Of a stretch of 64,000 nucleotides of DNA, positions 1-64,000 are shown in pieces (position 1 is the stretch's first letter; each line of letters opens with the position of its first letter). A model generated the notes under the pieces. That model did not search any database. It had not been told where the DNA came from and worked only from the letters and a program-made list of their open reading frames with translations. Origin of the DNA: Candidatus Microthrix parvicella Bio17-1 (GTDB taxonomy: Bacteria; Actinomycetota; Acidimicrobiia; Acidimicrobiales; Microtrichaceae); contig NZ_AMPG01000002.1 in NCBI RefSeq assembly GCF_000299415.1, positions 682,001 through 746,000 on the forward strand, in the 5' to 3' direction. The translations under genes were made by a program, and so were the position numbers.

Positions 1-135
1 AATCCGGTTGCGGAGCGTGTAGATCGGACCCAGGCCAAGGGCGAACATCCAGCAGGTGGCCACGATCAACCCCCACCGATCGCCCCAGCGTCGATCTGCT
101 CCGGTGGTCGTTGAGGTCGAGGAGGCTTGGGTCAC
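1..135 (-). CDS. Membrane protein, N-terminal fragment (runs off the window)
   Basis: Only the first 45 codons are inside the window. The GTG start overlaps the TGA of rmlB as GTGA, the coupling used throughout this region, so it is probably the last seen member of the rmlA-rmlC-rmlB transcript. The fragment begins with a Ser/Thr-rich stretch (residues 2-12), then Arg-rich turns, then a hydrophobic segment from about residue 21 (WGLIVATCWMFALGLGP) that looks like a first transmembrane helix. The family cannot be named from this piece. An integral membrane enzyme or transporter of envelope polysaccharide synthesis would suit the context, but that is inference. Confidence 0.6.
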   Translation of the reverse strand, partial: MTQASSTSTTTGADRRWGDRWGLIVATCWMFALGLGPIYTLRNRI

Positions 136-1103
136 CGGTTCTTCACTCGTTGCAGAAGCGGCTGCCACCAGTCGGGACGATCGACGTAAAAGGCGATGGT
201 GTCGGCCAGGGTGTCGGCGAACGGACGGGTGGGGCCCTCCCAGCCGAGCGCCCGGACCTTGTCACAGTTGACCGAATAACGGCGATCGTGGCCCAGTCGG
301 TCCTCGACGTAGTCAACCGAGGACTCGTCCTTGCCCAACAGCGCCAGCACCCGATCGGTCAACTCACGGTTGGTGCGCTCGTTGTCGGCGCCGATGTTGT
401 AGATCTCGCCCGAGGTCCCCTGCCGCAGCACCAGATCGACGGCGACGCAGTTGTCGGCGACGTAGAGCCAGTCGCGGACGTTCAGGCCGTCGCCGTAGAG
501 CGGCACGTTGCCGCCCTGCATCAGGGTGGTGGCGAAGTACGGAATGAGCTTCTCGGGAAACTGGTAGGGACCAAACTGATTGGAGCTGCGGGTCACCCGC
601 ACCGGCAGGTCGAACGTGGAGTGATAGCTGAGCGCGATCAGGTCGGAGCCGGCCTTGGCCGCCGAGTACGGCGAACGTGGATCCAGCGGATCACCCTCGA
701 GGAAGCTGCCCACGTCGATCGACCCGTACACCTCGTCGGTGGAGATGTGCACCATGGCCTCCACCTCGGTCTGGCGTGCCACGTCGCAGATCACGTTGGT
801 ACCGGTGCAGTTGGTGCGTACGAACACGTCGGGTCCCAGGATGGAGCGGTCCACGTGGCTCTCGGCGGCGAAGTGCACCACCGCGTCGTGCCCGGCCATC
901 GCCGCCGTCACGACATCGCGGTCGCAGATGTCGCCGTGGACAAAGCGATAACGGGGGTCGTCGGCGATGTCGGCCAGGTTGGCGAGGTTGCCGGCGTAGG
1001 TCAACGCGTCGAACACGGTGACCGAGTCGTCGGTGTTGGCCAGCACGTGACGCACGTAGTTGGAGCCGATGAAGCCGGCACCGCCGGTGACAAACAGTTT
1101 CAT
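132..1103 (-). CDS. rmlB: dTDP-glucose 4,6-dehydratase
   Basis: Extended short-chain dehydrogenase that converts dTDP-glucose to dTDP-4-keto-6-deoxyglucose, the second step toward dTDP-L-rhamnose, in the cytosol. The 323-residue product has the NAD-binding GGAGFIG motif at residues 7-13, the STDEVYG motif with Thr122-Asp123-Glu124, and the Tyr146-xxx-Lys150 pair (SPYSAAK). Its length is normal for the family. An in-frame extension reaches 1166, but the start at 1103 is preferred because the NAD-binding strand begins at once and GAGGAA lies just upstream. It is the third gene of a minus-strand rmlA-rmlC-rmlB run, 32 nt after rmlC, and overlaps the next gene by GTGA. Confidence 0.96.
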   Translation of the reverse strand: MKLFVTGGAGFIGSNYVRHVLANTDDSVTVFDALTYAGNLANLADIADDPRYRFVHGDICDRDVVTAAMAGHDAVVHFAAESHVDRSILGPDVFVRTNCTGTNVICDVARQTEVEAMVHISTDEVYGSIDVGSFLEGDPLDPRSPYSAAKAGSDLIALSYHSTFDLPVRVTRSSNQFGPYQFPEKLIPYFATTLMQGGNVPLYGDGLNVRDWLYVADNCVAVDLVLRQGTSGEIYNIGADNERTNRELTDRVLALLGKDESSVDYVEDRLGHDRRYSVNCDKVRALGWEGPTRPFADTLADTIAFYVDRPDWWQPLLQRVKNR

Positions 1104-1135
1104 GTGAGGTTCCTCGGATTCACGTGGAGCCGCGC

Positions 1136-1702
1136 TTACGTGCGAAGTGCGGCATGGGGCCGCCACTGGGGTTCCAATGCGCTCCGGGCGGGGTTGGCGG
1201 CGTCGCGCTCGGACACCAGCGGCGTCTCCAAACCCCAGTCGGCGCCGATCGCCGGGTCATCCCAGGCCACGCCCAACTCGTCAGCGGGGTTGTAGTAGCC
1301 GTCGACGAGGTAAGTGATCGTCATGTCGGTCAGGGCGGCGAACCCGTGGGCCACGCCCGGCGGGATGTACACGCCCAGATGGTTGTTGTCGCCACCGTTC
1401 ACCTGACCCAGATCCAGCATCATGGTGACACCATCGGTGGGCCCACCGGCGCGCAGATCGTGAAGCACCACCCGAGCCCAGCCGGTTGGCACATACCAGT
1501 AATCAGACTGGTGAAGGTGATAGTGCAGGCCCACCAGCGACCCCTGTTGGCGATCGCCCCGGTTGCCCTGAATCATTTCCCGCTGGCCCGGAAACCAACT
1601 GCGCCGGTAGGTCTCAATGAACAGCCCCCTGGCATCGCGATGAAGATCCGGTGTCACCACCACCACACCATCGATTTCTTCTGACGCATTCAATTGGGCC
1701 AT
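1136..1702 (-). CDS. rmlC: dTDP-4-dehydrorhamnose 3,5-epimerase family protein
   Basis: Cupin-fold epimerase acting after RmlB on dTDP-4-keto-6-deoxyglucose. The 188-residue product has the expected landmarks: RGLFIETYRRSWF near the N terminus, GLHYHLHQ with the likely catalytic His60, IPPGVAHGF, and the C-terminal YYNPADELGVAWDDP segment. Two ATG codons lie six bases apart. The second (1702) is preferred because GGAG sits 7 nt before it and almost touches the first. It lies between rmlA and rmlB on the same strand. Some RmlC homologues are 3-epimerases or 5-epimerases only, so the final sugar could be a related 6-deoxyhexose. No rmlD reductase is seen in the window. Confidence 0.9.
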   Translation of the reverse strand: MAQLNASEEIDGVVVVTPDLHRDARGLFIETYRRSWFPGQREMIQGNRGDRQQGSLVGLHYHLHQSDYWYVPTGWARVVLHDLRAGGPTDGVTMMLDLGQVNGGDNNHLGVYIPPGVAHGFAALTDMTITYLVDGYYNPADELGVAWDDPAIGADWGLETPLVSERDAANPARSALEPQWRPHAALRT

Positions 1703-1756
1703 CGGCATGCTCCAAGGTTGGGTTCGGCTCGGCGGCGAGCCGGATCACACAGCTTC

Positions 1757-2875
1757 TCAGGCCAGCTCGACCGTGGAGTGATCCCCCAAGGTCACACGGG
1801 TCGCCTGTGAACGTCGTGCGCCGCGGGTCACCTCGCTGTCGCGCCCCATCAGCGAATCGGTCAGCCGGGGCACCGCCCGGATGCGGGCACCCTCCATGAT
1901 GACCGACTGATCGATTTCCGAGTCGGTCACCTCGCAGTTCGCGGCCACCGCCGTGAACGGCCCGATATAGCTGGAGGTGATGACCGAGCCCGCACCGATG
2001 ATCGCCGGGCCACGGACCTCGGAGTTCACAAGTCTGGCCCCGGCCTCGATCACGACCCGGCCGTCCACCTTGGAGTCGGCATCGACCTCGCCGTCGACGC
2101 GGGCCTCCAGGCTCTCCAGCACCCGCCGGTTGGATTCCAACAGCGGGTCCTTCTTGCCGGTGTCCAGCCACCAGCCGTCCAACAGGTCATGATGCACCGG
2201 CGCCCCGGAATCGATCAGCCATTGGATGGCATCGGTGATCTCCAACTCGCCACGGGCGGACGGGGCGATCGCCGCCACAGCCTGATGGATGAGCTTCGAG
2301 AACAGGTAGACGCCCACCAGCGCCAGATCCGACGGCGGATCCTCCGGCTTCTCCACCAAGGCGACCACGTTGCCCTCATCGTCAAGCTCGGCAACGCCGA
2401 AGCGTTGGGGGTCCGGCACCGGCGTCAGCAGTATCTGAGCGGCAGGCGCTCCGGTTGGGCCGTCCGGGGCATCGCCGAGTGCCGGCTGCAGCGCAGCCGT
2501 GTGTTGGGACTCCCACCGTGCGATGAACCCACCCAACCCCTGTTCCAGCATGTTGTCGCCCAGGTACATCACGAAATCGTCGTCGCCGAGGAAGTCGCGG
2601 GCGATCAGCACGCAATGCGCCAGGCCCAGCGGCTCGTCCTGGGGCAGGTAGCTGACGTGAACCCCAAACCGTGAGCCGTCACCGACCGCCGCCTCGATCT
2701 CGGCGGCCGTCGAGCCGACGATGATGCCGATTTCGGTGATTCCGGCCTCGGCCATGTCCTCGATGCCGTAAAACAGGATCGGTTTGTTGGCCACCGGCAC
2801 CAGTTGCTTGGCGCTGGTGTGAGTGATGGGTCGCAGACGAGTGCCCGCGCCACCCGAGAGGATCAGGCCCTTCAT
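1757..2875 (-). CDS. rmlA: Glucose-1-phosphate thymidylyltransferase, long form
   Basis: Nucleotidyltransferase that makes dTDP-glucose from glucose 1-phosphate and dTTP. The N terminus MKGLILSGGAGTRLRP is the nucleotide-binding signature, followed by KQLVPVANKPILFY. At 372 residues it is longer than the compact tetrameric RmlA (about 290). The extra C-terminal part (from about residue 245) has hexapeptide-like turns such as VVIEAGARLVNSEVRGPAIIGAGS, typical of a left-handed beta-helix, as in StrD-type enzymes. The start is placed at 2875 rather than 2932 because the motif must begin at the N terminus. A TAGAAC box 7 nt upstream may be the promoter shared by rmlA-rmlC-rmlB. It is divergent from the glycosyltransferase gene. 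Confidence 0.93.
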   Translation of the reverse strand: MKGLILSGGAGTRLRPITHTSAKQLVPVANKPILFYGIEDMAEAGITEIGIIVGSTAAEIEAAVGDGSRFGVHVSYLPQDEPLGLAHCVLIARDFLGDDDFVMYLGDNMLEQGLGGFIARWESQHTAALQPALGDAPDGPTGAPAAQILLTPVPDPQRFGVAELDDEGNVVALVEKPEDPPSDLALVGVYLFSKLIHQAVAAIAPSARGELEITDAIQWLIDSGAPVHHDLLDGWWLDTGKKDPLLESNRRVLESLEARVDGEVDADSKVDGRVVIEAGARLVNSEVRGPAIIGAGSVITSSYIGPFTAVAANCEVTDSEIDQSVIMEGARIRAVPRLTDSLMGRDSEVTRGARRSQATRVTLGDHSTVELA

Positions 2876-2920
2876 CACCGCGGTTCTAGCAGGTTGGCGG
2901 GCGATTTCCCTCCCTGGCAG

Positions 2921-2926
2921 TATCGT
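2921..2926 (+). promoter_or_regulatory. Leaderless-type -10 box (TATCGT)
   Basis: TATCGT ends 9 nt before the ATG at 2936, with no clear Shine-Dalgarno between. It fits the TANNNT pattern seen before many starts in this window. Inferred from pattern only. Confidence 0.4.
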
Positions 2927-2935
2927 CGGCACGTC

Positions 2936-5584
2936 ATGACCGCCTCACCTCCAAGCCCCGCCCCCCTCGTGCAGGTGATCGTCTTGAACTGGAACGCCGC
3001 CGACCTGACGTCGCGGTGTGTGCGGTCGATCGAGGCCACCGACTGGTCCCGTGAGGCCTTGGATCTGGTGATCGTCGACAACGGAAGCATCGACGGATCG
3101 GCCGAGGTGCTGGCCCGGCGCCACCCCGGATGGACCCTGATTCGCAACGGCGCCAACCTGGGTTTCGCCGAAGGGATCAACCGGGCCCTGCGACGTGGCC
3201 GGTCGACCTTCGTTGCGCTGGTGAACAACGACGCGGTGGTCGATCCTGACTGGCTGGATCCCCTGGTCGGGGCGCTGGAAACGCATCCGACGGCCGGCGC
3301 CGCTGCGCCCTTGATCCTCTTCGACCGCTGGTTCGTCGACGTGCACCTGCACGTGCACGACACCGGGGCGCGGGGGAGGGTCACCAGCGTCGAGGTGAAC
3401 GGCCACGATCGTTGGGCGCAGGTGTTGTGCCTCGAGGGCGTGGTGCGACCGCCACACCCATCGATTCCGCTTCGCCTGGAGATCGAGGTGGCACACGACG
3501 GCAAGCTGGCCGTGCCCATACCCGCACCGGACGAATCCGGCGACGACCCCGAGTTGACACTGACGCTTCACAGCGATCGGCCCGTCAGCGCCCGCTGCGG
3601 TGCGAACGAGGTGACGGCCAACCCCGTCGATGGGCTGGTGCACCTCAGCCTGGCCGCCGACGACCCCCCGCAGCGGCGCATCAACAGCCTGGGTACGGCG
3701 CTGACCACCTGGTGCGAGGGCTACGAGCGGCATCTGGGCGACCCGGCCGGCCCACTTCTGGAGGGCGAGGCAACGGCGGGGGTTGTCCCCGGGTTCACCG
3801 GCGGGGGTGTGTTGTTACGGACCGCTGCGCTGGAAGACGTCGGCCTCTTCGATCCGCGGTTCTTCATGTACTACGAGGACACCGACCTGTCCTGGCGAAT
3901 GCGGCGGGCCGGTTGGGACACCGTCACCGCCGCCGACTCGGTGCTGTACCACCAGTTGGGCGCCACGGCCGGTTCATCGTGGCCTGGCTTCTTCTTTCTG
4001 AACTACCGAAACTGGCTGCTGACGGTGGCACGGAACGGCTCGTTTGGCGACGGCCGCCGCGCCATGGGTGCCGCCTGGGGAAACTCGTGGCCGTTTGTTC
4101 GTCGCAACGTGGTAGGCAGGGTGCGTCGCTTTCAGCGACCAAACACCGCCATCGCCGTGCGCTGGGTCAAGGTGTGGGCCGGCACCAAGGCGGCGCTCCC
4201 CCGCACGCTTGCCTCCCGGCTGGGTGGCCGATGGCGACGAATCGGCCGAGCACCCACCGAGGTTGTTGGAAGCCGGTTCCTCAAACCGACCGGACCCGGC
4301 CTGCCGTCGCCGGAGCCCGATGGGCCCACGGTGGTGTTCGTCGACGTCACCGACACCCTGGCGTCCCGTTGGAGGGCCGGCATTCAGCGCGCCGTGTCGG
4401 AGTTGGTGACCCGGCTGATACTTGAGCACCCCGAGGTTTCGGTGGTGCCGATGCGGTGGAGCGCGCTGGACCGGTGCTACCGACGCCTTGATGGTGCCGA
4501 AACCGAGGCGCTGTTCGACCCCGAGGCGATGCCCAACCACCCGCCGGCACCAGCCGCCGCCGATCCACCGGGGTGGCGACGCGTCATCACCCGGGTGGCC
4601 GCGGTCCCCGCCGTTCGGGAACGCATCGACGAGGCGCGACGGCTGCGAGCCCTCCGCCAACGACCACCGCATCACGCCGACCTGCTCATCGACGCGATCC
4701 CGGCCGGTGCCACCCTGCTGGATCTCGACGCCACCTGGAACCTCGATGATGCTCCCCGCTCCCGCTGGTACCCGCAGCTTCAGCAGTCCGGGGTGCGGGT
4801 GATCAGCCTGCTGCACGACGTGCTGCCCGTGACCCACCCCGAGTGGTTCGATCCCAACCTGGCCCGGGTGTTCCAGGCCCATGTCGCAGCCGCAGTCGGC
4901 CACGCCGACGTGGTGGTCACCAGCTCCGCCTATTCGGCCGCTCAAATTGCCGGCCTGGCCGCAGGTCCCGGCCGTGGCGCCGCAACGATCGAACAGATCG
5001 CGCTTGGAGCCGACCCGGTGGCCCGCGCCGAACAACCGGCCGACGCCGCACTGCTGGCTTCGCTTGCCGGCCGGCGGGTGATCCTGGTGGTCGGAACGCT
5101 CGAGCCTCGCAAGAACCACTCGGGTCTGCTGGATGCCTTCGACCGACTGGGCACCGACTCCACCCTGGTGGTCGTGGGGCGCCAGGGTTGGAAGGCCGAC
5201 GACATCGCCCAGCGAATCCGCGGTCATGAGGCCTTCGGTGAGGCACTGCGTTGGCCATCGGAGGTCAACGACGCCACGTTGGATGCCCTGTACGACCTTG
5301 CCGACGTGGTGGTGGTGCCCTCACACGCAGAGGGCTACGGGCTGCCGGTGGTGGAGGCACTCCGCCACGGCTGTCTCGTGGTGTCATCGACGGGCGGATC
5401 CTTGCCGGAGGTGGGCGGCGACGACGTCAGCTACGTGGACGCCACCGCCCCCGACGCATTCGCAGCTGCAATCGATGCGGCGCTCGGCGAGCGCGAATCG
5501 ACACCTTCCGCGCCGACGGCACCCCGGGACTTTCCAACCTGGGACGACAGCGCCGACGCGCTGTGCACCATCCTGCGAGGGTGA
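2936..5584 (+). CDS. Two-domain glycosyltransferase (GT2 followed by GT4)
   Basis: An 882-residue protein with two glycosyltransferase domains. Residues 10-400 are a GT2 domain: VIVLNWNAADLT at the start, VDNGSIDGS, the NND triad at 97-99, and the downstream FTGGGVLLR and DPRFFMYYEDTDLSWR segments. Between the two halves of GT2 (about residues 125-280) lies a beta-rich insert. From about residue 464 a GT4/GT-B domain follows, with VVGTLEPRKNHSG near 717 and the EGYGLPVVEA sugar-nucleotide motif near 797. It is divergent from rmlA, so it probably transfers rhamnose or a related deoxysugar during surface polysaccharide assembly on the cytoplasmic side. The substrate is inferred. Its stop lies 4 bp from the convergent moeB stop. 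Confidence 0.88.
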   Translation: MTASPPSPAPLVQVIVLNWNAADLTSRCVRSIEATDWSREALDLVIVDNGSIDGSAEVLARRHPGWTLIRNGANLGFAEGINRALRRGRSTFVALVNNDAVVDPDWLDPLVGALETHPTAGAAAPLILFDRWFVDVHLHVHDTGARGRVTSVEVNGHDRWAQVLCLEGVVRPPHPSIPLRLEIEVAHDGKLAVPIPAPDESGDDPELTLTLHSDRPVSARCGANEVTANPVDGLVHLSLAADDPPQRRINSLGTALTTWCEGYERHLGDPAGPLLEGEATAGVVPGFTGGGVLLRTAALEDVGLFDPRFFMYYEDTDLSWRMRRAGWDTVTAADSVLYHQLGATAGSSWPGFFFLNYRNWLLTVARNGSFGDGRRAMGAAWGNSWPFVRRNVVGRVRRFQRPNTAIAVRWVKVWAGTKAALPRTLASRLGGRWRRIGRAPTEVVGSRFLKPTGPGLPSPEPDGPTVVFVDVTDTLASRWRAGIQRAVSELVTRLILEHPEVSVVPMRWSALDRCYRRLDGAETEALFDPEAMPNHPPAPAAADPPGWRRVITRVAAVPAVRERIDEARRLRALRQRPPHHADLLIDAIPAGATLLDLDATWNLDDAPRSRWYPQLQQSGVRVISLLHDVLPVTHPEWFDPNLARVFQAHVAAAVGHADVVVTSSAYSAAQIAGLAAGPGRGAATIEQIALGADPVARAEQPADAALLASLAGRRVILVVGTLEPRKNHSGLLDAFDRLGTDSTLVVVGRQGWKADDIAQRIRGHEAFGEALRWPSEVNDATLDALYDLADVVVVPSHAEGYGLPVVEALRHGCLVVSSTGGSLPEVGGDDVSYVDATAPDAFAAAIDAALGERESTPSAPTAPRDFPTWDDSADALCTILRG

Positions 5585-5588
5585 CCGC

Positions 5589-6767
5589 TCAGGCGGCGGC
5601 GGGCGCCTCCAACGGGGCGGGCATGCACTGATCGGTCAGCTCGACCACCTGGATCTGGTCGCGATTCTCCCAGGTGATCTGATTGGCCGGGTCGGGACGG
5701 ATCTTGAACTCACGAAAAGTCATGTCCAGCGCGTCGAACGCCAGGTAGCGACCAATCAGCGGGTCGCCCAGGTCGAGCAGATACTTGATCGTCTCGATCG
5801 CCTGGATGCAGCCCACAATGCCCGGGAGCACACCCAGCACGCCCGCCTCGGCGCACGACGGGGCCATCTCGGGCGGCGGAGGCTCGGGCAGGAGGTCGCG
5901 ATAGGTGGGGCCGCGCCTGGGGTCGAACACGGTGACGTTGCCCTCGAAGCGGAAGATCGACCCGTGGATGACCGGGATACCCAACTTCACCGAAGCGTCA
6001 TTGAGCATGTAGCGCACCGGGAAGTTGTCGGCACCATCGACCACCAGGTCGTACCCGGAGATGATGTCGGCGATGTTGTTGGCGTCCAGGCGGACATCGT
6101 GGGTGATCACCTTCACGTCGGGGTTGAGGCTCTCGATCGCCACCCTGGCCGAGTCCACCTTGCGCATTCCCACCCGATCCAGCGTGTGCAGAATCTGGCG
6201 TTGCAGGTTGGACTCGTCCACCACATCCATGTCGACGATGCCGATCGTTCCCACCCCGGCGGCCGCAAGGTACAGGCCGGATGGGCTGCCGAGACCCCCG
6301 GCGCCCAGCAACAGCACCTTGGCGTCCAGCAGCTTCATCTGCCCCTCCTCCCCAACCTCGGGCAACAGCAGATGACGCTTGTAGCGGTTCTTCTGGTCGG
6401 GTTGCAGGCTCTGTGGCACCTTCCAGTCGCGCCCCTCGTCCTTCCACTTGCCGAAGCCGCCGGCCATCGAGGTGACATCGGTGTAGCCCAGCTGTTCCAA
6501 CGTTTTGGCCGCGAACGCCGAGCGCACACCACCGGCGCACTGCACGATCACCGGTGTGTCCTTGTTGGGCAACTTCATCTCGATCTGACTCTCGAGGTGA
6601 CCCCGGGGGATAAAGAGCGCGCCGGGCACCGCGCCGGTTTCAAACTCGTCGGCTTCGCGCACATCGAGGATGAGCGAGCCCTCGTTGCGCAATCGGTCGG
6701 CGGTCTCGGTGTCCACCTCGCGGATCTCTTGCTTGGTGGCGGTCAGCAGTTCGCGGAAGTTGGCCAT
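5589..6767 (-). CDS. Rhodanese-MoeB/ThiF fusion, sulfur-carrier adenylyltransferase
   Basis: E1-like enzyme that adenylates, and probably thiolates, the C-terminal Gly-Gly of a ubiquitin-like sulfur carrier (MoaD, ThiS or CysO type). Residues 15-112 form a rhodanese domain with active Cys77 in QCAGGVRS. Residues 125-370 are the ThiF/MoeB domain, with the ATP loop GAGGLGSP at 155-162 and catalytic-region SCAEAGVLG at 304-312. The order is unusual: in MoeZ the rhodanese is C-terminal. The first zinc CxxC of E. coli MoeB is replaced here by PTYRDL, as in other actinobacterial homologues. The molybdopterin, thiamine or cysteine route cannot be told apart because no carrier gene is adjacent. Confidence 0.88.
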   Translation of the reverse strand: MANFRELLTATKQEIREVDTETADRLRNEGSLILDVREADEFETGAVPGALFIPRGHLESQIEMKLPNKDTPVIVQCAGGVRSAFAAKTLEQLGYTDVTSMAGGFGKWKDEGRDWKVPQSLQPDQKNRYKRHLLLPEVGEEGQMKLLDAKVLLLGAGGLGSPSGLYLAAAGVGTIGIVDMDVVDESNLQRQILHTLDRVGMRKVDSARVAIESLNPDVKVITHDVRLDANNIADIISGYDLVVDGADNFPVRYMLNDASVKLGIPVIHGSIFRFEGNVTVFDPRRGPTYRDLLPEPPPPEMAPSCAEAGVLGVLPGIVGCIQAIETIKYLLDLGDPLIGRYLAFDALDMTFREFKIRPDPANQITWENRDQIQVVELTDQCMPAPLEAPAAA

Positions 6768-6844
6768 GTGTCAGGCTTTCGATCGATGTTTCGGGGTGAG
6801 ACCTGGGCGGGCACCTGGGTGCTCCGCCGAACAACCTAAACCCT

Positions 6845-6855
6845 ACCAACTTGGT
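6845..6855. promoter_or_regulatory. Palindrome ACCAAcTTGGT in the moeB-sirtuin intergenic region
   Basis: An 11-bp near-perfect inverted repeat lies in the 165-bp divergent region. On the minus strand it sits beside TTGACC and TAGGTT/TAGGGT boxes that could form the promoter of the moeB-like gene, so it could be an operator. No regulator is known. Confidence 0.25.
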
Positions 6856-6920
6856 CAACATTCCTCCACGTCGTGGCCACTCCCCCATTGCCACCGAAGC
6901 TGCTCGGCGCAACGGCTCGG

Positions 6921-6926
6921 TACATT
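6921..6926 (+). promoter_or_regulatory. Leaderless-type -10 box (TACATT) before the sirtuin
   Basis: TACATT ends 6 nt before the ATG at 6933. A GGAG is present, but it is too close to the ATG (2 nt) to act as a normal ribosome binding site. Confidence 0.5.
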
Positions 6927-6932
6927 GGAGCG

Positions 6933-7709
6933 ATGGCGAGCACCCATCCAGCAGCCGATGCCGAGGCGATCCAACGGGCCAACGCATTGATCGCATCGGC
7001 ACGGCGCATCGTGGTGCTGACCGGCGCCGGCCTCTCCACCGACTCGGGTATCCCCGACTTCCGAGGCCCGGACGGGGTGTGGACCCGCAACCCCGAGGCG
7101 GAGCGCCTGTCCACCATCGACACCTACCTGGGCTCGGCCGATGTGCGCGAGCGCGCCTGGCGGGCTCGGATGGACCACCCGGCGTGGCAGGCGGACCCCA
7201 ACCCCGGCCACGACGCCATCACCGGGTTGTCGCGCACCGGCCGGTTGGCCCTGACCGTGACCCAGAACATCGACGGGCTGCACCTCGAAGCCGGCCTGCC
7301 CGCCGAAGAGTTGGTGGAGATCCACGGATCGATGCGGCGCGTGCGGTGCGTTGGCTGCGGGATCACCTCGCCCATGCAGGCCACGCTCGCCAGGGTGCGC
7401 TCCGGGGAGCCCGATCCGCCATGCGAGCTGTGCGGCGGCATCCTCAAGTCGGCCACCATCTTCTTCGGAGAAGCGCTGGTGGCCGCCGACCTCAACCGGG
7501 CGCTGGGTGCAGCCAAGGATGCCGACCTGCTGCTGGCCGTCGGCTCAACCCTTCAGGTGTATCCGGTGGCCGACATGGTGCCGATTGCCGCATCCAACGG
7601 AGCGTCGGTGGTCATCGTCAATGGTGAGCCGACCGCCATGGACGATATGGCGGATGTGGTGGTGCTCGGCTCGATCTCGGAGGTACTGCCCGCCATCGTC
7701 AACCTCTGA
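6933..7709 (+). CDS. NAD-dependent protein deacylase (Sir2 family)
   Basis: Sirtuin that removes acyl groups from lysines using NAD and gives O-acyl-ADP-ribose. In the 258-residue product, GAGLSTDSGIPDFRG (31-45) binds NAD, TQNIDGLH (110-117) lines the pocket, and His131 in EIHGS is the general base. Cys139, Cys142, Cys164 and Cys167 form the zinc site. The ATG at 6933 is chosen because the upstream in-frame ATG at 6873 adds sequence without sirtuin features and a TACATT box sits 6 nt before 6933. It is divergent from the moeB-like gene and convergent with the P-type ATPase. Whether it prefers acetyl, succinyl or another acyl group cannot be read safely. Confidence 0.93.
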   Translation: MASTHPAADAEAIQRANALIASARRIVVLTGAGLSTDSGIPDFRGPDGVWTRNPEAERLSTIDTYLGSADVRERAWRARMDHPAWQADPNPGHDAITGLSRTGRLALTVTQNIDGLHLEAGLPAEELVEIHGSMRRVRCVGCGITSPMQATLARVRSGEPDPPCELCGGILKSATIFFGEALVAADLNRALGAAKDADLLLAVGSTLQVYPVADMVPIAASNGASVVIVNGEPTAMDDMADVVVLGSISEVLPAIVNL

Positions 7710-7737
7710 CCCACCGCACCACGACACGGGCACGCGT

Positions 7738-10524
7738 TCAGGTGAGGCTTGCGTTCGGCCAGACAAGCCTCCGCGCCCGAATCCACACTTCCTCGACCAG
7801 TAGCAGTGCGAGCACCACGGAAAGGCATTGCACCCATTGGCCGCGCGTGAGCCCAACGGTGTCGAACACCTTCTGAGCGAATGGCACCTGCACCACGACC
7901 ACCTGGAGCGCGCTCACCGCGGCGATCGTCAGCCAGAGGGCCCCGTTGGTGAACGTATAGCGGTGGAACACCCCACGCCCGTCGGAGCGAACCACCAGGG
8001 AGTTGACCAGCTGGGCGAACACGAAGGTGGTGAACGCCATCGTCGAAGCCAACTTCGGGATGTCGCTGTGTCGATACTGGGCGAGCAACCAGACCACCCC
8101 GGCAGCCATCAATGCCGTTGTCGTCAGAATGCGTCGAAGACGGGTGCCGGTCAGAATCGGTTCGGTGCGACCCAGCGGTTTGCGTTTCATCACGTCGGGC
8201 GACGGCGGGTCGACACCCAGGCTCATGGCGGGAGGGCCGTCGGCGATGATGTTGACGAACAGGATCTGGATGGGGCTGAAGGGCGTCGGTAGGTCGAGAA
8301 TGCGAGCGACCAGGATCGTACCGACCGCCGCCAGGCTGGTGGTCAGCTGGAAGCGCACGAAGTGAACGATGTTGGAGCGGATCGCCCGACCCCGCTCCAC
8401 GGCGACGACGATGGTTGCGAAGTTGTCGTCGGCGAGCACCAGGTCGCTGGCCTCCTTGGTGACCTCGGTGCCGGTGATGCCCATGGCCACGCCGATCTCG
8501 GCACGGCGGAGGGCGGCGGCATCGTTCACCCCGTCGCCGGTCATCGCCACGATCTCGTCGTTGGCCTGGAGTGCCCGGACCACACGCACCTTGTGCTCGG
8601 GTGAGACGCGGGCACACACGGAGATATCACCGATGCGACGGGCCAACTCATCGTCGGACATGGCATCGAGGTCTGAGCCGGTGACCACCTCGCCGTCGAG
8701 GCCGAGCTGCCCGCCGATGGCTGCGGCCGTGGTGGCATGGTCCCCGGTGATCATTTTGACGTCGATGCCGGCATCGCCGCACTCGGCGATGGCCACGCCG
8801 GCCTCCTTGCGGGGAGGGTCGAGAATGCCCACCAATCCGTAGAGCACCAGCTCGTTCAGTTCGGCTTCCGGGTCGCCATCCCAGTCGGAGGCCAGTTCCT
8901 TGCCCGCCACGGCGAGCACCCGAAGGCCCTCCACACCGAAGCCAACCATCAAGTCGTTGACCTCGGCGGTTCGGCTGTCGTCCAGCGTCACCACGCCATC
9001 GTGGGTGTCCATTTGTGTGCACCCGTCGAGCACCACGTCGGTGGCACCCTTGACCATCAAGCGACGACCCGAGCCTCCGAAGGGGTCATCGGTGACCACC
9101 GCCATCATTTTGCGGGTGGAATCGAAGGGCATGTCCGCCACGCGCGGGTACTCGGAGCGCAACGTCTCGCCGTGCTCGCCGGCCTTGTTCGCCAGCACGA
9201 TGACCGCACCCTCGGTCGGGTCGCCGACCAGTTCGGGCTGTCCGCCCTCACCGGTTCGCAGCACCGCGTCGCTGGCCAGGGCGCCGGCCCGCACGAAACG
9301 ACGCAGCGCCTCATCCGGCTCGGGGCTGATCTCACCGTCCGGTCCGTATCCCAGCCCGGAGATCTCGTAGCTGGTGCCACCCGCCCAGGCCGTGATCGCC
9401 GTCATCTGGTGAAGCGTCAGCGTGCCGGTTTTATCCGAGCAAATCACCGTGGTCGAGCCCAGCGTCTCCACCGAGGCCAGTCGTTTCACGATCGCATTGC
9501 GCTCGGCCATGCGGCGGACCCCGAGCGCCAGGGTCACCGTGACCACGGCGGGGAGCCCTTCCGGGATGGCCGCAACAGCAAGTGCAACGCCGCCGAGGAT
9601 GGCATCGGCGGCCGCGTCACCACGCAAAAGGCCGACGGCGATCACCAGGCCGACCGCCACACCGGCGATCATGGCAAGGCGCGTGCCCAGACGCTCCAGT
9701 TCCTCCTGAAGGGGGGTCAGGCCCGGCTCGTCGGCTGAGATCATGCCCGCCAGTCGGCCGATCTCCGTGGACATGCCCGTATCGGTGACGACCAACTCGG
9801 CGGTGCCTCGAACCACGGTCGTGTTCATGTGACCGACGTTGGACCGTTCGGCCAGCTCGAGCTGAGCGGCCGCCCCATACCCGTCGGCGGACGGGTGGTC
9901 CGGCAGCTCGATCGCTTCGGTGTCCTTGTCCACCGGTACCGACTCACCGGTCAGCGTGCTCTCGTCTACGGCCAGCGAGGTGGCCCGGACAAAGCGGCCG
10001 TCGGCCGGGATGCGGTCGCCCGCCCGAAGCAGCACCACATCGCCCGGCACCACCTCGGAGGATGGAACCTCGTTGACCGCGCCATCCCGGCGCACCCGCG
10101 CCTGCGTGGTCAGCATGGTCGACAACGCCTCCATCGCCTGGTCGGCCCGCTGTTCCTGCACGAAACCGAGAATGGCGTTGATGATCACCACCACGCCGAT
10201 CACGATGGGATCCTTCAGGTCACCCACCGCTGCCGAGATCAACGCCGCCACGAGCAACAGCAGGATGAGCACGCTGCGAAACTGATCGACCAGGCGAAGC
10301 CACCATGGCCGTTTGGGTTCGGACAGCAACTCGTTTGGACCGCTTCGCTCGCGACTCTCGAGCACCTCGGCGGAGCTGAGGCCGGACTGCAAGTCGACAC
10401 CAAGTCGGTCGGCGGTCTGCGACGGGCTCAGGCGATACCAGGGCGTCGGCGACACCTCGGACGGCCCGCCACCCGGGCTTCCGGCGCCCCCGATCGGCCC
10501 TGTAGGACTTATGGGGGCGGTCAT
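7738..10524 (-). CDS. P2-type cation-transporting ATPase (Ca2+-ATPase-like)
   Basis: Ten-helix P-type ATPase, 928 residues, driving cation export across the cytoplasmic membrane. Features in order: N-terminal cation-ATPase domain with WYRLS and GPNEL, TGES actuator motif at 192-195, PEGLPA in M4 at 321-326, phosphorylated Asp364 in [16 protein letters not shown] hinge motif, and NIIADGPPA in M6. The PEGLP plus N-x-x-x-D combination resembles SERCA/PMR1-type Ca2+ pumps rather than heavy-metal P1B pumps; no CPC motif or metal-binding head is present. The first about 28 residues are Gly/Pro-rich and disordered. A TAGAAT box lies 8 nt upstream of the ATG. Ca2+ is the likely ion, but Mn2+ or Na+ is possible. 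Confidence 0.92.
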
Positions 10525-10532
10525 CGATGAGG

Positions 10533-10538
10533 ATTCTA
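10533..10538 (-). promoter_or_regulatory. Leaderless-type -10 box (TAGAAT) before the P-type ATPase
   Basis: Read on the minus strand, GATAGAAT ends 8 nt before the ATG at 10524. It is the closest match to a consensus -10 box noted in the window. Confidence 0.5.
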
Positions 10539-10677
10539 TCGGCGGCCGGGTACCTCAGCGACCACCGACCGCTGAGGTAACTTGTCGGGGGCGGCGACAC
10601 TCCGACCAACGACGATGACCGACGCCTGCCAACGCACAAACACACACCCCAAGACGCTCAGGCGACACCACCAACAC

Positions 10678-11604
10678 GTGATCTGCCCCAACTGTTTCAC
10701 CGACACACTCGACGACGCCAGGTTCTGCACCGGCTGCGGGGCATCACTTGCGGACGTCCGTTCCGGAGCCGGTCCGGCGACGACGGAATCGCTGCGAACC
10801 GAAGCCGTACCCGCCGTGAACACACCGGCCGTGGGTGCCCCCCGGGCCGATGACGACCTGACCGGTACCGAGGCCGTCCCGGTGGTCACGAACGCTGATG
10901 GGCCTTCGACGCAGGTCAACCCCGGCGTGGCGGCCCCTCGCCCGGCAGGAGCATCGGCCTGGGATCAGCCCGATGGAGGCGCCGCGACCGCCGTCCATGA
11001 CCTGGCGGCGCCCGATCCACCCCGAAGCGCACCACGGCCGCTCCCGGCACCCGCCCCAAGCACGATCTGGTCCAGTCCCAACCCCAGGGCATCCTCGGCC
11101 CCGGCGGAGCGAACACCCGTCAGGTCGGGGCGCTGGGCACGGATCCTCGCCGGTCTCGTCTCGTTGTGGCTGCCGATCAGCGCCTTGATCTACGTGGTCG
11201 TCGATCAAGGCGAGTTGCTGGGCCGTTCTGCTCTGGAGTTCCTGGCGATCATCACGCCCACGAGATTGTCCTGGGTTGTGTGGTCATCGACCCACAGCCA
11301 GTTGGCGTGGACGATTCCGCTGCGCGCCATGTCGCTGCTGGCGGCGTTCGGAGCCCTGGTGATCCTTGCGGCGTGGATGGCTCGCAGCCGCCAGGCCATG
11401 CGGGTGGGCCTCCTTGCCACCGGCTTGGTGGTGACCATGTTCGGCGTGGTGCAACTGCTGTGGGTGGCCGTCGGCCTGGACCTGCTCGGTGGGCTCACCA
11501 CCGGCCAGGAGTTGCGCCAGGTCTACGTACCGGCGGGGGTCAGCATGGCGGTTGGGGTCCTCCTGGTGGCACTCGCGCCCGCCGCCGGGCGAACTCGGAC
11601 CTGA
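10678..11604 (+). CDS. Zinc-ribbon membrane protein of unknown function
   Basis: With the GTG at 10678 the product is 308 residues and begins at once with a zinc ribbon, CPNC near residue 3 and CTGCG near residue 18, a common opening for small actinobacterial membrane proteins. A long Ala/Pro-rich low-complexity linker (about 25-160) follows. The C-terminal half has four likely transmembrane helices, for example ILAGLVSLWLPISALIYVVV, ALVILAAWMA, VGLLATGLVVTMFGVVQLLW and a final one near AVGVLLVALAP. An ATG at 10615 is in frame, but its extra residues are Arg/His/Thr-rich and look non-coding. Function is unknown. It is divergent from the P-type ATPase. Confidence 0.7.
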   Translation: MICPNCFTDTLDDARFCTGCGASLADVRSGAGPATTESLRTEAVPAVNTPAVGAPRADDDLTGTEAVPVVTNADGPSTQVNPGVAAPRPAGASAWDQPDGGAATAVHDLAAPDPPRSAPRPLPAPAPSTIWSSPNPRASSAPAERTPVRSGRWARILAGLVSLWLPISALIYVVVDQGELLGRSALEFLAIITPTRLSWVVWSSTHSQLAWTIPLRAMSLLAAFGALVILAAWMARSRQAMRVGLLATGLVVTMFGVVQLLWVAVGLDLLGGLTTGQELRQVYVPAGVSMAVGVLLVALAPAAGRTRT

Positions 11605-11734
11605 ACAGCCGCAGAGCCGGATTGCCTTGCTGGGGAGCAGCGAGCGCGTCGGCCGTGTGAAAAATGGCTGTCACGTACTCCTTGAATACGGTAGTTTCAT
11701 CGCTGGCCGCCCCCATCGCACCAAGGAGGCCCCC

Positions 11735-12385
11735 GTGCCCGTCCCCCTGGTCAACGGCCCGCATGATCATCGCGGCAAGGCCAAAAACTACCCCTCGCCA
11801 CCCCCTGGAACGGTGCTTGTCGCCGAGCACAACCACGGCGGATACGACGCGATCCTCCCAGCCGAGCGGGTTGGCGCCTGGCATGCTCGCGGCCTGCGCC
11901 GCTTTTACCTGGTCCATCGTCGGAGCGGCCTGAACGAGGACGAGCACCTGACCTTGGGCAACGACATCCTGGTGCAGTTTCGGATTCGCTACTCGTTCTA
12001 CATCGAGCTGATGGAGCCCGGAACCGAACACGGCAGGTTGGCCAAGCGCAAAGAGCCGGCCGACGGCAGAGATGCGGCGCTGCGCAAACACGCGGTTTCG
12101 GCCGTGCGCTACTACAGCGAGTACGCCGACCCGATGCCACTCTTCCGGAGCCGGTTGCGGCAACGGTTTACGTGGCTCGCCCGCAGGTTCAACACCAACT
12201 CCACCGGCCAGTTCTACGACGCCATCCAGGCCATTGCGGTTGGTCAGGATCCCGAACCCGCACTGGCCGCCCCGGGCGACGCCAACAGCCTGATCATTCC
12301 AGCGATGAGCCAGCACGGCATGCGGGTCAGACTGGAGCAGTACGTCGTCTCCCCCAGGCCCAGGCGCTTCGACGACGGCGGATGA
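11735..12385 (+). CDS. Conserved-looking protein of unknown function
   Basis: A 216-residue soluble protein that I do not recognise. The GTG at 11735 is chosen because AAGGAGG, the best Shine-Dalgarno of the region, lies 5 nt upstream. The open frame continues further 5', but there it overlaps the previous gene and has biased composition. The N terminus is Pro/His-rich (HDHRGKAKNYPSPPPG). The middle has aromatic strands (RRFYLVHRRSGL, FRIRYSFYIELM) and the C-terminal half is basic and helical. No signal peptide or membrane helix is visible. It lies 40 nt before uridine kinase on the same strand. Confidence 0.65.
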   Translation: MPVPLVNGPHDHRGKAKNYPSPPPGTVLVAEHNHGGYDAILPAERVGAWHARGLRRFYLVHRRSGLNEDEHLTLGNDILVQFRIRYSFYIELMEPGTEHGRLAKRKEPADGRDAALRKHAVSAVRYYSEYADPMPLFRSRLRQRFTWLARRFNTNSTGQFYDAIQAIAVGQDPEPALAAPGDANSLIIPAMSQHGMRVRLEQYVVSPRPRRFDDGG

Positions 12386-12412
12386 GGCATCTGGCCCGTT
12401 GCGGAGTGTCGC

Positions 12413-12418
12413 TAGCCT
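12413..12418 (+). promoter_or_regulatory. Leaderless-type -10 box (TAGCCT) before udk
   Basis: TAGCCT ends 7 nt before the GTG at 12426. This supports that GTG over the earlier in-frame codon at 12399. Confidence 0.45.
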
Positions 12419-12425
12419 GCGGTCC

Positions 12426-13073
12426 GTGACACCAGCGGCGCCATACGTGATCGGCATCGCCGGCGGTTCGGGATCGGGAAAGACCACGGTCACCCGCTCG
12501 ATTCTCGCCGCCGAGGGGATCACCGACGTCACGATGATCACCGTGGACAGCTACTACTTCGATCAGGCCGGGCGGCCGATGTCGGAGCGGGCCAAGGTGA
12601 ACTACGACGTACCGGACGCCTTCGAGTGGCCGCTGGTGTTTGCGCACCTCACCAGCCTGCGATCCGGCCGTGCGGTGGACGTGCCGGTGTATGACTTCAC
12701 CACCCACACCAGGTCGAAGGAGACCGAACGGGCCGAGCCGGGCGCAGTGGTGGTGATCGACGGCATCCTGGTGTTACACGATCCGGCCCTTCGGGAACTG
12801 ATCGACCTGGCGGTCTACCTCGACGTGGACGACGACCTGCGGTTCATCCGCCGGCTGGAGCGCGATGTGGCCGAGCGCGGCCGCACCATCGAGATGGTGG
12901 TGGAGCAGTACCTCACCACGGTTCGCCCCAGCCACGTGAGCTTTGTCGAACCCACGCGCCGCTTCGCCGACGTGGTGATCCCCCACGGCGGCCACAACAC
13001 CCCGGCGACCGCCATGCTGCTGGCCCTCATTCGCGAACGGGTTGCCATGTCGACCACGGGGGCGTCCGGCTGA
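12426..13073 (+). CDS. udk: Uridine kinase
   Basis: P-loop kinase of the nucleoside kinase family that phosphorylates uridine and cytidine in pyrimidine salvage. The 215-residue product has GIAGGSGSGKTTV (residues 9-21) as Walker A, TVDSYYFDQ as the substrate-binding segment, NYDVPDAFEWPL, VVVIDGILVLHD as Walker B, and the lid RRLERDVAERGR. The length matches bacterial Udk. The GTG at 12426 places the P-loop at the normal distance from the N terminus and has a TAGCCT box 7 nt upstream. It is convergent with the beta-propeller lipoprotein gene. Confidence 0.92.
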   Translation: MTPAAPYVIGIAGGSGSGKTTVTRSILAAEGITDVTMITVDSYYFDQAGRPMSERAKVNYDVPDAFEWPLVFAHLTSLRSGRAVDVPVYDFTTHTRSKETERAEPGAVVVIDGILVLHDPALRELIDLAVYLDVDDDLRFIRRLERDVAERGRTIEMVVEQYLTTVRPSHVSFVEPTRRFADVVIPHGGHNTPATAMLLALIRERVAMSTTGASG

Positions 13074-13088
13074 ACTCACCCTGGCCGA

Positions 13089-14099
13089 TCAACCGTCCGT
13101 ATCGACGACGACGACCTCTCGCTCCGTGCTGTAGGCGAGGCGGCCATCACCCAACGAAACCACCCCGTAGCGACAATCGTCGGCCACGCGGGGCCCGGTG
13201 CCGCCCTGAGGGTCGTCTGGATCGACCAGCATGAGGTCACCGGTTTGGTAGTAGCAGATGGCCAGGGCCCCGTCATCGGTCACCGCCAAACCCGAAGGCA
13301 CGCGGGTGTCGACCCACGAAGCCACCACCTCGGCGCGGGCGGCGGTGACCCGGAGCAGGCGCTCGGGCTGCTCGCCCGGTGAGTTGTCGGCGACCCAGAT
13401 GGTGTTGGTTTCGTCGCTTCCAAGCGCAAACGGGTTGTTGAAGCCCGAAGCCCACGGACCGGCACCACCTTCCTCGTCGATGCGAAGCAGCTTGCCGTTG
13501 GCCGTGTCCGGCCGAGGGGTTTTGGCCGGATCGAGGAGGTCACCGATGCCGATGATCAGGGTGTTCTGATCGTGAGTATCGCCTCCAAGCACCGCCAGAC
13601 GGCCGCCGTTGGCCCGCTCTGCGGTCTTCGGACCATCCCAACGACGAGTGAAGTTGCGCGCCGAGGCGTCCGTCTGGTCGATCACGATGTGTCCGTCGGA
13701 GGACGTGTAGGAGACCAGGATGCCTCCCTCGGAGGTGAGCGCCAGGCCGAGCAGTCCTCCCTGGGTCATTCCCGTATCCAGGTCCTTCACCGTTGCCAGG
13801 TTCGAGGTCGTGGCGGAGTCCGGGTCGGCGCTGAAGATCCTGCCGGTGAGCCGCTCACCGACCAGCAAGGTGCCGTCCGGCCGAACTGCCAGCGCGGTGG
13901 CCGACGGTGCCGAAAAGCGGGCCACCTCGGTGACCGGAGCATCGACGACCTCGGGGGTCGTCTCGTTGGCCGGGCCGGCCTTGACGCTGTCGGACGCACA
14001 GCCGCCGACCACCAGTAGCGCCCCGAGTAGCCACCATCGGCCCGGACGTCGGACGGAACGACGGATGTCAGGTGACCGCTGCCGTGCTCGATCCCGCAA
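13089..14099 (-). CDS. Beta-propeller lipoprotein (glucose/sorbosone dehydrogenase-like)
   Basis: Exported lipoprotein with a six-bladed propeller resembling PQQ-dependent sugar dehydrogenases. The TTG at 14099 is proposed as the start because GGAGGAG lies about 7 nt upstream and the next residues form a compact signal peptide: basic RRSVRRPGR, hydrophobic WWLLGALLVVGG, then a lipobox Cys in GGCASD. The 336-residue product contains blade-like repeats such as ALAVRPDGTLLVGERLTGRI, GLLGLALTSEGGILVSY, GFNNPFALGSDETNTIWVAD and SGLAVTDDGALAICYY. The GFRNPF-like and DNSPGE segments are characteristic of the family. PQQ binding is not assured; a scaffolding role is possible. Confidence 0.75.
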   Translation of the reverse strand: MRDRARQRSPDIRRSVRRPGRWWLLGALLVVGGCASDSVKAGPANETTPEVVDAPVTEVARFSAPSATALAVRPDGTLLVGERLTGRIFSADPDSATTSNLATVKDLDTGMTQGGLLGLALTSEGGILVSYTSSDGHIVIDQTDASARNFTRRWDGPKTAERANGGRLAVLGGDTHDQNTLIIGIGDLLDPAKTPRPDTANGKLLRIDEEGGAGPWASGFNNPFALGSDETNTIWVADNSPGEQPERLLRVTAARAEVVASWVDTRVPSGLAVTDDGALAICYYQTGDLMLVDPDDPQGGTGPRVADDCRYGVVSLGDGRLAYSTEREVVVVDTDG

Positions 14100-14210
14100 C
14101 GTCGGCTCCTCCTCACTTGGCCGCGCACCCGGCCGGGCGCCGGCTGGCCGCTCATGCAACCTACCGGGCCGCCTCGGCCTCCGGGGTCGAGCGTCGGGAG
14201 AGGGCGCGGA

Positions 14211-14216
14211 TACGGT
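14211..14216 (+). promoter_or_regulatory. Leaderless-type -10 box (TACGGT)
   Basis: TACGGT ends 6 nt before the GTG at 14223 and supports that start. Confidence 0.45.
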
Positions 14217-14222
14217 GGCTCG

Positions 14223-15149
14223 GTGAGTGATGCCACCCGACCTCCATCGATTCGCGGGACCGCCGCGATGCCCACGGCGGGATACGTTGCCGCGGCGACT
14301 GCGTCGCGCCTGATGGCGCGCCTTCCCGGCCTGATTCCGGGCGGTGCCTCGCGCTGGGAGCGCACCAACCACCGCGGCGAGACGGTCACGTTGTTGGAGG
14401 GCCCTGCCGCCGTCGGCGGGCTCGTCGCCGGGCTCGCATCAGGTCGGCTCATCAGCGGCCCCCAGGGCGATTCGGTGTTGCCCGCCCTGATCGCTACCAC
14501 CGGCTCCGGCATGGCGGGCGGCCTCGACGACCTGCTGGGAGCGACCAACACCAAGGGTCTGCGCGGCCACCTCAAGGCCCTGTTGCGCGGCGACGTCACC
14601 ACGGGGTCCCTCAAGATCGCCGCCATCGGCGCCTCGGGTCTCGCAGCAGCCGTCGCCGTTGCGAACGACCGCGTCGCCACCAAAACCGGTTGGCTACAGA
14701 TGTCGTTGGATGGTGCCTTCATCGCAGGGTCGGCCAACCTGATGAACCTGTTCGACCTTCGTCCTGGCCGAGCGCTCAAGGTGGCGATGTTGGCCGCCGG
14801 CGTATCCTCGCTCACCACCCGTCAGGTGGCCCTTGAGGCGGCTGCGGTGTCGGGCACCGCCGCATCACTGCTGCCCGACGATCTGGCGGAGCGCGCCATG
14901 CTGGGCGACACCGGGGCCAATGCGCTGGGCGCAGTGCTGGCCGTGGGCGCCGTGCGTCGCTGGTCGCCTCGTGGGCGCCGCGTCGCACTCGGCGCCGTGA
15001 CCGCCGCAACGCTGGCCAGCGAGCGGGTGAGCTTCACCAAGGTGATCGCCGACACGCCCGGGCTGCGCCACCTCGACCAATGGGGTCGTCGCCCGACACC
15101 GACCACTGCCACACCCGCCACTACGCCATCCGGCGCTGGAGACCTGTGA
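14223..15149 (+). CDS. MraY/WecA-like polyprenyl-phosphate glycosyl-1-phosphate transferase homologue
   Basis: A 308-residue multi-pass membrane protein with the skeleton of the MraY/WecA family, which move a sugar 1-phosphate to a polyprenyl phosphate. Visible motifs are SGMAGGLDDLLG with Asp102-Asp103, ANLMNLFDLRPGRALK (171-186) in place of the usual NxxNxxDGxDGL, and GDTGANALG (229-237) matching the GDxGS loop. The family's second catalytic aspartate cluster is thus altered to NLFDLRPG. It may be an active enzyme of a divergent subfamily or a non-catalytic relative. Its stop overlaps the next start as TGATG, so the two proteins are made together. The last about 25 residues are Thr/Pro-rich. 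Confidence 0.72.
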   Translation: MSDATRPPSIRGTAAMPTAGYVAAATASRLMARLPGLIPGGASRWERTNHRGETVTLLEGPAAVGGLVAGLASGRLISGPQGDSVLPALIATTGSGMAGGLDDLLGATNTKGLRGHLKALLRGDVTTGSLKIAAIGASGLAAAVAVANDRVATKTGWLQMSLDGAFIAGSANLMNLFDLRPGRALKVAMLAAGVSSLTTRQVALEAAAVSGTAASLLPDDLAERAMLGDTGANALGAVLAVGAVRRWSPRGRRVALGAVTAATLASERVSFTKVIADTPGLRHLDQWGRRPTPTTATPATTPSGAGDL

Positions 15150-16813
15150 TGCACGAGACGACGCCCGCCACCACCCCCGTGCCCCCGCAGGCACCTGCCG
15201 GGTTGGCGTCCCGGGCGCTTCGTCCGGCGGTTGAGCTCCTGACTCAACGGCCTGCAACCGTTGGGGAACTGGTCAGCGCCGGCGGAGTGTCCCGCCGCGG
15301 CATCGAGGCGCTGTTGAACGGCTGGCGGGCAGGCGACACACCCGGCCTCGACGTGGACGCCGAAACCTGGTCGCTGAACGACCCACTGCGATCTGAGGTC
15401 ATCGGCACCTGGGGTCTGGAACAACCCCAACCAGCGGGTCGATTCCTTGAACCCGAGGTTCGGACCCGACTTGAGGGCTGGGCGCGGTCGTTGCCACGAC
15501 CCCGCCGCGAGTTGGACCACCGTCCGGCCACCCACGACGGGGTGGCAGCGAGGCTGGACCTGATCGATCGGCAACTCGATCTGCGAGGCGCCAACGTGTT
15601 GGTCCTGGGCGCCCGCGACCTGGATGCGTTGGCGCTGGCAGCCGACGGCAGGGTTGGCGCCGTGGCGGCCCTCGACGTCGACGACGCCGTGCTGGCCGCT
15701 GTCGGCGCCGCCAGACTTTCGACAGCGTCACCAACCCGTCGCTGGTGCGACGTGCGGGTGGGCCTTCCCGCCTCCCTCACCGGGTGGGCCGACCTGGTCG
15801 TGACCGATCCGCCCTACACGCCGGCCGGAATGGCGGCGTTCCTGGCGGTCGCCTCCGCCGCGCTGGCGGGTCCGCAATCCAAAATCGCGGTGAGCTACGG
15901 GTTCGGCGAGACAAGGGCCACCTTGGGCTGGCAGGTGCAGCGTGAGATGTTGCGGGCCGACCTGGCCCTGTGCGCCATGTGGCCCGGTGCGGTGACCTAC
16001 GACGGCGCCGAGGCCATCGGCGGCCGTGCCGATCTCTACCTGCTGGCACCCACCGGGCGCGACGGCAACCACACCGAGGCCGCCCACAACCTCTACACCC
16101 AGGGGCCCGCCGCAGCCCGTTCGGCAACCGAACCCGATGCACAACCGGCGGACATCGCCAACAAGGTGGCCAATGACCTGGCACGCGCGGATTCGGCCAC
16201 CACGGGTGCAGCCGGCTCCGCTCAGGCGATCGGTGTGCGCCGCCTGCTCGGCGGCGAGCAGGCCCCGAAGCTGCAGGTGGGTGCGGTGCCGGTGGTCGAC
16301 CTTCGAGGCGATCCCGGCGGTTGGCTGCCCCGGGTGCTGCTCGCCCTGCAATCCGAGGCTGCGGTGCTGGTGTGCGACGTGGACTCGCACGACCGCAGCC
16401 CCGATCCAGCCCCCCGCAGCGACGTTGACGGACGGGGCTGGGTGGAGGCGCACCTGCGGGCTCACTGGCGGCTCACCCCCGCCGACCGCGCCACCGACGG
16501 CGCCGACCTGCTCGTCGCACGCCGCATTGACGGTGCCCCAACGCCACCAGCCGCTCTGGCAGACGACGCGTCCGCCGACCGGCCGCAGCTGCCGCCGCTG
16601 GTGGGACGAGGTCACGCCAACCCTCGAAACGTCATCGCCGAATGGTTGACCCGAACACCCGACCCCGAGGCACGCCTCACCCGCCGTCAGGCACGGGTGG
16701 CGTCAAGCGATCACCTGGCGTCGCTGGGTATCGAGGTACGCCCTGGCGACTCGCTCATCGATCTGCCACTAGACGCCATCGCGGCGCTGCTCGCCGACCC
16801 GGTCCCGGGTTAG
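15149..16813 (+). CDS. BpsA-like protein (branched polyamine synthase / DUF43 family)
   Basis: A 554-residue protein. Residues 20-105 look like a winged helix (ELVSAGGVSRRGIEALLNGW). Residues 120-310 resemble the Rossmann domain of BpsA, the N4-bis(aminopropyl)spermidine synthase of thermophiles: DHRPATHDGVAARLDLID, NVLVLGARDLDALALAA, LDVDDAVLAAV and the TDPPYTPAG motif near 219-227. The C-terminal about 240 residues extend beyond BpsA (about 350) and are unfamiliar. In BpsA the DPPY-type loop binds the decarboxylated SAM/amine pair; here the substrate is unknown. Translational coupling to the MraY-like gene is unexpected for a polyamine enzyme and suggests a role at the envelope. Confidence 0.6.
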   Translation: MHETTPATTPVPPQAPAGLASRALRPAVELLTQRPATVGELVSAGGVSRRGIEALLNGWRAGDTPGLDVDAETWSLNDPLRSEVIGTWGLEQPQPAGRFLEPEVRTRLEGWARSLPRPRRELDHRPATHDGVAARLDLIDRQLDLRGANVLVLGARDLDALALAADGRVGAVAALDVDDAVLAAVGAARLSTASPTRRWCDVRVGLPASLTGWADLVVTDPPYTPAGMAAFLAVASAALAGPQSKIAVSYGFGETRATLGWQVQREMLRADLALCAMWPGAVTYDGAEAIGGRADLYLLAPTGRDGNHTEAAHNLYTQGPAAARSATEPDAQPADIANKVANDLARADSATTGAAGSAQAIGVRRLLGGEQAPKLQVGAVPVVDLRGDPGGWLPRVLLALQSEAAVLVCDVDSHDRSPDPAPRSDVDGRGWVEAHLRAHWRLTPADRATDGADLLVARRIDGAPTPPAALADDASADRPQLPPLVGRGHANPRNVIAEWLTRTPDPEARLTRRQARVASSDHLASLGIEVRPGDSLIDLPLDAIAALLADPVPG

Positions 16814-16838
16814 GCGGCCCGCTCCCGATCTCCCGGTG

Positions 16839-18032
16839 TCACCCGAGACGGTCGAGGGCGGAGGTCAGGTCTGCCACCAGGTCGGCGGCATCCTCGATAC
16901 CCACCGAGCAGCGCACCAACGAGGCCGGGACCTCCAACGGCGACCCGGCGGCTGACGCGTGCGTCATGCGACCCGGGTGTTCGATCAGGCTCTCGACGGC
17001 ACCCAGGGACTCGGCCAGCGTGAACAGCTCGGTGTGGGTGACCACCTCCAGCGCGGCCGCCTCACCGGCGACGCACTCGAAGCTCACCATGCCGCCAAAC
17101 CCCGACATTTGCCGAGCCGCAACGCCGTGGGTGGCATGCGCCTCCAACCCGGGGTACAGCACGCGTCCCACCCTGGGGTGAGCGCTCAGCGCCTCGGCAA
17201 CCGCTGCGGCGTTGGCACAGTGCCGCTCCATCCGAACCTCCAGCGTCTTCAGGCCTCGCAGCACCAGGTAGCAGTCGAAGGGCGACGGTACGGCGCCAAC
17301 GGCGTTCTGCAGATAGCGCAGCCGTTGGGCCAGTTCGTCGTCGGAGGTGGCGACGATGCCCCCGACCACGTCGGAGTGACCGCCGAGGTACTTGGTGGCC
17401 GAGTGCACCACCGCGTCGGCGCCCAGCTCGAGCGGGCGCTGCAGGGCGGGCGTGGCGAAGGTGTTGTCGACCACCAGCAGGGCATCGTGGCGGTGAGCCA
17501 CCTCGGCGATGGCCGTGATGTCCAGGCAGGTCAGCAGCGGGTTGGTGGGCGTTTCCAGCCACACCATCGTGGCGTCGTCGGGCCAATTGGCCTCCAGCTT
17601 GGCAGGATTGGTCAGGTCGAACGCGGTGTGGTCCCGGCCCTCGGCTCCGTGCACCGCGGAGATCAGCCGAAAGGTGCCGCCGTAGGCGTCGTCACCCAGC
17701 ACCACGCGTGACCCGGTGGGCACAAGCCGCAGTAGGGCGTCCTCGGCGGACAGGCCCGATGCGAACGCCACCGCATCGGTGCCGCCCTCCAGGTCGGCGA
17801 GGCAGGCCTCGTAGGCGGCACGGGTGGGGTTGCCGGTGCGCCCGTATTCGAACCCACCGGGGAGGTGGCCCACCTCGGGCTGGGCGAACGTGGTTGCCAG
17901 GCTGATCGGAGTCACGACGGCGCCGGTGACGGGGTCGGGCGGCTGTCCTGCGTGGATGGCCCGGGTGGCGAACCCGTGAGACGACGCCGCAGCACCGTTC
18001 GATGTGTCGTTGGGATCGCGGTTCTCAGTCAC
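16839..18032 (-). CDS. Cystathionine gamma-synthase / gamma-lyase
   Basis: PLP-dependent Cys/Met metabolism enzyme, 397 residues, normal for the family. Features: YGRTGNPTR near the N terminus, [12 protein letters not shown] phosphate-binding helix, VVDNTFATP with the Asp that binds the pyridine nitrogen, [16 protein letters not shown] with the Schiff-base Lys, and [19 protein letters not shown] near the C terminus. The GTG at 18032 overlaps the cystathionine beta-synthase stop and has AGGAGG 8 nt upstream. Paired with CBS it most likely works as the gamma-lyase of reverse transsulfuration, giving cysteine from cystathionine. Gamma-synthase and gamma-lyase cannot be separated by motifs alone. 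Confidence 0.9.
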
Positions 18033-19446
18033 CCTCAACTCCTCCTGAATTGTCTCCAAGTTCCAAGAACCCCAGCACATCGCTGCGGGTCAGCACACAA
18101 CACGGACGTCCGCCACCGAGCACCAGCAGCGCCGTGGCGGTGCGCAGCGCCTCGATCGCCAGGCCGACCTCCTGGCCGATGCCGATGGTGGGCAGGCGTG
18201 GGCCCAGCACCTCCTCCACCGGAAGGTCCAGCGTTGCCCGGTCGTCGGCGGCCGCCCGCATCAACACCAGCTCGTCGACCGCCCCCATCACCTCGGCCTC
18301 GGCAAACGGTGGCGTGTTCTTGCACACCGGCAACTGGCTCACACCGTTGGTGCGCATCAGGTCGATGGCGTGGCGAACGGTGTCGTCGGGGTTGACGTAC
18401 AGCAAGTCCTGCATGCCACCGGCCTGCTCCAACGCGTCCGCCAGGGTGCGACCGCCCGATGTGGTGAAACCGAAGTTCGCCATCCAGTCATCGTTGAACA
18501 CCTTCGACAGGTAGCCGCGGCCCGAATCGGGGTTGAGTACCACCACCACATCGTCGGGTCCGGCCGCCTTGGCAACCTTGATGGCTGCGGCCACCACCAT
18601 GCCGCCTGATCCCCCCACCAGGATGCCCTCGGTGCGGGCCACGCGGCGGGCCATCGAGAAGCTTTCGGCATCGGACACGGCGATGATGTCGTCGTAGAGG
18701 TTCTCCTGCCAGGCGTCAGGGAAGAAGTCCTCTCCCACGCCTTCCACCAGGTAGGGCCGACCGGAGCCACCGGAGTACACCGAACCCTCGGGATCGGCGG
18801 CGATGATCCGAACACCCGGGTCCTGTTCCTTCAGGTAGCGGGCGACGCCGGTCAGGGTGCCGCAGGTGCCTGCGCCTGCGATGAAGTGGGTGAGACGGCC
18901 ATCGGTCTGTTGCCACAACTCGGGCCCGGTGGTGGCCACGTGCGCTGCCGGGTTGGAGGGGTTGGCGTATTGGTTGGGTCGGTACGCGTTGGGGGTCTCG
19001 GACACGAGTCGCTCGGCGACCGAGTAATAGCTCTCCGGATCGTCCGGTGGGACCGCCACCGGGCACACGACCACCTCGGCACCGTAGGCCCGCAGCAGGT
19101 CCACCTTCTCCGGTGCCACCTTGTCGGTCATCACAAAGATGCACTGGTAGCCACGCTGCGCCGCCACGATCGCCAGCCCGACGCCGGTGTTGCCGCTGGT
19201 GGGCTCCACGATGGTGCCCCCGGGCAACAGATCGCCGGAGGCTTCAGCGTCGAGAATCATCTGCAAAGCGGGGCGATCCTTCGATGATCCGCCGGGATTG
19301 GTCGTCTCCATCTTCATCGCCAACGTGGCGGTGATGCCCTCCTCCTCCGACAGGCGCTTGAGGCGAACCAGCGGTGTGTTGCCGATCAACTCCAGCACCG
19401 AGGGCGCGATTCCCGTCGGCAGGTCGGTTGGCTCGCCTGTGGTCAT
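18025..19446 (-). CDS. cbs: Cystathionine beta-synthase
   Basis: PLP enzyme joining serine and homocysteine into cystathionine. The 473-residue product has an OASS-like catalytic domain with IGNTPLVRL, the PLP lysine in NPGGSSKDR, PTSGNTGVGLA, and GAGTCGTLTG for phosphate binding. Two C-terminal CBS domains follow (from about residue 340), seen as DDTVRHAIDLMRTNGVSQLPV and EEVLGPRLPTIGIGQEVGLAIEAL. This layout matches mycobacterial Cbs. The start at 19446 is chosen because the conserved domain begins soon after and GAGGGACC lies upstream; 19491 is also in frame. The first gene of a two-gene operon with the gamma-lyase homologue, which overlaps its stop. Confidence 0.94.
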   Translation of the reverse strand: MTTGEPTDLPTGIAPSVLELIGNTPLVRLKRLSEEEGITATLAMKMETTNPGGSSKDRPALQMILDAEASGDLLPGGTIVEPTSGNTGVGLAIVAAQRGYQCIFVMTDKVAPEKVDLLRAYGAEVVVCPVAVPPDDPESYYSVAERLVSETPNAYRPNQYANPSNPAAHVATTGPELWQQTDGRLTHFIAGAGTCGTLTGVARYLKEQDPGVRIIAADPEGSVYSGGSGRPYLVEGVGEDFFPDAWQENLYDDIIAVSDAESFSMARRVARTEGILVGGSGGMVVAAAIKVAKAAGPDDVVVVLNPDSGRGYLSKVFNDDWMANFGFTTSGGRTLADALEQAGGMQDLLYVNPDDTVRHAIDLMRTNGVSQLPVCKNTPPFAEAEVMGAVDELVLMRAAADDRATLDLPVEEVLGPRLPTIGIGQEVGLAIEALRTATALLVLGGGRPCCVLTRSDVLGFLELGDNSGGVEGD

Positions 19447-19545
19447 CTGAGGTCCCTCGCTCCGGCCGGTCCGTCGAGTGGCCGGCGTCAACGCCAGCCT
19501 GTCACCTTCGACCCGACGCTCCCACCCGAGCGTCCGCCCAGTTGA

Positions 19546-19833
19546 TCAGAAGCGCATGCTCACCATGATGATGCCGGCCATCAAGGCCGCCAGGCCGAGG
19601 AAGATCGCCAGGAGGGTGACCACGCCGACCAGCGACCGATCGATGTCCTTGCTCGAGGCTCCCGACACGTTCATCTTCGATCCCGCCACCTCGGTCTTGC
19701 CGTCGTCGGACGTACGGGTCACGCTGACCTTCTCAAACGCGTCGGAGGTCACTTCCCCCAGGGGACTGAAAGCCAAGAGAGCGGACACCGCCGCAATCAG
19801 CACGGCACCAACCAAGACACTCCGTCTGATCAT
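19546..19833 (-). CDS. Small two-helix membrane protein
   Basis: A 95-residue protein with an N-terminal hydrophobic helix (SVLVGAVLIAAVSALLAF), an extracytoplasmic middle of about 40 residues (with VTRTSDDGKTEVAG), and a C-terminal helix (VGVVTLLAIFLGLAALMAGI). The ATG at 19833 has GGAG about 10 nt upstream; GTG codons at 19836 and 19875 are alternatives. No family is recognised. It lies 99 nt upstream of cbs on the same strand and could be co-transcribed, but nothing links it to transsulfuration. Confidence 0.6.
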   Translation of the reverse strand: MIRRSVLVGAVLIAAVSALLAFSPLGEVTSDAFEKVSVTRTSDDGKTEVAGSKMNVSGASSKDIDRSLVGVVTLLAIFLGLAALMAGIIMVSMRF

Positions 19834-19999
19834 CACGGCAGCGACTCCAACCCCTCGAACGATGTACATCGTCACGCTACCTCACGGAAACGCTGTATGA
19901 AACGACGATTGGTCAGGCCGCACCCGACCCAAGTCGCAACGCCCACTCGCAGAGCCACCGACACGACGTCGCGGCGGCCGAGCTGGCTGCGTTCAACTC

Positions 20000-20005
20000 T
20001 AAGCT
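20000..20005 (+). promoter_or_regulatory. Leaderless-type -10 box (TAAGCT) before the Fur-family gene
   Basis: TAAGCT ends 6 nt before the ATG at 20012, with no ribosome binding site between. Confidence 0.5.
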
Positions 20006-20011
20006 GCCCAA

Positions 20012-20455
20012 ATGTCTCGTGACCGACTCGAGGAGTTACTGGACGACCTGCGTCGGCGCGGCGGGCGCGTGACGTCGGCGCGGCGGCTGGTACTGGCCCA
20101 GTTGGCCGACGATCCCAAGGCTCACATCAGTGCCGAAGAGCTCGCCGAGCGCCTCCAAGGCGACCACCCGGAACTCCACCTGGCCACCGTCTACCGAACG
20201 TTGCGAACCCTGAGCGACCTGGGACTGGTACAACACGTCCACCTGGGTCACGGCCCCGCCGTCTACCACCTGGCCGAACACCACCATGGCCATGTTCAGT
20301 GCAGCGAGTGCGGACGGGTGTTTGGGCTTGACCACGGGGTGGTCGACCGTCTCAGGAACGATCTGCTCATCGCTCATGGCTTCGAGATCGACGACCTGCA
20401 CTTCGCCCTCACCGGACGCTGCGAGGCCTGCCGGTCGGCCGGCGAGACCGGTTAG
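20012..20455 (+). CDS. Fur-family metal-responsive transcriptional regulator
   Basis: A 147-residue DNA-binding regulator. Residues 10-80 form the winged helix, with VTSARRLVLAQL and the recognition part HLATVYRTLRTLSDLGLV. The dimerisation domain holds a His cluster (HHHGHVQC) and two zinc-binding pairs, CSEC and CEAC near the C terminus. The family includes iron (Fur), zinc (Zur) and peroxide (PerR) sensors. The short acidic first helix and retained CxxC pairs do not settle which metal is sensed, and no metal transporter is adjacent. It converges on the frameshifted pentapeptide gene, whose last codon overlaps its stop. Confidence 0.88.
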   Translation: MSRDRLEELLDDLRRRGGRVTSARRLVLAQLADDPKAHISAEELAERLQGDHPELHLATVYRTLRTLSDLGLVQHVHLGHGPAVYHLAEHHHGHVQCSECGRVFGLDHGVVDRLRNDLLIAHGFEIDDLHFALTGRCEACRSAGETG

Positions 20456-20981
20456 ATCCTGGGAACCGATTCTCGCTGAGCGAGATAGTCCGCCAGGTTC
20501 ATGCCGGCGATATCCGGGTAGCTCACGATCACGCTCTCAGGAACTTCGAACCCCTCGGGCCTGAGGCGTTCGAGAGATCAGCGTGTCGAAGATTCGAGAA
20601 GTACAGTTGAGCATCATCCAGAACGATGCCTCGGAGGTTGGCAGCCACCAGCGTCCGCGACGGCAGGTAGATCCCCGCAAACCTCTGACCGCGCAGGTCA
20701 ATCCCGGTCAGCTCAAGCGTGGTAGAGATCTGCTGCATCAGGGCTGCCCGGGATTCCCGTTCCGAGGTCGCGGCGACCAGCATTGCCTCGACAACAACGA
20801 TCGCACCGCCGACGACCCCACCGCCGACCACTGCCAGCCCAAGCTCGCGTAGGACCGACCCCGAAGTACCGGCCAAGGTCATGGCAACGCCAACCGCGAG
20901 TAGCAGCGCAAGTATGGCCAAGGCCGAAGCTCGTGCCCGTCGCATCAGCGTTTCCGTGTCCGGCACCACGACCGAAACCAT
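20452..20981 (-). pseudogene. Pentapeptide-repeat membrane protein with an apparent frameshift
   Basis: The frame from the ATG at 20981 encodes about 150 residues: two hydrophobic segments (ALAILALLLAVGVAMTLAG and a Gly/Val-rich helix near 45-65) followed by pentapeptide repeats (GIDLRG, QRFAG, ANLRG, SNLRH, ADLSN). It stops at 20529 after an untypical tail. A different frame, open from about 20570 down to a TAA at 20452, reads as good coding sequence (RPEGFEVPESVIVSYPDIAG then MNLADYLAQRESVPRI). A single-base indel near 20555-20575 would join them into a product of about 175 residues. It may be a real pseudogene, a sequencing error or a programmed shift. Function unknown. Confidence 0.6.
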
Positions 20982-21071
20982 AATCCGGAGCCGTAACGAC
21001 TAGGTCGAGCGACGACGAGCGACACCAGCAGCTCGCTGCGCCGCGCCATGTAGTCGTGGTGGGTCCGGGCG

Positions 21072-22553
21072 TCAGCCCTTTCGGGCGTTGAGGAGTTGGG
21101 TGACGACCTTGCCGTCGGCCTGGCCCTTGGTGGCACGCATCACCTGACCGACGAAGAACCCGGTGACCTTGCCGTCGCCCTCGCAGAACCGCCCCCATTC
21201 GGTTGGATGGTCTTCGATCAGCGTGTCGACAAGGCCCTCCAGCTCCGAGGTGTCCATCGCCTCGAACCCGGCGGCCGCAGCGATGTCGGCGGGATCGCCG
21301 CCTTCGGCAACCAGCGAGGCCAGCACCGTCTTGGCCTGCGTGGCCGACAGCTTTCCGTCAACCTCCAGGTTGACCAGCTTGGCAAACGCAGCCGGGTCCA
21401 GCTCGGCCGAACGCTCGTCGGAAAGGTTGTGCTCGGCGTGGGTCAGCGCTCTGGCTGCGTTGGCACCGGCCTCGATCGCCGCGAGCACCAACGCGTCCAG
21501 ACTGCGGTCGACGACGATCGCGATCCCCTCCGGGGAGCCGGTCGGGCCTCCTGCCGAAGTGACGGCCTCGGCCAGGCGGACACGGCGGGCGGCGGGGAGG
21601 GCGGGCAGCGCGGCCCGAACCCGCTCGATCCACTCCTCGCCCGGGTCGCACGGCACCAGGTCGGGGTCGGCAAAATATCGATAATCGTCGGCCTCCTCCT
21701 TCACCCGGAGGGTGTGGGTGCGACCGTCGTTCTCGTTCCAGTGGCGGGTCTCCTGGCGCACCGTGCCACCGCCCTCGATCAGGTCCACCTGGCGGGCGGC
21801 CTCGTAATCGACCGCCCGGCCTAGCGAACGCAGCGAGTTGACGTTCTTGATCTCGCAGCGGGTACCAAGTGTCTCGGAGCCCTGGGGACGGACCGACACG
21901 TTGCAGTCCACCCGCATCGAGCCTTCCTCCATCTTGCCGTCCGAGGCTCCGACGGCCACCAGGATCGAGCGAAGCTCCGACACGTAGGCCCGAGCCTGGT
22001 CGGCGTCGCGGATATCGGGGCGGCTGACGATCTCCAGCAGGGGCACCCCGGCCCGGTTGTAGTCGATCAGCGAGGACGAGGCGCCCTGCAGGCGGCCGGT
22101 GTCGCCTGCGTGGGTGGACTTGCCGGTGTCCTCCTCCAAGTGCGCGCGTTCGATGCCGACGTGCTTGCCGCTGGGCAACTCCAACCAGCCGTCGATATCG
22201 ATCGGCAGATCGAACTGACTGATCTGATAATCCTTGGGCAGGTCGGGGTAAAAGTAGTTCTTACGTGCGAACACCGAGCGCTGCACGGTGCAGTTGAGCG
22301 CCAGACCCACCCGGATGGCCAGCTCCACCGCCTGCTCGTTGAGCACGGGCAGGCTGCCGGGCAGACCGAGTGTGAGCGGGTCGATGTTGGTGTTGGGCTC
22401 GGCGCCGAACAACTGCGGTGCGGAGCTGAACAGCTTGGTGGCCGTCGACAGCTCGGCGTGCACCTCGAGGCCGATGACGATCTCCCACTTGGCGAGATCG
22501 ACCGTGGTGCTCGTCGGCGCCGGAATGCTGAGGGCCGTCGCAGAGTCGTTCAT
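21072..22553 (-). CDS. gatB: Aspartyl/glutamyl-tRNA(Asn/Gln) amidotransferase subunit B
   Basis: Subunit B of the GatCAB amidotransferase, which binds misacylated Glu-tRNA(Gln)/Asp-tRNA(Asn) and phosphorylates the acyl group before transamidation. The 493-residue protein starts its conserved core with WEIVIGLEVHAEL, then LGLPGSLPVLNE, RKNYFYPDLPKDYQISQFD, and ends with the YqeY-like tail (TGFFVGQVMRATKGQADGK). The ATG at 22553 has GGAGGCAGG upstream and overlaps the gatA stop as ATGA. It is the last gene of gatC-gatA-gatB. Confidence 0.97.
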   Translation of the reverse strand: MNDSATALSIPAPTSTTVDLAKWEIVIGLEVHAELSTATKLFSSAPQLFGAEPNTNIDPLTLGLPGSLPVLNEQAVELAIRVGLALNCTVQRSVFARKNYFYPDLPKDYQISQFDLPIDIDGWLELPSGKHVGIERAHLEEDTGKSTHAGDTGRLQGASSSLIDYNRAGVPLLEIVSRPDIRDADQARAYVSELRSILVAVGASDGKMEEGSMRVDCNVSVRPQGSETLGTRCEIKNVNSLRSLGRAVDYEAARQVDLIEGGGTVRQETRHWNENDGRTHTLRVKEEADDYRYFADPDLVPCDPGEEWIERVRAALPALPAARRVRLAEAVTSAGGPTGSPEGIAIVVDRSLDALVLAAIEAGANAARALTHAEHNLSDERSAELDPAAFAKLVNLEVDGKLSATQAKTVLASLVAEGGDPADIAAAAGFEAMDTSELEGLVDTLIEDHPTEWGRFCEGDGKVTGFFVGQVMRATKGQADGKVVTQLLNARKG

Positions 22554-24016
22554 TGCCTGCCTCCGTTGTGCGAGTCGTTTGCCACGTCTTCCCGAGCGCT
22601 GTGTTCCAGCACCGCCGCGGCCCGGAACATCGTGGCCTCCCCCAGCGTCGGGCCCAGCAACTGCGCACCGATGGGCAACCCTGCGCCATCGGTGCCGAAT
22701 GGGATTGACGCAGCGGGGTGTCCGGCCAGGTTGGCGGGAATCGTGCAGATATCGCTCAGGTACATCGTGAGTGGGTCGTCGGTCTTCTCGCCAAGGCGCC
22801 AGGCCGGGGTCGGCGACGTGGGGCACAACAACAGATCGTGGTTCCCGTACACCGCGTCAAAGTCGGCCCGCAGCTTGGTGCGCACCTTCTGGGCGGTGGC
22901 GTAGAACGCGTCGTAATAGCCGGCCGACAGGGCGTAGGTGCCCAACATGATGCGCCGCTTCACCTCGTCGCCAAACCCCTGGGTGCGGGTGGCGGTCATC
23001 ATGTCCGTCACGTTGGCTGCCTCCACACGGTTGCCGTAGCGCACGCCGTCGTAACGCGACAGGTTGGAGGACGCTTCCGCGGTGGCAACCATGTAGTACG
23101 CCGAGAGGGAAGCCGAGATCGATGGGATCGACACCTCCTCCACGGTGGCGCCGGCCGCCGCCATCACCTCGGCGGCGGCGCGCACGCGGGCGGCGACCTC
23201 GGGGGCGATGCCCTCGCCCATCAACTCGGAGATGACGCCGATCCTCAGACCGTCCACGCCGTCATCCAGGTGAGCGCTCACGTCCGGGGCCGGCAGGTTG
23301 AGCGACGTGGAGTCGCCGGGGTCGTGCCCACCGATGACCTCCAGCAGCAGCGCCGCATCGGCGACGGTGGTGGCGAACGGGCCGATCTGGTCGAGTGACG
23401 AGCCGTAGGCCACCAACCCGAGACGGGACACGGTGCCGTAGGTCGACTTCACGCCGACCACGCCACACAACGAGGCGGGCTGACGGATCGAGCCGCCCGT
23501 GTCCGAGCCGAGCGCCAGCGGCACCATGCCCGAGGCCACCGCCGCCGCCGAGCCACCTGAGGACCCGCCGGGCACCCGCTCGGGGTCGTGGGGGTTACGG
23601 GTGGGTCCGAACGCCGAGTTCTCGGTGGAGGAGCCCATGGCGAACTCGTCCAGGTTGGTCTTGCCCACGCTGATCGCGCCGGCGGCGCGCAGGCGCTGAA
23701 CGACGGTGGCGTCGTAGGGCGGCACCCAACCGGCCAGGATGCGGCTGGCACAACTGGTGGCGACGCCACGGGTCACCAGGTTGTCCTTCAGCGCGATGGG
23801 CACGCCGGCGAGCGGGCCGGGATCCTCCCCGGCCGCCACCTGCGCATCGACCGACTCGGCAACGGCACGGGCTTCGTCAGCGGTAATCACCAAGAAGGCG
23901 TTGAGCCCCGGGTTGGCCGTGTCGATGGCGCCGAGGGACTCGTCGACCACCTCCAGCGCGGAGCGTTCGCCCGAGCGAACGGCGGCGGCGATTTCAATGG
24001 CGGTGCGGGCGCTCAT
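22550..24016 (-). CDS. gatA: Aspartyl/glutamyl-tRNA(Asn/Gln) amidotransferase subunit A
   Basis: Amidase-signature subunit of GatCAB that hydrolyses glutamine and delivers ammonia. The 488-residue protein carries the Ser-Ser-Lys machinery: Lys in GVPIALKDNL, and the Gly/Ser-rich GGSSGGSAAAVASG and GSDTGGSIRQPASLCG loops with the cis-Ser and nucleophile Ser. The length is typical. It overlaps gatC upstream and gatB downstream by four bases each, so the three subunits are made together. Confidence 0.97.
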   Translation of the reverse strand: MSARTAIEIAAAVRSGERSALEVVDESLGAIDTANPGLNAFLVITADEARAVAESVDAQVAAGEDPGPLAGVPIALKDNLVTRGVATSCASRILAGWVPPYDATVVQRLRAAGAISVGKTNLDEFAMGSSTENSAFGPTRNPHDPERVPGGSSGGSAAAVASGMVPLALGSDTGGSIRQPASLCGVVGVKSTYGTVSRLGLVAYGSSLDQIGPFATTVADAALLLEVIGGHDPGDSTSLNLPAPDVSAHLDDGVDGLRIGVISELMGEGIAPEVAARVRAAAEVMAAAGATVEEVSIPSISASLSAYYMVATAEASSNLSRYDGVRYGNRVEAANVTDMMTATRTQGFGDEVKRRIMLGTYALSAGYYDAFYATAQKVRTKLRADFDAVYGNHDLLLCPTSPTPAWRLGEKTDDPLTMYLSDICTIPANLAGHPAASIPFGTDGAGLPIGAQLLGPTLGEATMFRAAAVLEHSAREDVANDSHNGGRQ

Positions 24017-24330
24017 ACGCCGTCTCCCAGGATCGACGTGACCTTGAACTTGCCGGCCTCGGCCGCCGGGGCGGACGCCAGCACCTCGTCGCGGTCCAGG
24101 GTCTTCCCCGGCACGTCGGCCCGCAACACGTTCTCGAGTGCCAGCGGCGTGCCCAACGGCTCGATGCCGTCCAGGTCGATCATCGACAGGTCGGCTGCAT
24201 GATCGAGGATGTCGGCCAATTGCCCGGTGAAGGTTTCCAGTTCGGCCCGGGTCAGCTCGAGGCGGGCCAACGCGGCCACCTTCGCCACATCATCGGCGCT
24301 GATCGGGGGTGATCCGTCATTGGTGGTCAC
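24013..24330 (-). CDS. gatC: Aspartyl/glutamyl-tRNA(Asn/Gln) amidotransferase subunit C
   Basis: Small subunit that wraps around GatA and stabilises the GatAB complex. The 105-residue product has the family signature VAKVAALARLELT near residue 16, ETFTGQLADILDHAADL, and PLGTPLALENVLRADVPG. The GTG at 24330 is chosen because the family motif starts right after it and AAGGAG lies about 10 nt upstream; an open frame reaching 24495 has no conserved content. It is the first gene of the gatCAB operon and is preceded by a 362-bp gap that should hold the promoter. Confidence 0.95.
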   Translation of the reverse strand: MTTNDGSPPISADDVAKVAALARLELTRAELETFTGQLADILDHAADLSMIDLDGIEPLGTPLALENVLRADVPGKTLDRDEVLASAPAAEAGKFKVTSILGDGV

Positions 24331-24692
24331 AGGGCGGGGCTCCTTGTTGCGAATACCGCAACATCGGGTGGGGGGTGAGGGCGTGGGGCTTCTGCAGCGG
24401 CCGCCAAGCTGGAGGCGAGCGCCGACCGGCCTGCGATGGTACCGAGGGCCGAGGCCATGACGGGAATACCCGAGAAAACCACGATCGACCATCACCGAAA
24501 GGGGGACCGTCGTTCCATCGGCTCTCGAAGCCCCCGGCCGGCTCCTGGCGATCGGTCATTGGCGCCGAGCCACGCGAGGTTCCCCCCTATCGTGCGCCAG
24601 GGGATGCAAAACGGGGGAACTTCGGGAACCGGTCGCCCGGGCGGAAGCTGCGTGGCCGGCTGCGGGGTACTGGCCCTACGGAAGCTGGAGTG
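24331..24692. other. 362-bp intergenic region upstream of gatC
   Basis: No convincing coding frame is seen on either strand. The region lies between the end of the CitE-like gene and gatC, both on the minus strand, so it should contain the gatCAB promoter. It holds G-tracts and short inverted G/C runs (for example near 24615-24650), but I recognise no riboswitch, small RNA family or terminator. Confidence 0.5.
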
Positions 24693-25586
24693 CTACTCGC
24701 CCGCAGAAGTGGCGATGGCGTCGGCCATGGCGAGCACGCGCCGGGCGTTCTCAACGTGCAGGTTTTCGATCATTCGGCCGTTGACCGTGACCACGCCCTT
24801 GCCCTCACGCTGAGCCGCCTCAAACGCCGCGATGATCTCGCGGGACGACTCCACCTCGGCGTCGGCCGGAGCGAACACGGCATTGGCGGCATCGAGTTGC
24901 CCCGGGTGAATCAACGTCTTGCCGTCGAAGCCCATCTGGGCACCTTGGCGGCATTCGGCCTCGAAGCCCTCGGGGTCGCGCACGTCGTTGTACACACCGT
25001 CGAGAATGACCTTTCCGGCGGCCCGCGCACCCAGCAGGCACAGGCCCAACCCGGTCAGCAGTGGTTGGCGGCCGGGGACATGTGCAGCATGCAGTTCCTT
25101 GGCCAGGTCGTTGGTGCCCATCACCAGCACGGTGAGGCGCTCGGACGCGGCGGCGATGTTGGCGCAGTCGAGCATCGCCTGGGGCGTCTCGACCATGGCC
25201 CAGATCTTGGTGTGTTCGGGCGCCCCGCCCGCCTGGAGCCCGGCCTCGATGGCCGCCACATCGGCGGGCGAGTTCACCTTGGGCACCACGACGGCGGCGG
25301 GCCCGGCAGCCGCAGCGGCCGCCAGGTCGTCGGCGTGCCAGTCGGTGTCCAGCCCGTTCACCCGGATGGTCAGCTCGCGGTTGCCGTACTCGCCGGAGGT
25401 CAGGGCGGCCACGACGTTGTCACGGGCCTCGGCCTTGGCATCGGGCGCCACGGCATCCTCCAGGTCGAGGATCAGCGAGTCGGCGGACAGCCCCTTGGCC
25501 TTCTCGAGCGCACGCGTGTTGGCGCCGGGCATGTACAGCACCGAACGTCGGGGGCGCAGAGCTTCGGTGTTGGTTGCGCCGCTCAC
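24693..25586 (-). CDS. HpcH/HpaI aldolase / citrate lyase beta-like CoA-ester lyase
   Basis: A 297-residue TIM-barrel protein of the CitE family, which cleaves or forms (3S)-malyl-CoA, citramalyl-CoA or related esters, or hydrolyses malyl-CoA. Visible motifs are [11 protein letters not shown] near the N terminus, [12 protein letters not shown] with the Mg-binding region, VRVNGLDT-like [24 protein letters not shown] with the metal-ligand Glu, and [14 protein letters not shown]. The GTG at 25586 overlaps the stop of the upstream paralogue as GTGA. The paired genes suggest glyoxylate/acyl-CoA carbon metabolism, and one may be a thioesterase for the other's product. The substrate cannot be fixed from sequence. 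Confidence 0.85.
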
Positions 25587-26668
25587 TGGCCGGACCCCGC
25601 GCCCAAGACCGCGTCGGTCGCTGCCTGGTAGGCCGCAGCCAGGTCGGGGTCGCTTGCGCTGAGCGCCTCGGCCAACTCCACGACCACCTTGCACTGCTTG
25701 ACGGTGGCGTCATCCTGCATCTTGCCGTCGATCATCACCGCGCCGGTGCCGTCGCCCATCTGGTGGATGACGTTGCGGGCCCAGGCCACCTCGGAGGGCT
25801 CGGGGGAGAACACCTTCTTGGCGATGTCGATCTGCACCGGGTGCAACGACCAGGCGCCAACGCAGCCCATCAGATAGGCGTTGCGGAACTGGTCCTCACA
25901 CGCCACGGTGTCGCGGATGTCTCCAAAAGGGCCCCAATACGGGAAAATGCCGTACGTGGCGCACGCGTCCACCATGCGGGCCATCGTGTAGTGCCACAGG
26001 TCCTGTTGAAAGGTGGTGCGGGGTGCCTCGGCATCGTCGGGGTTGGGGTCGGCGCGCACGACATAGCCGGGGTGGCCGCCGCCCACGCGGGTGGTCTTCA
26101 TACGGCGGTCGGCGGCAAGGTCGGCCGGGCCAAGCGACAGGCCCTGCATGCGGGGGCTGGCGCCGCAGATCTCTTCAACGTTGGCCACGCCTCGGGCCGT
26201 CTCCAGCAGCGCGTGCACCAGGATCGGCCGCTCCAGGCCGGCCTGCGCCTCGAGTTGGGCAAGCAACCGGTCGATGTAATGGATGTCCTCGGCGCCCTCC
26301 ACCTTGGGCACCATGATCACGTCAAGCTTGTGGCCGATCGCCGGCACCAGACGGATGAGATCGGGCAGGCACCAGGGCGAGTCAAGGCTGTTGATGCGGG
26401 TCCACAGCTGGGTCTCACCGAAGTCGGTCGCCTGCGCGATCGACACCAGACCCTCGCGGGCGGCCTCCTTCTTGTCGGCCGAAATGGCGTCCTCAAGGTT
26501 GCCGAGCACCACATCGGCCTTCTTGGCGATGTCGGGCACCTTGGCGGCCATCTTCTCGTTGGACGGATCGAAGAAGTGAATCATGCGAGAAGGCCGGGCG
26601 GGCACCTCGCGGACTGGCATCGGGGCGCCGAGAGCGAGCGGGCGGAAGAAATCCTTGGGGGGTTGCAT
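25583..26668 (-). CDS. L-malyl-CoA / beta-methylmalyl-CoA lyase-like protein
   Basis: A 361-residue CitE-superfamily member, larger than the next gene and closer in layout to the Mcl1 group. Motifs: [32 protein letters not shown] with the acidic metal-binding region, [26 protein letters not shown], and [16 protein letters not shown]. The ATG at 26668 has CAGGAGG 5 nt upstream. It heads a two-gene operon whose stop overlaps the next start. A role in glyoxylate plus acetyl- or propionyl-CoA condensation or cleavage is likely by family. A TAGGGT box upstream (about 26715-26720, minus strand) may be its promoter. Confidence 0.85.
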
Positions 26669-26816
26669 CGAGACCTCCTGGGGGTCGTGCCGGTGCCCGT
26701 CAGCGGGCGCGAACACCCTACCGAGTAACGAATCCTCACCGGGAAACCGCCCTCGATGCTAGGTTTGCCGACCGGAAACCGGCGCCGGATCGGTACATGA
26801 AGGGGAGAGTATCCAC

Positions 26817-27254
26817 GTGGAGAAGCACAAGTTCCTAACACCCGAATGGGTGGCTGCGGCCACCCAGTTGCGCGAGGACCTCGGCGATGAGGTGCCGCCT
26901 CCAGCTCACGTCGTTCGCATGAACCAGGTGGTCACCGACGTGCCGGCCGACGTGTCCGACGGCGATGTCAAAGCCTTCATGGACACCTCGGACGGCGAGA
27001 TGAAGATGGGCCTGGGTGAACTGGAGAACCCCGACCTGACCGTCACCCTTGACTACGCAACCGCCAAAGCCATCCTGGTCGACGGCAACCCCCAGGCGGG
27101 GATGCAGGCGTTCATGGCAGGCAAGATCAAGGTGCAGGGCGACATGACCAAGCTGATGGCCATGCAGGCCGGTCCGATCGACCCATCCGCCCAGAAGTTG
27201 GCCGAAGCGATCTCCGCCATGACGGAGGAGATCCAACCGGCAGAAGGCGCCTGA
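26817..27254 (+). CDS. SCP2 sterol-binding-domain protein
   Basis: A 145-residue cytosolic protein made almost wholly of an SCP2-like domain, which binds lipids or acyl-CoA in a hydrophobic tunnel. The C-terminal half shows the typical pattern: NPDLTVTLDYATAKAILVDG, AGMQAFMAGKIKVQGDMTKL and a terminal helix. The GTG at 26817 has AAGGGGAG about 10 nt upstream. It is divergent from the malyl-CoA lyase pair and 47 nt before the glycosyltransferase. Such proteins often accompany fatty-acid or steroid metabolism in actinobacteria. The ligand is unknown. Confidence 0.85.
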   Translation: MEKHKFLTPEWVAAATQLREDLGDEVPPPAHVVRMNQVVTDVPADVSDGDVKAFMDTSDGEMKMGLGELENPDLTVTLDYATAKAILVDGNPQAGMQAFMAGKIKVQGDMTKLMAMQAGPIDPSAQKLAEAISAMTEEIQPAEGA

Positions 27255-27301
27255 GCAAGATCGCCGACGCTCTGAACGATCGCCACCGGTGGGACGGGAG
27301 G

Positions 27302-28267
27302 GTGGCGTTCGTTCTTGCCGTGCGCAATGAGGAGGCCGACCTGGCGGCCACCGTCGAATCGATTCGCGCCCAGGTGGGCGGTGCCGGCCCGCTGGCCATC
27401 GCCGTCGCTCCCTCCGACGACGACACCTGGGTGGTGGCGCAGGCGCTGGCCGCCACCGATCCACAGATCGCCGTGGTCAGCAACCCGGAAGGCTGGGTGA
27501 GCCACGGGCTGAACCGCGCCATCGCCGCCACCGACGAAGAGTTTGTGGTTCGGGTGGACGGCCACTGCACCCTTCCCCCCGACTACACCTCTCTCGCCCT
27601 CGAGGCTCTGGATCGAACCAACGCCGACGTGGTGGGTGGCGTCCAGTCGGCCGTCGGCGGGCCGGGTACGCAGGAGGCCGTCGCCGTAGCCATGTCGTCA
27701 CGCCTCGGAGTCGGCAACTCGCGATTTCATTACGGCGGCGCCGAAGGGCCCTCGGACACGGTGTATCTGGGGGTGTTTCGCCGAAGCGGTTTGGAGCGGG
27801 TGGGAGGCTTCGACGAGACGCTGCTGCGAAACCAGGACTACGAGCTGAACTGGCGCATCCGCGATACCGGCGGAACGGTCTGGTTCGTGCCGTCGATGGT
27901 GGTCACCTATCGGCCTCGGCCCTCGTTCGGCGCTCTCGCATCCCAGTACCGCCAGTACGGCACCTGGAAGCGAGAGATGCTTCGCCGGCACCCGCGCTCC
28001 ACCAAGCTGCGCCAACTGGTGGCGCCGGTCATGGTGCTGGGCGTGACCGCCACAGCGGCGTTCGCACTCTGGGCCGAGGATGTCCGTTGGTTGGTGCCGG
28101 CCGCCGGCTACGCCGTCGCAGTCACCGTCGGAGGCCTCAACGCCGGACGCAGCACGTCGATGAAGAGTCGGGTCAGGGTGCCCGCCGCGCTGGCGGTGAT
28201 GCACTGGGCCTGGGGCCTGGGGTTTCTGTTCGGCCGCCCGACACCACCGCCCGACACCACGGCCTGA
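27302..28267 (+). CDS. Family 2 glycosyltransferase, ExoA-like, membrane-anchored
   Basis: A 321-residue GT2 enzyme. The N-terminal catalytic domain has AFVLAVRNEEADLAATVESI, the VRVDGH acidic motif for metal and nucleotide binding, and GGFDETLLRNQDYELNWRI holding the late E/D-x-D-x-x-W-R motif. The C-terminal 80 residues have likely membrane helices (VAPVMVLGVTATAAFALW, LVPAAGYAVAVTVGGL and a last one). This layout resembles the succinoglycan glucosyltransferase ExoA. The GTG at 27302 has GGGAGG directly upstream. It probably adds a sugar to a lipid-linked intermediate at the inner face of the membrane. The substrate is unknown. Confidence 0.82.
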   Translation: MAFVLAVRNEEADLAATVESIRAQVGGAGPLAIAVAPSDDDTWVVAQALAATDPQIAVVSNPEGWVSHGLNRAIAATDEEFVVRVDGHCTLPPDYTSLALEALDRTNADVVGGVQSAVGGPGTQEAVAVAMSSRLGVGNSRFHYGGAEGPSDTVYLGVFRRSGLERVGGFDETLLRNQDYELNWRIRDTGGTVWFVPSMVVTYRPRPSFGALASQYRQYGTWKREMLRRHPRSTKLRQLVAPVMVLGVTATAAFALWAEDVRWLVPAAGYAVAVTVGGLNAGRSTSMKSRVRVPAALAVMHWAWGLGFLFGRPTPPPDTTA

Positions 28268-28289
28268 AACAACGGCCTGAAACAACCGC

Positions 28290-30374
28290 TTACCGGGTGA
28301 CGAGACGGATCGAGGTGCCCTGGGGGACCTCGGCGCCCACCTCCGGGTCGGTGCGCTCCACCGTGCCGCCTGCAGGCCCTTCGATGCCAAGCACGGTCAA
28401 TCCCACCGCGCGCACCTCGGCGTCGGCCTCGGCCGCGGTCCTGCCGACCACGTTGGGCACGGCGACGTTCTCGCGAGCTGCCGACACCCGAACCTTCACC
28501 TCATCACCGATGGTCACCTGTGAACCCTCGGGTGGCTCGACCGACACCACATAGTTGAGCGCCACCGAGGGTTCCTGCACCGGTTCCACCACCGGCTTCA
28601 GTTGTGCCTTTTCCAGTTCGGCCACCACGCTCAACGCGTTCTTCCCCACCAGTTCCTTGGGGATCTGGCGGGGTTTGGCCCCGTCGGAGACCACCAGGTT
28701 GACGGTGCTGCCCTTGGACAGCTTCGTTCCCTCGGCGAATTCCGCCGAGATCGACATCACCGTGCCCGGTTTCGCGTCGGCGTTGTAGTCGCTCTCCACG
28801 TCACCCAGCTTCATTCCGGCGAACGTGATGATGTTCTCGGCGTCCTTCTGGCTCAGGCCCTCCAACTCGGGAAGCGCAACCAGGGTTGGTCCAAGCGACA
28901 CGGTGACATCGAGAGACTCGCCCGCCCGCAGTTTGGTGCCGGCCGCCGGATCCTGGGTCAGCACCTCGCCGGTCTTGGTGTTGTCCCGCCGCACCTCGGT
29001 GGTGTTCAGCCGCCAACGACCGTCGGCGGCCTGGGCTCGAACCTCGTCCACGGTGGCGCCCACCACCTGCGGCACCTCGGCGGCCGAGGACAGCACAAAG
29101 CGTTGGACGCCAACGAGGAGCGCCAACACCACCACCAATGCGACGATCAGCCCGATCACCCAGTTGCGCCGAACCGCCAGTTCCTCTGGGGTCAACGGGT
29201 TCGACTCGACACCGGCGGCCGGATCATCGGGCGGTTGCTCGGCAGGCGGTTGCTCGGCAGGCGGTTGCTCGGAAGGCGGTTGCTCGGCAGGCACGGACGA
29301 ACGCAGCGCAGCGGCCGGCTGCCGGCGCGGGGCCGGTGGCGGCTTGGGCGGGTCGGTCGGTTTGGCCTGGTCGGCGGCCGCAGCGCGGTGGTCGTCGTTT
29401 GCTCGACTTGGAGTCGTGGCCCCGGCCGCCAGGCCGACCGAGGTTCCGGGCGTTGCTGCGGTCTGTGCCGCCACCGTCGGCAGCCGATCACGAAGCGTCA
29501 GGCGCATGGATTCCAGCTCATCGCTGCGAGCGGTTGGGTCCATGCGGGGAAGCTCGACCTCGCTGCGATCCATCTGTGCGATCAAAGCCATCAGGCCGAC
29601 GTCCAGCTGTCCGGCGGGCACCCGGCGCTCGGGGTCCGCACGGCCGGTCGCCCCGACCGCCCGGCCGATCCGCCCCCACCTTCCGTCAAGAGTGAGGTCG
29701 GTTTCGTGGCGCAGGCCCAGCGTGGCGTTGACGTCCCCGGCCAGCAGCGGAATATCGCCGGTGAGGGCCTCAGCCATGATCATGCCCAGGGCATACACAT
29801 CGGTGGGTGGACCGGTTGTTCCGCTCCCCGCCTCGGGAGCCAGATAACGAAAGTCGGAGAACTGATGACCAGACTCGTGCGCCAGGATCCACGCCAGGGC
29901 TGCGTCGGACACCATCACCCTGCCGTCGGAGGCGATCAACAGGTTGGACGGATGGAGTCGCCGGTGGACCAGGTTGCGCTGCGCCAGATAGGCAAGGCCA
30001 CGAGAGACGTCCACGGCCAACGCCGCAGTCTGCCCTTGCGACAGACCCTTGCCGGGCAGCATCAGTGCCCGAAGCGGACCGACGGCGGGCTCGGTCACGA
30101 CGAACAGCTCGCGTTCCTCACCCCAGGCAATCACCCGCACCACGTTTGGATGGTCAAAGGAGCAGGCGGAACGCATCACGTGGCGGAAACGACGCATGAA
30201 CCCGACATTTCGGGTCAGTGAGCTGGCCAACAACTTGATGGCCACCTCGTCGCCGCTGGTGAGGTCCTCGGCGGTGTACACCAGCGTTGAGCGCCCGCGA
30301 CCCAAGAATCGCTCAAGCCGAAATTGGCCGGCGATCTCACGACCTCTGAGGGTTTCCGGCCGTCTGGGCGCCAT
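28290..30374 (-). CDS. PASTA-repeat serine/threonine kinase homologue, predicted pseudokinase
   Basis: A 694-residue PknB-like protein: cytoplasmic kinase fold (about 15-260), a Pro/Gln/Glu-rich linker with four 5-residue repeats near 365-385, one transmembrane helix (404-423), and four extracellular PASTA repeats (about 433-694). PASTA repeats bind muropeptides or lipid II. The kinase keeps the glycine loop, Lys47 in VAIK and the APE motif (179-181). However, the catalytic loop reads HRRLHPSN with Arg139 where the catalytic Asp should be, DFG is DAA at 157-159, and the alpha-C Glu position aligns with Val. Loss of phosphotransfer is therefore likely. It could be a peptidoglycan sensor or an allosteric partner of another kinase. 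Confidence 0.88.
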   Translation of the reverse strand: MAPRRPETLRGREIAGQFRLERFLGRGRSTLVYTAEDLTSGDEVAIKLLASSLTRNVGFMRRFRHVMRSACSFDHPNVVRVIAWGEERELFVVTEPAVGPLRALMLPGKGLSQGQTAALAVDVSRGLAYLAQRNLVHRRLHPSNLLIASDGRVMVSDAALAWILAHESGHQFSDFRYLAPEAGSGTTGPPTDVYALGMIMAEALTGDIPLLAGDVNATLGLRHETDLTLDGRWGRIGRAVGATGRADPERRVPAGQLDVGLMALIAQMDRSEVELPRMDPTARSDELESMRLTLRDRLPTVAAQTAATPGTSVGLAAGATTPSRANDDHRAAAADQAKPTDPPKPPPAPRRQPAAALRSSVPAEQPPSEQPPAEQPPAEQPPDDPAAGVESNPLTPEELAVRRNWVIGLIVALVVVLALLVGVQRFVLSSAAEVPQVVGATVDEVRAQAADGRWRLNTTEVRRDNTKTGEVLTQDPAAGTKLRAGESLDVTVSLGPTLVALPELEGLSQKDAENIITFAGMKLGDVESDYNADAKPGTVMSISAEFAEGTKLSKGSTVNLVVSDGAKPRQIPKELVGKNALSVVAELEKAQLKPVVEPVQEPSVALNYVVSVEPPEGSQVTIGDEVKVRVSAARENVAVPNVVGRTAAEADAEVRAVGLTVLGIEGPAGGTVERTDPEVGAEVPQGTSIRLVTR
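29231..29290. repeat. Four tandem 15-bp repeats in the PASTA kinase linker
   Basis: The unit GCGGTTGCTCGGCAG occurs four times in a row with a single variant base in the third copy. It encodes Glu-Gln-Pro-Pro-Ala/Ser on the minus strand. The copy number may vary between strains by slippage. Confidence 0.85.
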
Positions 30375-30383
30375 CAGGTGAGA

Positions 30384-30389
30384 ATGCTA
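30384..30389 (-). promoter_or_regulatory. Leaderless-type -10 box (TAGCAT) before the PASTA pseudokinase
   Basis: Read on the minus strand, TAGCAT ends 9 nt before the ATG at 30374. Confidence 0.4.
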
Positions 30390-30440
30390 CCGGGCCACGC
30401 GACGGCGGTGAGCGCCCGTGCCCGTGGGAGACTGACAACC

Positions 30441-30893
30441 ATGCTGAGGCCATACGGACCCAAGATCGCCATTCTCGCCATCGTGGCGGCCCTCGTCGGT
30501 CTCGTCTGGGTTGCGAACACGGCCACCACCGGCTCGGACGCTGCCAGCCAAAGCCTGCCCGACGAGGTCGACCGGCTGATCCCGGTGAGCGGTGGCACCA
30601 TCCTGCGTCAGGCGACCGTCGGCATCGACGTCGCCGATGGTTACACGGCCAACCTCACGATCGACGGGGTCACGATTTCCGACCCCATCGAGTTCGCCGA
30701 GGGTACGGGCAAGCTGGTTCGCGATGGTTTGGTGATCAACGCCGAAACCGGTGTGATCACCTACACCCCACGGCCCGACGGCCTGGTCGAACGCTTCGAG
30801 ACCGGCCGGAACTGCGTTGCGGCCAACGTGTGGAAGGTGAACGCCGAACCCACCAGCGGCCGCAACGTCACCTGGTGCTTCTCCGCCGCCTGA
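30441..30893 (+). CDS. Membrane-anchored or secreted protein of unknown function
   Basis: A 150-residue protein with a short basic N terminus and one hydrophobic helix (IAILAIVAALVGLVWVA, residues 8-24), then an extracytoplasmic domain of about 120 residues rich in beta-strand pattern (ATVGIDVADGYTANLTIDGV, TGVITYTPRPDG). Two Cys near the C terminus (RNCVAANVW and TWCFSAA) could form a disulfide. The ATG at 30441 has GGGAG about 10 nt upstream. It is divergent from the PASTA pseudokinase and shares its promoter region, which hints at a linked envelope role. No family is recognised. Confidence 0.65.
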   Translation: MLRPYGPKIAILAIVAALVGLVWVANTATTGSDAASQSLPDEVDRLIPVSGGTILRQATVGIDVADGYTANLTIDGVTISDPIEFAEGTGKLVRDGLVINAETGVITYTPRPDGLVERFETGRNCVAANVWKVNAEPTSGRNVTWCFSAA

Positions 30894-30906
30894 GCCGCCC
30901 TACTGC

Positions 30907-34381
<3,475 letters not shown>

Positions 34382-34434
34382 GGGTTAAACCTCCGACTTC
34401 GACGCTAGCGGGCGCGGTGGGACAATCTTGAGCG

Positions 34435-35424
34435 ATGGATGCCCCTACACCTCTCTGGATCGTGCGGTTCGCCTGGCTCACGCTGCCGTTTCTGGCCTGG
34501 GCCGGCCCTGCGGCGGCCCTCGACGGAGCATCAGCCGCCTCGACGGTCACCTTCGCCACCGTTGGCTGGTTGTTGTGGGCGATGGTGCTGGTGTGTTCTG
34601 CGCTGGTGCGACCGGAGTCATTGGTGTTGTTGCGTCTGCTGGTGCCGCTGGCCCCGGCAGCCACCGCCATCGGGCTGCTGCTCGCCGCGGGGGACGGCAT
34701 CCTGGTGGCGGGCGACACCGCCACGATTCTGGCCGTCGTTGGTTTCGTCACGGGTGTGGTGGCGGCAGCCCTCATCATGTTGCCGTCGATCGGCAGGTAC
34801 TTCCTCAACGGCGACAGCTACGGCGCTGAACGTCGGTACGGCCTTCGTTGCCCCGGCGCGCTGGTGGTGACGATTGGTCCCCTGTGGCTGGCCGGCGTCG
34901 GTCTGCCCGTTGGCGCCGTGGCGGCGCTGGCGGCTGGGCGCTGGGCACTCGGGATTCCGGCATTGCTGATTGGCATCCTGTTCGCCGCCTGGCTGTGGGC
35001 CGTCACGCGTCGACTCGCTCAGCGATACGTCGTCTTCGTGCCGGCGGGACTCACCCTGGTGGACCCCCTCGCCCTGGCCGATCCGGTGCTCTTCGCCCGC
35101 AACCGGACGCTCAGCGTCGCTCCGGCTGCCACCAACCCTGCCGGGCCCGACCCCGACGGTGCTCCGGCGAGCGAACGGGTCGATCTCAGCGGAGGCGCGT
35201 TGGGGCTGGCGGTCGAGTTGCGAACCGATGGGCCCACCGAGGTGATCACGCTCAGCCGACCGAGCGACCGCACTCACGGCGACAACCCCCCTGGCAGCCT
35301 GAGCGACCGTCTCCAGAACGTCCGCATGGGCGTGCCCAGAGAAACGTCGGCGGTGCTGTTCACCCCCTCCCGCCCGGCCGAGTTTCTGCTGGATGCGCGT
35401 CGCGTCGGCTTTGGTCAAGGCTGA
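34435..35424 (+). CDS. Multi-pass membrane protein of unknown function
   Basis: A 329-residue protein with about six hydrophobic helices in the first 200 residues (for example FATVGWLLWAMVLVCSALV, LAVVGFVTGVVAAALIML, LVVTIGPLWLAGVGLPVG, LLIGILFAAWLWAVT) and a soluble C-terminal part of about 120 residues beginning at RLAQRYVVFVPAGLTLVDPL. That part resembles a pleckstrin-homology-like bacterial domain, but this is a guess. The ATG at 34435 follows a CAATCT box by 6 nt. It is divergent from the ligA transcript. No pathway is suggested by neighbours. Confidence 0.7.
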   Translation: MDAPTPLWIVRFAWLTLPFLAWAGPAAALDGASAASTVTFATVGWLLWAMVLVCSALVRPESLVLLRLLVPLAPAATAIGLLLAAGDGILVAGDTATILAVVGFVTGVVAAALIMLPSIGRYFLNGDSYGAERRYGLRCPGALVVTIGPLWLAGVGLPVGAVAALAAGRWALGIPALLIGILFAAWLWAVTRRLAQRYVVFVPAGLTLVDPLALADPVLFARNRTLSVAPAATNPAGPDPDGAPASERVDLSGGALGLAVELRTDGPTEVITLSRPSDRTHGDNPPGSLSDRLQNVRMGVPRETSAVLFTPSRPAEFLLDARRVGFGQG

Positions 35425-35481
35425 CCAACAACACAGAACTTCGAATGGCGGAAACGGGCGCCACGGTCTGCACCGTGTCGG

Positions 35482-36105
35482 TTATCCGCCCGGCTGTGCA
35501 CCCTGTGACGGGGCCGGTTGCGAAGTGGGTGAGGAAGCCTGCACCTCATCGGTGGCGGGGGCGCTGTTGCGGGCCAGGAACCTCAGGCGGGCGGCCCGGG
35601 CGTCCCAGTCGTACACGACCGATGATCCGGCCAGCACGTCGTACAAGGTCCTGCGCCGCCCATCGACCAGCGCCCACAGGAACCCGAAGCCGAACGTGAC
35701 GAACCCCAGCGGAAACGTCACCGCTCGAACCAGCGCCTTGCCGGGGGACAGCACGGCGCCGTCGGTGCGCACCACCCGGATTCCGAAGAGCGCCATGCCC
35801 GGGGTACGTCCGCTGGCCGCCCACGGATAGGTGAAATACACCAACCACCACAGCGCGTAGGCCACAGTGGCCACCGCCGTCGGGATCTTCAAATCCGATG
35901 CCTGCCCGTTGATCGCACGATTCCCGGCATCCAGGAAGGCCAGGGTCACGGTGTACAGCCCGTTGACGATGCCCTGGTCGACGGCATATCCCACCAGCCG
36001 GGTGACCGGCCCCGCATAGTGACCCTGGCGGGTCACGGCCAGTTGTTGGGCGTCAGGACCAACCGCTGCGCCAAGGCCGGTGCCGGATGGGACGAAGGTG
36101 GTCAT
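35482..36105 (-). CDS. RDD-family membrane protein
   Basis: A 207-residue RDD protein, named for conserved Arg-Asp-Asp positions; here the first helix has VTRLVGYAVDQGIVNGLYTV. The second part has the SGRTPGMALFGIRVVRTDG motif and the ALVDGRRRTLYDVLAGSSVVY segment typical of the family. Three membrane helices are visible. The start at 36105 overlaps the stop of the nonapeptide-repeat gene (36102), so the two proteins are made together. RDD proteins have been linked to transport or membrane stress, but the role here is unknown. Confidence 0.85.
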   Translation of the reverse strand: MTTFVPSGTGLGAAVGPDAQQLAVTRQGHYAGPVTRLVGYAVDQGIVNGLYTVTLAFLDAGNRAINGQASDLKIPTAVATVAYALWWLVYFTYPWAASGRTPGMALFGIRVVRTDGAVLSPGKALVRAVTFPLGFVTFGFGFLWALVDGRRRTLYDVLAGSSVVYDWDARAARLRFLARNSAPATDEVQASSPTSQPAPSQGAQPGG

Positions 36106-36785
36106 CGGGGTTCCCCCGGCGCCGCGGCGGCGCCGGCATCGTCGGGCACCAACAACGGGGGCCCCTTCGGAAGCCCCGATCGGTCTCGCCGCAGGAGTCG
36201 GGCCATCCACCGATCGACGAAGCCGTCCAGGCCGACGCCCTGTGCCCTGACCACGTCGAGGGCCTCGGACGCCACCCCGCTGGTTGACTTGGCGATGATG
36301 CCGCCCAACTCGGTGTTCTGAACCAATGAATCAACGTCGATGCGGCCGACCATGGAGTTGATGTCCACCCGGGTCAACAACGCATCGATGTCCACCCGTT
36401 TCATCAACGCGTCGATATCGACCGCCGCCATGATCGAGTCCACATTGACCCGGGAAACGACGCCGTCCACATCGACCCTGGCGACGACGGCGTCGACGTC
36501 AACCCGAGCGACCACCGCGTCCACGTCAACCTGCGCCACCACCTCGTCCACGTCGACCCGGGCGATCAATGCGTCGACGTCCACCTTCTCCATCAGCGCA
36601 TTGATGTCGATGCGGTCGATCAGAGCACCCACATCGATGCGGGCCAACACCCGGTCGAGGTCGAGCCGGTCCAGCAGGTCGTTGAGATCGATGCCGGACA
36701 GAATCTCGTTGAGGTCGAGCGCACCGGTGACCGCCGAGGTCACCCGGCCAAACAACCCGCCTCCAGATCCCTGATCACCGTCCAC
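36102..36785 (-). CDS. Nonapeptide-repeat protein (about 15 copies) coupled to an RDD protein
   Basis: A 227-residue protein whose middle (residues 24-158) is a run of about 15 nine-residue repeats with consensus D-[VI]-[DN]-x-[LV]-[VLIM]-x-[RK]-[VI], e.g. DVDAVVARV twice in a row. A short Gly-rich N terminus (GSGGGLFGRVTSAVTG) precedes it. After the repeats come a degenerate unit, a helix (GVASEALDVVRAQGVGLDGFVDRWM) and a basic tail. No catalytic motif is seen. Regular spacing of an acidic residue and three hydrophobics suggests a solenoid or a membrane-associated amphipathic array. The GTG at 36785 is the most likely start, though its ribosome binding site is weak. Confidence 0.72.
   Translation of the reverse strand: MDGDQGSGGGLFGRVTSAVTGALDLNEILSGIDLNDLLDRLDLDRVLARIDVGALIDRIDINALMEKVDVDALIARVDVDEVVAQVDVDAVVARVDVDAVVARVDVDGVVSRVNVDSIMAAVDIDALMKRVDIDALLTRVDINSMVGRIDVDSLVQNTELGGIIAKSTSGVASEALDVVRAQGVGLDGFVDRWMARLLRRDRSGLPKGPPLLVPDDAGAAAAPGEPR
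36312..36716. repeat. 27-bp imperfect tandem repeats encoding the nonapeptide array
   Basis: About 15 units of 27 bp with recurring GTCGACGTG- and GCGTCGACG-like words. Adjacent copies near 36480-36530 are nearly identical, consistent with expansion by duplication. Confidence 0.8.
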
Positions 36786-36864
36786 ACAACACTTTGCCAC
36801 CTGACGGCCGGAAGTGCGGCAACCTCCGGGGGTGTCTGCAACCCGTCGCCGGGAACGGCGATCG

Positions 36865-37953
36865 CTACGGGCCGGGAGCCTGCTCGGCGATGCCGCCGCC
36901 GAGCACCACCTGTGCGTTGCCGTCGAGCGGGATGGAATACAACACCACCGACTGTCCGGAGGCCACGTAACGCTCCGGCCGGTCGAAGACGACCCGGTCG
37001 TTGCCGTCCCAGGCAGCGTTGCGAACGGCGCCGTGGGCGGCAGTCTGCACCTGCACCCGGGCACCGCGCTCCGGTGGAGAGCCACCGGCCCATGTCGGCT
37101 GCGACAGGCTCAGCGCCGTGACCTCCAGGTCGGCTTCGAATCCAACGGTGACCGTGCCCGCATCCAGGTCGACCGCGGTGGCGTAACGACGCCGGCCGCC
37201 ACCGGGCAGACCCAGCCCCTTGCGCTGGCCGGGCGTGATCAATTCCAGGGCCGGAACGGTGCCCACCTCGGCACCGTCCGCCGTCACCACCCGTCCCGGC
37301 GTGAGGTCGATGCGACGCTCGAGGAACGCTCGTCGTCCGTCGGCTCTGGTGATGAAGCACACATCCTGGGAGTCGGGCTTGTGGGCGGTGCGCATGCCCA
37401 GGGCATCGGCGCGGCGGCGCACCTCGTCCTTGGTCAGATGCCCAATGGGAAAGCGGGTTCGCGCCAGATCGTCGGCCGACAGCATGTGCAGCACGTAGGA
37501 CTGGTCCTTGGCGTCGTCGGCACCCCGAGCCAGCCGGGGCCCGTCGAGGGTGGACACGATCTGTGCATGGTGACCCGTGGCCACCGCATCGAAGCCCAGT
37601 GCCCGGGCCCGCCGCAACAATTTGTCGAACTTGATGTGTCGATTGCACTCCACGCACGGGTTGGGGGTGCGGCCCTGCGCGTGGGCCTCGACGTAGGGAC
37701 CCACGACCGCCCGCTCAAAGTCGTCGCCAAGCGCGAACACCAGGTGTTCGATGCCCAGCGCGTCGGCCACGCGACGGGCATCGTCGACGTCGCTCACCGA
37801 GCAGCAGCCCGAATCAGACTCGCCACCCCACAGCTTCAGCGTGACCCCCACCACCTCAACGCCGCTCTCCACCAGTTCGGCTGCGGCCACCGAGCTGTCG
37901 ACGCCTCCGGACATGGCCATGAGCACGCGCTCGGTGGCCGGCGCAGCGCTCAC
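36865..37953 (-). CDS. mnmA: tRNA-specific 2-thiouridylase
   Basis: MnmA/TrmU adds sulfur to U34 of Lys, Glu and Gln tRNAs. The 362-residue product has the PP-loop AMSGGVDSSV near residue 13, the catalytic cysteine in NPCVECNRHIKF, KDQSYVL, the second cysteine in SQDVCFI, and a C-terminal beta-barrel. The GTG at 37953 overlaps the desulfurase stop as GTGA, so the sulfur donor and the thiolase are co-translated. The length is normal. Confidence 0.95.
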   Translation of the reverse strand: MSAAPATERVLMAMSGGVDSSVAAAELVESGVEVVGVTLKLWGGESDSGCCSVSDVDDARRVADALGIEHLVFALGDDFERAVVGPYVEAHAQGRTPNPCVECNRHIKFDKLLRRARALGFDAVATGHHAQIVSTLDGPRLARGADDAKDQSYVLHMLSADDLARTRFPIGHLTKDEVRRRADALGMRTAHKPDSQDVCFITRADGRRAFLERRIDLTPGRVVTADGAEVGTVPALELITPGQRKGLGLPGGGRRRYATAVDLDAGTVTVGFEADLEVTALSLSQPTWAGGSPPERGARVQVQTAAHGAVRNAAWDGNDRVVFDRPERYVASGQSVVLYSIPLDGNAQVVLGGGIAEQAPGP

Positions 37954-39203
37954 GAGAAGAGCTTCAGTCGCTCGACCGCCGCGGGCACCGCAACGAGGGC
38001 GGCGTCCACGTCGGCGTCGGTGCTCGCTGCCCCCAACGTCAGGCGCAACGCCCCGAGCGCCACCTCACGGGGCTGGCCCAGCGCCTCGACCACGTACGAC
38101 GGCTCCTGTGCGCCGCTTGCGCACGACGAGGCCGCCGTGGCCATGATGCCCGCCCGCTCCAACAGGTACAGCAGCGCCTCGGTCTCCACTCCCGGCAGGC
38201 AGACGTGGCAGTTGCCCGCCACCTTGCTCGACCGGTCGGACATGGTGGCGGCACGCTGATCGGCGGTGGCGGCCGCCACACCCGTTTCGATCAGGCCGGG
38301 AATGGCGGCCGAAAGCCCGTCGGCCAGGCGGTCACGCAGCGCGGCGATGCGCACCAGGTCCTCGTCGCGATGGTTGGCGGTGGCCCGGGCTGCTGCGGCC
38401 ATCCCCAGCACCCCTGCCACGTTGAGGGTGCCGGCACGACGGTCGCGCTCCTGACCGCCCCCAACCGCCCGCGGCGACAGGTGAAGACCGTCACGCACCA
38501 CCAGCAGTCCGATGCCCTTTGGGCCGCCAAACTTGTGTGCCCCCACCGAAATCAGGTCGGCCCGAGCCGCCGACACAGCAACGTCCAGCCACTGGTGGGC
38601 CTGCACGGCGTCGGTGTGCAGGATCGCCTCCGGAGCATGACGGCGCACCACATCGGCCACCGCATTCAGCGTGGCGATGGTGCCCACCTCGTTGTTGACG
38701 AGGATCACCGAGACCAACCCCACCGTGGTGCCGGCCCTCGTCGCCGCGCTGAGCGTCGCCTCCAGAACATCGAGGTCCACCCGTCCCCGGCCATCGACGG
38801 CCACCTCCACACCACCGAGATCACGGGTCGGCTGACGCACCGCCGGGTGCTCGATGGCGGAGCACAGCACGGCCTGGCCCTCCCTCGGGCCGCCATGCCC
38901 CACCGTGCCGTAGACGGCCAGGTTGTCGGCCTCGGTGCCGCCGGAGGTAAAGACGATCTCCGAGGGCCGGGCGCCAAACAACTCGGCCAACTCGTCGCGG
39001 GCATCGTCGGCGGCGCGACGGGCGCGGCGGGCCATCAGGTGACCGCCCGATGGGTTGGCCCACAGATCGCCCTGGGTGACCCGTGCCATGGCCTCGGCGG
39101 CCTCCGGTCGAAGCGGCGTGGTGGCGGCATGATCGAGGTAGTGCACCGGCACGTCCTCCTCGTCCGACGCAATGGTTGATTCGTGCTCGGCACCGGTCAT
39201 CAT
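37950..39203 (-). CDS. Cysteine desulfurase (IscS/NifS family)
   Basis: PLP enzyme that takes sulfur from cysteine as a persulfide. The 417-residue product has YLDHAATTPLRPEA, SGGTEADNLA, the Schiff-base Lys in GAHKFGGPKG, and the catalytic Cys in ASSCASGAQEP near residue 363. A short loop around this cysteine fits group I enzymes. The start lies at overlapping ATGATG (39203/39200), with GGAG 4 nt upstream, and overlaps the RDD gene stop. It is followed directly by mnmA, suggesting it feeds tRNA thiolation, and possibly Fe-S cluster assembly. Confidence 0.94.
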   Translation of the reverse strand: MMTGAEHESTIASDEEDVPVHYLDHAATTPLRPEAAEAMARVTQGDLWANPSGGHLMARRARRAADDARDELAELFGARPSEIVFTSGGTEADNLAVYGTVGHGGPREGQAVLCSAIEHPAVRQPTRDLGGVEVAVDGRGRVDLDVLEATLSAATRAGTTVGLVSVILVNNEVGTIATLNAVADVVRRHAPEAILHTDAVQAHQWLDVAVSAARADLISVGAHKFGGPKGIGLLVVRDGLHLSPRAVGGGQERDRRAGTLNVAGVLGMAAAARATANHRDEDLVRIAALRDRLADGLSAAIPGLIETGVAAATADQRAATMSDRSSKVAGNCHVCLPGVETEALLYLLERAGIMATAASSCASGAQEPSYVVEALGQPREVALGALRLTLGAASTDADVDAALVAVPAAVERLKLFS

Positions 39204-40123
39204 GGGCTCCATCCGCCGACCGCCACCGGCTGGTTGACCGCGGCGCCGGTCCACAGCGGTGGCCCGCTGGGGGCGGCCCACCCGCCGGCCGGGTTGGTGA
39301 CCGCCGTTTCGTAGTCTCCCAACCCGACTGCGGCCAAACCGCCCTGACGCCGCTGATAGGCCGAACACACGGCCGTCAGAAACTCTTCGGCCGTCATCCA
39401 CGTGGGTACCGGAATGCCGATGCGCGCCACGACGCGATGACCGAGTTCGTTGGTGATCGCCCGGCGGGTGGCCGGATCGAGGGCGCCCAGCCGCAGGAGC
39501 ACCTCCCGCACCATGCCGTAACCGGCGTCACTCAGCCGTGCGACGTCCAACAGACCGACATACTCGCCATGACCGGGAGGCGTGGGGAACACCACCGGTT
39601 GAAGCCGCTTGTCCGATGCCTGGTCGCTGACCACAAACGTTCCGGCCATGAGGTCGCCCAGCCGCTGCGCCTTCGGGCTGAAAAACGAGGCGATGATCGC
39701 CAAGGCACCGATGGTCAAATAGATCTCCACCAAGCCGGCGATGGCACGCATGAGCGACTCGGACCATCCCACCGGACCGCCTTCGCCTGAGATCACCCGC
39801 AACCCAACCGCAGCCTTGCCGGGGGTTCGGCCCCGCCACAACGCCTCGAACGCCGCCGGGTAACCGACGAGCACCGCCAGGAACGATCCGAAGAACAGGT
39901 AGGCGGCAACGGTCCCGGACGAATTGGACACGATCAGTGCTGCAATGCCGAAGATCAACAGGATCACGGCTTGCAGCAACGTATCGAGCAGGCGGGCCAG
40001 CAGGCGACTGGGGATACCGGCCACCGGCTGGCTCAACAGCACCGCCTCGGGCGTCACCACGGTGTTTGGGTCCGCAGCCAGACCACGACGGCTGACATCG
40101 GCAAACTGCGGGACGGGGCTCAC
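39200..40123 (-). CDS. RDD-family membrane protein
   Basis: A 307-residue protein. An RDD domain (about residues 30-175) holds SRLLARLLDTLLQAVILLIF, the GRTPGKAAVGLRVISGEG motif, and AQRLGDLMAGTFVVSDQ. A C-terminal soluble extension of about 130 residues follows, with Pro-rich tail. The GTG at 40123 is chosen because a TAACCT box lies 7 nt upstream and the longer open frame has no conserved content. It is divergent from the SpoIIM-like gene only 57 bp away; this RDD/SpoIIM pairing recurs in actinobacteria. Function unknown. Confidence 0.85.
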   Translation of the reverse strand: MSPVPQFADVSRRGLAADPNTVVTPEAVLLSQPVAGIPSRLLARLLDTLLQAVILLIFGIAALIVSNSSGTVAAYLFFGSFLAVLVGYPAAFEALWRGRTPGKAAVGLRVISGEGGPVGWSESLMRAIAGLVEIYLTIGALAIIASFFSPKAQRLGDLMAGTFVVSDQASDKRLQPVVFPTPPGHGEYVGLLDVARLSDAGYGMVREVLLRLGALDPATRRAITNELGHRVVARIGIPVPTWMTAEEFLTAVCSAYQRRQGGLAAVGLGDYETAVTNPAGGWAAPSGPPLWTGAAVNQPVAVGGWSP

Positions 40124-40130
40124 CCGCCTC

Positions 40131-40136
40131 AGGTTA
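40131..40136 (-). promoter_or_regulatory. Leaderless-type -10 box (TAACCT) before the RDD gene
   Basis: On the minus strand TAACCT ends 7 nt before the GTG at 40123. It is 32 bp from the facing -10 box of the SpoIIM-like gene. Confidence 0.5.
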
Positions 40137-40168
40137 CCGGCCAGGACCCCAACGAGAGCCGCCACCGG

Positions 40169-40174
40169 TACGCT
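40169..40174 (+). promoter_or_regulatory. Leaderless-type -10 box (TACGCT) before the SpoIIM-like gene
   Basis: TACGCT ends 6 nt before the GTG at 40181. It forms a tight divergent promoter pair with the box at 40131-40136. Confidence 0.5.
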
Positions 40175-40180
40175 GGGTGG

Positions 40181-41260
40181 GTGGATGTCGACCGCTACAT
40201 CGCCGCCCACCGGGCCACCTGGACCCGACTCGATGAGCTGGTCGGCCGCGCCCAGGTGGCGCCGGGACGCCTCAGCCTGGATGAGACCGAGGAACTGCTC
40301 CGGCTCTATCAGCTGACGTCCGCCCACCTCAGCCACGTTCGCACCAACCATCGCGACCAGGTGCTGATCGGCGGCCTGAGCTCCCGGGTGGCCGCCGCCC
40401 GCCAGGTGATCTACGGCCGACGGGCTCGGGCCCAGCGGGCGCTCGTGTCGTTCTTCACGGTCGGCTTTCCGCTGGCCGTGGTGCAGGCACGGCGGGCCAT
40501 CGCCATGTCGGCGCTGTTGCTCCTTGGTTCAGCTCTCGCAACCGGAATTTGGTTCAACAATTCGCCGGAGGCCCTCGACGTCACCATCTCCCCCGAACAG
40601 CAGGAGTTGATTGCGAATCACGAGTTCGAGCAGTACTACAGCTCACAGGGCGCAGGGCAGTTTGCGGCCCAGGTGCAGACCAACAACATCCAGGTGAGCC
40701 TGTTGGCATTGGCGGGCGGCGCAACCGCCGGCACGCTGACCGTCGCTGTGCTGCTGTCCAACGGTTTCAGCCTCGGTGCAGTGGGTGCGCTGATGCACCA
40801 GAACGACGCTGCCGGAACGTTCTGGGGCCTGATCCTGCCTCACGGGCTTTTGGAGATCTCGGCCATCATCGTGGCGGGCGCGGTCGGCCTGAAGTTGGGA
40901 TGGGCGATCCTGGCTCCTGGCGAGGATCGCAGCCGCACCGAGGCCATCACCAGCGAGGCCCGCAACGGCGTCACCATCGTGGTTGGCCTGGCGATCTGGT
41001 TTGTGGTGGCCGGGTTCATCGAGGCGCTGGTGACCCCGTCAGGGCTGCCCGCAGCGGTCCGCATCCTCATCGGCGTCCTGGCCCTGGCCGCGGCGGTGCT
41101 GCACGTGCTGGCGTTCGGGCCCGCTGCGCTGGCGCAGGCCCGCTCGGATGACGCGACCGATCCTTGGGAGTCCGAACGCGCCGACCTCGCGAGAGCGGAC
41201 AAGCTGACCTCCGGCATCGTGGCCGGCACCCCCGCTCCTACAGCGCCCCGCGCGCCTTGA
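40181..41260 (+). CDS. Stage II sporulation protein M-like membrane protein
   Basis: A 359-residue SpoIIM-family protein. The N-terminal about 100 residues are helical and soluble (YIAAHRATWTRLDELVGRA, LDETEELLRLYQLTSAHL). The membrane part has ALVSFFTVGFPLAVVQARRAIAMSALLLLG, a periplasmic loop with the family segment NNIQVSLLALAGG, ILPHGLLEISAIIVAGAVGL, and two C-terminal helices. In Bacillus SpoIIM scaffolds a peptidoglycan-degrading complex in engulfment, but non-sporulating actinobacteria keep it beside MoxR and DUF58 genes for an unknown role. The last 23 bp overlap the convergent DUF58 gene. Confidence 0.85.
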   Translation: MDVDRYIAAHRATWTRLDELVGRAQVAPGRLSLDETEELLRLYQLTSAHLSHVRTNHRDQVLIGGLSSRVAAARQVIYGRRARAQRALVSFFTVGFPLAVVQARRAIAMSALLLLGSALATGIWFNNSPEALDVTISPEQQELIANHEFEQYYSSQGAGQFAAQVQTNNIQVSLLALAGGATAGTLTVAVLLSNGFSLGAVGALMHQNDAAGTFWGLILPHGLLEISAIIVAGAVGLKLGWAILAPGEDRSRTEAITSEARNGVTIVVGLAIWFVVAGFIEALVTPSGLPAAVRILIGVLALAAAVLHVLAFGPAALAQARSDDATDPWESERADLARADKLTSGIVAGTPAPTAPRAP

Positions 41261-42560
41261 GCCCCAGGTAGGCGTCGGCCAACCGACCGGACAGCCTGCC
41301 GACCGGGGCATCGACCACCTGCGCGCCCAACGCCCGCAGGCGTCGGGCGGTGCGTTCGCGTTCGGCCAGCGCCGCCAGCGCCGCCGTCTTCCGGTAGGCG
41401 TCCTCAAGCTCCAGCGGTTTTTGTCGTGACCAGGCCAGCACCTCGGGGTCCTGAACTCCGCCGACCAGCACCATGTGGGTGCGGGTGATCAGCGGCATCG
41501 CCGGGATCAAGGCCTCCATCACCGCCTGCTCCACCAGGTCGGTCAACACCACCAGCAGTGCCCGGCGCCGGAACCGCGCCACCGTCGTTGCGAAGGCCCC
41601 GACGTAGTCCGACTCTGCCAAGGCCGGCTGGAGGGCGTACATCGCCTCGGTCAGGCGCATCACCTGGTCGGTTCGTCGGCTGGCCGCCACCACCGATCGC
41701 ACCCGGGTGTCGAAGGTGACCAGGCCGCAGCGATCCCCCACCCCGGTGGACACGGCAGCAAGCATCATCGCCGCATCCATGGCGTGTTCCACCCGGGGCA
41801 CACCGGCCACCTTGCCCGCCATCACCCGCCCATTGTCCAACAGCACCACCACGTTCTGGTTGCGCTCGGTGCGATACGTGCGCACGATGGGCTTGCCCAT
41901 CCGTGCGGTGGCCCGCCAATCGATGCGACGAAAGTCGTCGTTCACCCCGTACTCGCGCAGGCTCTCAAACTCGGTCCCCGCGCCCAGACCTTTGGCCGTG
42001 CGCAGCCCCAGCTGGAGCGACCGGGCGCGATTGATCTTCAGCTCGGCCTCCGCCCGTGAACGGAACGGCGGATACACCCGCAGCTCTCCGGGCAGTTCCA
42101 CCCGACCCTGGCGGCCGACCAGCCCCAGCGGGCCGCGCAGCCGCAGGCCGATGAACCCCAGGTGGATGTGGCCGCGCCGCACCGGCTCGATGGTGGTTCG
42201 AACCTCAACCGTGGCGCTGCCCGCCACCGTCACGGTGGCCCGCCTGTCGGCGGCTCGAAGCGACGGCGGCAGTTCGTCGGAGAAGGTCACCCGAACCCCG
42301 GCCCTCGTCGGGTTGGTCAGCCGCCACACCAGAGGTGCCTCGCGACCTTGGGTGGCCGTGGGGGGCAACACGCGCCTCACCTCCAACCTGCTGGGCTTCA
42401 AGGTGGCGAAGAAGTCTCCGACGGCCACCACGCCCAGCACCAGGTTGGCGCCGACCAGCAGGCTGAGCGCCGCCGCAGCGTTGGCCGGCGCAACCACGAC
42501 CACCACGACGGACAGCGAAGCCGCGATCAACGCCAGTCGCCAAGTGGGAACAGGAAACAC
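41238..42560 (-). CDS. DUF58-domain protein
   Basis: A 440-residue protein with two N-terminal membrane helices (about residues 9-50), a beta-rich middle, and the DUF58 region near 210-300: FESLREYGVNDDFRRIDWRA, GKPIVRTYRTERNQNVVVLL, and the MIDAS-like DNGRVM of the following von Willebrand factor A-like fold. DUF58 proteins are almost always encoded next to MoxR ATPases and are thought to be their partners. Only 3 bp separate it from moxR upstream. It overlaps the SpoIIM-like gene tail to tail by 23 bp. Confidence 0.88.
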   Translation of the reverse strand: MFPVPTWRLALIAASLSVVVVVVAPANAAAALSLLVGANLVLGVVAVGDFFATLKPSRLEVRRVLPPTATQGREAPLVWRLTNPTRAGVRVTFSDELPPSLRAADRRATVTVAGSATVEVRTTIEPVRRGHIHLGFIGLRLRGPLGLVGRQGRVELPGELRVYPPFRSRAEAELKINRARSLQLGLRTAKGLGAGTEFESLREYGVNDDFRRIDWRATARMGKPIVRTYRTERNQNVVVLLDNGRVMAGKVAGVPRVEHAMDAAMMLAAVSTGVGDRCGLVTFDTRVRSVVAASRRTDQVMRLTEAMYALQPALAESDYVGAFATTVARFRRRALLVVLTDLVEQAVMEALIPAMPLITRTHMVLVGGVQDPEVLAWSRQKPLELEDAYRKTAALAALAERERTARRLRALGAQVVDAPVGRLSGRLADAYLGLKARGAL

Positions 42561-42563
42561 GGG

Positions 42564-43586
<1,023 letters not shown>

Positions 43587-44699
43587 GGGTGAGTTCTCCT
43601 CTGAGGTCTTCGAGGTCGTTGGCCAGGCGCACCAGCGCCGACTCGGTGTTGATCGGTGAGCTGATCAGCAATGCATCAACCTGTTCGGGAGGCCGTTGCA
43701 GTCGCTGGGCCACAGCCCGGGACACGGCCGGGTCAGCGGCCGATTGGTCGATGCCCAGTTGCCGCCGGGCCGACGACAGGATCTGGGCCCGCAGCAGCGT
43801 GGCGGTGCCGGCCGGGTCGCGACGGCGGCGCAGCAGGTCGCCCACCGCCTCGGTGTGTTCGGAACCGGCGATCGACACCGGTAACGGCTCGTCCACGTGA
43901 CGACCCACCCGGCGTGCCCGGGCCACCGCCAGCAGCAGCGCGGCCAGCAGGAGTTGGATCAGCGCGCCCCGCCACTTTGCCGACAACAACTCGAACGGAC
44001 TCTGGTCGCCGCCTTCGCCCGTCGGGGCACGAAACGGACGAACGATGGCCAGCGTCGAGCCTCGGCCCATGTCGGTCAGCGCCGCCAGCATCGGACCGTT
44101 GTCGACAAGGTTGTCGGCGGTGGGGTCCTGGCCTGGCTCAAGGCGTTCGGACAGCGAGGCGTTCTCAAACAGGCTGGTGCCACCAAGCGTCACGATCCGT
44201 CCTTGCCCCACCCGGCTCACGACCACCTGTGCCCCGGTCGGGTACCCGAAGCAGAACTCGTCGGACGGCCCCGGCACCACCGGCTCCCCGGGGTTGCGTG
44301 GCTGGCTCAGCGATCGCAGCCCGTCCACGGTGCAGCCGGGCTCGTTCGACGGGTCAACCGGCTCGTAGTCGCCGATGTCGGCACCAATGCGGTCCGACGG
44401 CTGCCCCAGCACGATGCTGGCGCCCGCCTCTGCCGCAGCGGTCCAACGCCGCGCCTGGTCGGGCTGGGTCGCCCCGGCCGAAGGCACCAGCACTGCGTCG
44501 TAGCCGATCACAGGGTCGCCTGCGTCGATCACGGTGACCCGGGTGCCCAACTGCTCCGCAAGGTCGACGGTGATCGACAGGCCACGAGGGCCCTTCTCGT
44601 CCGGGCCGAGGGCGCCGCCCCCACCGCCCCTGCCCGCCACCACGACGACGGCCAGCGCCACCACGACCACCCCGGCAACGGCCGGCCCGGCTCGCCGAT

Positions 44700-45410
44700 T
44701 CACAGCTGAACCACCTCCACAGGCGTCGACTCGTCGATGCTGCTGGGGGCCCGACCGGCGGCCTTGGCCGCGGCGGTCACCTCGGCACCCCGGGTGCGGG
44801 CCGCCTCCACATCGGACCGGTTCACCTCGTAGGCCCCAAACCAGGCGTCCTCAAAAGCTCCTGTCAGCTCACCAAACGTCCCCGACACGTCATTGAGGCC
44901 GGCCGCCACATCGGCACGCAGTTCGCCGGTGGTCCGCGAGCGGGAACGGGGCACCCGATTGAGCACCACCAATTCGGCCACGCACTGACGGTAGGTCGCC
45001 AACAACGTCTCCCTGAACCGTCCGGCCTCCAGGAGCCGGTCGGTCTCGATGGCCAGCGCCCCGGGGTCATCCAGTTCCTCGGTGGTCACCGTCGGGCCGA
45101 CCTCATCGGCCTCGCCACCCTTGGGAAGTCGCACCCAACGCAGCGCCACCAGCACCATCGCCCCGATCAACACCACGACGAGTACGCCGATGATGAGATA
45201 GCCCAGTGCGCTGACACCCCCGGTGGGCAAGTTGGGGTTACCGATATCGGGCGAAGGCAGCCTGTCGAAGATCCACCTGACAAAAGCTCGAACCGGCTCG
45301 AGAAGCCGGTCCATGATCGAGCGTGCCGGCACCACCCTCGCCAACGCCTCGCGCACCTCGTCCGGTGTGGGCGGAGGGGGGCCGTCGCCCAGCCGGGAAA
45401 TCAGGCCCAT
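44700..45410 (-). CDS. DUF4129-domain membrane protein
   Basis: A 236-residue protein with an N-terminal extracytoplasmic amphipathic region (DEVREALARVVPARSIMDRL), one transmembrane helix (LGYLIIGVLVVVLIGAMVLVAL), and a cytoplasmic DUF4129 domain with LLEAGRFRETLLATYRQCVAELV and the FGELTGAFEDAWFGAYEV segment. The ATG at 45410 overlaps the previous stop by about 10 bp. DUF4129 often occurs with transglutaminase-like or MoxR/DUF58 proteins. Confidence 0.82.
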   Translation of the reverse strand: MGLISRLGDGPPPPTPDEVREALARVVPARSIMDRLLEPVRAFVRWIFDRLPSPDIGNPNLPTGGVSALGYLIIGVLVVVLIGAMVLVALRWVRLPKGGEADEVGPTVTTEELDDPGALAIETDRLLEAGRFRETLLATYRQCVAELVVLNRVPRSRSRTTGELRADVAAGLNDVSGTFGELTGAFEDAWFGAYEVNRSDVEAARTRGAEVTAAAKAAGRAPSSIDESTPVEVVQL

Positions 45411-46330
45411 GGGGCACTCGAAGCCTGGGTGGTCGGGGCACTGGGAAACTCGTCGACCATCCTCGACATCAGGTCCCAGCCCTCCCGTCGGCAGCGCAGG
45501 TCGACGTAGGAGGTCAATGCCACCGAGACGGCGACCGTGCTGGCAGCCGCCGTGGCCAACAGACCCGCCGCCGCTCTTGGCACCCACTCCCAATCGGTGG
45601 GAAGCGTGGTGCCGGCGAGCATGTTGACGACCAGGTCGACGACACCGCTGGGCACCACCGCCAGCAATGCGGTGAGAAAGGTCGAGGCAACCACCACCAG
45701 CATGGTGCCAAAGAATCGACTTTGGGTGAGCGACATCGACCGGCCCACCGCCCGCCATCCGCCGTCCTCGATGCCGATCACCGGGCCGATGACCAAAAAC
45801 CAGGTCATGGGGACCAGCACGCCGATGCCGCACACCGCAAAGCCGATGCCCAGGCCCACCAGGTGCAGCACCCACGCCCCGAGCCCACCGCCCATGCGCC
45901 GGGCGGTGCCTCGCAACAGCGAGCGCACCTCCACCGGTTGTCCCGCCAGGCGCCGCCTGAGTAGCAGCGCCGCATAAACGCCCAGCGCCAGGGTGCCCAA
46001 CGACAACCACAGGCTGACAACAACCGACCCGAGCCCGTTCCATCCCGACCCGGCGCCGGTGCCGGTGGGGTCGTTGTTCAGGTCGGCTCCCAGCACGGTG
46101 AAGGCCGTGGTCCGTCCGGCCAGTAGTTGTGCCAGCAACGACGGCGGCAGCACCAAAACCGCCGCTCCTGCCAGCATTGCGCCCAACTCGATGCGGAGAA
46201 ACCCGAAGGCCCCGTCCAGCTTCTCGACAAACCCCATGGGCCCCACCACGAATCCAACGGTGGCCGGCTCATCGCCCGGAGCATGGGTGGTCGGCTGAGC
46301 GGGGCTGGAGGCTGGAACGGTCGGGCTCAC
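45401..46330 (-). CDS. Multi-pass membrane protein at the head of the MoxR operon
   Basis: A 309-residue protein with about six membrane helices (for example IELGAMLAGAAVLVLPPSLL, VVVSLWLSLGTLALGVYAAL, FGTMLVVVASTFLTALLAVV and AAAGLLATAAASTVAVSVAL). The pattern resembles membrane domains of the glycerophosphodiester-phosphodiesterase or DUF975 kind. The GTG at 46330 is chosen; a TTG at 46339 is an alternative. It is the first gene of the five-gene run ending with DUF58. Its own function is unknown. Confidence 0.75.
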   Translation of the reverse strand: MSPTVPASSPAQPTTHAPGDEPATVGFVVGPMGFVEKLDGAFGFLRIELGAMLAGAAVLVLPPSLLAQLLAGRTTAFTVLGADLNNDPTGTGAGSGWNGLGSVVVSLWLSLGTLALGVYAALLLRRRLAGQPVEVRSLLRGTARRMGGGLGAWVLHLVGLGIGFAVCGIGVLVPMTWFLVIGPVIGIEDGGWRAVGRSMSLTQSRFFGTMLVVVASTFLTALLAVVPSGVVDLVVNMLAGTTLPTDWEWVPRAAAGLLATAAASTVAVSVALTSYVDLRCRREGWDLMSRMVDEFPSAPTTQASSAPWA

Positions 46331-46385
46331 GCAGGTCAAGTATGACCTCCCGCCGTGGTGTTCCCGCCCACCGGCCAGGTGGCAT

Positions 46386-46391
46386 TACCTT
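46386..46391 (+). promoter_or_regulatory. Leaderless-type -10 box (TACCTT) before the SRPBCC gene
   Basis: TACCTT ends 7 nt before the ATG at 46399. Confidence 0.5.
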
Positions 46392-46398
46392 GCGGACC

Positions 46399-46848
46399 AT
46401 GAGTCGAATCGAACTGACCGTCGACGTGAAAGCCGACGTGGCGTCCACCTGGGGCGTCCTTGCCGACGTGGGTCACCACGACCGCTGGATGGAGGATGCC
46501 GTGTCGATCCGCTTCGAGGGCAGCCGGCGTTCCGGGGAGGGCACCATCTTCTTCGCAGCGACCCGAGTCGGTCCGTTCCGAACAACCGACCGAATGGTGG
46601 TGACCGAATGGGTCGATGAGCAGCGCATGGCGGTGCGTCACGAGGGTGCGGTCACCGGCACCGGCGTCTTCTCGCTCGAGCCCCGAGACGGCGGCGGCAC
46701 CACCGTGCGCTGGAGCGAGCAACTCGAGTTTCCGTGGTGGTTTGGCGGGCCGCCGGCCCAAGTGCTCGCCAGGCCGTTCCTCATGTGGGTGTGGCGACGC
46801 AACCTGTCCAACCTGGCCCGCCTCGTCGACGCCGGCCCCGCCGTCTAA
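46399..46848 (+). CDS. SRPBCC / polyketide cyclase-like small-molecule binding protein
   Basis: A 149-residue START-like helix-grip protein. It begins MSRIELTVDVKADVASTWGVLADVGHHDRWM, the usual first strand and helices, then alternating strands with Trp/Phe-rich positions (RWSEQLEFPWWFGG) and a long C-terminal helix (FLMWVWRRNLSNLARLV). Members bind hydrophobic ligands and sometimes act as cyclases or toxins. The ligand is unknown. It is divergent from the MoxR operon and convergent with the rhomboid gene. Confidence 0.82.
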   Translation: MSRIELTVDVKADVASTWGVLADVGHHDRWMEDAVSIRFEGSRRSGEGTIFFAATRVGPFRTTDRMVVTEWVDEQRMAVRHEGAVTGTGVFSLEPRDGGGTTVRWSEQLEFPWWFGGPPAQVLARPFLMWVWRRNLSNLARLVDAGPAV

Positions 46849-46856
46849 ACGCCCGC

Positions 46857-47684
46857 CTAGATCGCACCCATCCTGGCCGAGGCCGAAGCGATGGTGAGTC
46901 CGAAGAGGAACACGGCGCCCGCACCCACGATGGCCACCCGGGCCGATCTCGGCAGCTGAGACCTTGGAGCGGCAAACAGCACGACGCCCGCAACCACGCC
47001 GGCCACGAAGCCCCCGAGTTGGCCACCCACCGAGATCGAGCCCCGAAACGCCAATGTGACGACGACGTTCAACAACACCAGGCCACCCAAACCCGAACTC
47101 CACAGGTTCACCCCCTGGGTGATCTGCAGCACCACCAGCGCGCCCATCAACGCGAATCCGGCGCCCGACGCACCCACCGGGACGCCAAGTGGGTTCGACA
47201 GCCAGACCACGCCCAAGGCGCCACCCAACAGGCCCGCCATGTACAACGCCACCAGGCCGACCTTGCCGAGGCGGGCCTCCAGCGCCGAGCCGAACACCCA
47301 GATAAACAGCATGTTCATCGCGAGGTGGAACGGGCCGTCGTGCAGGAACGCGCCGGTGATCACCCGCCACCACTCCCCCGCCGCCACCGACGCCGTGTCG
47401 TCGGCAAACACGTACCAGGCCTCGACACCCCGCAGGTTGGCGGAGTAGATCACCGAAGCCACGAACGCAACCACGTTCAGCCCGATGATGACCTTGGTGG
47501 CGATGGGATCGTCGGCCCGCCGAACCGGCAAGGTGCGTTGTGCCCCGCTTCGGAGGCAGTCTGGGCAGTGAAAGCCGACAGAGGCCGACGTCATGCACGA
47601 CGGACAGATGGGTCGATCGCAGCGTTGACACGCAACGGCGGCCGCTCGGTCGGGGTGGCGGGTGCAGGTGGCGGTGGATTCCAT
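46857..47684 (-). CDS. Rhomboid-family membrane protein with N-terminal zinc finger; catalytic His missing
   Basis: A 275-residue protein. Residues 5-45 form a B-box-like zinc motif (Cys7, His10, Cys19, Cys22, Cys27, Cys30, His39, Cys40, Cys43). Six or seven membrane helices follow. The rhomboid nucleophile Ser173 is present in GASGAG, and HLAMNMLF supplies the usual His120 and Asn124. The catalytic His of the sixth helix, normally in a HLGG context, is replaced by Gln222 (GGQLGGFVAG, codon CAA). Proteolysis is therefore doubtful; a binding or quality-control role like that of inactive rhomboids is possible. Zinc-finger rhomboids are common in actinobacteria. Confidence 0.85.
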   Translation of the reverse strand: MESTATCTRHPDRAAAVACQRCDRPICPSCMTSASVGFHCPDCLRSGAQRTLPVRRADDPIATKVIIGLNVVAFVASVIYSANLRGVEAWYVFADDTASVAAGEWWRVITGAFLHDGPFHLAMNMLFIWVFGSALEARLGKVGLVALYMAGLLGGALGVVWLSNPLGVPVGASGAGFALMGALVVLQITQGVNLWSSGLGGLVLLNVVVTLAFRGSISVGGQLGGFVAGVVAGVVLFAAPRSQLPRSARVAIVGAGAVFLFGLTIASASARMGAI

Positions 47685-48659
47685 GGGACGCTCAAGCTTG
47701 GCGCACGAACGCCGATGGCGCCCATCGGTCGGGTCGCTGCTGAGAGGCTTCCTTGGAGCGCCGTGCCCGTGTGGGTCCCGACGGAAAGCAGGTTCAGCGC
47801 GCCGATCTGGCGAGCCAAGAACCGACTGGGCAGTAGGTGAACGCAGCGGCCGTGCGAAGCAAACCCAGGTGACGGTCAACACCAAAGAACCGCCGGTGAC
47901 GCCCTTGACACACCAGCCAATATGAACTCCTGCTTACTCGCCGTTGTCGTGCGTCGTTCACACTGCAAACACCAACGCAGGCAACTGCGCCGGGCCAGAG
48001 CTAGAGTTGACGTTCAGCTTTCGAGGGAGAAGCCATAGAGTTTCGTCTGAGAAAATCTCTGGTGGGTGTCGCCTTGGTCGAGCACGTGGGCCTCCAACTG
48101 GACGGCGGGTCTCGACCCCACGGGCATCGGGTGGAACAGCAATCAGGCGGGTGCTCGATCAGCCGATATTTGATGTGTCGTTCTACAGGGTGATGGCACC
48201 ACACCCGAGAGCCCATGTAGATCCGGCAAAAGGTTACGGGTCCTCCCAGCAACTCATGTCCAACGCGCTTTTCGTCTCACCAGACCATTCGCGTCAGGCC
48301 TTCCTCCACCGCGGCAGGGTGACCGGCGGGAGCGTTTGGCATAACTCTGCCGACAGCGTCCGTTCGACCGATGGGCAACTGGATCTCAACCCCGCATGGA
48401 CCATGGACCTCATCGGGGGCGATTTCGGGCACCCCTCATTCTTTCCCCATGACGGCAAGTTGTTGTTGATGGGCACGCACCCCACCACGGACTCTTTCTC
48501 ATATATCTCAAGTCCGGACGGACAAGCCTCGATCAACGCAGCAATGACGGCGCTGGGCGGCGGTCCCCATCAACTCGAGACGGTCGCGGCTCGACCCCCG
48601 GGTGGAGCCGCCCCCGGGAGGGGTGTCCTGCACCCGGTCGAGTCTCCACGGGTGCTCCG
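47685..48659. other. Lower-GC region with no clear intact gene
   Basis: A 975-bp stretch between the rhomboid start and the deacetylase. From about 47860 to 48560 the base composition is visibly less G+C rich than its neighbours, with A/T-rich words such as those at 48040-48060. One open frame covers part of it (see the remnant entry). No insertion-sequence ends, tRNA or repeats are seen. Confidence 0.5.
48190..48650 (+). pseudogene. Possible gene remnant of unknown family
   Basis: A plus-strand frame, open from before 47944 to 48807, has protein-like composition roughly between 48150 and 48560 (for example QLMSNALFVSPDHSRQAF, LNPAWTMDLIGGDFGHPSFF, DGKLLLMGTHPTTDSF), then becomes Arg/His-rich where the deacetylase frame begins. 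A GTG at 48190 is a possible start. Upstream, another frame (about 48035-48190) also looks partly coding, so an old frameshift is possible. No domain is recognised and the composition differs from flanking genes, so a decayed or acquired gene is the best guess. Confidence 0.3.
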
Positions 48660-50054
48660 ATGTCCCAGCCGGCAGCTGCTTCAACCAAGCCGTCACCTGG
48701 CTCGTCGAAACCGGCATCACCGGCGGCGCCGTTGCCGGCGCCCAAATGGCCATCCTTCGGTGGAGATGCAACGGCGGACCCACGCCCTAGAGGCCCGATG
48801 GCCTTGAAGTTTCCGGGCGTGCGGCTCCGCGCCTGGCGTGCTGCGCTGGTCGGCGTTGCGGTGGCTGTTCTCGTGGTCGGCCTCGTCGGTTCGTTGCGTT
48901 CTGAGCCGGACCAGCTACCGCTCACCAACGAACGAGCCGGGTCCGTGTGGGCAGCCGACCCCACGTCTACCACCGGAGATCCATCAGCCTCAGCAGATGA
49001 CCTTGAACGGCCGTGGATGCGCCGTTTCACCACCGGTGAGCGTCCGCCCCAATTCGTCATATTCTCCTTTGACGGTGGAGGCTACGCCGACCGCTGGCGG
49101 CTTTTCCTCGACACCGCCAAAGCATCGCAGGCGACGTTCACGGTATTCATGACCGGCACCTACTTCGTCCCAGAGGCATCACGGACCGACTACACCCCGC
49201 CCGGCAACGAGCCGGGCAAGGCCGACGTCGCCTTCTCCAAAAGCGACGAGCAGTTGGCCACCCTGTTGACCAACCTCAACCGGGCCGTCAACGAGGGACA
49301 CGAACTGGGCAGCCACGCTGTCGGGCACCTGTGCAAAGGCACCTCGAACGAGGTTGGAGCCACCTGGACCGCGACTCAGTGGGGCAAAGAACTGGACCAG
49401 TTCACCTCGCTTTTCCAACGCGCCAAAGACCGTGCACCCGAGCTGATCGGCGAGCCACTCCTCGCCGATCCCAACACGGTCGAGGGGTTCCGGGCACCAT
49501 GTCTGGAATACAACCGGGAGGCGCTGATACCGGCGCTGGCCGATCGGGGTTACCGCTACGACTCAAGCGCCATCGCCACCGGTGTCGAATGGCCCACTCA
49601 CGACGACGGTCTGTGGGAGTTTCCGATCTCAACGGTCTACTTCAACGGGGACCGCACCCTCACCCTCGACTACAACCTGTGGCTGAGGTTCAACGGCGGC
49701 AAGGACCGACCCGAAGTCGCCCCCGCCATGCGGGCTCGAACCACCGAGGTTTACGACACGGTCCTCGCCTCTGTCCTCGCTGGAAATCGTGCACCGCTGG
49801 TGATCGCAAACCACTTCAACAACTGGAGCGGCAACGCCTTCAACCCGGCTACCGCCGACTTCATGGCAGACGCGTGCCTGCGACCCGACGTCCAATGTGT
49901 GCCGTTCACCGTCGTGGTCGACTGGCTCGAGCTGCAAACACCCGACTACCTCAACAACATGAGAGCCGAACCCACCGGTCACATCGACATCCCAACGAAT
50001 GGAGATACCGCGGCTGATGGCCTGCAAGGCACCCGCGCTCCCGAGGGAGCTTGA
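48660..50054 (+). CDS. Polysaccharide deacetylase-like protein, membrane-anchored
   Basis: A 464-residue protein (or 418 from the ATG at 48798, which has AGAGG upstream). One transmembrane helix (ALVGVAVAVLVVGLVGSL) anchors an extracytoplasmic NodB-like domain. Motif 1 reads FSFDGGG, keeping the base Asp but with Gly where the metal-binding Asp usually stands. Motif 2 is GSHAVGH, motif 3 GFRAPCLEYN, the last His is in IANHFNNWSG. This variant (SFDG) is seen in a group of actinobacterial deacetylase-like proteins. It would remove acetyl groups from a cell-wall glycan if active. It is separated from flanking genes and may have its own promoter. Confidence 0.82.
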   Translation: MSQPAAASTKPSPGSSKPASPAAPLPAPKWPSFGGDATADPRPRGPMALKFPGVRLRAWRAALVGVAVAVLVVGLVGSLRSEPDQLPLTNERAGSVWAADPTSTTGDPSASADDLERPWMRRFTTGERPPQFVIFSFDGGGYADRWRLFLDTAKASQATFTVFMTGTYFVPEASRTDYTPPGNEPGKADVAFSKSDEQLATLLTNLNRAVNEGHELGSHAVGHLCKGTSNEVGATWTATQWGKELDQFTSLFQRAKDRAPELIGEPLLADPNTVEGFRAPCLEYNREALIPALADRGYRYDSSAIATGVEWPTHDDGLWEFPISTVYFNGDRTLTLDYNLWLRFNGGKDRPEVAPAMRARTTEVYDTVLASVLAGNRAPLVIANHFNNWSGNAFNPATADFMADACLRPDVQCVPFTVVVDWLELQTPDYLNNMRAEPTGHIDIPTNGDTAADGLQGTRAPEGA

Positions 50055-50095
50055 GGTTCTGTTGCGAACGGTCGAATCGCTGCTTGAGCCCAGCT

Positions 50096-51400
50096 TTAGC
50101 CCCAGGGGGACTCATGGGTCTCGGGCATGACGTTGGTGAGCTGATGCTCCAGCTCGAACACCCGCAACAGCGCATCGCGTGCCTCGCGCCCGGCCGGCAG
50201 CAGGCGGTGCACCTCGTCGACCGACGTGTAGCCCCCGACGAGATGGCTCACGACCCGCTCCTCCCACGAATCCGCCAACACGTCCAACTCGCGGTCACGC
50301 TCGAAGTCGTCCTCCAGGTAGTGCTCAGTCATCGTGCGGGCGGCCCGCCCCAATGACACGACCAGCCTGCCCAGGTCGCGCAGCGGCGACACGTTTTGAC
50401 GGAGCTCCGAATACGGTCGACCGTCACCCTCAAAGTTGTGCGGGATCCAACCCTGCATGGTCTGTGCCACGTTGCCAAGGTGCAGGTTGCCGTGGGTTCG
50501 AATCGATCGACCGAGGTCTTCCGCGCCTTGCAAGCGCTGTAAGACGCCCTCCAGGCGGTCAAAACGGATTCGGCCCGACCCCAACCGGTGCAATGGGGCA
50601 AGCAGCAACTCGGCCCATGCCCCGCCATCGGCCGGTTCGCTCTCAAAGGTCGTCCCAAGCGCCACGTGCATCTCGGCAACACCGCGCCCGATCTGCTCCA
50701 TCTCGTCGGCCACATCATTGCGCGCCAGACGCGGCGGTACCCGCGCCTCAAACAGTTGCCGCAGGCTGGCGGCGACCAGGTCGAGGCCATCCTGGCGGAT
50801 ACGAAGGCTTGAGCGAAGGGCAAGGGCCACCTGGCCGTTGCGCGTCACCTGCTCGGCGATCGGCGCCACCCTCCCCACCTCGGCGCGGGCCATGGCGGCG
50901 GGCAGTTCCACATCGGGGTTGGGCAGGTCGCTCACCTGCCGATGGGCTTTGATCTCCCATCGCACATCGATCAGCACCGTCGGCGAGATGCCTCCCCACG
51001 GCAGAACCGTCAGCGCATCGGGCGCCACTGCGGTGTCGACGACGTGGGGCATCAGCGCCCTGATGGCGCTGAGCGCCCCCGCCCGCCAGGCCATGGCTTC
51101 GAACACCACCAGCGTTCGCCCATCCACCTCGACTTCACCGATGACCGCATCGGGGTCGATGTCCGATGGCACCTCGGTGCGCACGGCGACGATCAGGCGA
51201 TACCGCTCGGCAACACCGCCGCCAAACATTGCCCGCACGTCCACCCAGCCAATGGCCGGATCGCGAACGATCGTCTCGGTGTCCAGCACCTCCACGCCCA
51301 GCAGCGTGGCCGCCGACCTGGACAGCCAGGTCTGCCGTCGCAGCCAACCGGGCAACACCCGTGCAAGCGACGCAGCGAACCCGCTGTCGATGACCTGCAT
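50096..51400 (-). CDS. Degenerate maltokinase-like (aminoglycoside-phosphotransferase fold) protein
   Basis: A 434-residue protein aligning by eye with actinobacterial maltokinase (Mak), which makes maltose 1-phosphate for the GlgE pathway. The N-terminal cap LPGWLRRQTW matches, and the C-terminal lobe has HGNLHLGNV (303-311), NFEGDGRPYSELRQNVSPLRDLG. In active Mak these read HGDLHLGQV and DFEGEP: the catalytic base Asp is Asn305 here and the metal-binding Asp is Asn322. Both are Asn codons (AAC). Phosphotransfer is therefore unlikely, although the fold seems intact. It overlaps the enoyl-CoA hydratase stop as TGATG. Other GlgE-pathway genes are not in the window. Confidence 0.72.
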   Translation of the reverse strand: MQVIDSGFAASLARVLPGWLRRQTWLSRSAATLLGVEVLDTETIVRDPAIGWVDVRAMFGGGVAERYRLIVAVRTEVPSDIDPDAVIGEVEVDGRTLVVFEAMAWRAGALSAIRALMPHVVDTAVAPDALTVLPWGGISPTVLIDVRWEIKAHRQVSDLPNPDVELPAAMARAEVGRVAPIAEQVTRNGQVALALRSSLRIRQDGLDLVAASLRQLFEARVPPRLARNDVADEMEQIGRGVAEMHVALGTTFESEPADGGAWAELLLAPLHRLGSGRIRFDRLEGVLQRLQGAEDLGRSIRTHGNLHLGNVAQTMQGWIPHNFEGDGRPYSELRQNVSPLRDLGRLVVSLGRAARTMTEHYLEDDFERDRELDVLADSWEERVVSHLVGGYTSVDEVHRLLPAGREARDALLRVFELEHQLTNVMPETHESPWG

Positions 51401-52221
51401 CAGCGGCCGCTGAAGTGGGCCTGGCCGGGGCCGTGTTGTTGAAACGACCCGACGCCGATGGCCGCGTCGCTGGTTGAGAACACCGCAGCGAAGGCATCTT
51501 CCTCCACGTCGAGTCCTCGCTCGAGGGTGCCCTCCATCCCCTTGGAGATGGCCAGCTTGGACAGGGCGATGGCCCGACGGGGCCCGCACGCAAACGAGGT
51601 GGCCAATTCCAACGTGCGTTGACGCAGGTGATCGTGGGGCACCACCTCGTTGACCAACCCCATGCCAAGCGCCTCGGATGCGTCCACCTGACGTCCGGTG
51701 AACACCAGGTCCTTTGCCCTTGACGGCCCGATCAGCCGGGCCAGCCGCTGCGTGCCGCCGCCGCCGGGGATGATGCCCAGCAGGATCTCGGGCTGTCCGA
51801 ACCGCGCCCGTTCCGACGCGATGCGCAGATCGGCCGCCAGCGCCAGCTCGCACCCGCCGCCCAGTGCGTAGCCGGAAACCTCCGCCAGTACTGCGCAGGG
51901 GAGGGCCTCCAATGCCCGGCTCGCTCGACGAAACGCCTGAGCAATCGACCGCACGGCATCGGTGTCCACCAAGGTCACCGCGTCGTCAGCCCCTTCGTCG
52001 GAGGCGACGAACTGGTCGATATCGGCACCGGCAGCAAAGAGCTTGGGCCCGCCCGTCAGCACGACCGCGCCGGGTGGATCCTTGGCCCATTCCGCGGCGG
52101 CGTCGCCAATGGCGTCCAGCACCCGGTTGGACAACGCGTTCACTTTGCCATTGCGAAGGGTGGCGATCACCACGTCGTCGTCGGTTCGCTCCACAAGAAG
52201 CGGAGCGTCGGCCTCGGCCAT
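51400..52221 (-). CDS. Enoyl-CoA hydratase/isomerase family protein
   Basis: A 273-residue crotonase-fold protein. The oxyanion-hole segments FAAGADIDQF and GYALGGGCELALAADLRI are present, the two usual catalytic Glu positions are kept in GGCELAL and FGQPEILLGIIPGGGGT. The length and ordering are those of beta-oxidation enoyl-CoA hydratases. Substrate chain length cannot be deduced. Its stop overlaps the start of the maltokinase-like gene, so they are co-translated, but a metabolic link is not evident. Confidence 0.9.
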   Translation of the reverse strand: MAEADAPLLVERTDDDVVIATLRNGKVNALSNRVLDAIGDAAAEWAKDPPGAVVLTGGPKLFAAGADIDQFVASDEGADDAVTLVDTDAVRSIAQAFRRASRALEALPCAVLAEVSGYALGGGCELALAADLRIASERARFGQPEILLGIIPGGGGTQRLARLIGPSRAKDLVFTGRQVDASEALGMGLVNEVVPHDHLRQRTLELATSFACGPRRAIALSKLAISKGMEGTLERGLDVEEDAFAAVFSTSDAAIGVGSFQQHGPGQAHFSGR

Positions 52222-52318
52222 CTCATGGACTCCTTGGTTGATGGACCCCGGAAAGCTACCCGCTTGCGGGCTTCACAACCCGACCAGGCGAGCGAGCAGC
52301 CGGGCGATCCCTCCGGAC

Positions 52319-53863
52319 TCAGTCGTTCCGGCGGCGTTTGAGGACAACCACAACGACACCGGCCCCAATCAGGGCTAGGCCGAGCAGCAGCAAACCTTGG
52401 GGTTGGGCACCCGTCGTGGCGAGCCCTCCCTGACTCGCTCCGGCCTGACCCATCGAGCCGGGAGCGCCAGGGGTTCCCCCCGATTGGGTGGCTCCACCCA
52501 CCTGGGCTGCCGGCTGAACAGGTGCTTGCGCCGGCTGCGCCTGGGTTGCCGGGGTCACCAGTGGCGGTGGCGCCGGTGCGTTGGTGACCGACACCTGCGG
52601 CTGAGTGACCGACACCTCCGGCTGAGTGACCGACACCTGCGGTTGAGTCGCCTGGACCGGCAACACGTCCGACGGTGTCGTCGTTGCAGGCGTCGTCGGC
52701 GACGGCGCGGTTTGGGCCGGCACGGAAGCGGTCGTGGCCACCTCGGGCGTGGTTGAGGTGGCCGTGGTTGAGGTGGGCGTGGTTGAGGTGGTCGTGGTGC
52801 TGGTCGTGGTGATGACGGTGGTGGTGGTGGTGGTGGTTGAACTCACCGCCGTGCCGGACGGCGGGAGGTATGGGGGTGCGGCTGTCGTTGTCGATGGGCT
52901 TGAGGTCGTCGTCGAAACGGTCGTGGTCGAGGTGCTGGTGGTCGTGGACTGTTCGCATTGTGAGATCAGTTGGGCGTCGATCGCCTGCTGGGCCAGCAGG
53001 GCCATCGCCAGCATGCCGGTCACGGTGGGGTGATAGATGTTCAGTACCGACACCCACGGGTCACTTGAGCACAGGTCATGACCCACGCTGGGGGTGTAGG
53101 TGTCCACGTAGTGCAAGGTGGCACCTGCGGCGGAGGCGCGCATGGCGATCTCCTCGTTCAGCGCCAGCTGGACCGCTCGAAGGTCGGTGCGCTCGGGGCT
53201 GGAGACCACCAGTGACGTCGGCATGCAGCTGAGCGTCCACGCCGGGCCGGTCGGTGATGCCGGCAACAGGTCGGGGTAACCCAGCACAAAGATCTCGGCA
53301 TTGGGCGCAGCGGCGGCGGCGTCGGACATGGCCTGCTGAATATCATCGCCGACCGGTCCGGAGATCTTGTTCATCAGGTCCGGCATGCCCGGACCGCCAT
53401 AAGCGTCCCGACAGTCGCCATCGGTGGCGCAATCGGTGATGATGTCGGTGAACCCCAGGTCGTTACCGCCGATGGTGAAGGTGACGACGTCGGTATCCTC
53501 CGACAAGGCATCCAACTGGCGGGGGTTGGAGCCGTTCTGGGCCGTGTAGAAGTCGCGTGTCCGCGCTCCTGCGCAGCTGACGTCGGTGAACGTACCGAAC
53601 TGGGCGGACTGCTGGATTCGAACCGGGTAGCTGTACTCGGACGAGCGGTCACATGGACCTGCGGCGTCGGGCAGCCCGTAGCCGCTGCTGTAGGAGTCGC
53701 CCAGCGCGACGTACTCCAGGTCGGCGGCAACGTCACACGGTTCGGCCGCCGCGCCGGTAACCAGGCCGAGCACGACCACAATGCTCGCCAGGCCCACCGA
53801 GCCCAGGCCGGTGACCACCGTTCGGACTCGACCTCGCTTCGCATTCCATCCACCGAAACCCAT
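52319..53863 (-). CDS. SGNH/GDSL-type esterase with Thr-rich stalk and LAxTG sorting signal
   Basis: A 514-residue secreted protein. A signal peptide (residues 1-41) precedes an SGNH hydrolase domain with nucleophile Ser57 in GDSYSSG, TIGGNDLG, and the C-terminal His in YHPTVTG. After about residue 290 come a Thr/Ser-rich stalk and Gln/Pro-rich repeats (QPQVSVT three times). It ends in LATTG, a hydrophobic helix (GLLLLGLALIGAGVVVVVL) and KRRRND, the LAxTG cell-wall sorting signal of class E sortases. It is probably an esterase or lipase displayed on the cell wall. The start has GGAG upstream. Confidence 0.9.
   Translation of the reverse strand: MGFGGWNAKRGRVRTVVTGLGSVGLASIVVVLGLVTGAAAEPCDVAADLEYVALGDSYSSGYGLPDAAGPCDRSSEYSYPVRIQQSAQFGTFTDVSCAGARTRDFYTAQNGSNPRQLDALSEDTDVVTFTIGGNDLGFTDIITDCATDGDCRDAYGGPGMPDLMNKISGPVGDDIQQAMSDAAAAAPNAEIFVLGYPDLLPASPTGPAWTLSCMPTSLVVSSPERTDLRAVQLALNEEIAMRASAAGATLHYVDTYTPSVGHDLCSSDPWVSVLNIYHPTVTGMLAMALLAQQAIDAQLISQCEQSTTTSTSTTTVSTTTSSPSTTTAAPPYLPPSGTAVSSTTTTTTTVITTTSTTTTSTTPTSTTATSTTPEVATTASVPAQTAPSPTTPATTTPSDVLPVQATQPQVSVTQPEVSVTQPQVSVTNAPAPPPLVTPATQAQPAQAPVQPAAQVGGATQSGGTPGAPGSMGQAGASQGGLATTGAQPQGLLLLGLALIGAGVVVVVLKRRRND
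52584..52646. repeat. Three tandem 21-bp repeats in the SGNH hydrolase stalk
   Basis: The unit GTGACCGACACCTGCGGCTGA occurs three times with single-base changes and encodes QP[QE]VSVT. A separate (GGT)n microsatellite, about 52817-52837, encodes Thr runs in the same gene. Confidence 0.85.
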
Positions 53864-53952
53864 CGACTCGCTCCTGCCCGTCGCAGACCATCAGCTGAAG
53901 ATCCGGACCCAGTGTGCCACCTTTCACATGCCATGGTCACCCTCGGCAGGCA

Positions 53953-54987
53953 TCAATCGTCGGTCAGCTGCTGAGCCAGACGCTCGATCAACCTGCTCGC
54001 GGCTGCCCACGGGTCGGTGTGCGCCTCCTCCACCTCTGCACGCAGCGCCCCGCCCCAGCCGGTGGCCAACAGGTCGTCCAACGCTCGACCCACTCGTGCC
54101 ACGGCCACCTCGCGCAGCCGCTGGGATCGTTGGGCGGAACGCCGACGGTCAAGTTCACCGGTGGCGTGCTGGTGGGCGACATGGGCCTCCAGCGCATCGG
54201 CCAACTCGGCCACGCCCTCGCCGGTGGTTCCAACGGTGGACACCACGGGTGGCCGCCACTGCGCCGGGCCATCGTCATGGCCTCCGGACAGATTAAGCAT
54301 GGATTCCAGATCGGTCACCGTGTCGCGGGCGCCATCGCGGTCGGCCTTGTTGACCACAAAGATGTCCGCGATCTCCATCAGCCCGGCCTTATTGGCCTGA
54401 ATGGCGTCGCCCCACCCCGGGTTGACCACCACCACCGTGGTGTCCGCCGAGTCGACGATGTCGGTCTCCACCTGTCCCACCCCGACGGTTTCCACAATGA
54501 CGAGATCCCGTCCGGTGGCACCCAGGACGGCGATGGCATCGTTGGTGGCACCGGTCAAGCCGCCAAGGTGACCGCGTGTGGCCATGGAACGGATGTAGAG
54601 ACCGTCAGCGCCGGCGACGTCGCCCATGCGCACCCGGTCGCCCAGGATGGCGCCGCCCGAGAACGGGCTCGATGGGTCGATGGCCAAGACGGCGACCGAC
54701 CTGCCACGGGCCAGCAACTCCGCGCACAGCGTTGCGTTCAGGGTGGACTTGCCGGCGCCGGGCGCCCCGGTGATGCCCACTGTGAGCGCCCGGTCCGGGG
54801 CCCGGTCTCCCGGCTCACGATCTTGCTGAGCGCGGTGGTGGCGTGCCCGGGACCAGCCGGCGCGAACCAGGGCCGAGCCTGCCGCGCCACCGCGTTCCAC
54901 CACCGACAGCGCTCGGGCCAGCGCCCGGCGGTCGCCGGCGTCGGCGAGGTCCAACAGTTGTTCGGGGTCGGTGGGCAGCGTTGCCAT
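53953..54987 (-). CDS. meaB: MeaB/ArgK-type GTPase, methylmalonyl-CoA mutase chaperone
   Basis: A 344-residue G3E-family GTPase that protects and reloads methylmalonyl-CoA mutase with its cobalamin. It has GITGAPGAGKST (P loop), AIDPSSPFSGGAILGDRVRM, VETVGVGQVE (Walker B), and NKAD. The ATG at 54987 is chosen over a TTG at 55017. No mutase gene is seen nearby, but the enzyme may lie elsewhere. A close ICM (isobutyryl-CoA mutase) chaperone function is possible. Its presence is consistent with propionyl-CoA metabolism, which may tie in with the malyl-CoA lyase homologues at 24.7-26.7 kb. Confidence 0.9.
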   Translation of the reverse strand: MATLPTDPEQLLDLADAGDRRALARALSVVERGGAAGSALVRAGWSRARHHRAQQDREPGDRAPDRALTVGITGAPGAGKSTLNATLCAELLARGRSVAVLAIDPSSPFSGGAILGDRVRMGDVAGADGLYIRSMATRGHLGGLTGATNDAIAVLGATGRDLVIVETVGVGQVETDIVDSADTTVVVVNPGWGDAIQANKAGLMEIADIFVVNKADRDGARDTVTDLESMLNLSGGHDDGPAQWRPPVVSTVGTTGEGVAELADALEAHVAHQHATGELDRRRSAQRSQRLREVAVARVGRALDDLLATGWGGALRAEVEEAHTDPWAAASRLIERLAQQLTDD

Positions 54988-55033
54988 GGGGGTGGTCCTG
55001 TGCGATCTTTCGTTCAACTACGGCGAACGCCAC

Positions 55034-55327
55034 TTAGAGCGTGACTGCGGTGCCGCACATCTCCTGCGTCGTCTCGTCGCATGCCGGGACCCACTCGACC
55101 GAGCGCACCGCGGGCACTCGGTCCGCCAGGATACGCGCCACCCCGGCGGACGGCGCACCTGACGCGCTGCCTGAGGAGGAGTGCCCGGGACAGGCCGCAC
55201 ACGATCCGACGAGGGACAAACGCACCACACCGGTCGCCTCGTCGAGGTCGAACAACATGAGGTCGGCGCCGTCGGCCTGCACGAGTGGGCGCAGGTCCAC
55301 CAGTACTCTGTCGACTGCTTCTCTCAC
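55034..55327 (-). CDS. NifU-like C-terminal domain protein
   Basis: A 97-residue NifU-C domain protein that may carry and deliver Fe-S clusters. The N terminus AVDRVLVDLRPLVQADGADL is the family opening, and the CxxC cluster site is GSCAACPGH near residue 43. A Ser/Gly-rich insert (SSSGSASGAPSAG) follows the CxxC and is longer than normal. The GTG at 55327 has GGAG about 9 nt upstream and a TAGAAT box at 55360-55365 about 33 nt upstream. It is divergent from the MFS gene and lies 47 bp before meaB on the same strand. Confidence 0.82.
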   Translation of the reverse strand: MREAVDRVLVDLRPLVQADGADLMLFDLDEATGVVRLSLVGSCAACPGHSSSGSASGAPSAGVARILADRVPAVRSVEWVPACDETTQEMCGTAVTL

Positions 55328-55359
55328 GTCACCTGCTCCAACACCGTCGGGTGGACGGC

Positions 55360-55365
55360 ATTCTA
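55360..55365 (-). promoter_or_regulatory. -10 box (TAGAAT) of the NifU-like gene
   Basis: On the minus strand TAGAAT lies 32 nt before the GTG at 55327, leaving room for a Shine-Dalgarno. This one appears to give a leadered transcript. Confidence 0.4.
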
Positions 55366-55374
55366 CCCCGCCAT

Positions 55375-56910
55375 GTGAAACACCTCACCACCACCCGCAC
55401 GCTGTCCCGCGCATCAGCCGACGCATGGGCCGCGCCCCGCGACGACCTCATGGTGCTCGAAGAACGCCAGGACGACGGCACGCTGGCCGCGTTGGACGGG
55501 CCCTGGCGACACTGGTCACGTCGGGTCACCATCGAGCCGGTCGGCCCTGGCGACGACGACGAAACGGTGCGGCTCACCGAAGAGGTCCGCTTCGCCTCGG
55601 CCATTCCGGTCTTCGGGCCCGCCTTCGTGCCGCTGATCACATCCAGCCTGCGCAGGGGGCCGATGCGGCCGGGCAAGGTCCCATGGTGGAGCCCACCCGC
55701 CCGCATGGACCCCGAATCGGTGTCCGCCCTGACCGCGGCCTGCCTCATCGGCATCTGTGCCGGGTTCCTCTCAACGGTGGTCACCCGGGTGCTCACCTTC
55801 GCCGCCGACGACTTCGGCATCACCACCACCGGGCCGCAGTCCACCGCTCTGGCGGTCATTCGCTCCGGGGTGGTGATCACGTTGGCGATCATGGCCCTGG
55901 CCGACCGACAGGGGCGACGGCGCCTGGCGCTGGGTTCGTTGTGGGTGGCCGCAGGCGCGTGCGCGTTGTGCGCGTTCAGCCCTGGCCTGGGTGCGTTCAC
56001 CGGGGCCCAGGTGCTCACCAGAAACCTGTCCGGAGCGGCGGTCTTGCTGGCCAACGTGTTGGTGGCCGAGGAGGTGCCCAGCCGGGTTCGGGCCTACTCG
56101 GTGGGCCTGCAGTCCATGTCGTTTGCGCTCGGTGCCGGCCTGGTCCTCGTATTGTTGCCGCTGGCCGACCTCGGCCTGTGGGGCTGGCGGTTGGTGTGTG
56201 CAGGGGCGGTGCTGTTGGTGCCGCTGGTGATGGCCGTTGCCCGGCACCTGCCCGAATCGAAGCGCTTCGAGACCGCCCACGTCGATCCGGCGACAGCACC
56301 CAGGGAACGCTTCTCGATGCGGAGGCTGTGGGTGCTGGTGGCGCTGGCGTTGGCCATCAATGTGTTTGCCGCTCCTGCCACCCAGTTGCAGGCCGATTTC
56401 CTGAAGACGGACCGGGGCTTCTCGGCGCTCTGGGTCACGCTCTTCATCATCGGCACCAACACACCGGCCGGCCTGGGGGTGGTGTTGGGTGGGCGCTGGG
56501 GCGACTCGTGGGGCCGCAAGCCGGTGGCCGCCATCGGCATGGTGGGCTACGCCACCACCGCTGTGATGTTCATGGTCTCGGGGGTGCCCATGTGGCTGGC
56601 CTCCCTGTTCTCGGCGGTGGTGGGCGGCCTGGCGGTGGCCACCATCGGCGTGTACGGACCCGAGATGTTTCCCACCGCCAGACGCGGCCTGGCCAACGGG
56701 TTGCTGTCCGCAGCCGCTCTTGCCGGCGGGCTGGTCGGGCTGCTGCTGGCCGGGCAGCTCGCGGACACCTGGGGGTACGGGCCGACCTTCGCGCTGCTGG
56801 CCATCGGGCCGCTCCTCGCCGCTGCGATCGTGCTCACCCTCCTCCCGGAGACCGCCGGGGTCTCCCTGGAGGAACTGAATCGCGATCCAAGCGCCGCGCC
56901 ACCTTCCTGA
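55375..56910 (+). CDS. MFS transporter with N-terminal SRPBCC-like extension
   Basis: A 511-residue protein. The first about 100 residues (TLSRASADAWAAPRDDL, GPWRHWSRRVTIEPVG, EEVRFASAIPVFGPAF) look like a shortened SRPBCC-type domain. Twelve membrane helices of the major facilitator superfamily follow, with ADRQGRRRLAL after helix 2 and GRWGDSWGRKPVAAIG as the repeated loop of the second half. The FPTARRGLANGLLSAAALAGG segment is sugar-porter or drug-porter like. Substrate unknown. The GTG at 55375 is the most likely start; there is no clear ribosome binding site. Confidence 0.82.
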   Translation: MKHLTTTRTLSRASADAWAAPRDDLMVLEERQDDGTLAALDGPWRHWSRRVTIEPVGPGDDDETVRLTEEVRFASAIPVFGPAFVPLITSSLRRGPMRPGKVPWWSPPARMDPESVSALTAACLIGICAGFLSTVVTRVLTFAADDFGITTTGPQSTALAVIRSGVVITLAIMALADRQGRRRLALGSLWVAAGACALCAFSPGLGAFTGAQVLTRNLSGAAVLLANVLVAEEVPSRVRAYSVGLQSMSFALGAGLVLVLLPLADLGLWGWRLVCAGAVLLVPLVMAVARHLPESKRFETAHVDPATAPRERFSMRRLWVLVALALAINVFAAPATQLQADFLKTDRGFSALWVTLFIIGTNTPAGLGVVLGGRWGDSWGRKPVAAIGMVGYATTAVMFMVSGVPMWLASLFSAVVGGLAVATIGVYGPEMFPTARRGLANGLLSAAALAGGLVGLLLAGQLADTWGYGPTFALLAIGPLLAAAIVLTLLPETAGVSLEELNRDPSAAPPS

Positions 56911-56947
56911 GCGTGGCCACCGGCAGAGCGTCGGTGTCGACCCGGGG

Positions 56948-56953
56948 TACCTT
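56948..56953 (+). promoter_or_regulatory. Leaderless-type -10 box (TACCTT) before the DsbA-like gene
   Basis: TACCTT ends 6 nt before the GTG at 56960. Confidence 0.5.
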
Positions 56954-56959
56954 GCAGCC

Positions 56960-57661
56960 GTGACCGACACCAGCGACCACAGCGCCTTCGACCTGGCATT
57001 CCATTGGGACCCGATGTGCCCGTTCGCCTGGCTGACCTCCAAGTGGGTGGACCAGGTGGTCGAGCAACGTGGATTCAGCGTCGACTGGCGTCTGATCTCC
57101 CTTCGTATGCTGAACGCCGACGTCAACTACGACTCGACGTTCCCGCCCGAGTACATCGAGGGCCACACCGCCGGGCTTCAGCTGTTACGGGTGGCGGCTG
57201 CGGTGAGGAACGCGGAGGGGCCAACGCCCATGCGCCCGTTGTACCGGGCGATGACGGCACCGCTCTTCGAGTGCCCACCTCCCGGCGACGGGAGGACGAT
57301 CCCGCCCGCAGCGGAGCCCGACCGCGTGCGCAGCCTGTTGGAGGCGTGCGGCCTTTCGTCGAGCTACGCCGACGCCCTCACCGACGAGCGCTGGGACAAG
57401 GTCATCGAGGCGGACACCGAAGCGGCGCTTGCGTCCACCGGCCGCGACGTGGGCACGCCCATCATCCGCTATCAACCGCCGGACGGGCCCGCCTTCTTTG
57501 GGCCGGTGATCAGCCGGGTTCCCGACGAGGACGAAGCCGGACCTCTTTGGGACGCCGTGTTGTACCTGGCGCAGTTCCCCGGGTTCGCCGAGTTGAAGCG
57601 AAGCCTGCGTGAACCGCCGAACCTGCCGGTCTTTGGCCCCTCCCCCGGAGACGAAGGCTGA
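56960..57661 (+). CDS. DsbA-family oxidoreductase (mycothiol-dependent nitroreductase-like)
   Basis: A 233-residue thioredoxin-fold protein with a helical insertion, similar in layout to Rv2466c of mycobacteria, which uses mycothiol. The N-terminal strand and motif are FHWDPMCPFAWLTSKW, with one active Cys in CPFA instead of CPWC. DVGTPIIRYQPPDGPAFFGPVISR holds the cis-Pro. No signal peptide, so it is cytosolic. The loss of the second active cysteine suggests monothiol chemistry with mycothiol as partner. It is 49 bp downstream of the MFS gene. Confidence 0.85.
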   Translation: MTDTSDHSAFDLAFHWDPMCPFAWLTSKWVDQVVEQRGFSVDWRLISLRMLNADVNYDSTFPPEYIEGHTAGLQLLRVAAAVRNAEGPTPMRPLYRAMTAPLFECPPPGDGRTIPPAAEPDRVRSLLEACGLSSSYADALTDERWDKVIEADTEAALASTGRDVGTPIIRYQPPDGPAFFGPVISRVPDEDEAGPLWDAVLYLAQFPGFAELKRSLREPPNLPVFGPSPGDEG

Positions 57662-57699
57662 CCGCGCGCGGCGCTGCAACGGCCAACCCCATCGCCGCG

Positions 57700-57705
57700 T
57701 ACGCT
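57700..57705 (+). promoter_or_regulatory. Leaderless-type -10 box (TACGCT) before the L,D-transpeptidase
   Basis: TACGCT ends 6 nt before the ATG at 57712, and directly before an in-frame GTG at 57706. Confidence 0.5.
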
Positions 57706-57711
57706 GTGGCG

Positions 57712-58530
57712 ATGGGGACACGGCGCCTGCTTGGACGCATCACTCTCGCCGTTGGCATCCTCGCACTTCTGGCGTCCGTGGCCGGTTGCGGCGGCGGTGA
57801 CAGCGAGGTCGTCGACGAGGGTCCACAACCCAGGGCACCCATGGTCAACGCGCCGTCCCTGCCGATCGAGGGCATCGCGGCCTCCGCCGTCGCCACCGGC
57901 GTCCCCACCTGGCGCAGCTACGTGGCGACCGGCAAGGAGGACCTGGCGTCGGTCCCGGTGTTCAAAGCACCGGGCGGCGAGCAGATCGCCACCGTGCCCA
58001 ACCGAACGAACGACGGGTTTCCCGCTGTGTTTCTGGTTCGCAGGTTGGATGTACCCGGGCCTGACGCAACGGTGTGGCACGAGGTGTGGCTCCCGATTCG
58101 CCCCAACGGTAGTCACGGCTACGTCCGTGGCGACGACGTCACGCTCAGCTACCACGACTACAAGCTGCGGGTGAACCTGTCGGATCACCGCCTCAGCCTG
58201 TACACCGCCGGTCAGCTCACCACCACCTACCCGGTGGGTGTCGGGCAGGACCGTACGCCCACTCCCGGAGGCACCTTCTACACCAAGGAACTCTTGCAAC
58301 CGACCAATCGAGGTGGCCCGTACGGCACGTTCGCGTATGGCCTCTCGGGCTTCTCCAACACCTTGACATCTTTTGCGGGCAGCGACGGGGTGGTCGGCAT
58401 TCATGGCACCGATCAACCTGACACGGTGGGCACCGACGTGTCAGCCGGCTGCATCCGCATGAACAACGCCGACATCAACGAGCTTGCCCGGCGCCTGCCG
58501 CTTGGTGTTCCCGTCGAGATCGTGGCCTAA
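57712..58530 (+). CDS. L,D-transpeptidase lipoprotein
   Basis: A 272-residue envelope enzyme of the YkuD family that forms 3-3 peptidoglycan cross-links or anchors proteins. The N terminus is a lipoprotein signal (LVGILALLASVAGC-like, lipobox Cys near residue 25). The catalytic domain shows YKLRVNLSDHRLSLYTAGQ, GIHGTDQPDTVGTDVSAGCI with the active His and Cys in HGT and SAGCIRM. The ATG at 57712 follows a TACGCT box by 6 nt; a GTG at 57706 also fits. The length is normal for an actinobacterial Ldt with one catalytic domain. Confidence 0.92.
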   Translation: MGTRRLLGRITLAVGILALLASVAGCGGGDSEVVDEGPQPRAPMVNAPSLPIEGIAASAVATGVPTWRSYVATGKEDLASVPVFKAPGGEQIATVPNRTNDGFPAVFLVRRLDVPGPDATVWHEVWLPIRPNGSHGYVRGDDVTLSYHDYKLRVNLSDHRLSLYTAGQLTTTYPVGVGQDRTPTPGGTFYTKELLQPTNRGGPYGTFAYGLSGFSNTLTSFAGSDGVVGIHGTDQPDTVGTDVSAGCIRMNNADINELARRLPLGVPVEIVA

Positions 58531-58563
58531 CGAGCCACACGCCCAACCTGCCCGCGGTCGGTC

Positions 58564-58600
58564 TCAGCAGGTCAGCAGGTCAGCAGGTCAGCAGGTCAGC
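58564..58600. repeat. 8-bp tandem repeat (TCAGCAGG), four copies plus a partial
   Basis: A tandem octamer lies between the convergent stops of the L,D-transpeptidase and alpha/beta hydrolase genes and runs through the hydrolase stop codon. A change of one unit would shift the C terminus of the hydrolase. Confidence 0.9.
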
Positions 58601-59154
58601 CATGTGGCGATCCGACCGGCCACATCGGCATTGTCGGCCTTTCGTTTCAGCTCGTGGCGACCACCCTCCACCCACTCGACGCTCACCGGGCCGCTCACCA
58701 ACGCGTGCGCCCTCCGCAGCTCCTGCGGCGTACCGAACGCATCGAGATCCCCCGAGACGAACAGGGTGGGCACTGCGACGGCCTCAAGATGGGCTGTGCG
58801 GAGGGTTTCGGGCTTTTTGGGTGGATGCAGGGGGTAGGAGACCAGCACCAGCCCGGCAGCCTTCACGGCCCCTTCGGCCAGAGCCATCGATGCCATGCGC
58901 CCACCCATCGACCGACCGCCGATCACCAGCCGCGACGGGTCGGTGTCCCATTGCTCGGCCGCTCGATTGACCGCATCCACCACCTCGACGATCAGCTTGG
59001 GTGCGCGGTCGGGGAACCGACGGCCTTCGGACCGGTAGGCGAAGTCCACTCGGCTCACCGGGAGGGGGGCAACCGCCTCCTCGATGACCAGCAGGCTGGG
59101 GTGATCGGCGCCCGACCCGGCGCCCGGAAAGAGCACCAGGCCGTCCACATCCAT
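58588..59154 (-). CDS. Alpha/beta hydrolase (TEX30/KANSL3-like)
   Basis: A 188-residue small alpha/beta hydrolase. The nucleophile elbow is GGRSMGGRM, the acid is in SGDLDAFG, and the His in EGGRHELKR. The N terminus VLFPGAGSGADHPSL matches the compact family that includes TEX30. Substrate unknown. The coding region ends inside an octamer tandem repeat. It lies 3 bp from the convergence of a short intergenic gap to the J-domain gene (stop 59171, start of this gene at 59154). Confidence 0.83.
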   Translation of the reverse strand: MDVDGLVLFPGAGSGADHPSLLVIEEAVAPLPVSRVDFAYRSEGRRFPDRAPKLIVEVVDAVNRAAEQWDTDPSRLVIGGRSMGGRMASMALAEGAVKAAGLVLVSYPLHPPKKPETLRTAHLEAVAVPTLFVSGDLDAFGTPQELRRAHALVSGPVSVEWVEGGRHELKRKADNADVAGRIATWLTC

Positions 59155-59170
59155 CAGCTACGACCGCTGC

Positions 59171-59875
59171 TCAACCGGTGGTGGCCAACAGCACCCGCCT
59201 GGCCTCCGACAGGTCGCTGATCCGGCCGGCCGCGCCGATGGTGGCACCGCCGTGATCCGGATGCGCCTCGGTGACCAGGCGCCGAAACGACACCTGCACC
59301 GCCCGCCGGGTGAGCTCGCCGTCGGCGTCGAATCCCAAGAGGTTGCGAGCCCAGGTCTCCGGGTCGGCCAGCGCCGAGAGTTGCGATCCGTTGCGGCGGC
59401 CGGTGACCAGTGCCGCAAACCCGGCATCGACATCCCCAGGCCAACGCAAACCCACCCGGATTGCACCAAACACGCCCCGACGATCGGCCATCGGCAACTG
59501 GGCCGCCGCGTAGAGCGCGCACAACACGTGCTGCTCCGCGGTACCGGTGTGATCATCGATATCGAATTGCAGTCGGTCGTCCACCACCGACAACTGGTGG
59601 TAGCACCGCTGCAGCCCGATCCGGTCGGTCTGAAAACGGTGCCGAAGCCGAGGCTGGGTGATCCGCTGGCCGGATTCAAGTTGGGTGATCAGGTGCAGTT
59701 GCTCGTCGAGTAGATCCGGATGGATCCGGTCCGAAAAATGGGCAACCACGCCGGCGAGCAACAGGCCACCGGCACCAGGCGATGGATGCGACGGCAGGTT
59801 TGATTCGCCGAGCGCCACCCTGCGGGTAGGAGCGAATGGGCGGGAGATGAATATCTCCTGCTCGGCTACGCGCAC
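59171..59875 (-). CDS. Protein with C-terminal J-domain-like segment
   Basis: A 234-residue protein. The N-terminal 160 residues are unfamiliar and helical/basic. The C-terminal about 70 residues resemble a J domain: LTRRAVQVSFRRLVTEAHPDHGG, with the HPD tripeptide, then ISDLSEARRVLLA. J domains stimulate DnaK ATPase. The GTG at 59875 has a TAGGTT box 6 nt upstream, which supports this start. Function unknown; it may recruit DnaK to a specific substrate. Confidence 0.68.
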   Translation of the reverse strand: MRVAEQEIFISRPFAPTRRVALGESNLPSHPSPGAGGLLLAGVVAHFSDRIHPDLLDEQLHLITQLESGQRITQPRLRHRFQTDRIGLQRCYHQLSVVDDRLQFDIDDHTGTAEQHVLCALYAAAQLPMADRRGVFGAIRVGLRWPGDVDAGFAALVTGRRNGSQLSALADPETWARNLLGFDADGELTRRAVQVSFRRLVTEAHPDHGGATIGAAGRISDLSEARRVLLATTG

Positions 59876-59881
59876 CGGGGC

Positions 59882-59887
59882 AACCTA
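59882..59887 (-). promoter_or_regulatory. Leaderless-type -10 box (TAGGTT) before the J-domain gene
   Basis: On the minus strand TAGGTT ends 6 nt before the GTG at 59875. Confidence 0.5.
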
Positions 59888-59939
59888 ACGCGTGCCAACG
59901 ATTCAGATCACGCGCGGCTACCCACCAGCCGCTGTGTCC

Positions 59940-60905
59940 TCACACCAGCCGCACCAGCCGGTTGCGCAATTGACCGGCCCGTTCGGCAAAGGGCAGCCGG
60001 GCGCTCACAGAATCGGGGGGTTCGGCGGGCGACCCACCATCAACATCACCCTCCCCCAGGGTCCCTTCATCCTCGTCGGACCCGGCGGTTCCGACAGCCT
60101 CATCGATCTCGTCGGCCTCGTCGGCCGGCTTCGACGCGACGACGTCGGCGTCAATCTCGTCACGCAGGTCGCCCGCCCGCTCCACCAGATCCCGCCACTG
60201 CGCAGCATCGAAGCCAAAGGGCACCGCCAGGCGGTCCATCCGTTCGGCGGCCTCCACCACATCCAGACGCGCTCCCGGGATCTTTGGGCTGTCCTTGAGC
60301 CGGTCGACCGCCGCATAGAGCTGCGTCAACAGGTCCTGCACCTCGGTGCCCTCGGCCTCCTCAAACACCTCGTCGGGGTCCGGCATGGCCGCGACGATGG
60401 CATCCACCGCATCCTCATCGGCCGCCGCCACGTGCAGGTCCGCCAGGTCGTCCCAACCGCAGGCGATTCCGGCCACCAGCAGGGACTCGGCCAGGGAATC
60501 GCGAAGCACCCGCGGCCACTCCCCCACCTCGTACACCACCTGATCGGCATCGGCCGGCAGGTGGGCCTCGCCAACCCCAAGATCTGTCAGCGCCTCCTCG
60601 ACCAGATGCTCGTCCAGCAGTCCGACCACCAATTCGGGTCCCTGCCAGACCCGGTCGATCGAGCGTTCCCCCAACGCAGCATCGAGGTCGGCCCGGCTGT
60701 CGCGGTCCCAGGTACCGCAGTCGAACAAGAGCCGTGCGTCGGACAACCGTTGCACCTGCGGCCGGGCCAGGACGCCCGACGGTGCGTCGGCATCGACCAT
60801 GACGGCATCAACAATGCCTGCTTCATCGTCAACGACGTCGTCGGCCTCCTCCGGATCGACATCGGGCTCGTCGGTGGAGGTCGGGGAATTCTTGCGGCGT
60901 AGCAC
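59940..60905 (-). CDS. Acidic protein of unknown function
   Basis: A 321-residue very acidic protein: residues 10-40 and 265-300 are Asp/Glu-rich ([36 protein letters not shown]). The central part is soluble and helical with Trp/Leu-rich stretches ([40 protein letters not shown]). No membrane helix or known motif is seen. The GTG at 60905 is the most likely start; the open frame continues far upstream only as an antisense shadow of glpX. Function unknown. It is divergent from glpX. Confidence 0.65.
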
Positions 60906-60994
60906 GGATCGAGTCTTCCAGTCCCAGCTACGCCATGCACCACCCAAGGCGCGGGCCGACGCGGCCCAGCTTCCGACGCGGCGGCCGGCGCAAC

Positions 60995-61000
60995 TAGGTT
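60995..61000 (+). promoter_or_regulatory. Leaderless-type -10 box (TAGGTT) before glpX
   Basis: TAGGTT ends 8 nt before the ATG at 61009. Confidence 0.5.
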
Positions 61001-61008
61001 GGCTGCCC

Positions 61009-61980
61009 ATGACCGACCCACAGGCCCCCGACCGCAACCTCGCCATGGAGCTCGTCCGGGTGACCGAGGCAGCGGCCCTGGCCGGGGCCCGGTGGCTGGG
61101 CCGGGGCGACAAGAACGCCGCCGACGGCGCCGCCGTTGATGCCATGCGCATCATGTTGGCCACGGTGCAGATGAAGGGCGTGGTGGTCATCGGCGAGGGC
61201 GAGAAGGACGAGGCGCCCATGCTTTTCAACGGCGAGGAGGTTGGCAGCGGCGATGGGGCCGGAGCCGACATCGCGGTCGACCCGATCGATGGCACCACGC
61301 TGACCGCCCTCGGGCGCCCCAACGCACTCTCGGTCATCGCCGTCTCCGATCGCGGCACCATGTTCGACCCGGGTCCCTGCGTGTACATGGAGAAGATCGC
61401 CGTGGGTCCCGAGGCCGCCGACGTGATCGATATCACCCAGTCCGCCACCGAGAACATCAACCGGGTGGCCGAGGTCAAGGGTTCCAAGCCCGGGGATATC
61501 ACCGTTGTGGTGCTCGACCGGCCCCGTCACGACGACCTGGTGGCCGAGATTCGCTCCACCGGCGCACGCATCCACTCGATCTCCGACGGCGACGTGGCCG
61601 GGGCCATCGCCACGGCCTGGCCCACCTCATCGGTCGACATCCTCTTCGGCATCGGCGGCACCCCGGAGGGCGTCATCTCCGCCGCCGCCATGAAGTGCCT
61701 GCGGGGAGCCCAGCAGGGCCGCCTTTGGCCTCGCAACAACGACGAGCGCGCCGCCGCCGAGGCGGCTGGGTACGACCTGTCCAAGGTCCTGACCCAGGAC
61801 GACATGGTGCGGGGCGACAATTGCTTCTTCGCGGCGACCGGCATCAGCGACGGCGAACTCCTCGACGGCGTGCAGTTTTCGCCCTCTGGGGCCAAGTCGC
61901 AGTCATTGGTCATGAGGTCCACGTCAGGCACCGTCCGCCTGGTGGAGACCCACCATCGGGCCGACCAGATGCACGTCTAA
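61009..61980 (+). CDS. glpX: Fructose-1,6-bisphosphatase, class II
   Basis: Class II FBPase, the gluconeogenic phosphatase of most actinobacteria. The 323-residue product has [32 protein letters not shown] and AVDPIDGTT as metal-binding motifs, [11 protein letters not shown], and [19 protein letters not shown] near the C-terminal half. The length is normal. The ATG at 61009 follows a TAGGTT box by 8 nt. It is likely the only FBPase, as in mycobacteria, but that is inference. Confidence 0.96.
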
Positions 61981-61981
61981 A

Positions 61982-62017
61982 GCGACGCGTCGGCGGGGAT
62001 CCCCCTGATCACGTCGC
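61982..62017 (+). terminator. Possible hairpin after glpX
   Basis: GCGACG (61982-61987) can pair with CGTCGC (62012-62017) around an inner GGGGATCCCC palindrome. No T-run follows, so it may be a Rho-assisted or weak terminator, or an element in the ppk2 leader. Confidence 0.3.
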
Positions 62018-62081
62018 GGTCTGCTCAGCGCCGTTCACAGTGGTGATGGTCACCGTTCAGCATAAGTGGAGGATGCCCGAT

Positions 62082-62888
62082 ATGAACCTCGCGATCGACA
62101 ACTACCGGATCAATCCCGAATCCCAGGTGATGCTGGCGGATTGGGCCGGCGACGACGACGGTGGGCTGGACAAGTCGGACACCAAGGCCGCCACGGCCGC
62201 GCTGTCCGAGCGCCTGGTCGAACTGCAGCACCTCCTCTTTGCGCAGGGCAAGCACCGGCTCCTGGTGGTCATCCAGGCCACCGACACGGGCGGCAAGGAC
62301 TCCACCATCCGCCGGGTGTTCGGCCCCCTCAACCCCGCGGGGGTTCGGGTGACCGGGTTCAAGAAGCCATCCGACCAGGAACTGGCCCACGATTACCTGT
62401 GGCGTGTCCACGCCCACACTCCGGCGGCCGGGCAGATTGCCGTGTTCAACCGCAGCCACTACGAGGACGTATTGGTCGTTCGAGTGCACAATCTCGTGCC
62501 GGAGGCCCAGTGGAAGCTTCGGTACCAGCACCTGCGGGAGTTCGAGCGTCTCTTGAGCGATGAGGGCACCACCATCGTCAAGCTGTTCCTCCACATCACA
62601 CCCGACGAGCAACGCCGGCGACTGCAGGACCGGGTGGATGATCCCACCAAGTGGTGGAAGTTCAACCGGGCGGACCTTACCGAGCGGGAGCGGTGGGACG
62701 ACTATCAGGCTGCGTACTCCGACATGCTGGCCCGAACGTCCGAGCCGGTCCCATGGCATGTGATCCCGGCCAACCACAAATGGTTCAGGGATCATCTGAT
62801 CAGCACGATCCTCGTCGACACCCTTGAGGGACTCGACCTGGCCTACCCCGAGCCGGACGAGGACCTCACCGGCCTGACGATCAGCTGA
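62082..62888 (+). CDS. ppk2: Polyphosphate kinase 2 family protein (class III-like)
   Basis: A 268-residue PPK2 that transfers phosphate from polyphosphate to nucleotides. Walker A is ATDTGGKDSTI and Walker B FNRSHYEDVLVVRVH, and the lid holds KWWKFNRADLTERERWDDYQ. The FKKPSDQELAHDYLWRVH segment is typical of class III PPK2, which phosphorylates both AMP and ADP. The ATG at 62082 has GGAGG 8 nt upstream; earlier in-frame ATGs at 62073 and 62049 are less likely. Lying just after glpX on the same strand, it fits an organism that stores polyphosphate. Confidence 0.93.
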   Translation: MNLAIDNYRINPESQVMLADWAGDDDGGLDKSDTKAATAALSERLVELQHLLFAQGKHRLLVVIQATDTGGKDSTIRRVFGPLNPAGVRVTGFKKPSDQELAHDYLWRVHAHTPAAGQIAVFNRSHYEDVLVVRVHNLVPEAQWKLRYQHLREFERLLSDEGTTIVKLFLHITPDEQRRRLQDRVDDPTKWWKFNRADLTERERWDDYQAAYSDMLARTSEPVPWHVIPANHKWFRDHLISTILVDTLEGLDLAYPEPDEDLTGLTIS

Positions 62889-62918
62889 GCGTCATGGTCG
62901 GTCCGGCCACCCTGCTCG

Positions 62919-63626
62919 TCAGCCAACCGCCGCCCCGCCAACCGGGATGTTGTCGGCTACGAAGTCACCGGTGGCCGCTCCCCCGAGGTCACGGTCGATT
63001 CGCTCGTCGTAGGTGACCTTGCCGCTCAGCTGCGGCTCGCCTACGGCCTTCAACGCCAGATGGACAAGTTCCACCACGTCGAAACGGCGGTGCATCTCGG
63101 TTTCGGCCACCATCTCCTCGACGATTCGAACCACGTGCCCACGGATTCGGTCATCCAAATTGCCCACCTTCTCCGCCAACTTCAGGCGACCACCCCCCAC
63201 CACCTCCACCTCGATGTCGACCGGATCCGGCGGCTCGGTGTCGACCACGAGAGAAAGCGGGCGCACCACGCTGCTGGTCAGCACCAACGGGAAGCGGCCT
63301 GTCACCCGGTAGCTCTCCTTGGTGACCTTCAGGTTGAGCCGCAACGAAAGGTCGAGGTGCACGTCGGCCCGATGGCGGCGGAGGGTCGACATCTCTTCGA
63401 CACCCAGCTCGATGGATTGGATGTCGCCCACCGTTGCCGAACCTCGGACCGACGCTGTGATCGGGCCAATGCTCTCCTTCACCTTGAGCTGATCGGGCAG
63501 GAGCGCTTGAAGCCGAGGGCCGATCACCTCCGGCACCAGCACCAGTTCGGCGAAGGCGTGCCCAAACTCGGCGAAGTCCATGACCGACTCGGGCGTTACC
63601 TGCTTCCCCGTGGGCTTGCCGGCCAT
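62919..63626 (-). CDS. Protein of unknown function
   Basis: A 235-residue soluble protein with no membrane helix or signal peptide. The ATG at 63626 is preferred because CAGGAG lies 5 nt upstream and the first residues (MAGKPTGKQVTPESVMDFAE) lead into a conserved-looking helix. The middle (VKESIGPITASVRGSATVGDI, RRHRADVHLDLSLRLNLKV) and end (KVTYDERIDRDLGGAATGDF) are strand-rich. No family is recognised. It is convergent with ppk2. Confidence 0.6.
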   Translation of the reverse strand: MAGKPTGKQVTPESVMDFAEFGHAFAELVLVPEVIGPRLQALLPDQLKVKESIGPITASVRGSATVGDIQSIELGVEEMSTLRRHRADVHLDLSLRLNLKVTKESYRVTGRFPLVLTSSVVRPLSLVVDTEPPDPVDIEVEVVGGGRLKLAEKVGNLDDRIRGHVVRIVEEMVAETEMHRRFDVVELVHLALKAVGEPQLSGKVTYDERIDRDLGGAATGDFVADNIPVGGAAVG

Positions 63627-63795
63627 GATGCTCCTGCCCCACCGTTGGGCCCCTTCATCGCTGAAGCGGCCGCTGTCTGTGACGAACGTCGCCCAGCGTA
63701 CCGGCGCCGCCACACGGCGTAGAGGCCCAAGGTGCCAATCCGCGATCACTGAGACTTTTCGCTCCAGGCGATCAGCCTCGGCCAGCAGGGAGTGC

Positions 63796-64000
63796 TCAGA
63801 CGCCCAGCTCGGCGGCCTTCGCATCGATGCCCTGGCGCTCGGCCCCGATGGTGGTGCTTTCACCGTGACCGGTATGCACCACCGTCTCGTCCGGCAAAGC
63901 CATCAGACGGTCACGAATCGAGGCGACGATGGTTGGCTCGTCGGAATAACTGCGGCCGGTGGCGCCGGGCCCTCCACAGAACAGCGTGTCGCCGGTGAAC
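63796..64000 (-). CDS. Metallo-beta-lactamase-fold hydrolase, C-terminal fragment
   Basis: The last 67 codons of a gene that starts beyond the window. The fragment reads FTGDTLFCGGPGATGRSYSD, then VVHTGHGESTTIGAE, which are the late metal-binding and HxxG-type motifs of glyoxalase II-like MBL-fold enzymes. The stop is the TGA at 63796-63798. The protein probably binds two zinc ions and hydrolyses a thioester or similar bond; the substrate is unknown. Confidence 0.88.
   Translation of the reverse strand, partial: FTGDTLFCGGPGATGRSYSDEPTIVASIRDRLMALPDETVVHTGHGESTTIGAERQGIDAKAAELGV

Follow-up and report, generated by a model that had tools for sequence, protein, structure and literature searches.

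A predicted helical nine-residue repeat and its conserved tail accompany a clade of RDD membrane proteins in actinobacteria

Why should a gene that consists largely of a short tandem repeat share bases with the gene for an RDD membrane protein? The question is raised by a locus in Candidatus Microthrix parvicella Bio17-1, located within the 64,000-nucleotide stretch of DNA that was analysed here (hereafter the window). An earlier note made from the letters of this DNA had described a nonapeptide array overlapping an RDD gene by four bases, and had guessed at either a solenoid or an extended amphipathic array resting on the membrane. We asked what the repeat protein is made of, how regularly it accompanies RDD proteins elsewhere, and which role the pair might have.

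Read from a candidate GTG start, the repeat gene encodes a protein of 227 amino acids (Table 1). Its array comprises 15 in-phase units of nine residues and carries a net charge of -17 over 135 residues. Position 1 of the unit is D in 14/15 copies and position 3 is D or N in 14/15; positions 2, 5 and 6 are V, I, L or M throughout, position 9 is V, I or L in 14/15, and position 8 is R in 10/15. The copy number of about 15 given in the earlier note stands for a looser pattern, whereas the strict form proposed there, D-[VI]-[DN]-x-[LV]-x-x-[RK]-[VI], fits 7 units only. The protein shows 68 identities at a lag of nine residues, whereas 2000 shuffled sequences averaged 21.1 and never exceeded 36, and a loose motif occurs 13 times with every step equal to nine (shuffle maximum 2). 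At the DNA level, 27-bp tandem repeats with 76-83% matches lie within 36360-36585. The nine-residue periodicity of the window protein is far beyond chance.

The array is not accompanied by "little else", as had been supposed. It is followed by a tail of about 55 residues that aligns without gaps across 14 relatives (alignment A1), with a sequence of the type STSGVASEALD.VRSQGVGLD....R...R.LRRD..LP.GP. Lacking the repetitiveness of the array, the tail provided a clean probe for relatives. Upstream of the repeat gene lie a tRNA-thiolase-like gene (mnmA) and a class V aminotransferase gene. A Ser/Thr-rich open frame of 144 aa on the opposite strand, 36340-36774 (+), is taken as an artefact of the repeat. 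Elsewhere in the window, the 8-bp unit TCAGCAGG is repeated without mismatch for 4.6 copies at 58564-58600; the repeat sits between the frames 57706-58530 (+) and 58588-59154 (-), entering the end of the latter.

Table 1. Coordinates of the repeat gene, its RDD partner and the loci with 13-residue units (the last three rows use the numbering of the locus named)
Feature	Coordinates	Strand	Basis or remark
Array-tail protein, coding sequence	36102..36785	-	start codon is a candidate; further in-frame starts upstream
N-terminal segment, residues 1-23	36717..36785	-	Gly-rich, then a short possible helix
Array, 15 in-phase nine-residue units, residues 24-158	36312..36716	-	periodicity and 27-bp DNA repeats
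Conserved tail, residues 159-213	36147..36311	-	alignment A1
RDD membrane protein gene, 207 aa	35482..36105	-	PF06271
RDD domain, residues 30-160 of the 207-aa protein	35626..36018	-	PF06271 match
ATGA overlap of both genes	36102..36105	-	four bases common to the repeat-gene stop and the RDD start ATG
13-residue locus L221	808-2151	-	similar tail
13-residue locus L222	880-1929		similar tail
13-residue locus L223	964-1968		similar tail

The four-base overlap described in the earlier note is present, and the partner gene encodes a plain member of the RDD family as judged from its sequence: it matches PF06271 over profile positions 1-137 of 137 with E = 9.9e-24 and 84.6 bits (cut-off 24.1). Array and tail, by comparison, yielded only matches below the cut-offs of Pfam and NCBIfam, and none of the Pfam repeat families matched the array. 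Two acetylglutamate kinases were returned by phmmer with the window protein against PDB sequences (E 2.6e-4 and 4.2e-4, residues 73-157, within the array); because the composition of the array is repetitive, they are taken as chance matches. A profile search of PDB sequences did not recover the kinases; all it returned were betaine aldehyde dehydrogenases, none better than E 0.2. A confident match to a characterised repeat family, which would have counted against the earlier note, was thus not found in Pfam, NCBIfam or PDB sequences.

The tail served as a marker of the module in other genomes. In the class sample (246 genomes) the tail profile matched 53 genomes at E <= 0.001, and in the phylum sample (296 genomes) it matched 23, with 10 genomes common to both lists; only a capped number of initial candidates was scored in each genome, so weak arrays or tails may escape. 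The tail locus was inspected individually in every tail-positive genome of the two samples, and in all of them (53/53 and 23/23) the tail was either fused to an RDD domain or located just before one. The link to RDD genes elsewhere in actinobacteria, which the earlier note mentions and whose absence would have refuted it, is thereby borne out, many of the cases being fusions. When loci L001-L163 and L236-L257 were pooled and duplicates removed, all 152 tail-positive loci were coupled to RDD, 54 as a single frame and 98 as separate genes. Because a scan with RDD in the query supplied part of this pool, the class and phylum samples test the coupling more cleanly. At the 98 separate loci the distance from the stop codon to the RDD domain ranges from -22 to 275 bases (median 35), and 82 show a four-base [AG]TGA overlap that lies in the RDD frame.

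The array was also searched without the tail. An array-only profile matched 22 of 296 genomes (E <= 1e-5, at most 21 candidates scored per genome), and every match listed was an RDD-coupled tail locus or the antisense strand of one; such antisense matches arise from the repeat and are artefactual. In another search 28 of 61 genomes matched, of which 26 were RDD-coupled and one, locus L028 of genome G018, was truncated where it runs off its contig. The remaining match (L030, genome G049) was dropped as an artefact, since it reads the antisense strand of a repeat protein rich in Gly and Asp, which we took for RTX. A tblastn search of contigs with the window protein found no relative, which we ascribe to its repetitive sequence.

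A second scan of contigs used an alignment of fused proteins, RDD included, as the query; 80 of its 91 matches were taken, as a sample and not a census. The pair was present at 76 of 78 loci from named or MAG records among the matches taken (35 fused, 41 separate). One of the other two starts at a contig end (L153), while the second, L146, is a real exception to RDD pairing: at 422-2241 of this locus an array with a degenerate tail shares a GTGA overlap with an alpha/beta hydrolase gene (Abhydrolase_3), and RDD was not found in the stretch examined. A nearby gene at L146 resembles a PlsC acyltransferase in its motifs. In the flanks of the 78 loci (genes of at least 130 aa), the commonest cluster after array and RDD occurred in 6 loci only; neighbouring genes give no functional clue. 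The module extends over Acidimicrobiia MAGs, Nocardioides, Kribbella, Streptomyces, Rhodococcus and Gordonia. At L089, L101 and L093 the pair is found under MAG titles of Acidobacteria or Myxococcales, which may be mislabelled bins or reflect transfer.

The array itself is the variable part of the module. Counted with a unit motif and bridging at most two misses, the number of units ranges from 3 to 36 over 125 distinct arrays, and multi-unit blocks are repeated in L116 (Nocardioides sp. zg-1308) and L154 (Streptomyces spinosisporus). At six loci in five genomes (L250, L252-L256) the nine-residue motif was not found, and tail and RDD are kept; no array is seen in L238 and L245 either, but both are cut at contig ends and were excluded from this count. 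The array is thus not required for tail and RDD to stay together. The variable unit number and the six motif-free loci suggest that tail and RDD form the constant core and the array an expandable addition.

One explanation of this variability is that the array is an elastic or neutral filler, lengthening or shortening through tandem duplication and lacking a specific partner, so that only tail and RDD matter. The spread of unit numbers, the duplicated blocks and the motif-free loci are all in its favour. Against it, particular positions of the unit are conserved: among 1329 units, D occupies position 1 in 95% (it also served to set the register), hydrophobic residues prevail at positions 2, 5, 6 and 9, and R is found at position 8 in 68%. 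This indicates a constraint on each unit, although folding alone could demand such constraint. We regard the filler as unlikely, with a real chance nonetheless of being correct.

How might such units fold? The window protein modelled alone by single-sequence AlphaFold2 gave a poor result (mean pLDDT 44.1), with seven-residue helices and two-residue gaps in parts and a low-confidence helix at residues 12-20. A natural fusion from Nocardioides insulae (L091), modelled in one run from the query and 34 aligned natural fusions, reached a mean pLDDT of 81.7 and a pTM of 0.60. In this model residues 28-142 form 13 seven-residue helices with a strict nine-residue step and two-residue turns, each helix starting at unit position 2, straight after the Asp. 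The tail is predicted as a single helix of 38 residues (145-182). Array blocks have pLDDT values of about 71-86, and most blocks of the RDD domain have values of 88-98, with dips to 68 and 78.

The distribution of proline offers a second view of the same units. With the register set by Asp, and with duplicates and arrays of fewer than five in-phase Asp excluded, 69 of 109 prolines in the 1329 units fall at position 2 and 14 of 109 at positions 5-9. The first turn of a helix accommodates proline well. The helix breaks of the model and the proline at position 2 together suggest that a new helix begins with each unit, arguing against one continuous helix. The array is probably a row of very short helices, which favours a solenoid, one of the two guesses in the earlier note. 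The model calls for caution, as AlphaFold2 can yield confident false beta-solenoids for perfect repeats (PMC11795689). With fold searches directed at the RDD part, novelty cannot be claimed for the fold of the array.

The other guess, read as one long amphipathic helix along the inner face of the membrane, would suit the regular alternation of acidic and hydrophobic residues and the coupling to a membrane protein. It fits poorly with the interruption of the predicted helix every 9 residues and with the prolines, mostly at position 2. Moreover, by our own geometry, a continuous helix with a nine-residue repeat would rotate its hydrophobic face by 180 degrees per unit, and a sister group described below has units of 13 residues. 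We consider this arrangement very improbable. Still less credible is a calcium-binding beta-roll of the kind formed by RTX nonapeptide repeats, which the array recalls in its nine-residue length and many Asp. The RTX motif is GGxGxDxUx. It fits 0/15 window units, GGxGxD occurs in no unit, Gly makes up only 4 of the 135 array residues, and the array is predicted to be helical.

What distinguishes the RDD proteins that have an array? In the array-type RDDs of alignment A4, D16 and D129 are invariant (16/16) and R9 is kept in at least 90% of the 16 rows, which follows the family pattern of an R before and a D within the first membrane helix, plus a second D. Fifteen genomes selected for having the module contain 48 RDD matches, 16 with the array-tail module and 32 without it. 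In a tree from which RDD pieces of fewer than 90 residues and identical sequences were excluded, 36 array-coupled RDD domains, drawn from these 15 genomes and from others, are separated from the 32 array-less ones by a branch with 100/99 support. Eight of the 36 are fused, and the fused or separate state changes at least 6 times on the tree, indicating that fusion or fission happened repeatedly. The window has a second, array-less RDD gene at 39200-40351 (-), which overlaps a SpoIIM gene at 39971-41260 (+). Its RDD domain groups among the array-less ones in the tree, and one of the two start sites probably lies further in.

The Halobacillus andaensis RDD protein has been reported to perform Na+(Li+, K+)/H+ antiport, with D158 among its indispensable residues (PMC5996927), which is a reported transport activity of an RDD protein. 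The pair could accordingly be imagined as a cation transporter and its regulator, with the RDD protein acting as such an antiporter and the acidic array sensing or buffering cations. The charge of the array would be suited to this, and an Asp matching D154 is invariant in 16/16 array-type RDDs. However, the equivalent of D158, placed four residues beyond the D154 match by the numbering of that paper, is D in just 1 of the 16 and G in the window protein. In B. subtilis, moreover, deletion or overexpression of the RDD protein SppI is reported to have left salt and alkaline resistance unchanged (PMC7568657). We judge regulation of cation transport to be improbable.

A profile of array-type RDDs matched 75 of 296 genomes (E <= 1e-12); the best 16 matches, all above 138 bits, are array loci, and below 138 bits array and array-less RDDs are intermixed among the 30 loci examined. 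Just below the best matches is a group of loci (L221-L224, L228 and L231) with a similar tail and a different array. The unit of L221 is 13 residues, with 42 lag-13 identities compared with a shuffle maximum of 22; L222 has 24 compared with 22, and L223 has 25 compared with 21. These are the three of five loci tested that pass, while L228 and L231 fail the same lag-13 shuffle test; L224 is cut by its contig and carries the label of the 13-residue type in the tree by affinity only. In an enlarged tree the six sister loci group at 97/93 beside the nine-residue group. Support is 90/50 for the two groups joined, and for the nine-residue group by itself it falls to 90/46 once the sister loci are included; these values are not decisive about how the groups are related. 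Units of 13 and 9 residues differ by four residues, which would be close to one helical turn.

Fold searches with the RDD part of the L091 model (residues 170-355) returned as leading structural match the membrane domain of PEX2/PEX10/PEX12, the peroxisomal retro-translocon. Entry 7t92_A aligned with a VIA Z of 9.6 (rmsd 3.6, 133 aligned residues, 15% identity), the next entry having Z 3.8; values below about 13 may reflect a common helix arrangement in the case of helical bundles. Chains of 7t92 occupied Foldseek ranks 1-3 at E 0.083 to 1.8, and no match reached E 0.001. The Pfam family Pex2_Pex12 (PF04757) was weakly detected in 2 of 16 RDDs (best E 0.042), and a BFVD fold search gave no match below E 1.5. 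These matches are suggestive of a possible kinship of the RDD domain to the PEX2/PEX10/PEX12 fold. The boldest reading of the data would combine an alpha-solenoid class with one short helix per nine residues, a unit able to grow by a helical turn, from 9 to 13 residues, between lineages, a role as the dedicated cytoplasmic arm of an RDD clade, and a possible fold relative in PEX2/PEX10/PEX12. We hold this combination to be a long shot; if it were true, the arm would pass a client on to a channel in the membrane.

Taken together, we consider it on balance probable that the products of the two genes form a single machine, in which a dedicated RDD membrane protein has a cytoplasmic solenoid arm that serves as a scaffold or sensor. 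In each unit a capping Asp would precede a helix of seven residues, with a turn after it, and the solenoid would end in the long tail helix leading to the RDD domain. The arm would be a translationally coupled subunit in the window, and part of the same chain as RDD in other species. We infer the cytoplasmic side, the docking and the scaffold or sensor role; the location follows from the array protein having, by eye, neither signal peptide nor membrane segment, and from the positive ends of the RDD protein. The tail helix might lie at the membrane face beside the point of entry of RDD, with the acidic solenoid facing the cytoplasm as a binding platform or spacer of adjustable length. There it could recruit or sense a partner, whose signal the tail would pass on to the RDD membrane domain. 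Given lengths of up to 36 units and the existence of motif-free loci, the array may be dispensable.

With these results, a gene without a name becomes part of a defined two-gene membrane system, with natural fusions telling which proteins belong together. Single-chain versions in cultured species would make purification and structural work direct. Reports on RDD proteins give differing roles, and a clade with a steady cytoplasmic partner provides a handle on function. Should the nine-residue helical solenoid prove real, it would in our judgement be an unusually compact repeat architecture, and useful for protein design.

In summary, the letters point to a widespread RDD architecture that appears to carry an unusual helical repeat, with no credible family for array or tail. 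The module was not recognised in the text covered by a literature survey, mainly open-access. The partner shares with the RDD family its membership of PF06271, well above the Pfam cut-off. It belongs to a separate clade with an array-tail partner, whereas no such partner is mentioned in the available parts of the reports on the H. andaensis antiporter (PMC5996927) and on SppI, an inhibitor of the SppA protease in B. subtilis (PMC7568657); one residue required for antiport, D158, is mostly absent from array-type RDDs. VanZ-RDD fusions, for which a cytoplasm-facing site within the membrane has been proposed, likewise join RDD to another domain, but the fused domain differs and the accessible part of that report does not mention the array-tail module (PMC12419801). 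RTX proteins have nine-residue tandem units with Asp in common with the array (PMC6891781), but possess a Gly-rich turn motif, which the window array lacks, being predicted helical. With the HEAT, ARM and TPR alpha-solenoids the array would share tandem helical units in variable number, as predicted on the fused relative. HEAT units are reported to be composed of two helices in about 40 residues (PMC11514114), whereas here one helix is predicted for every nine residues.
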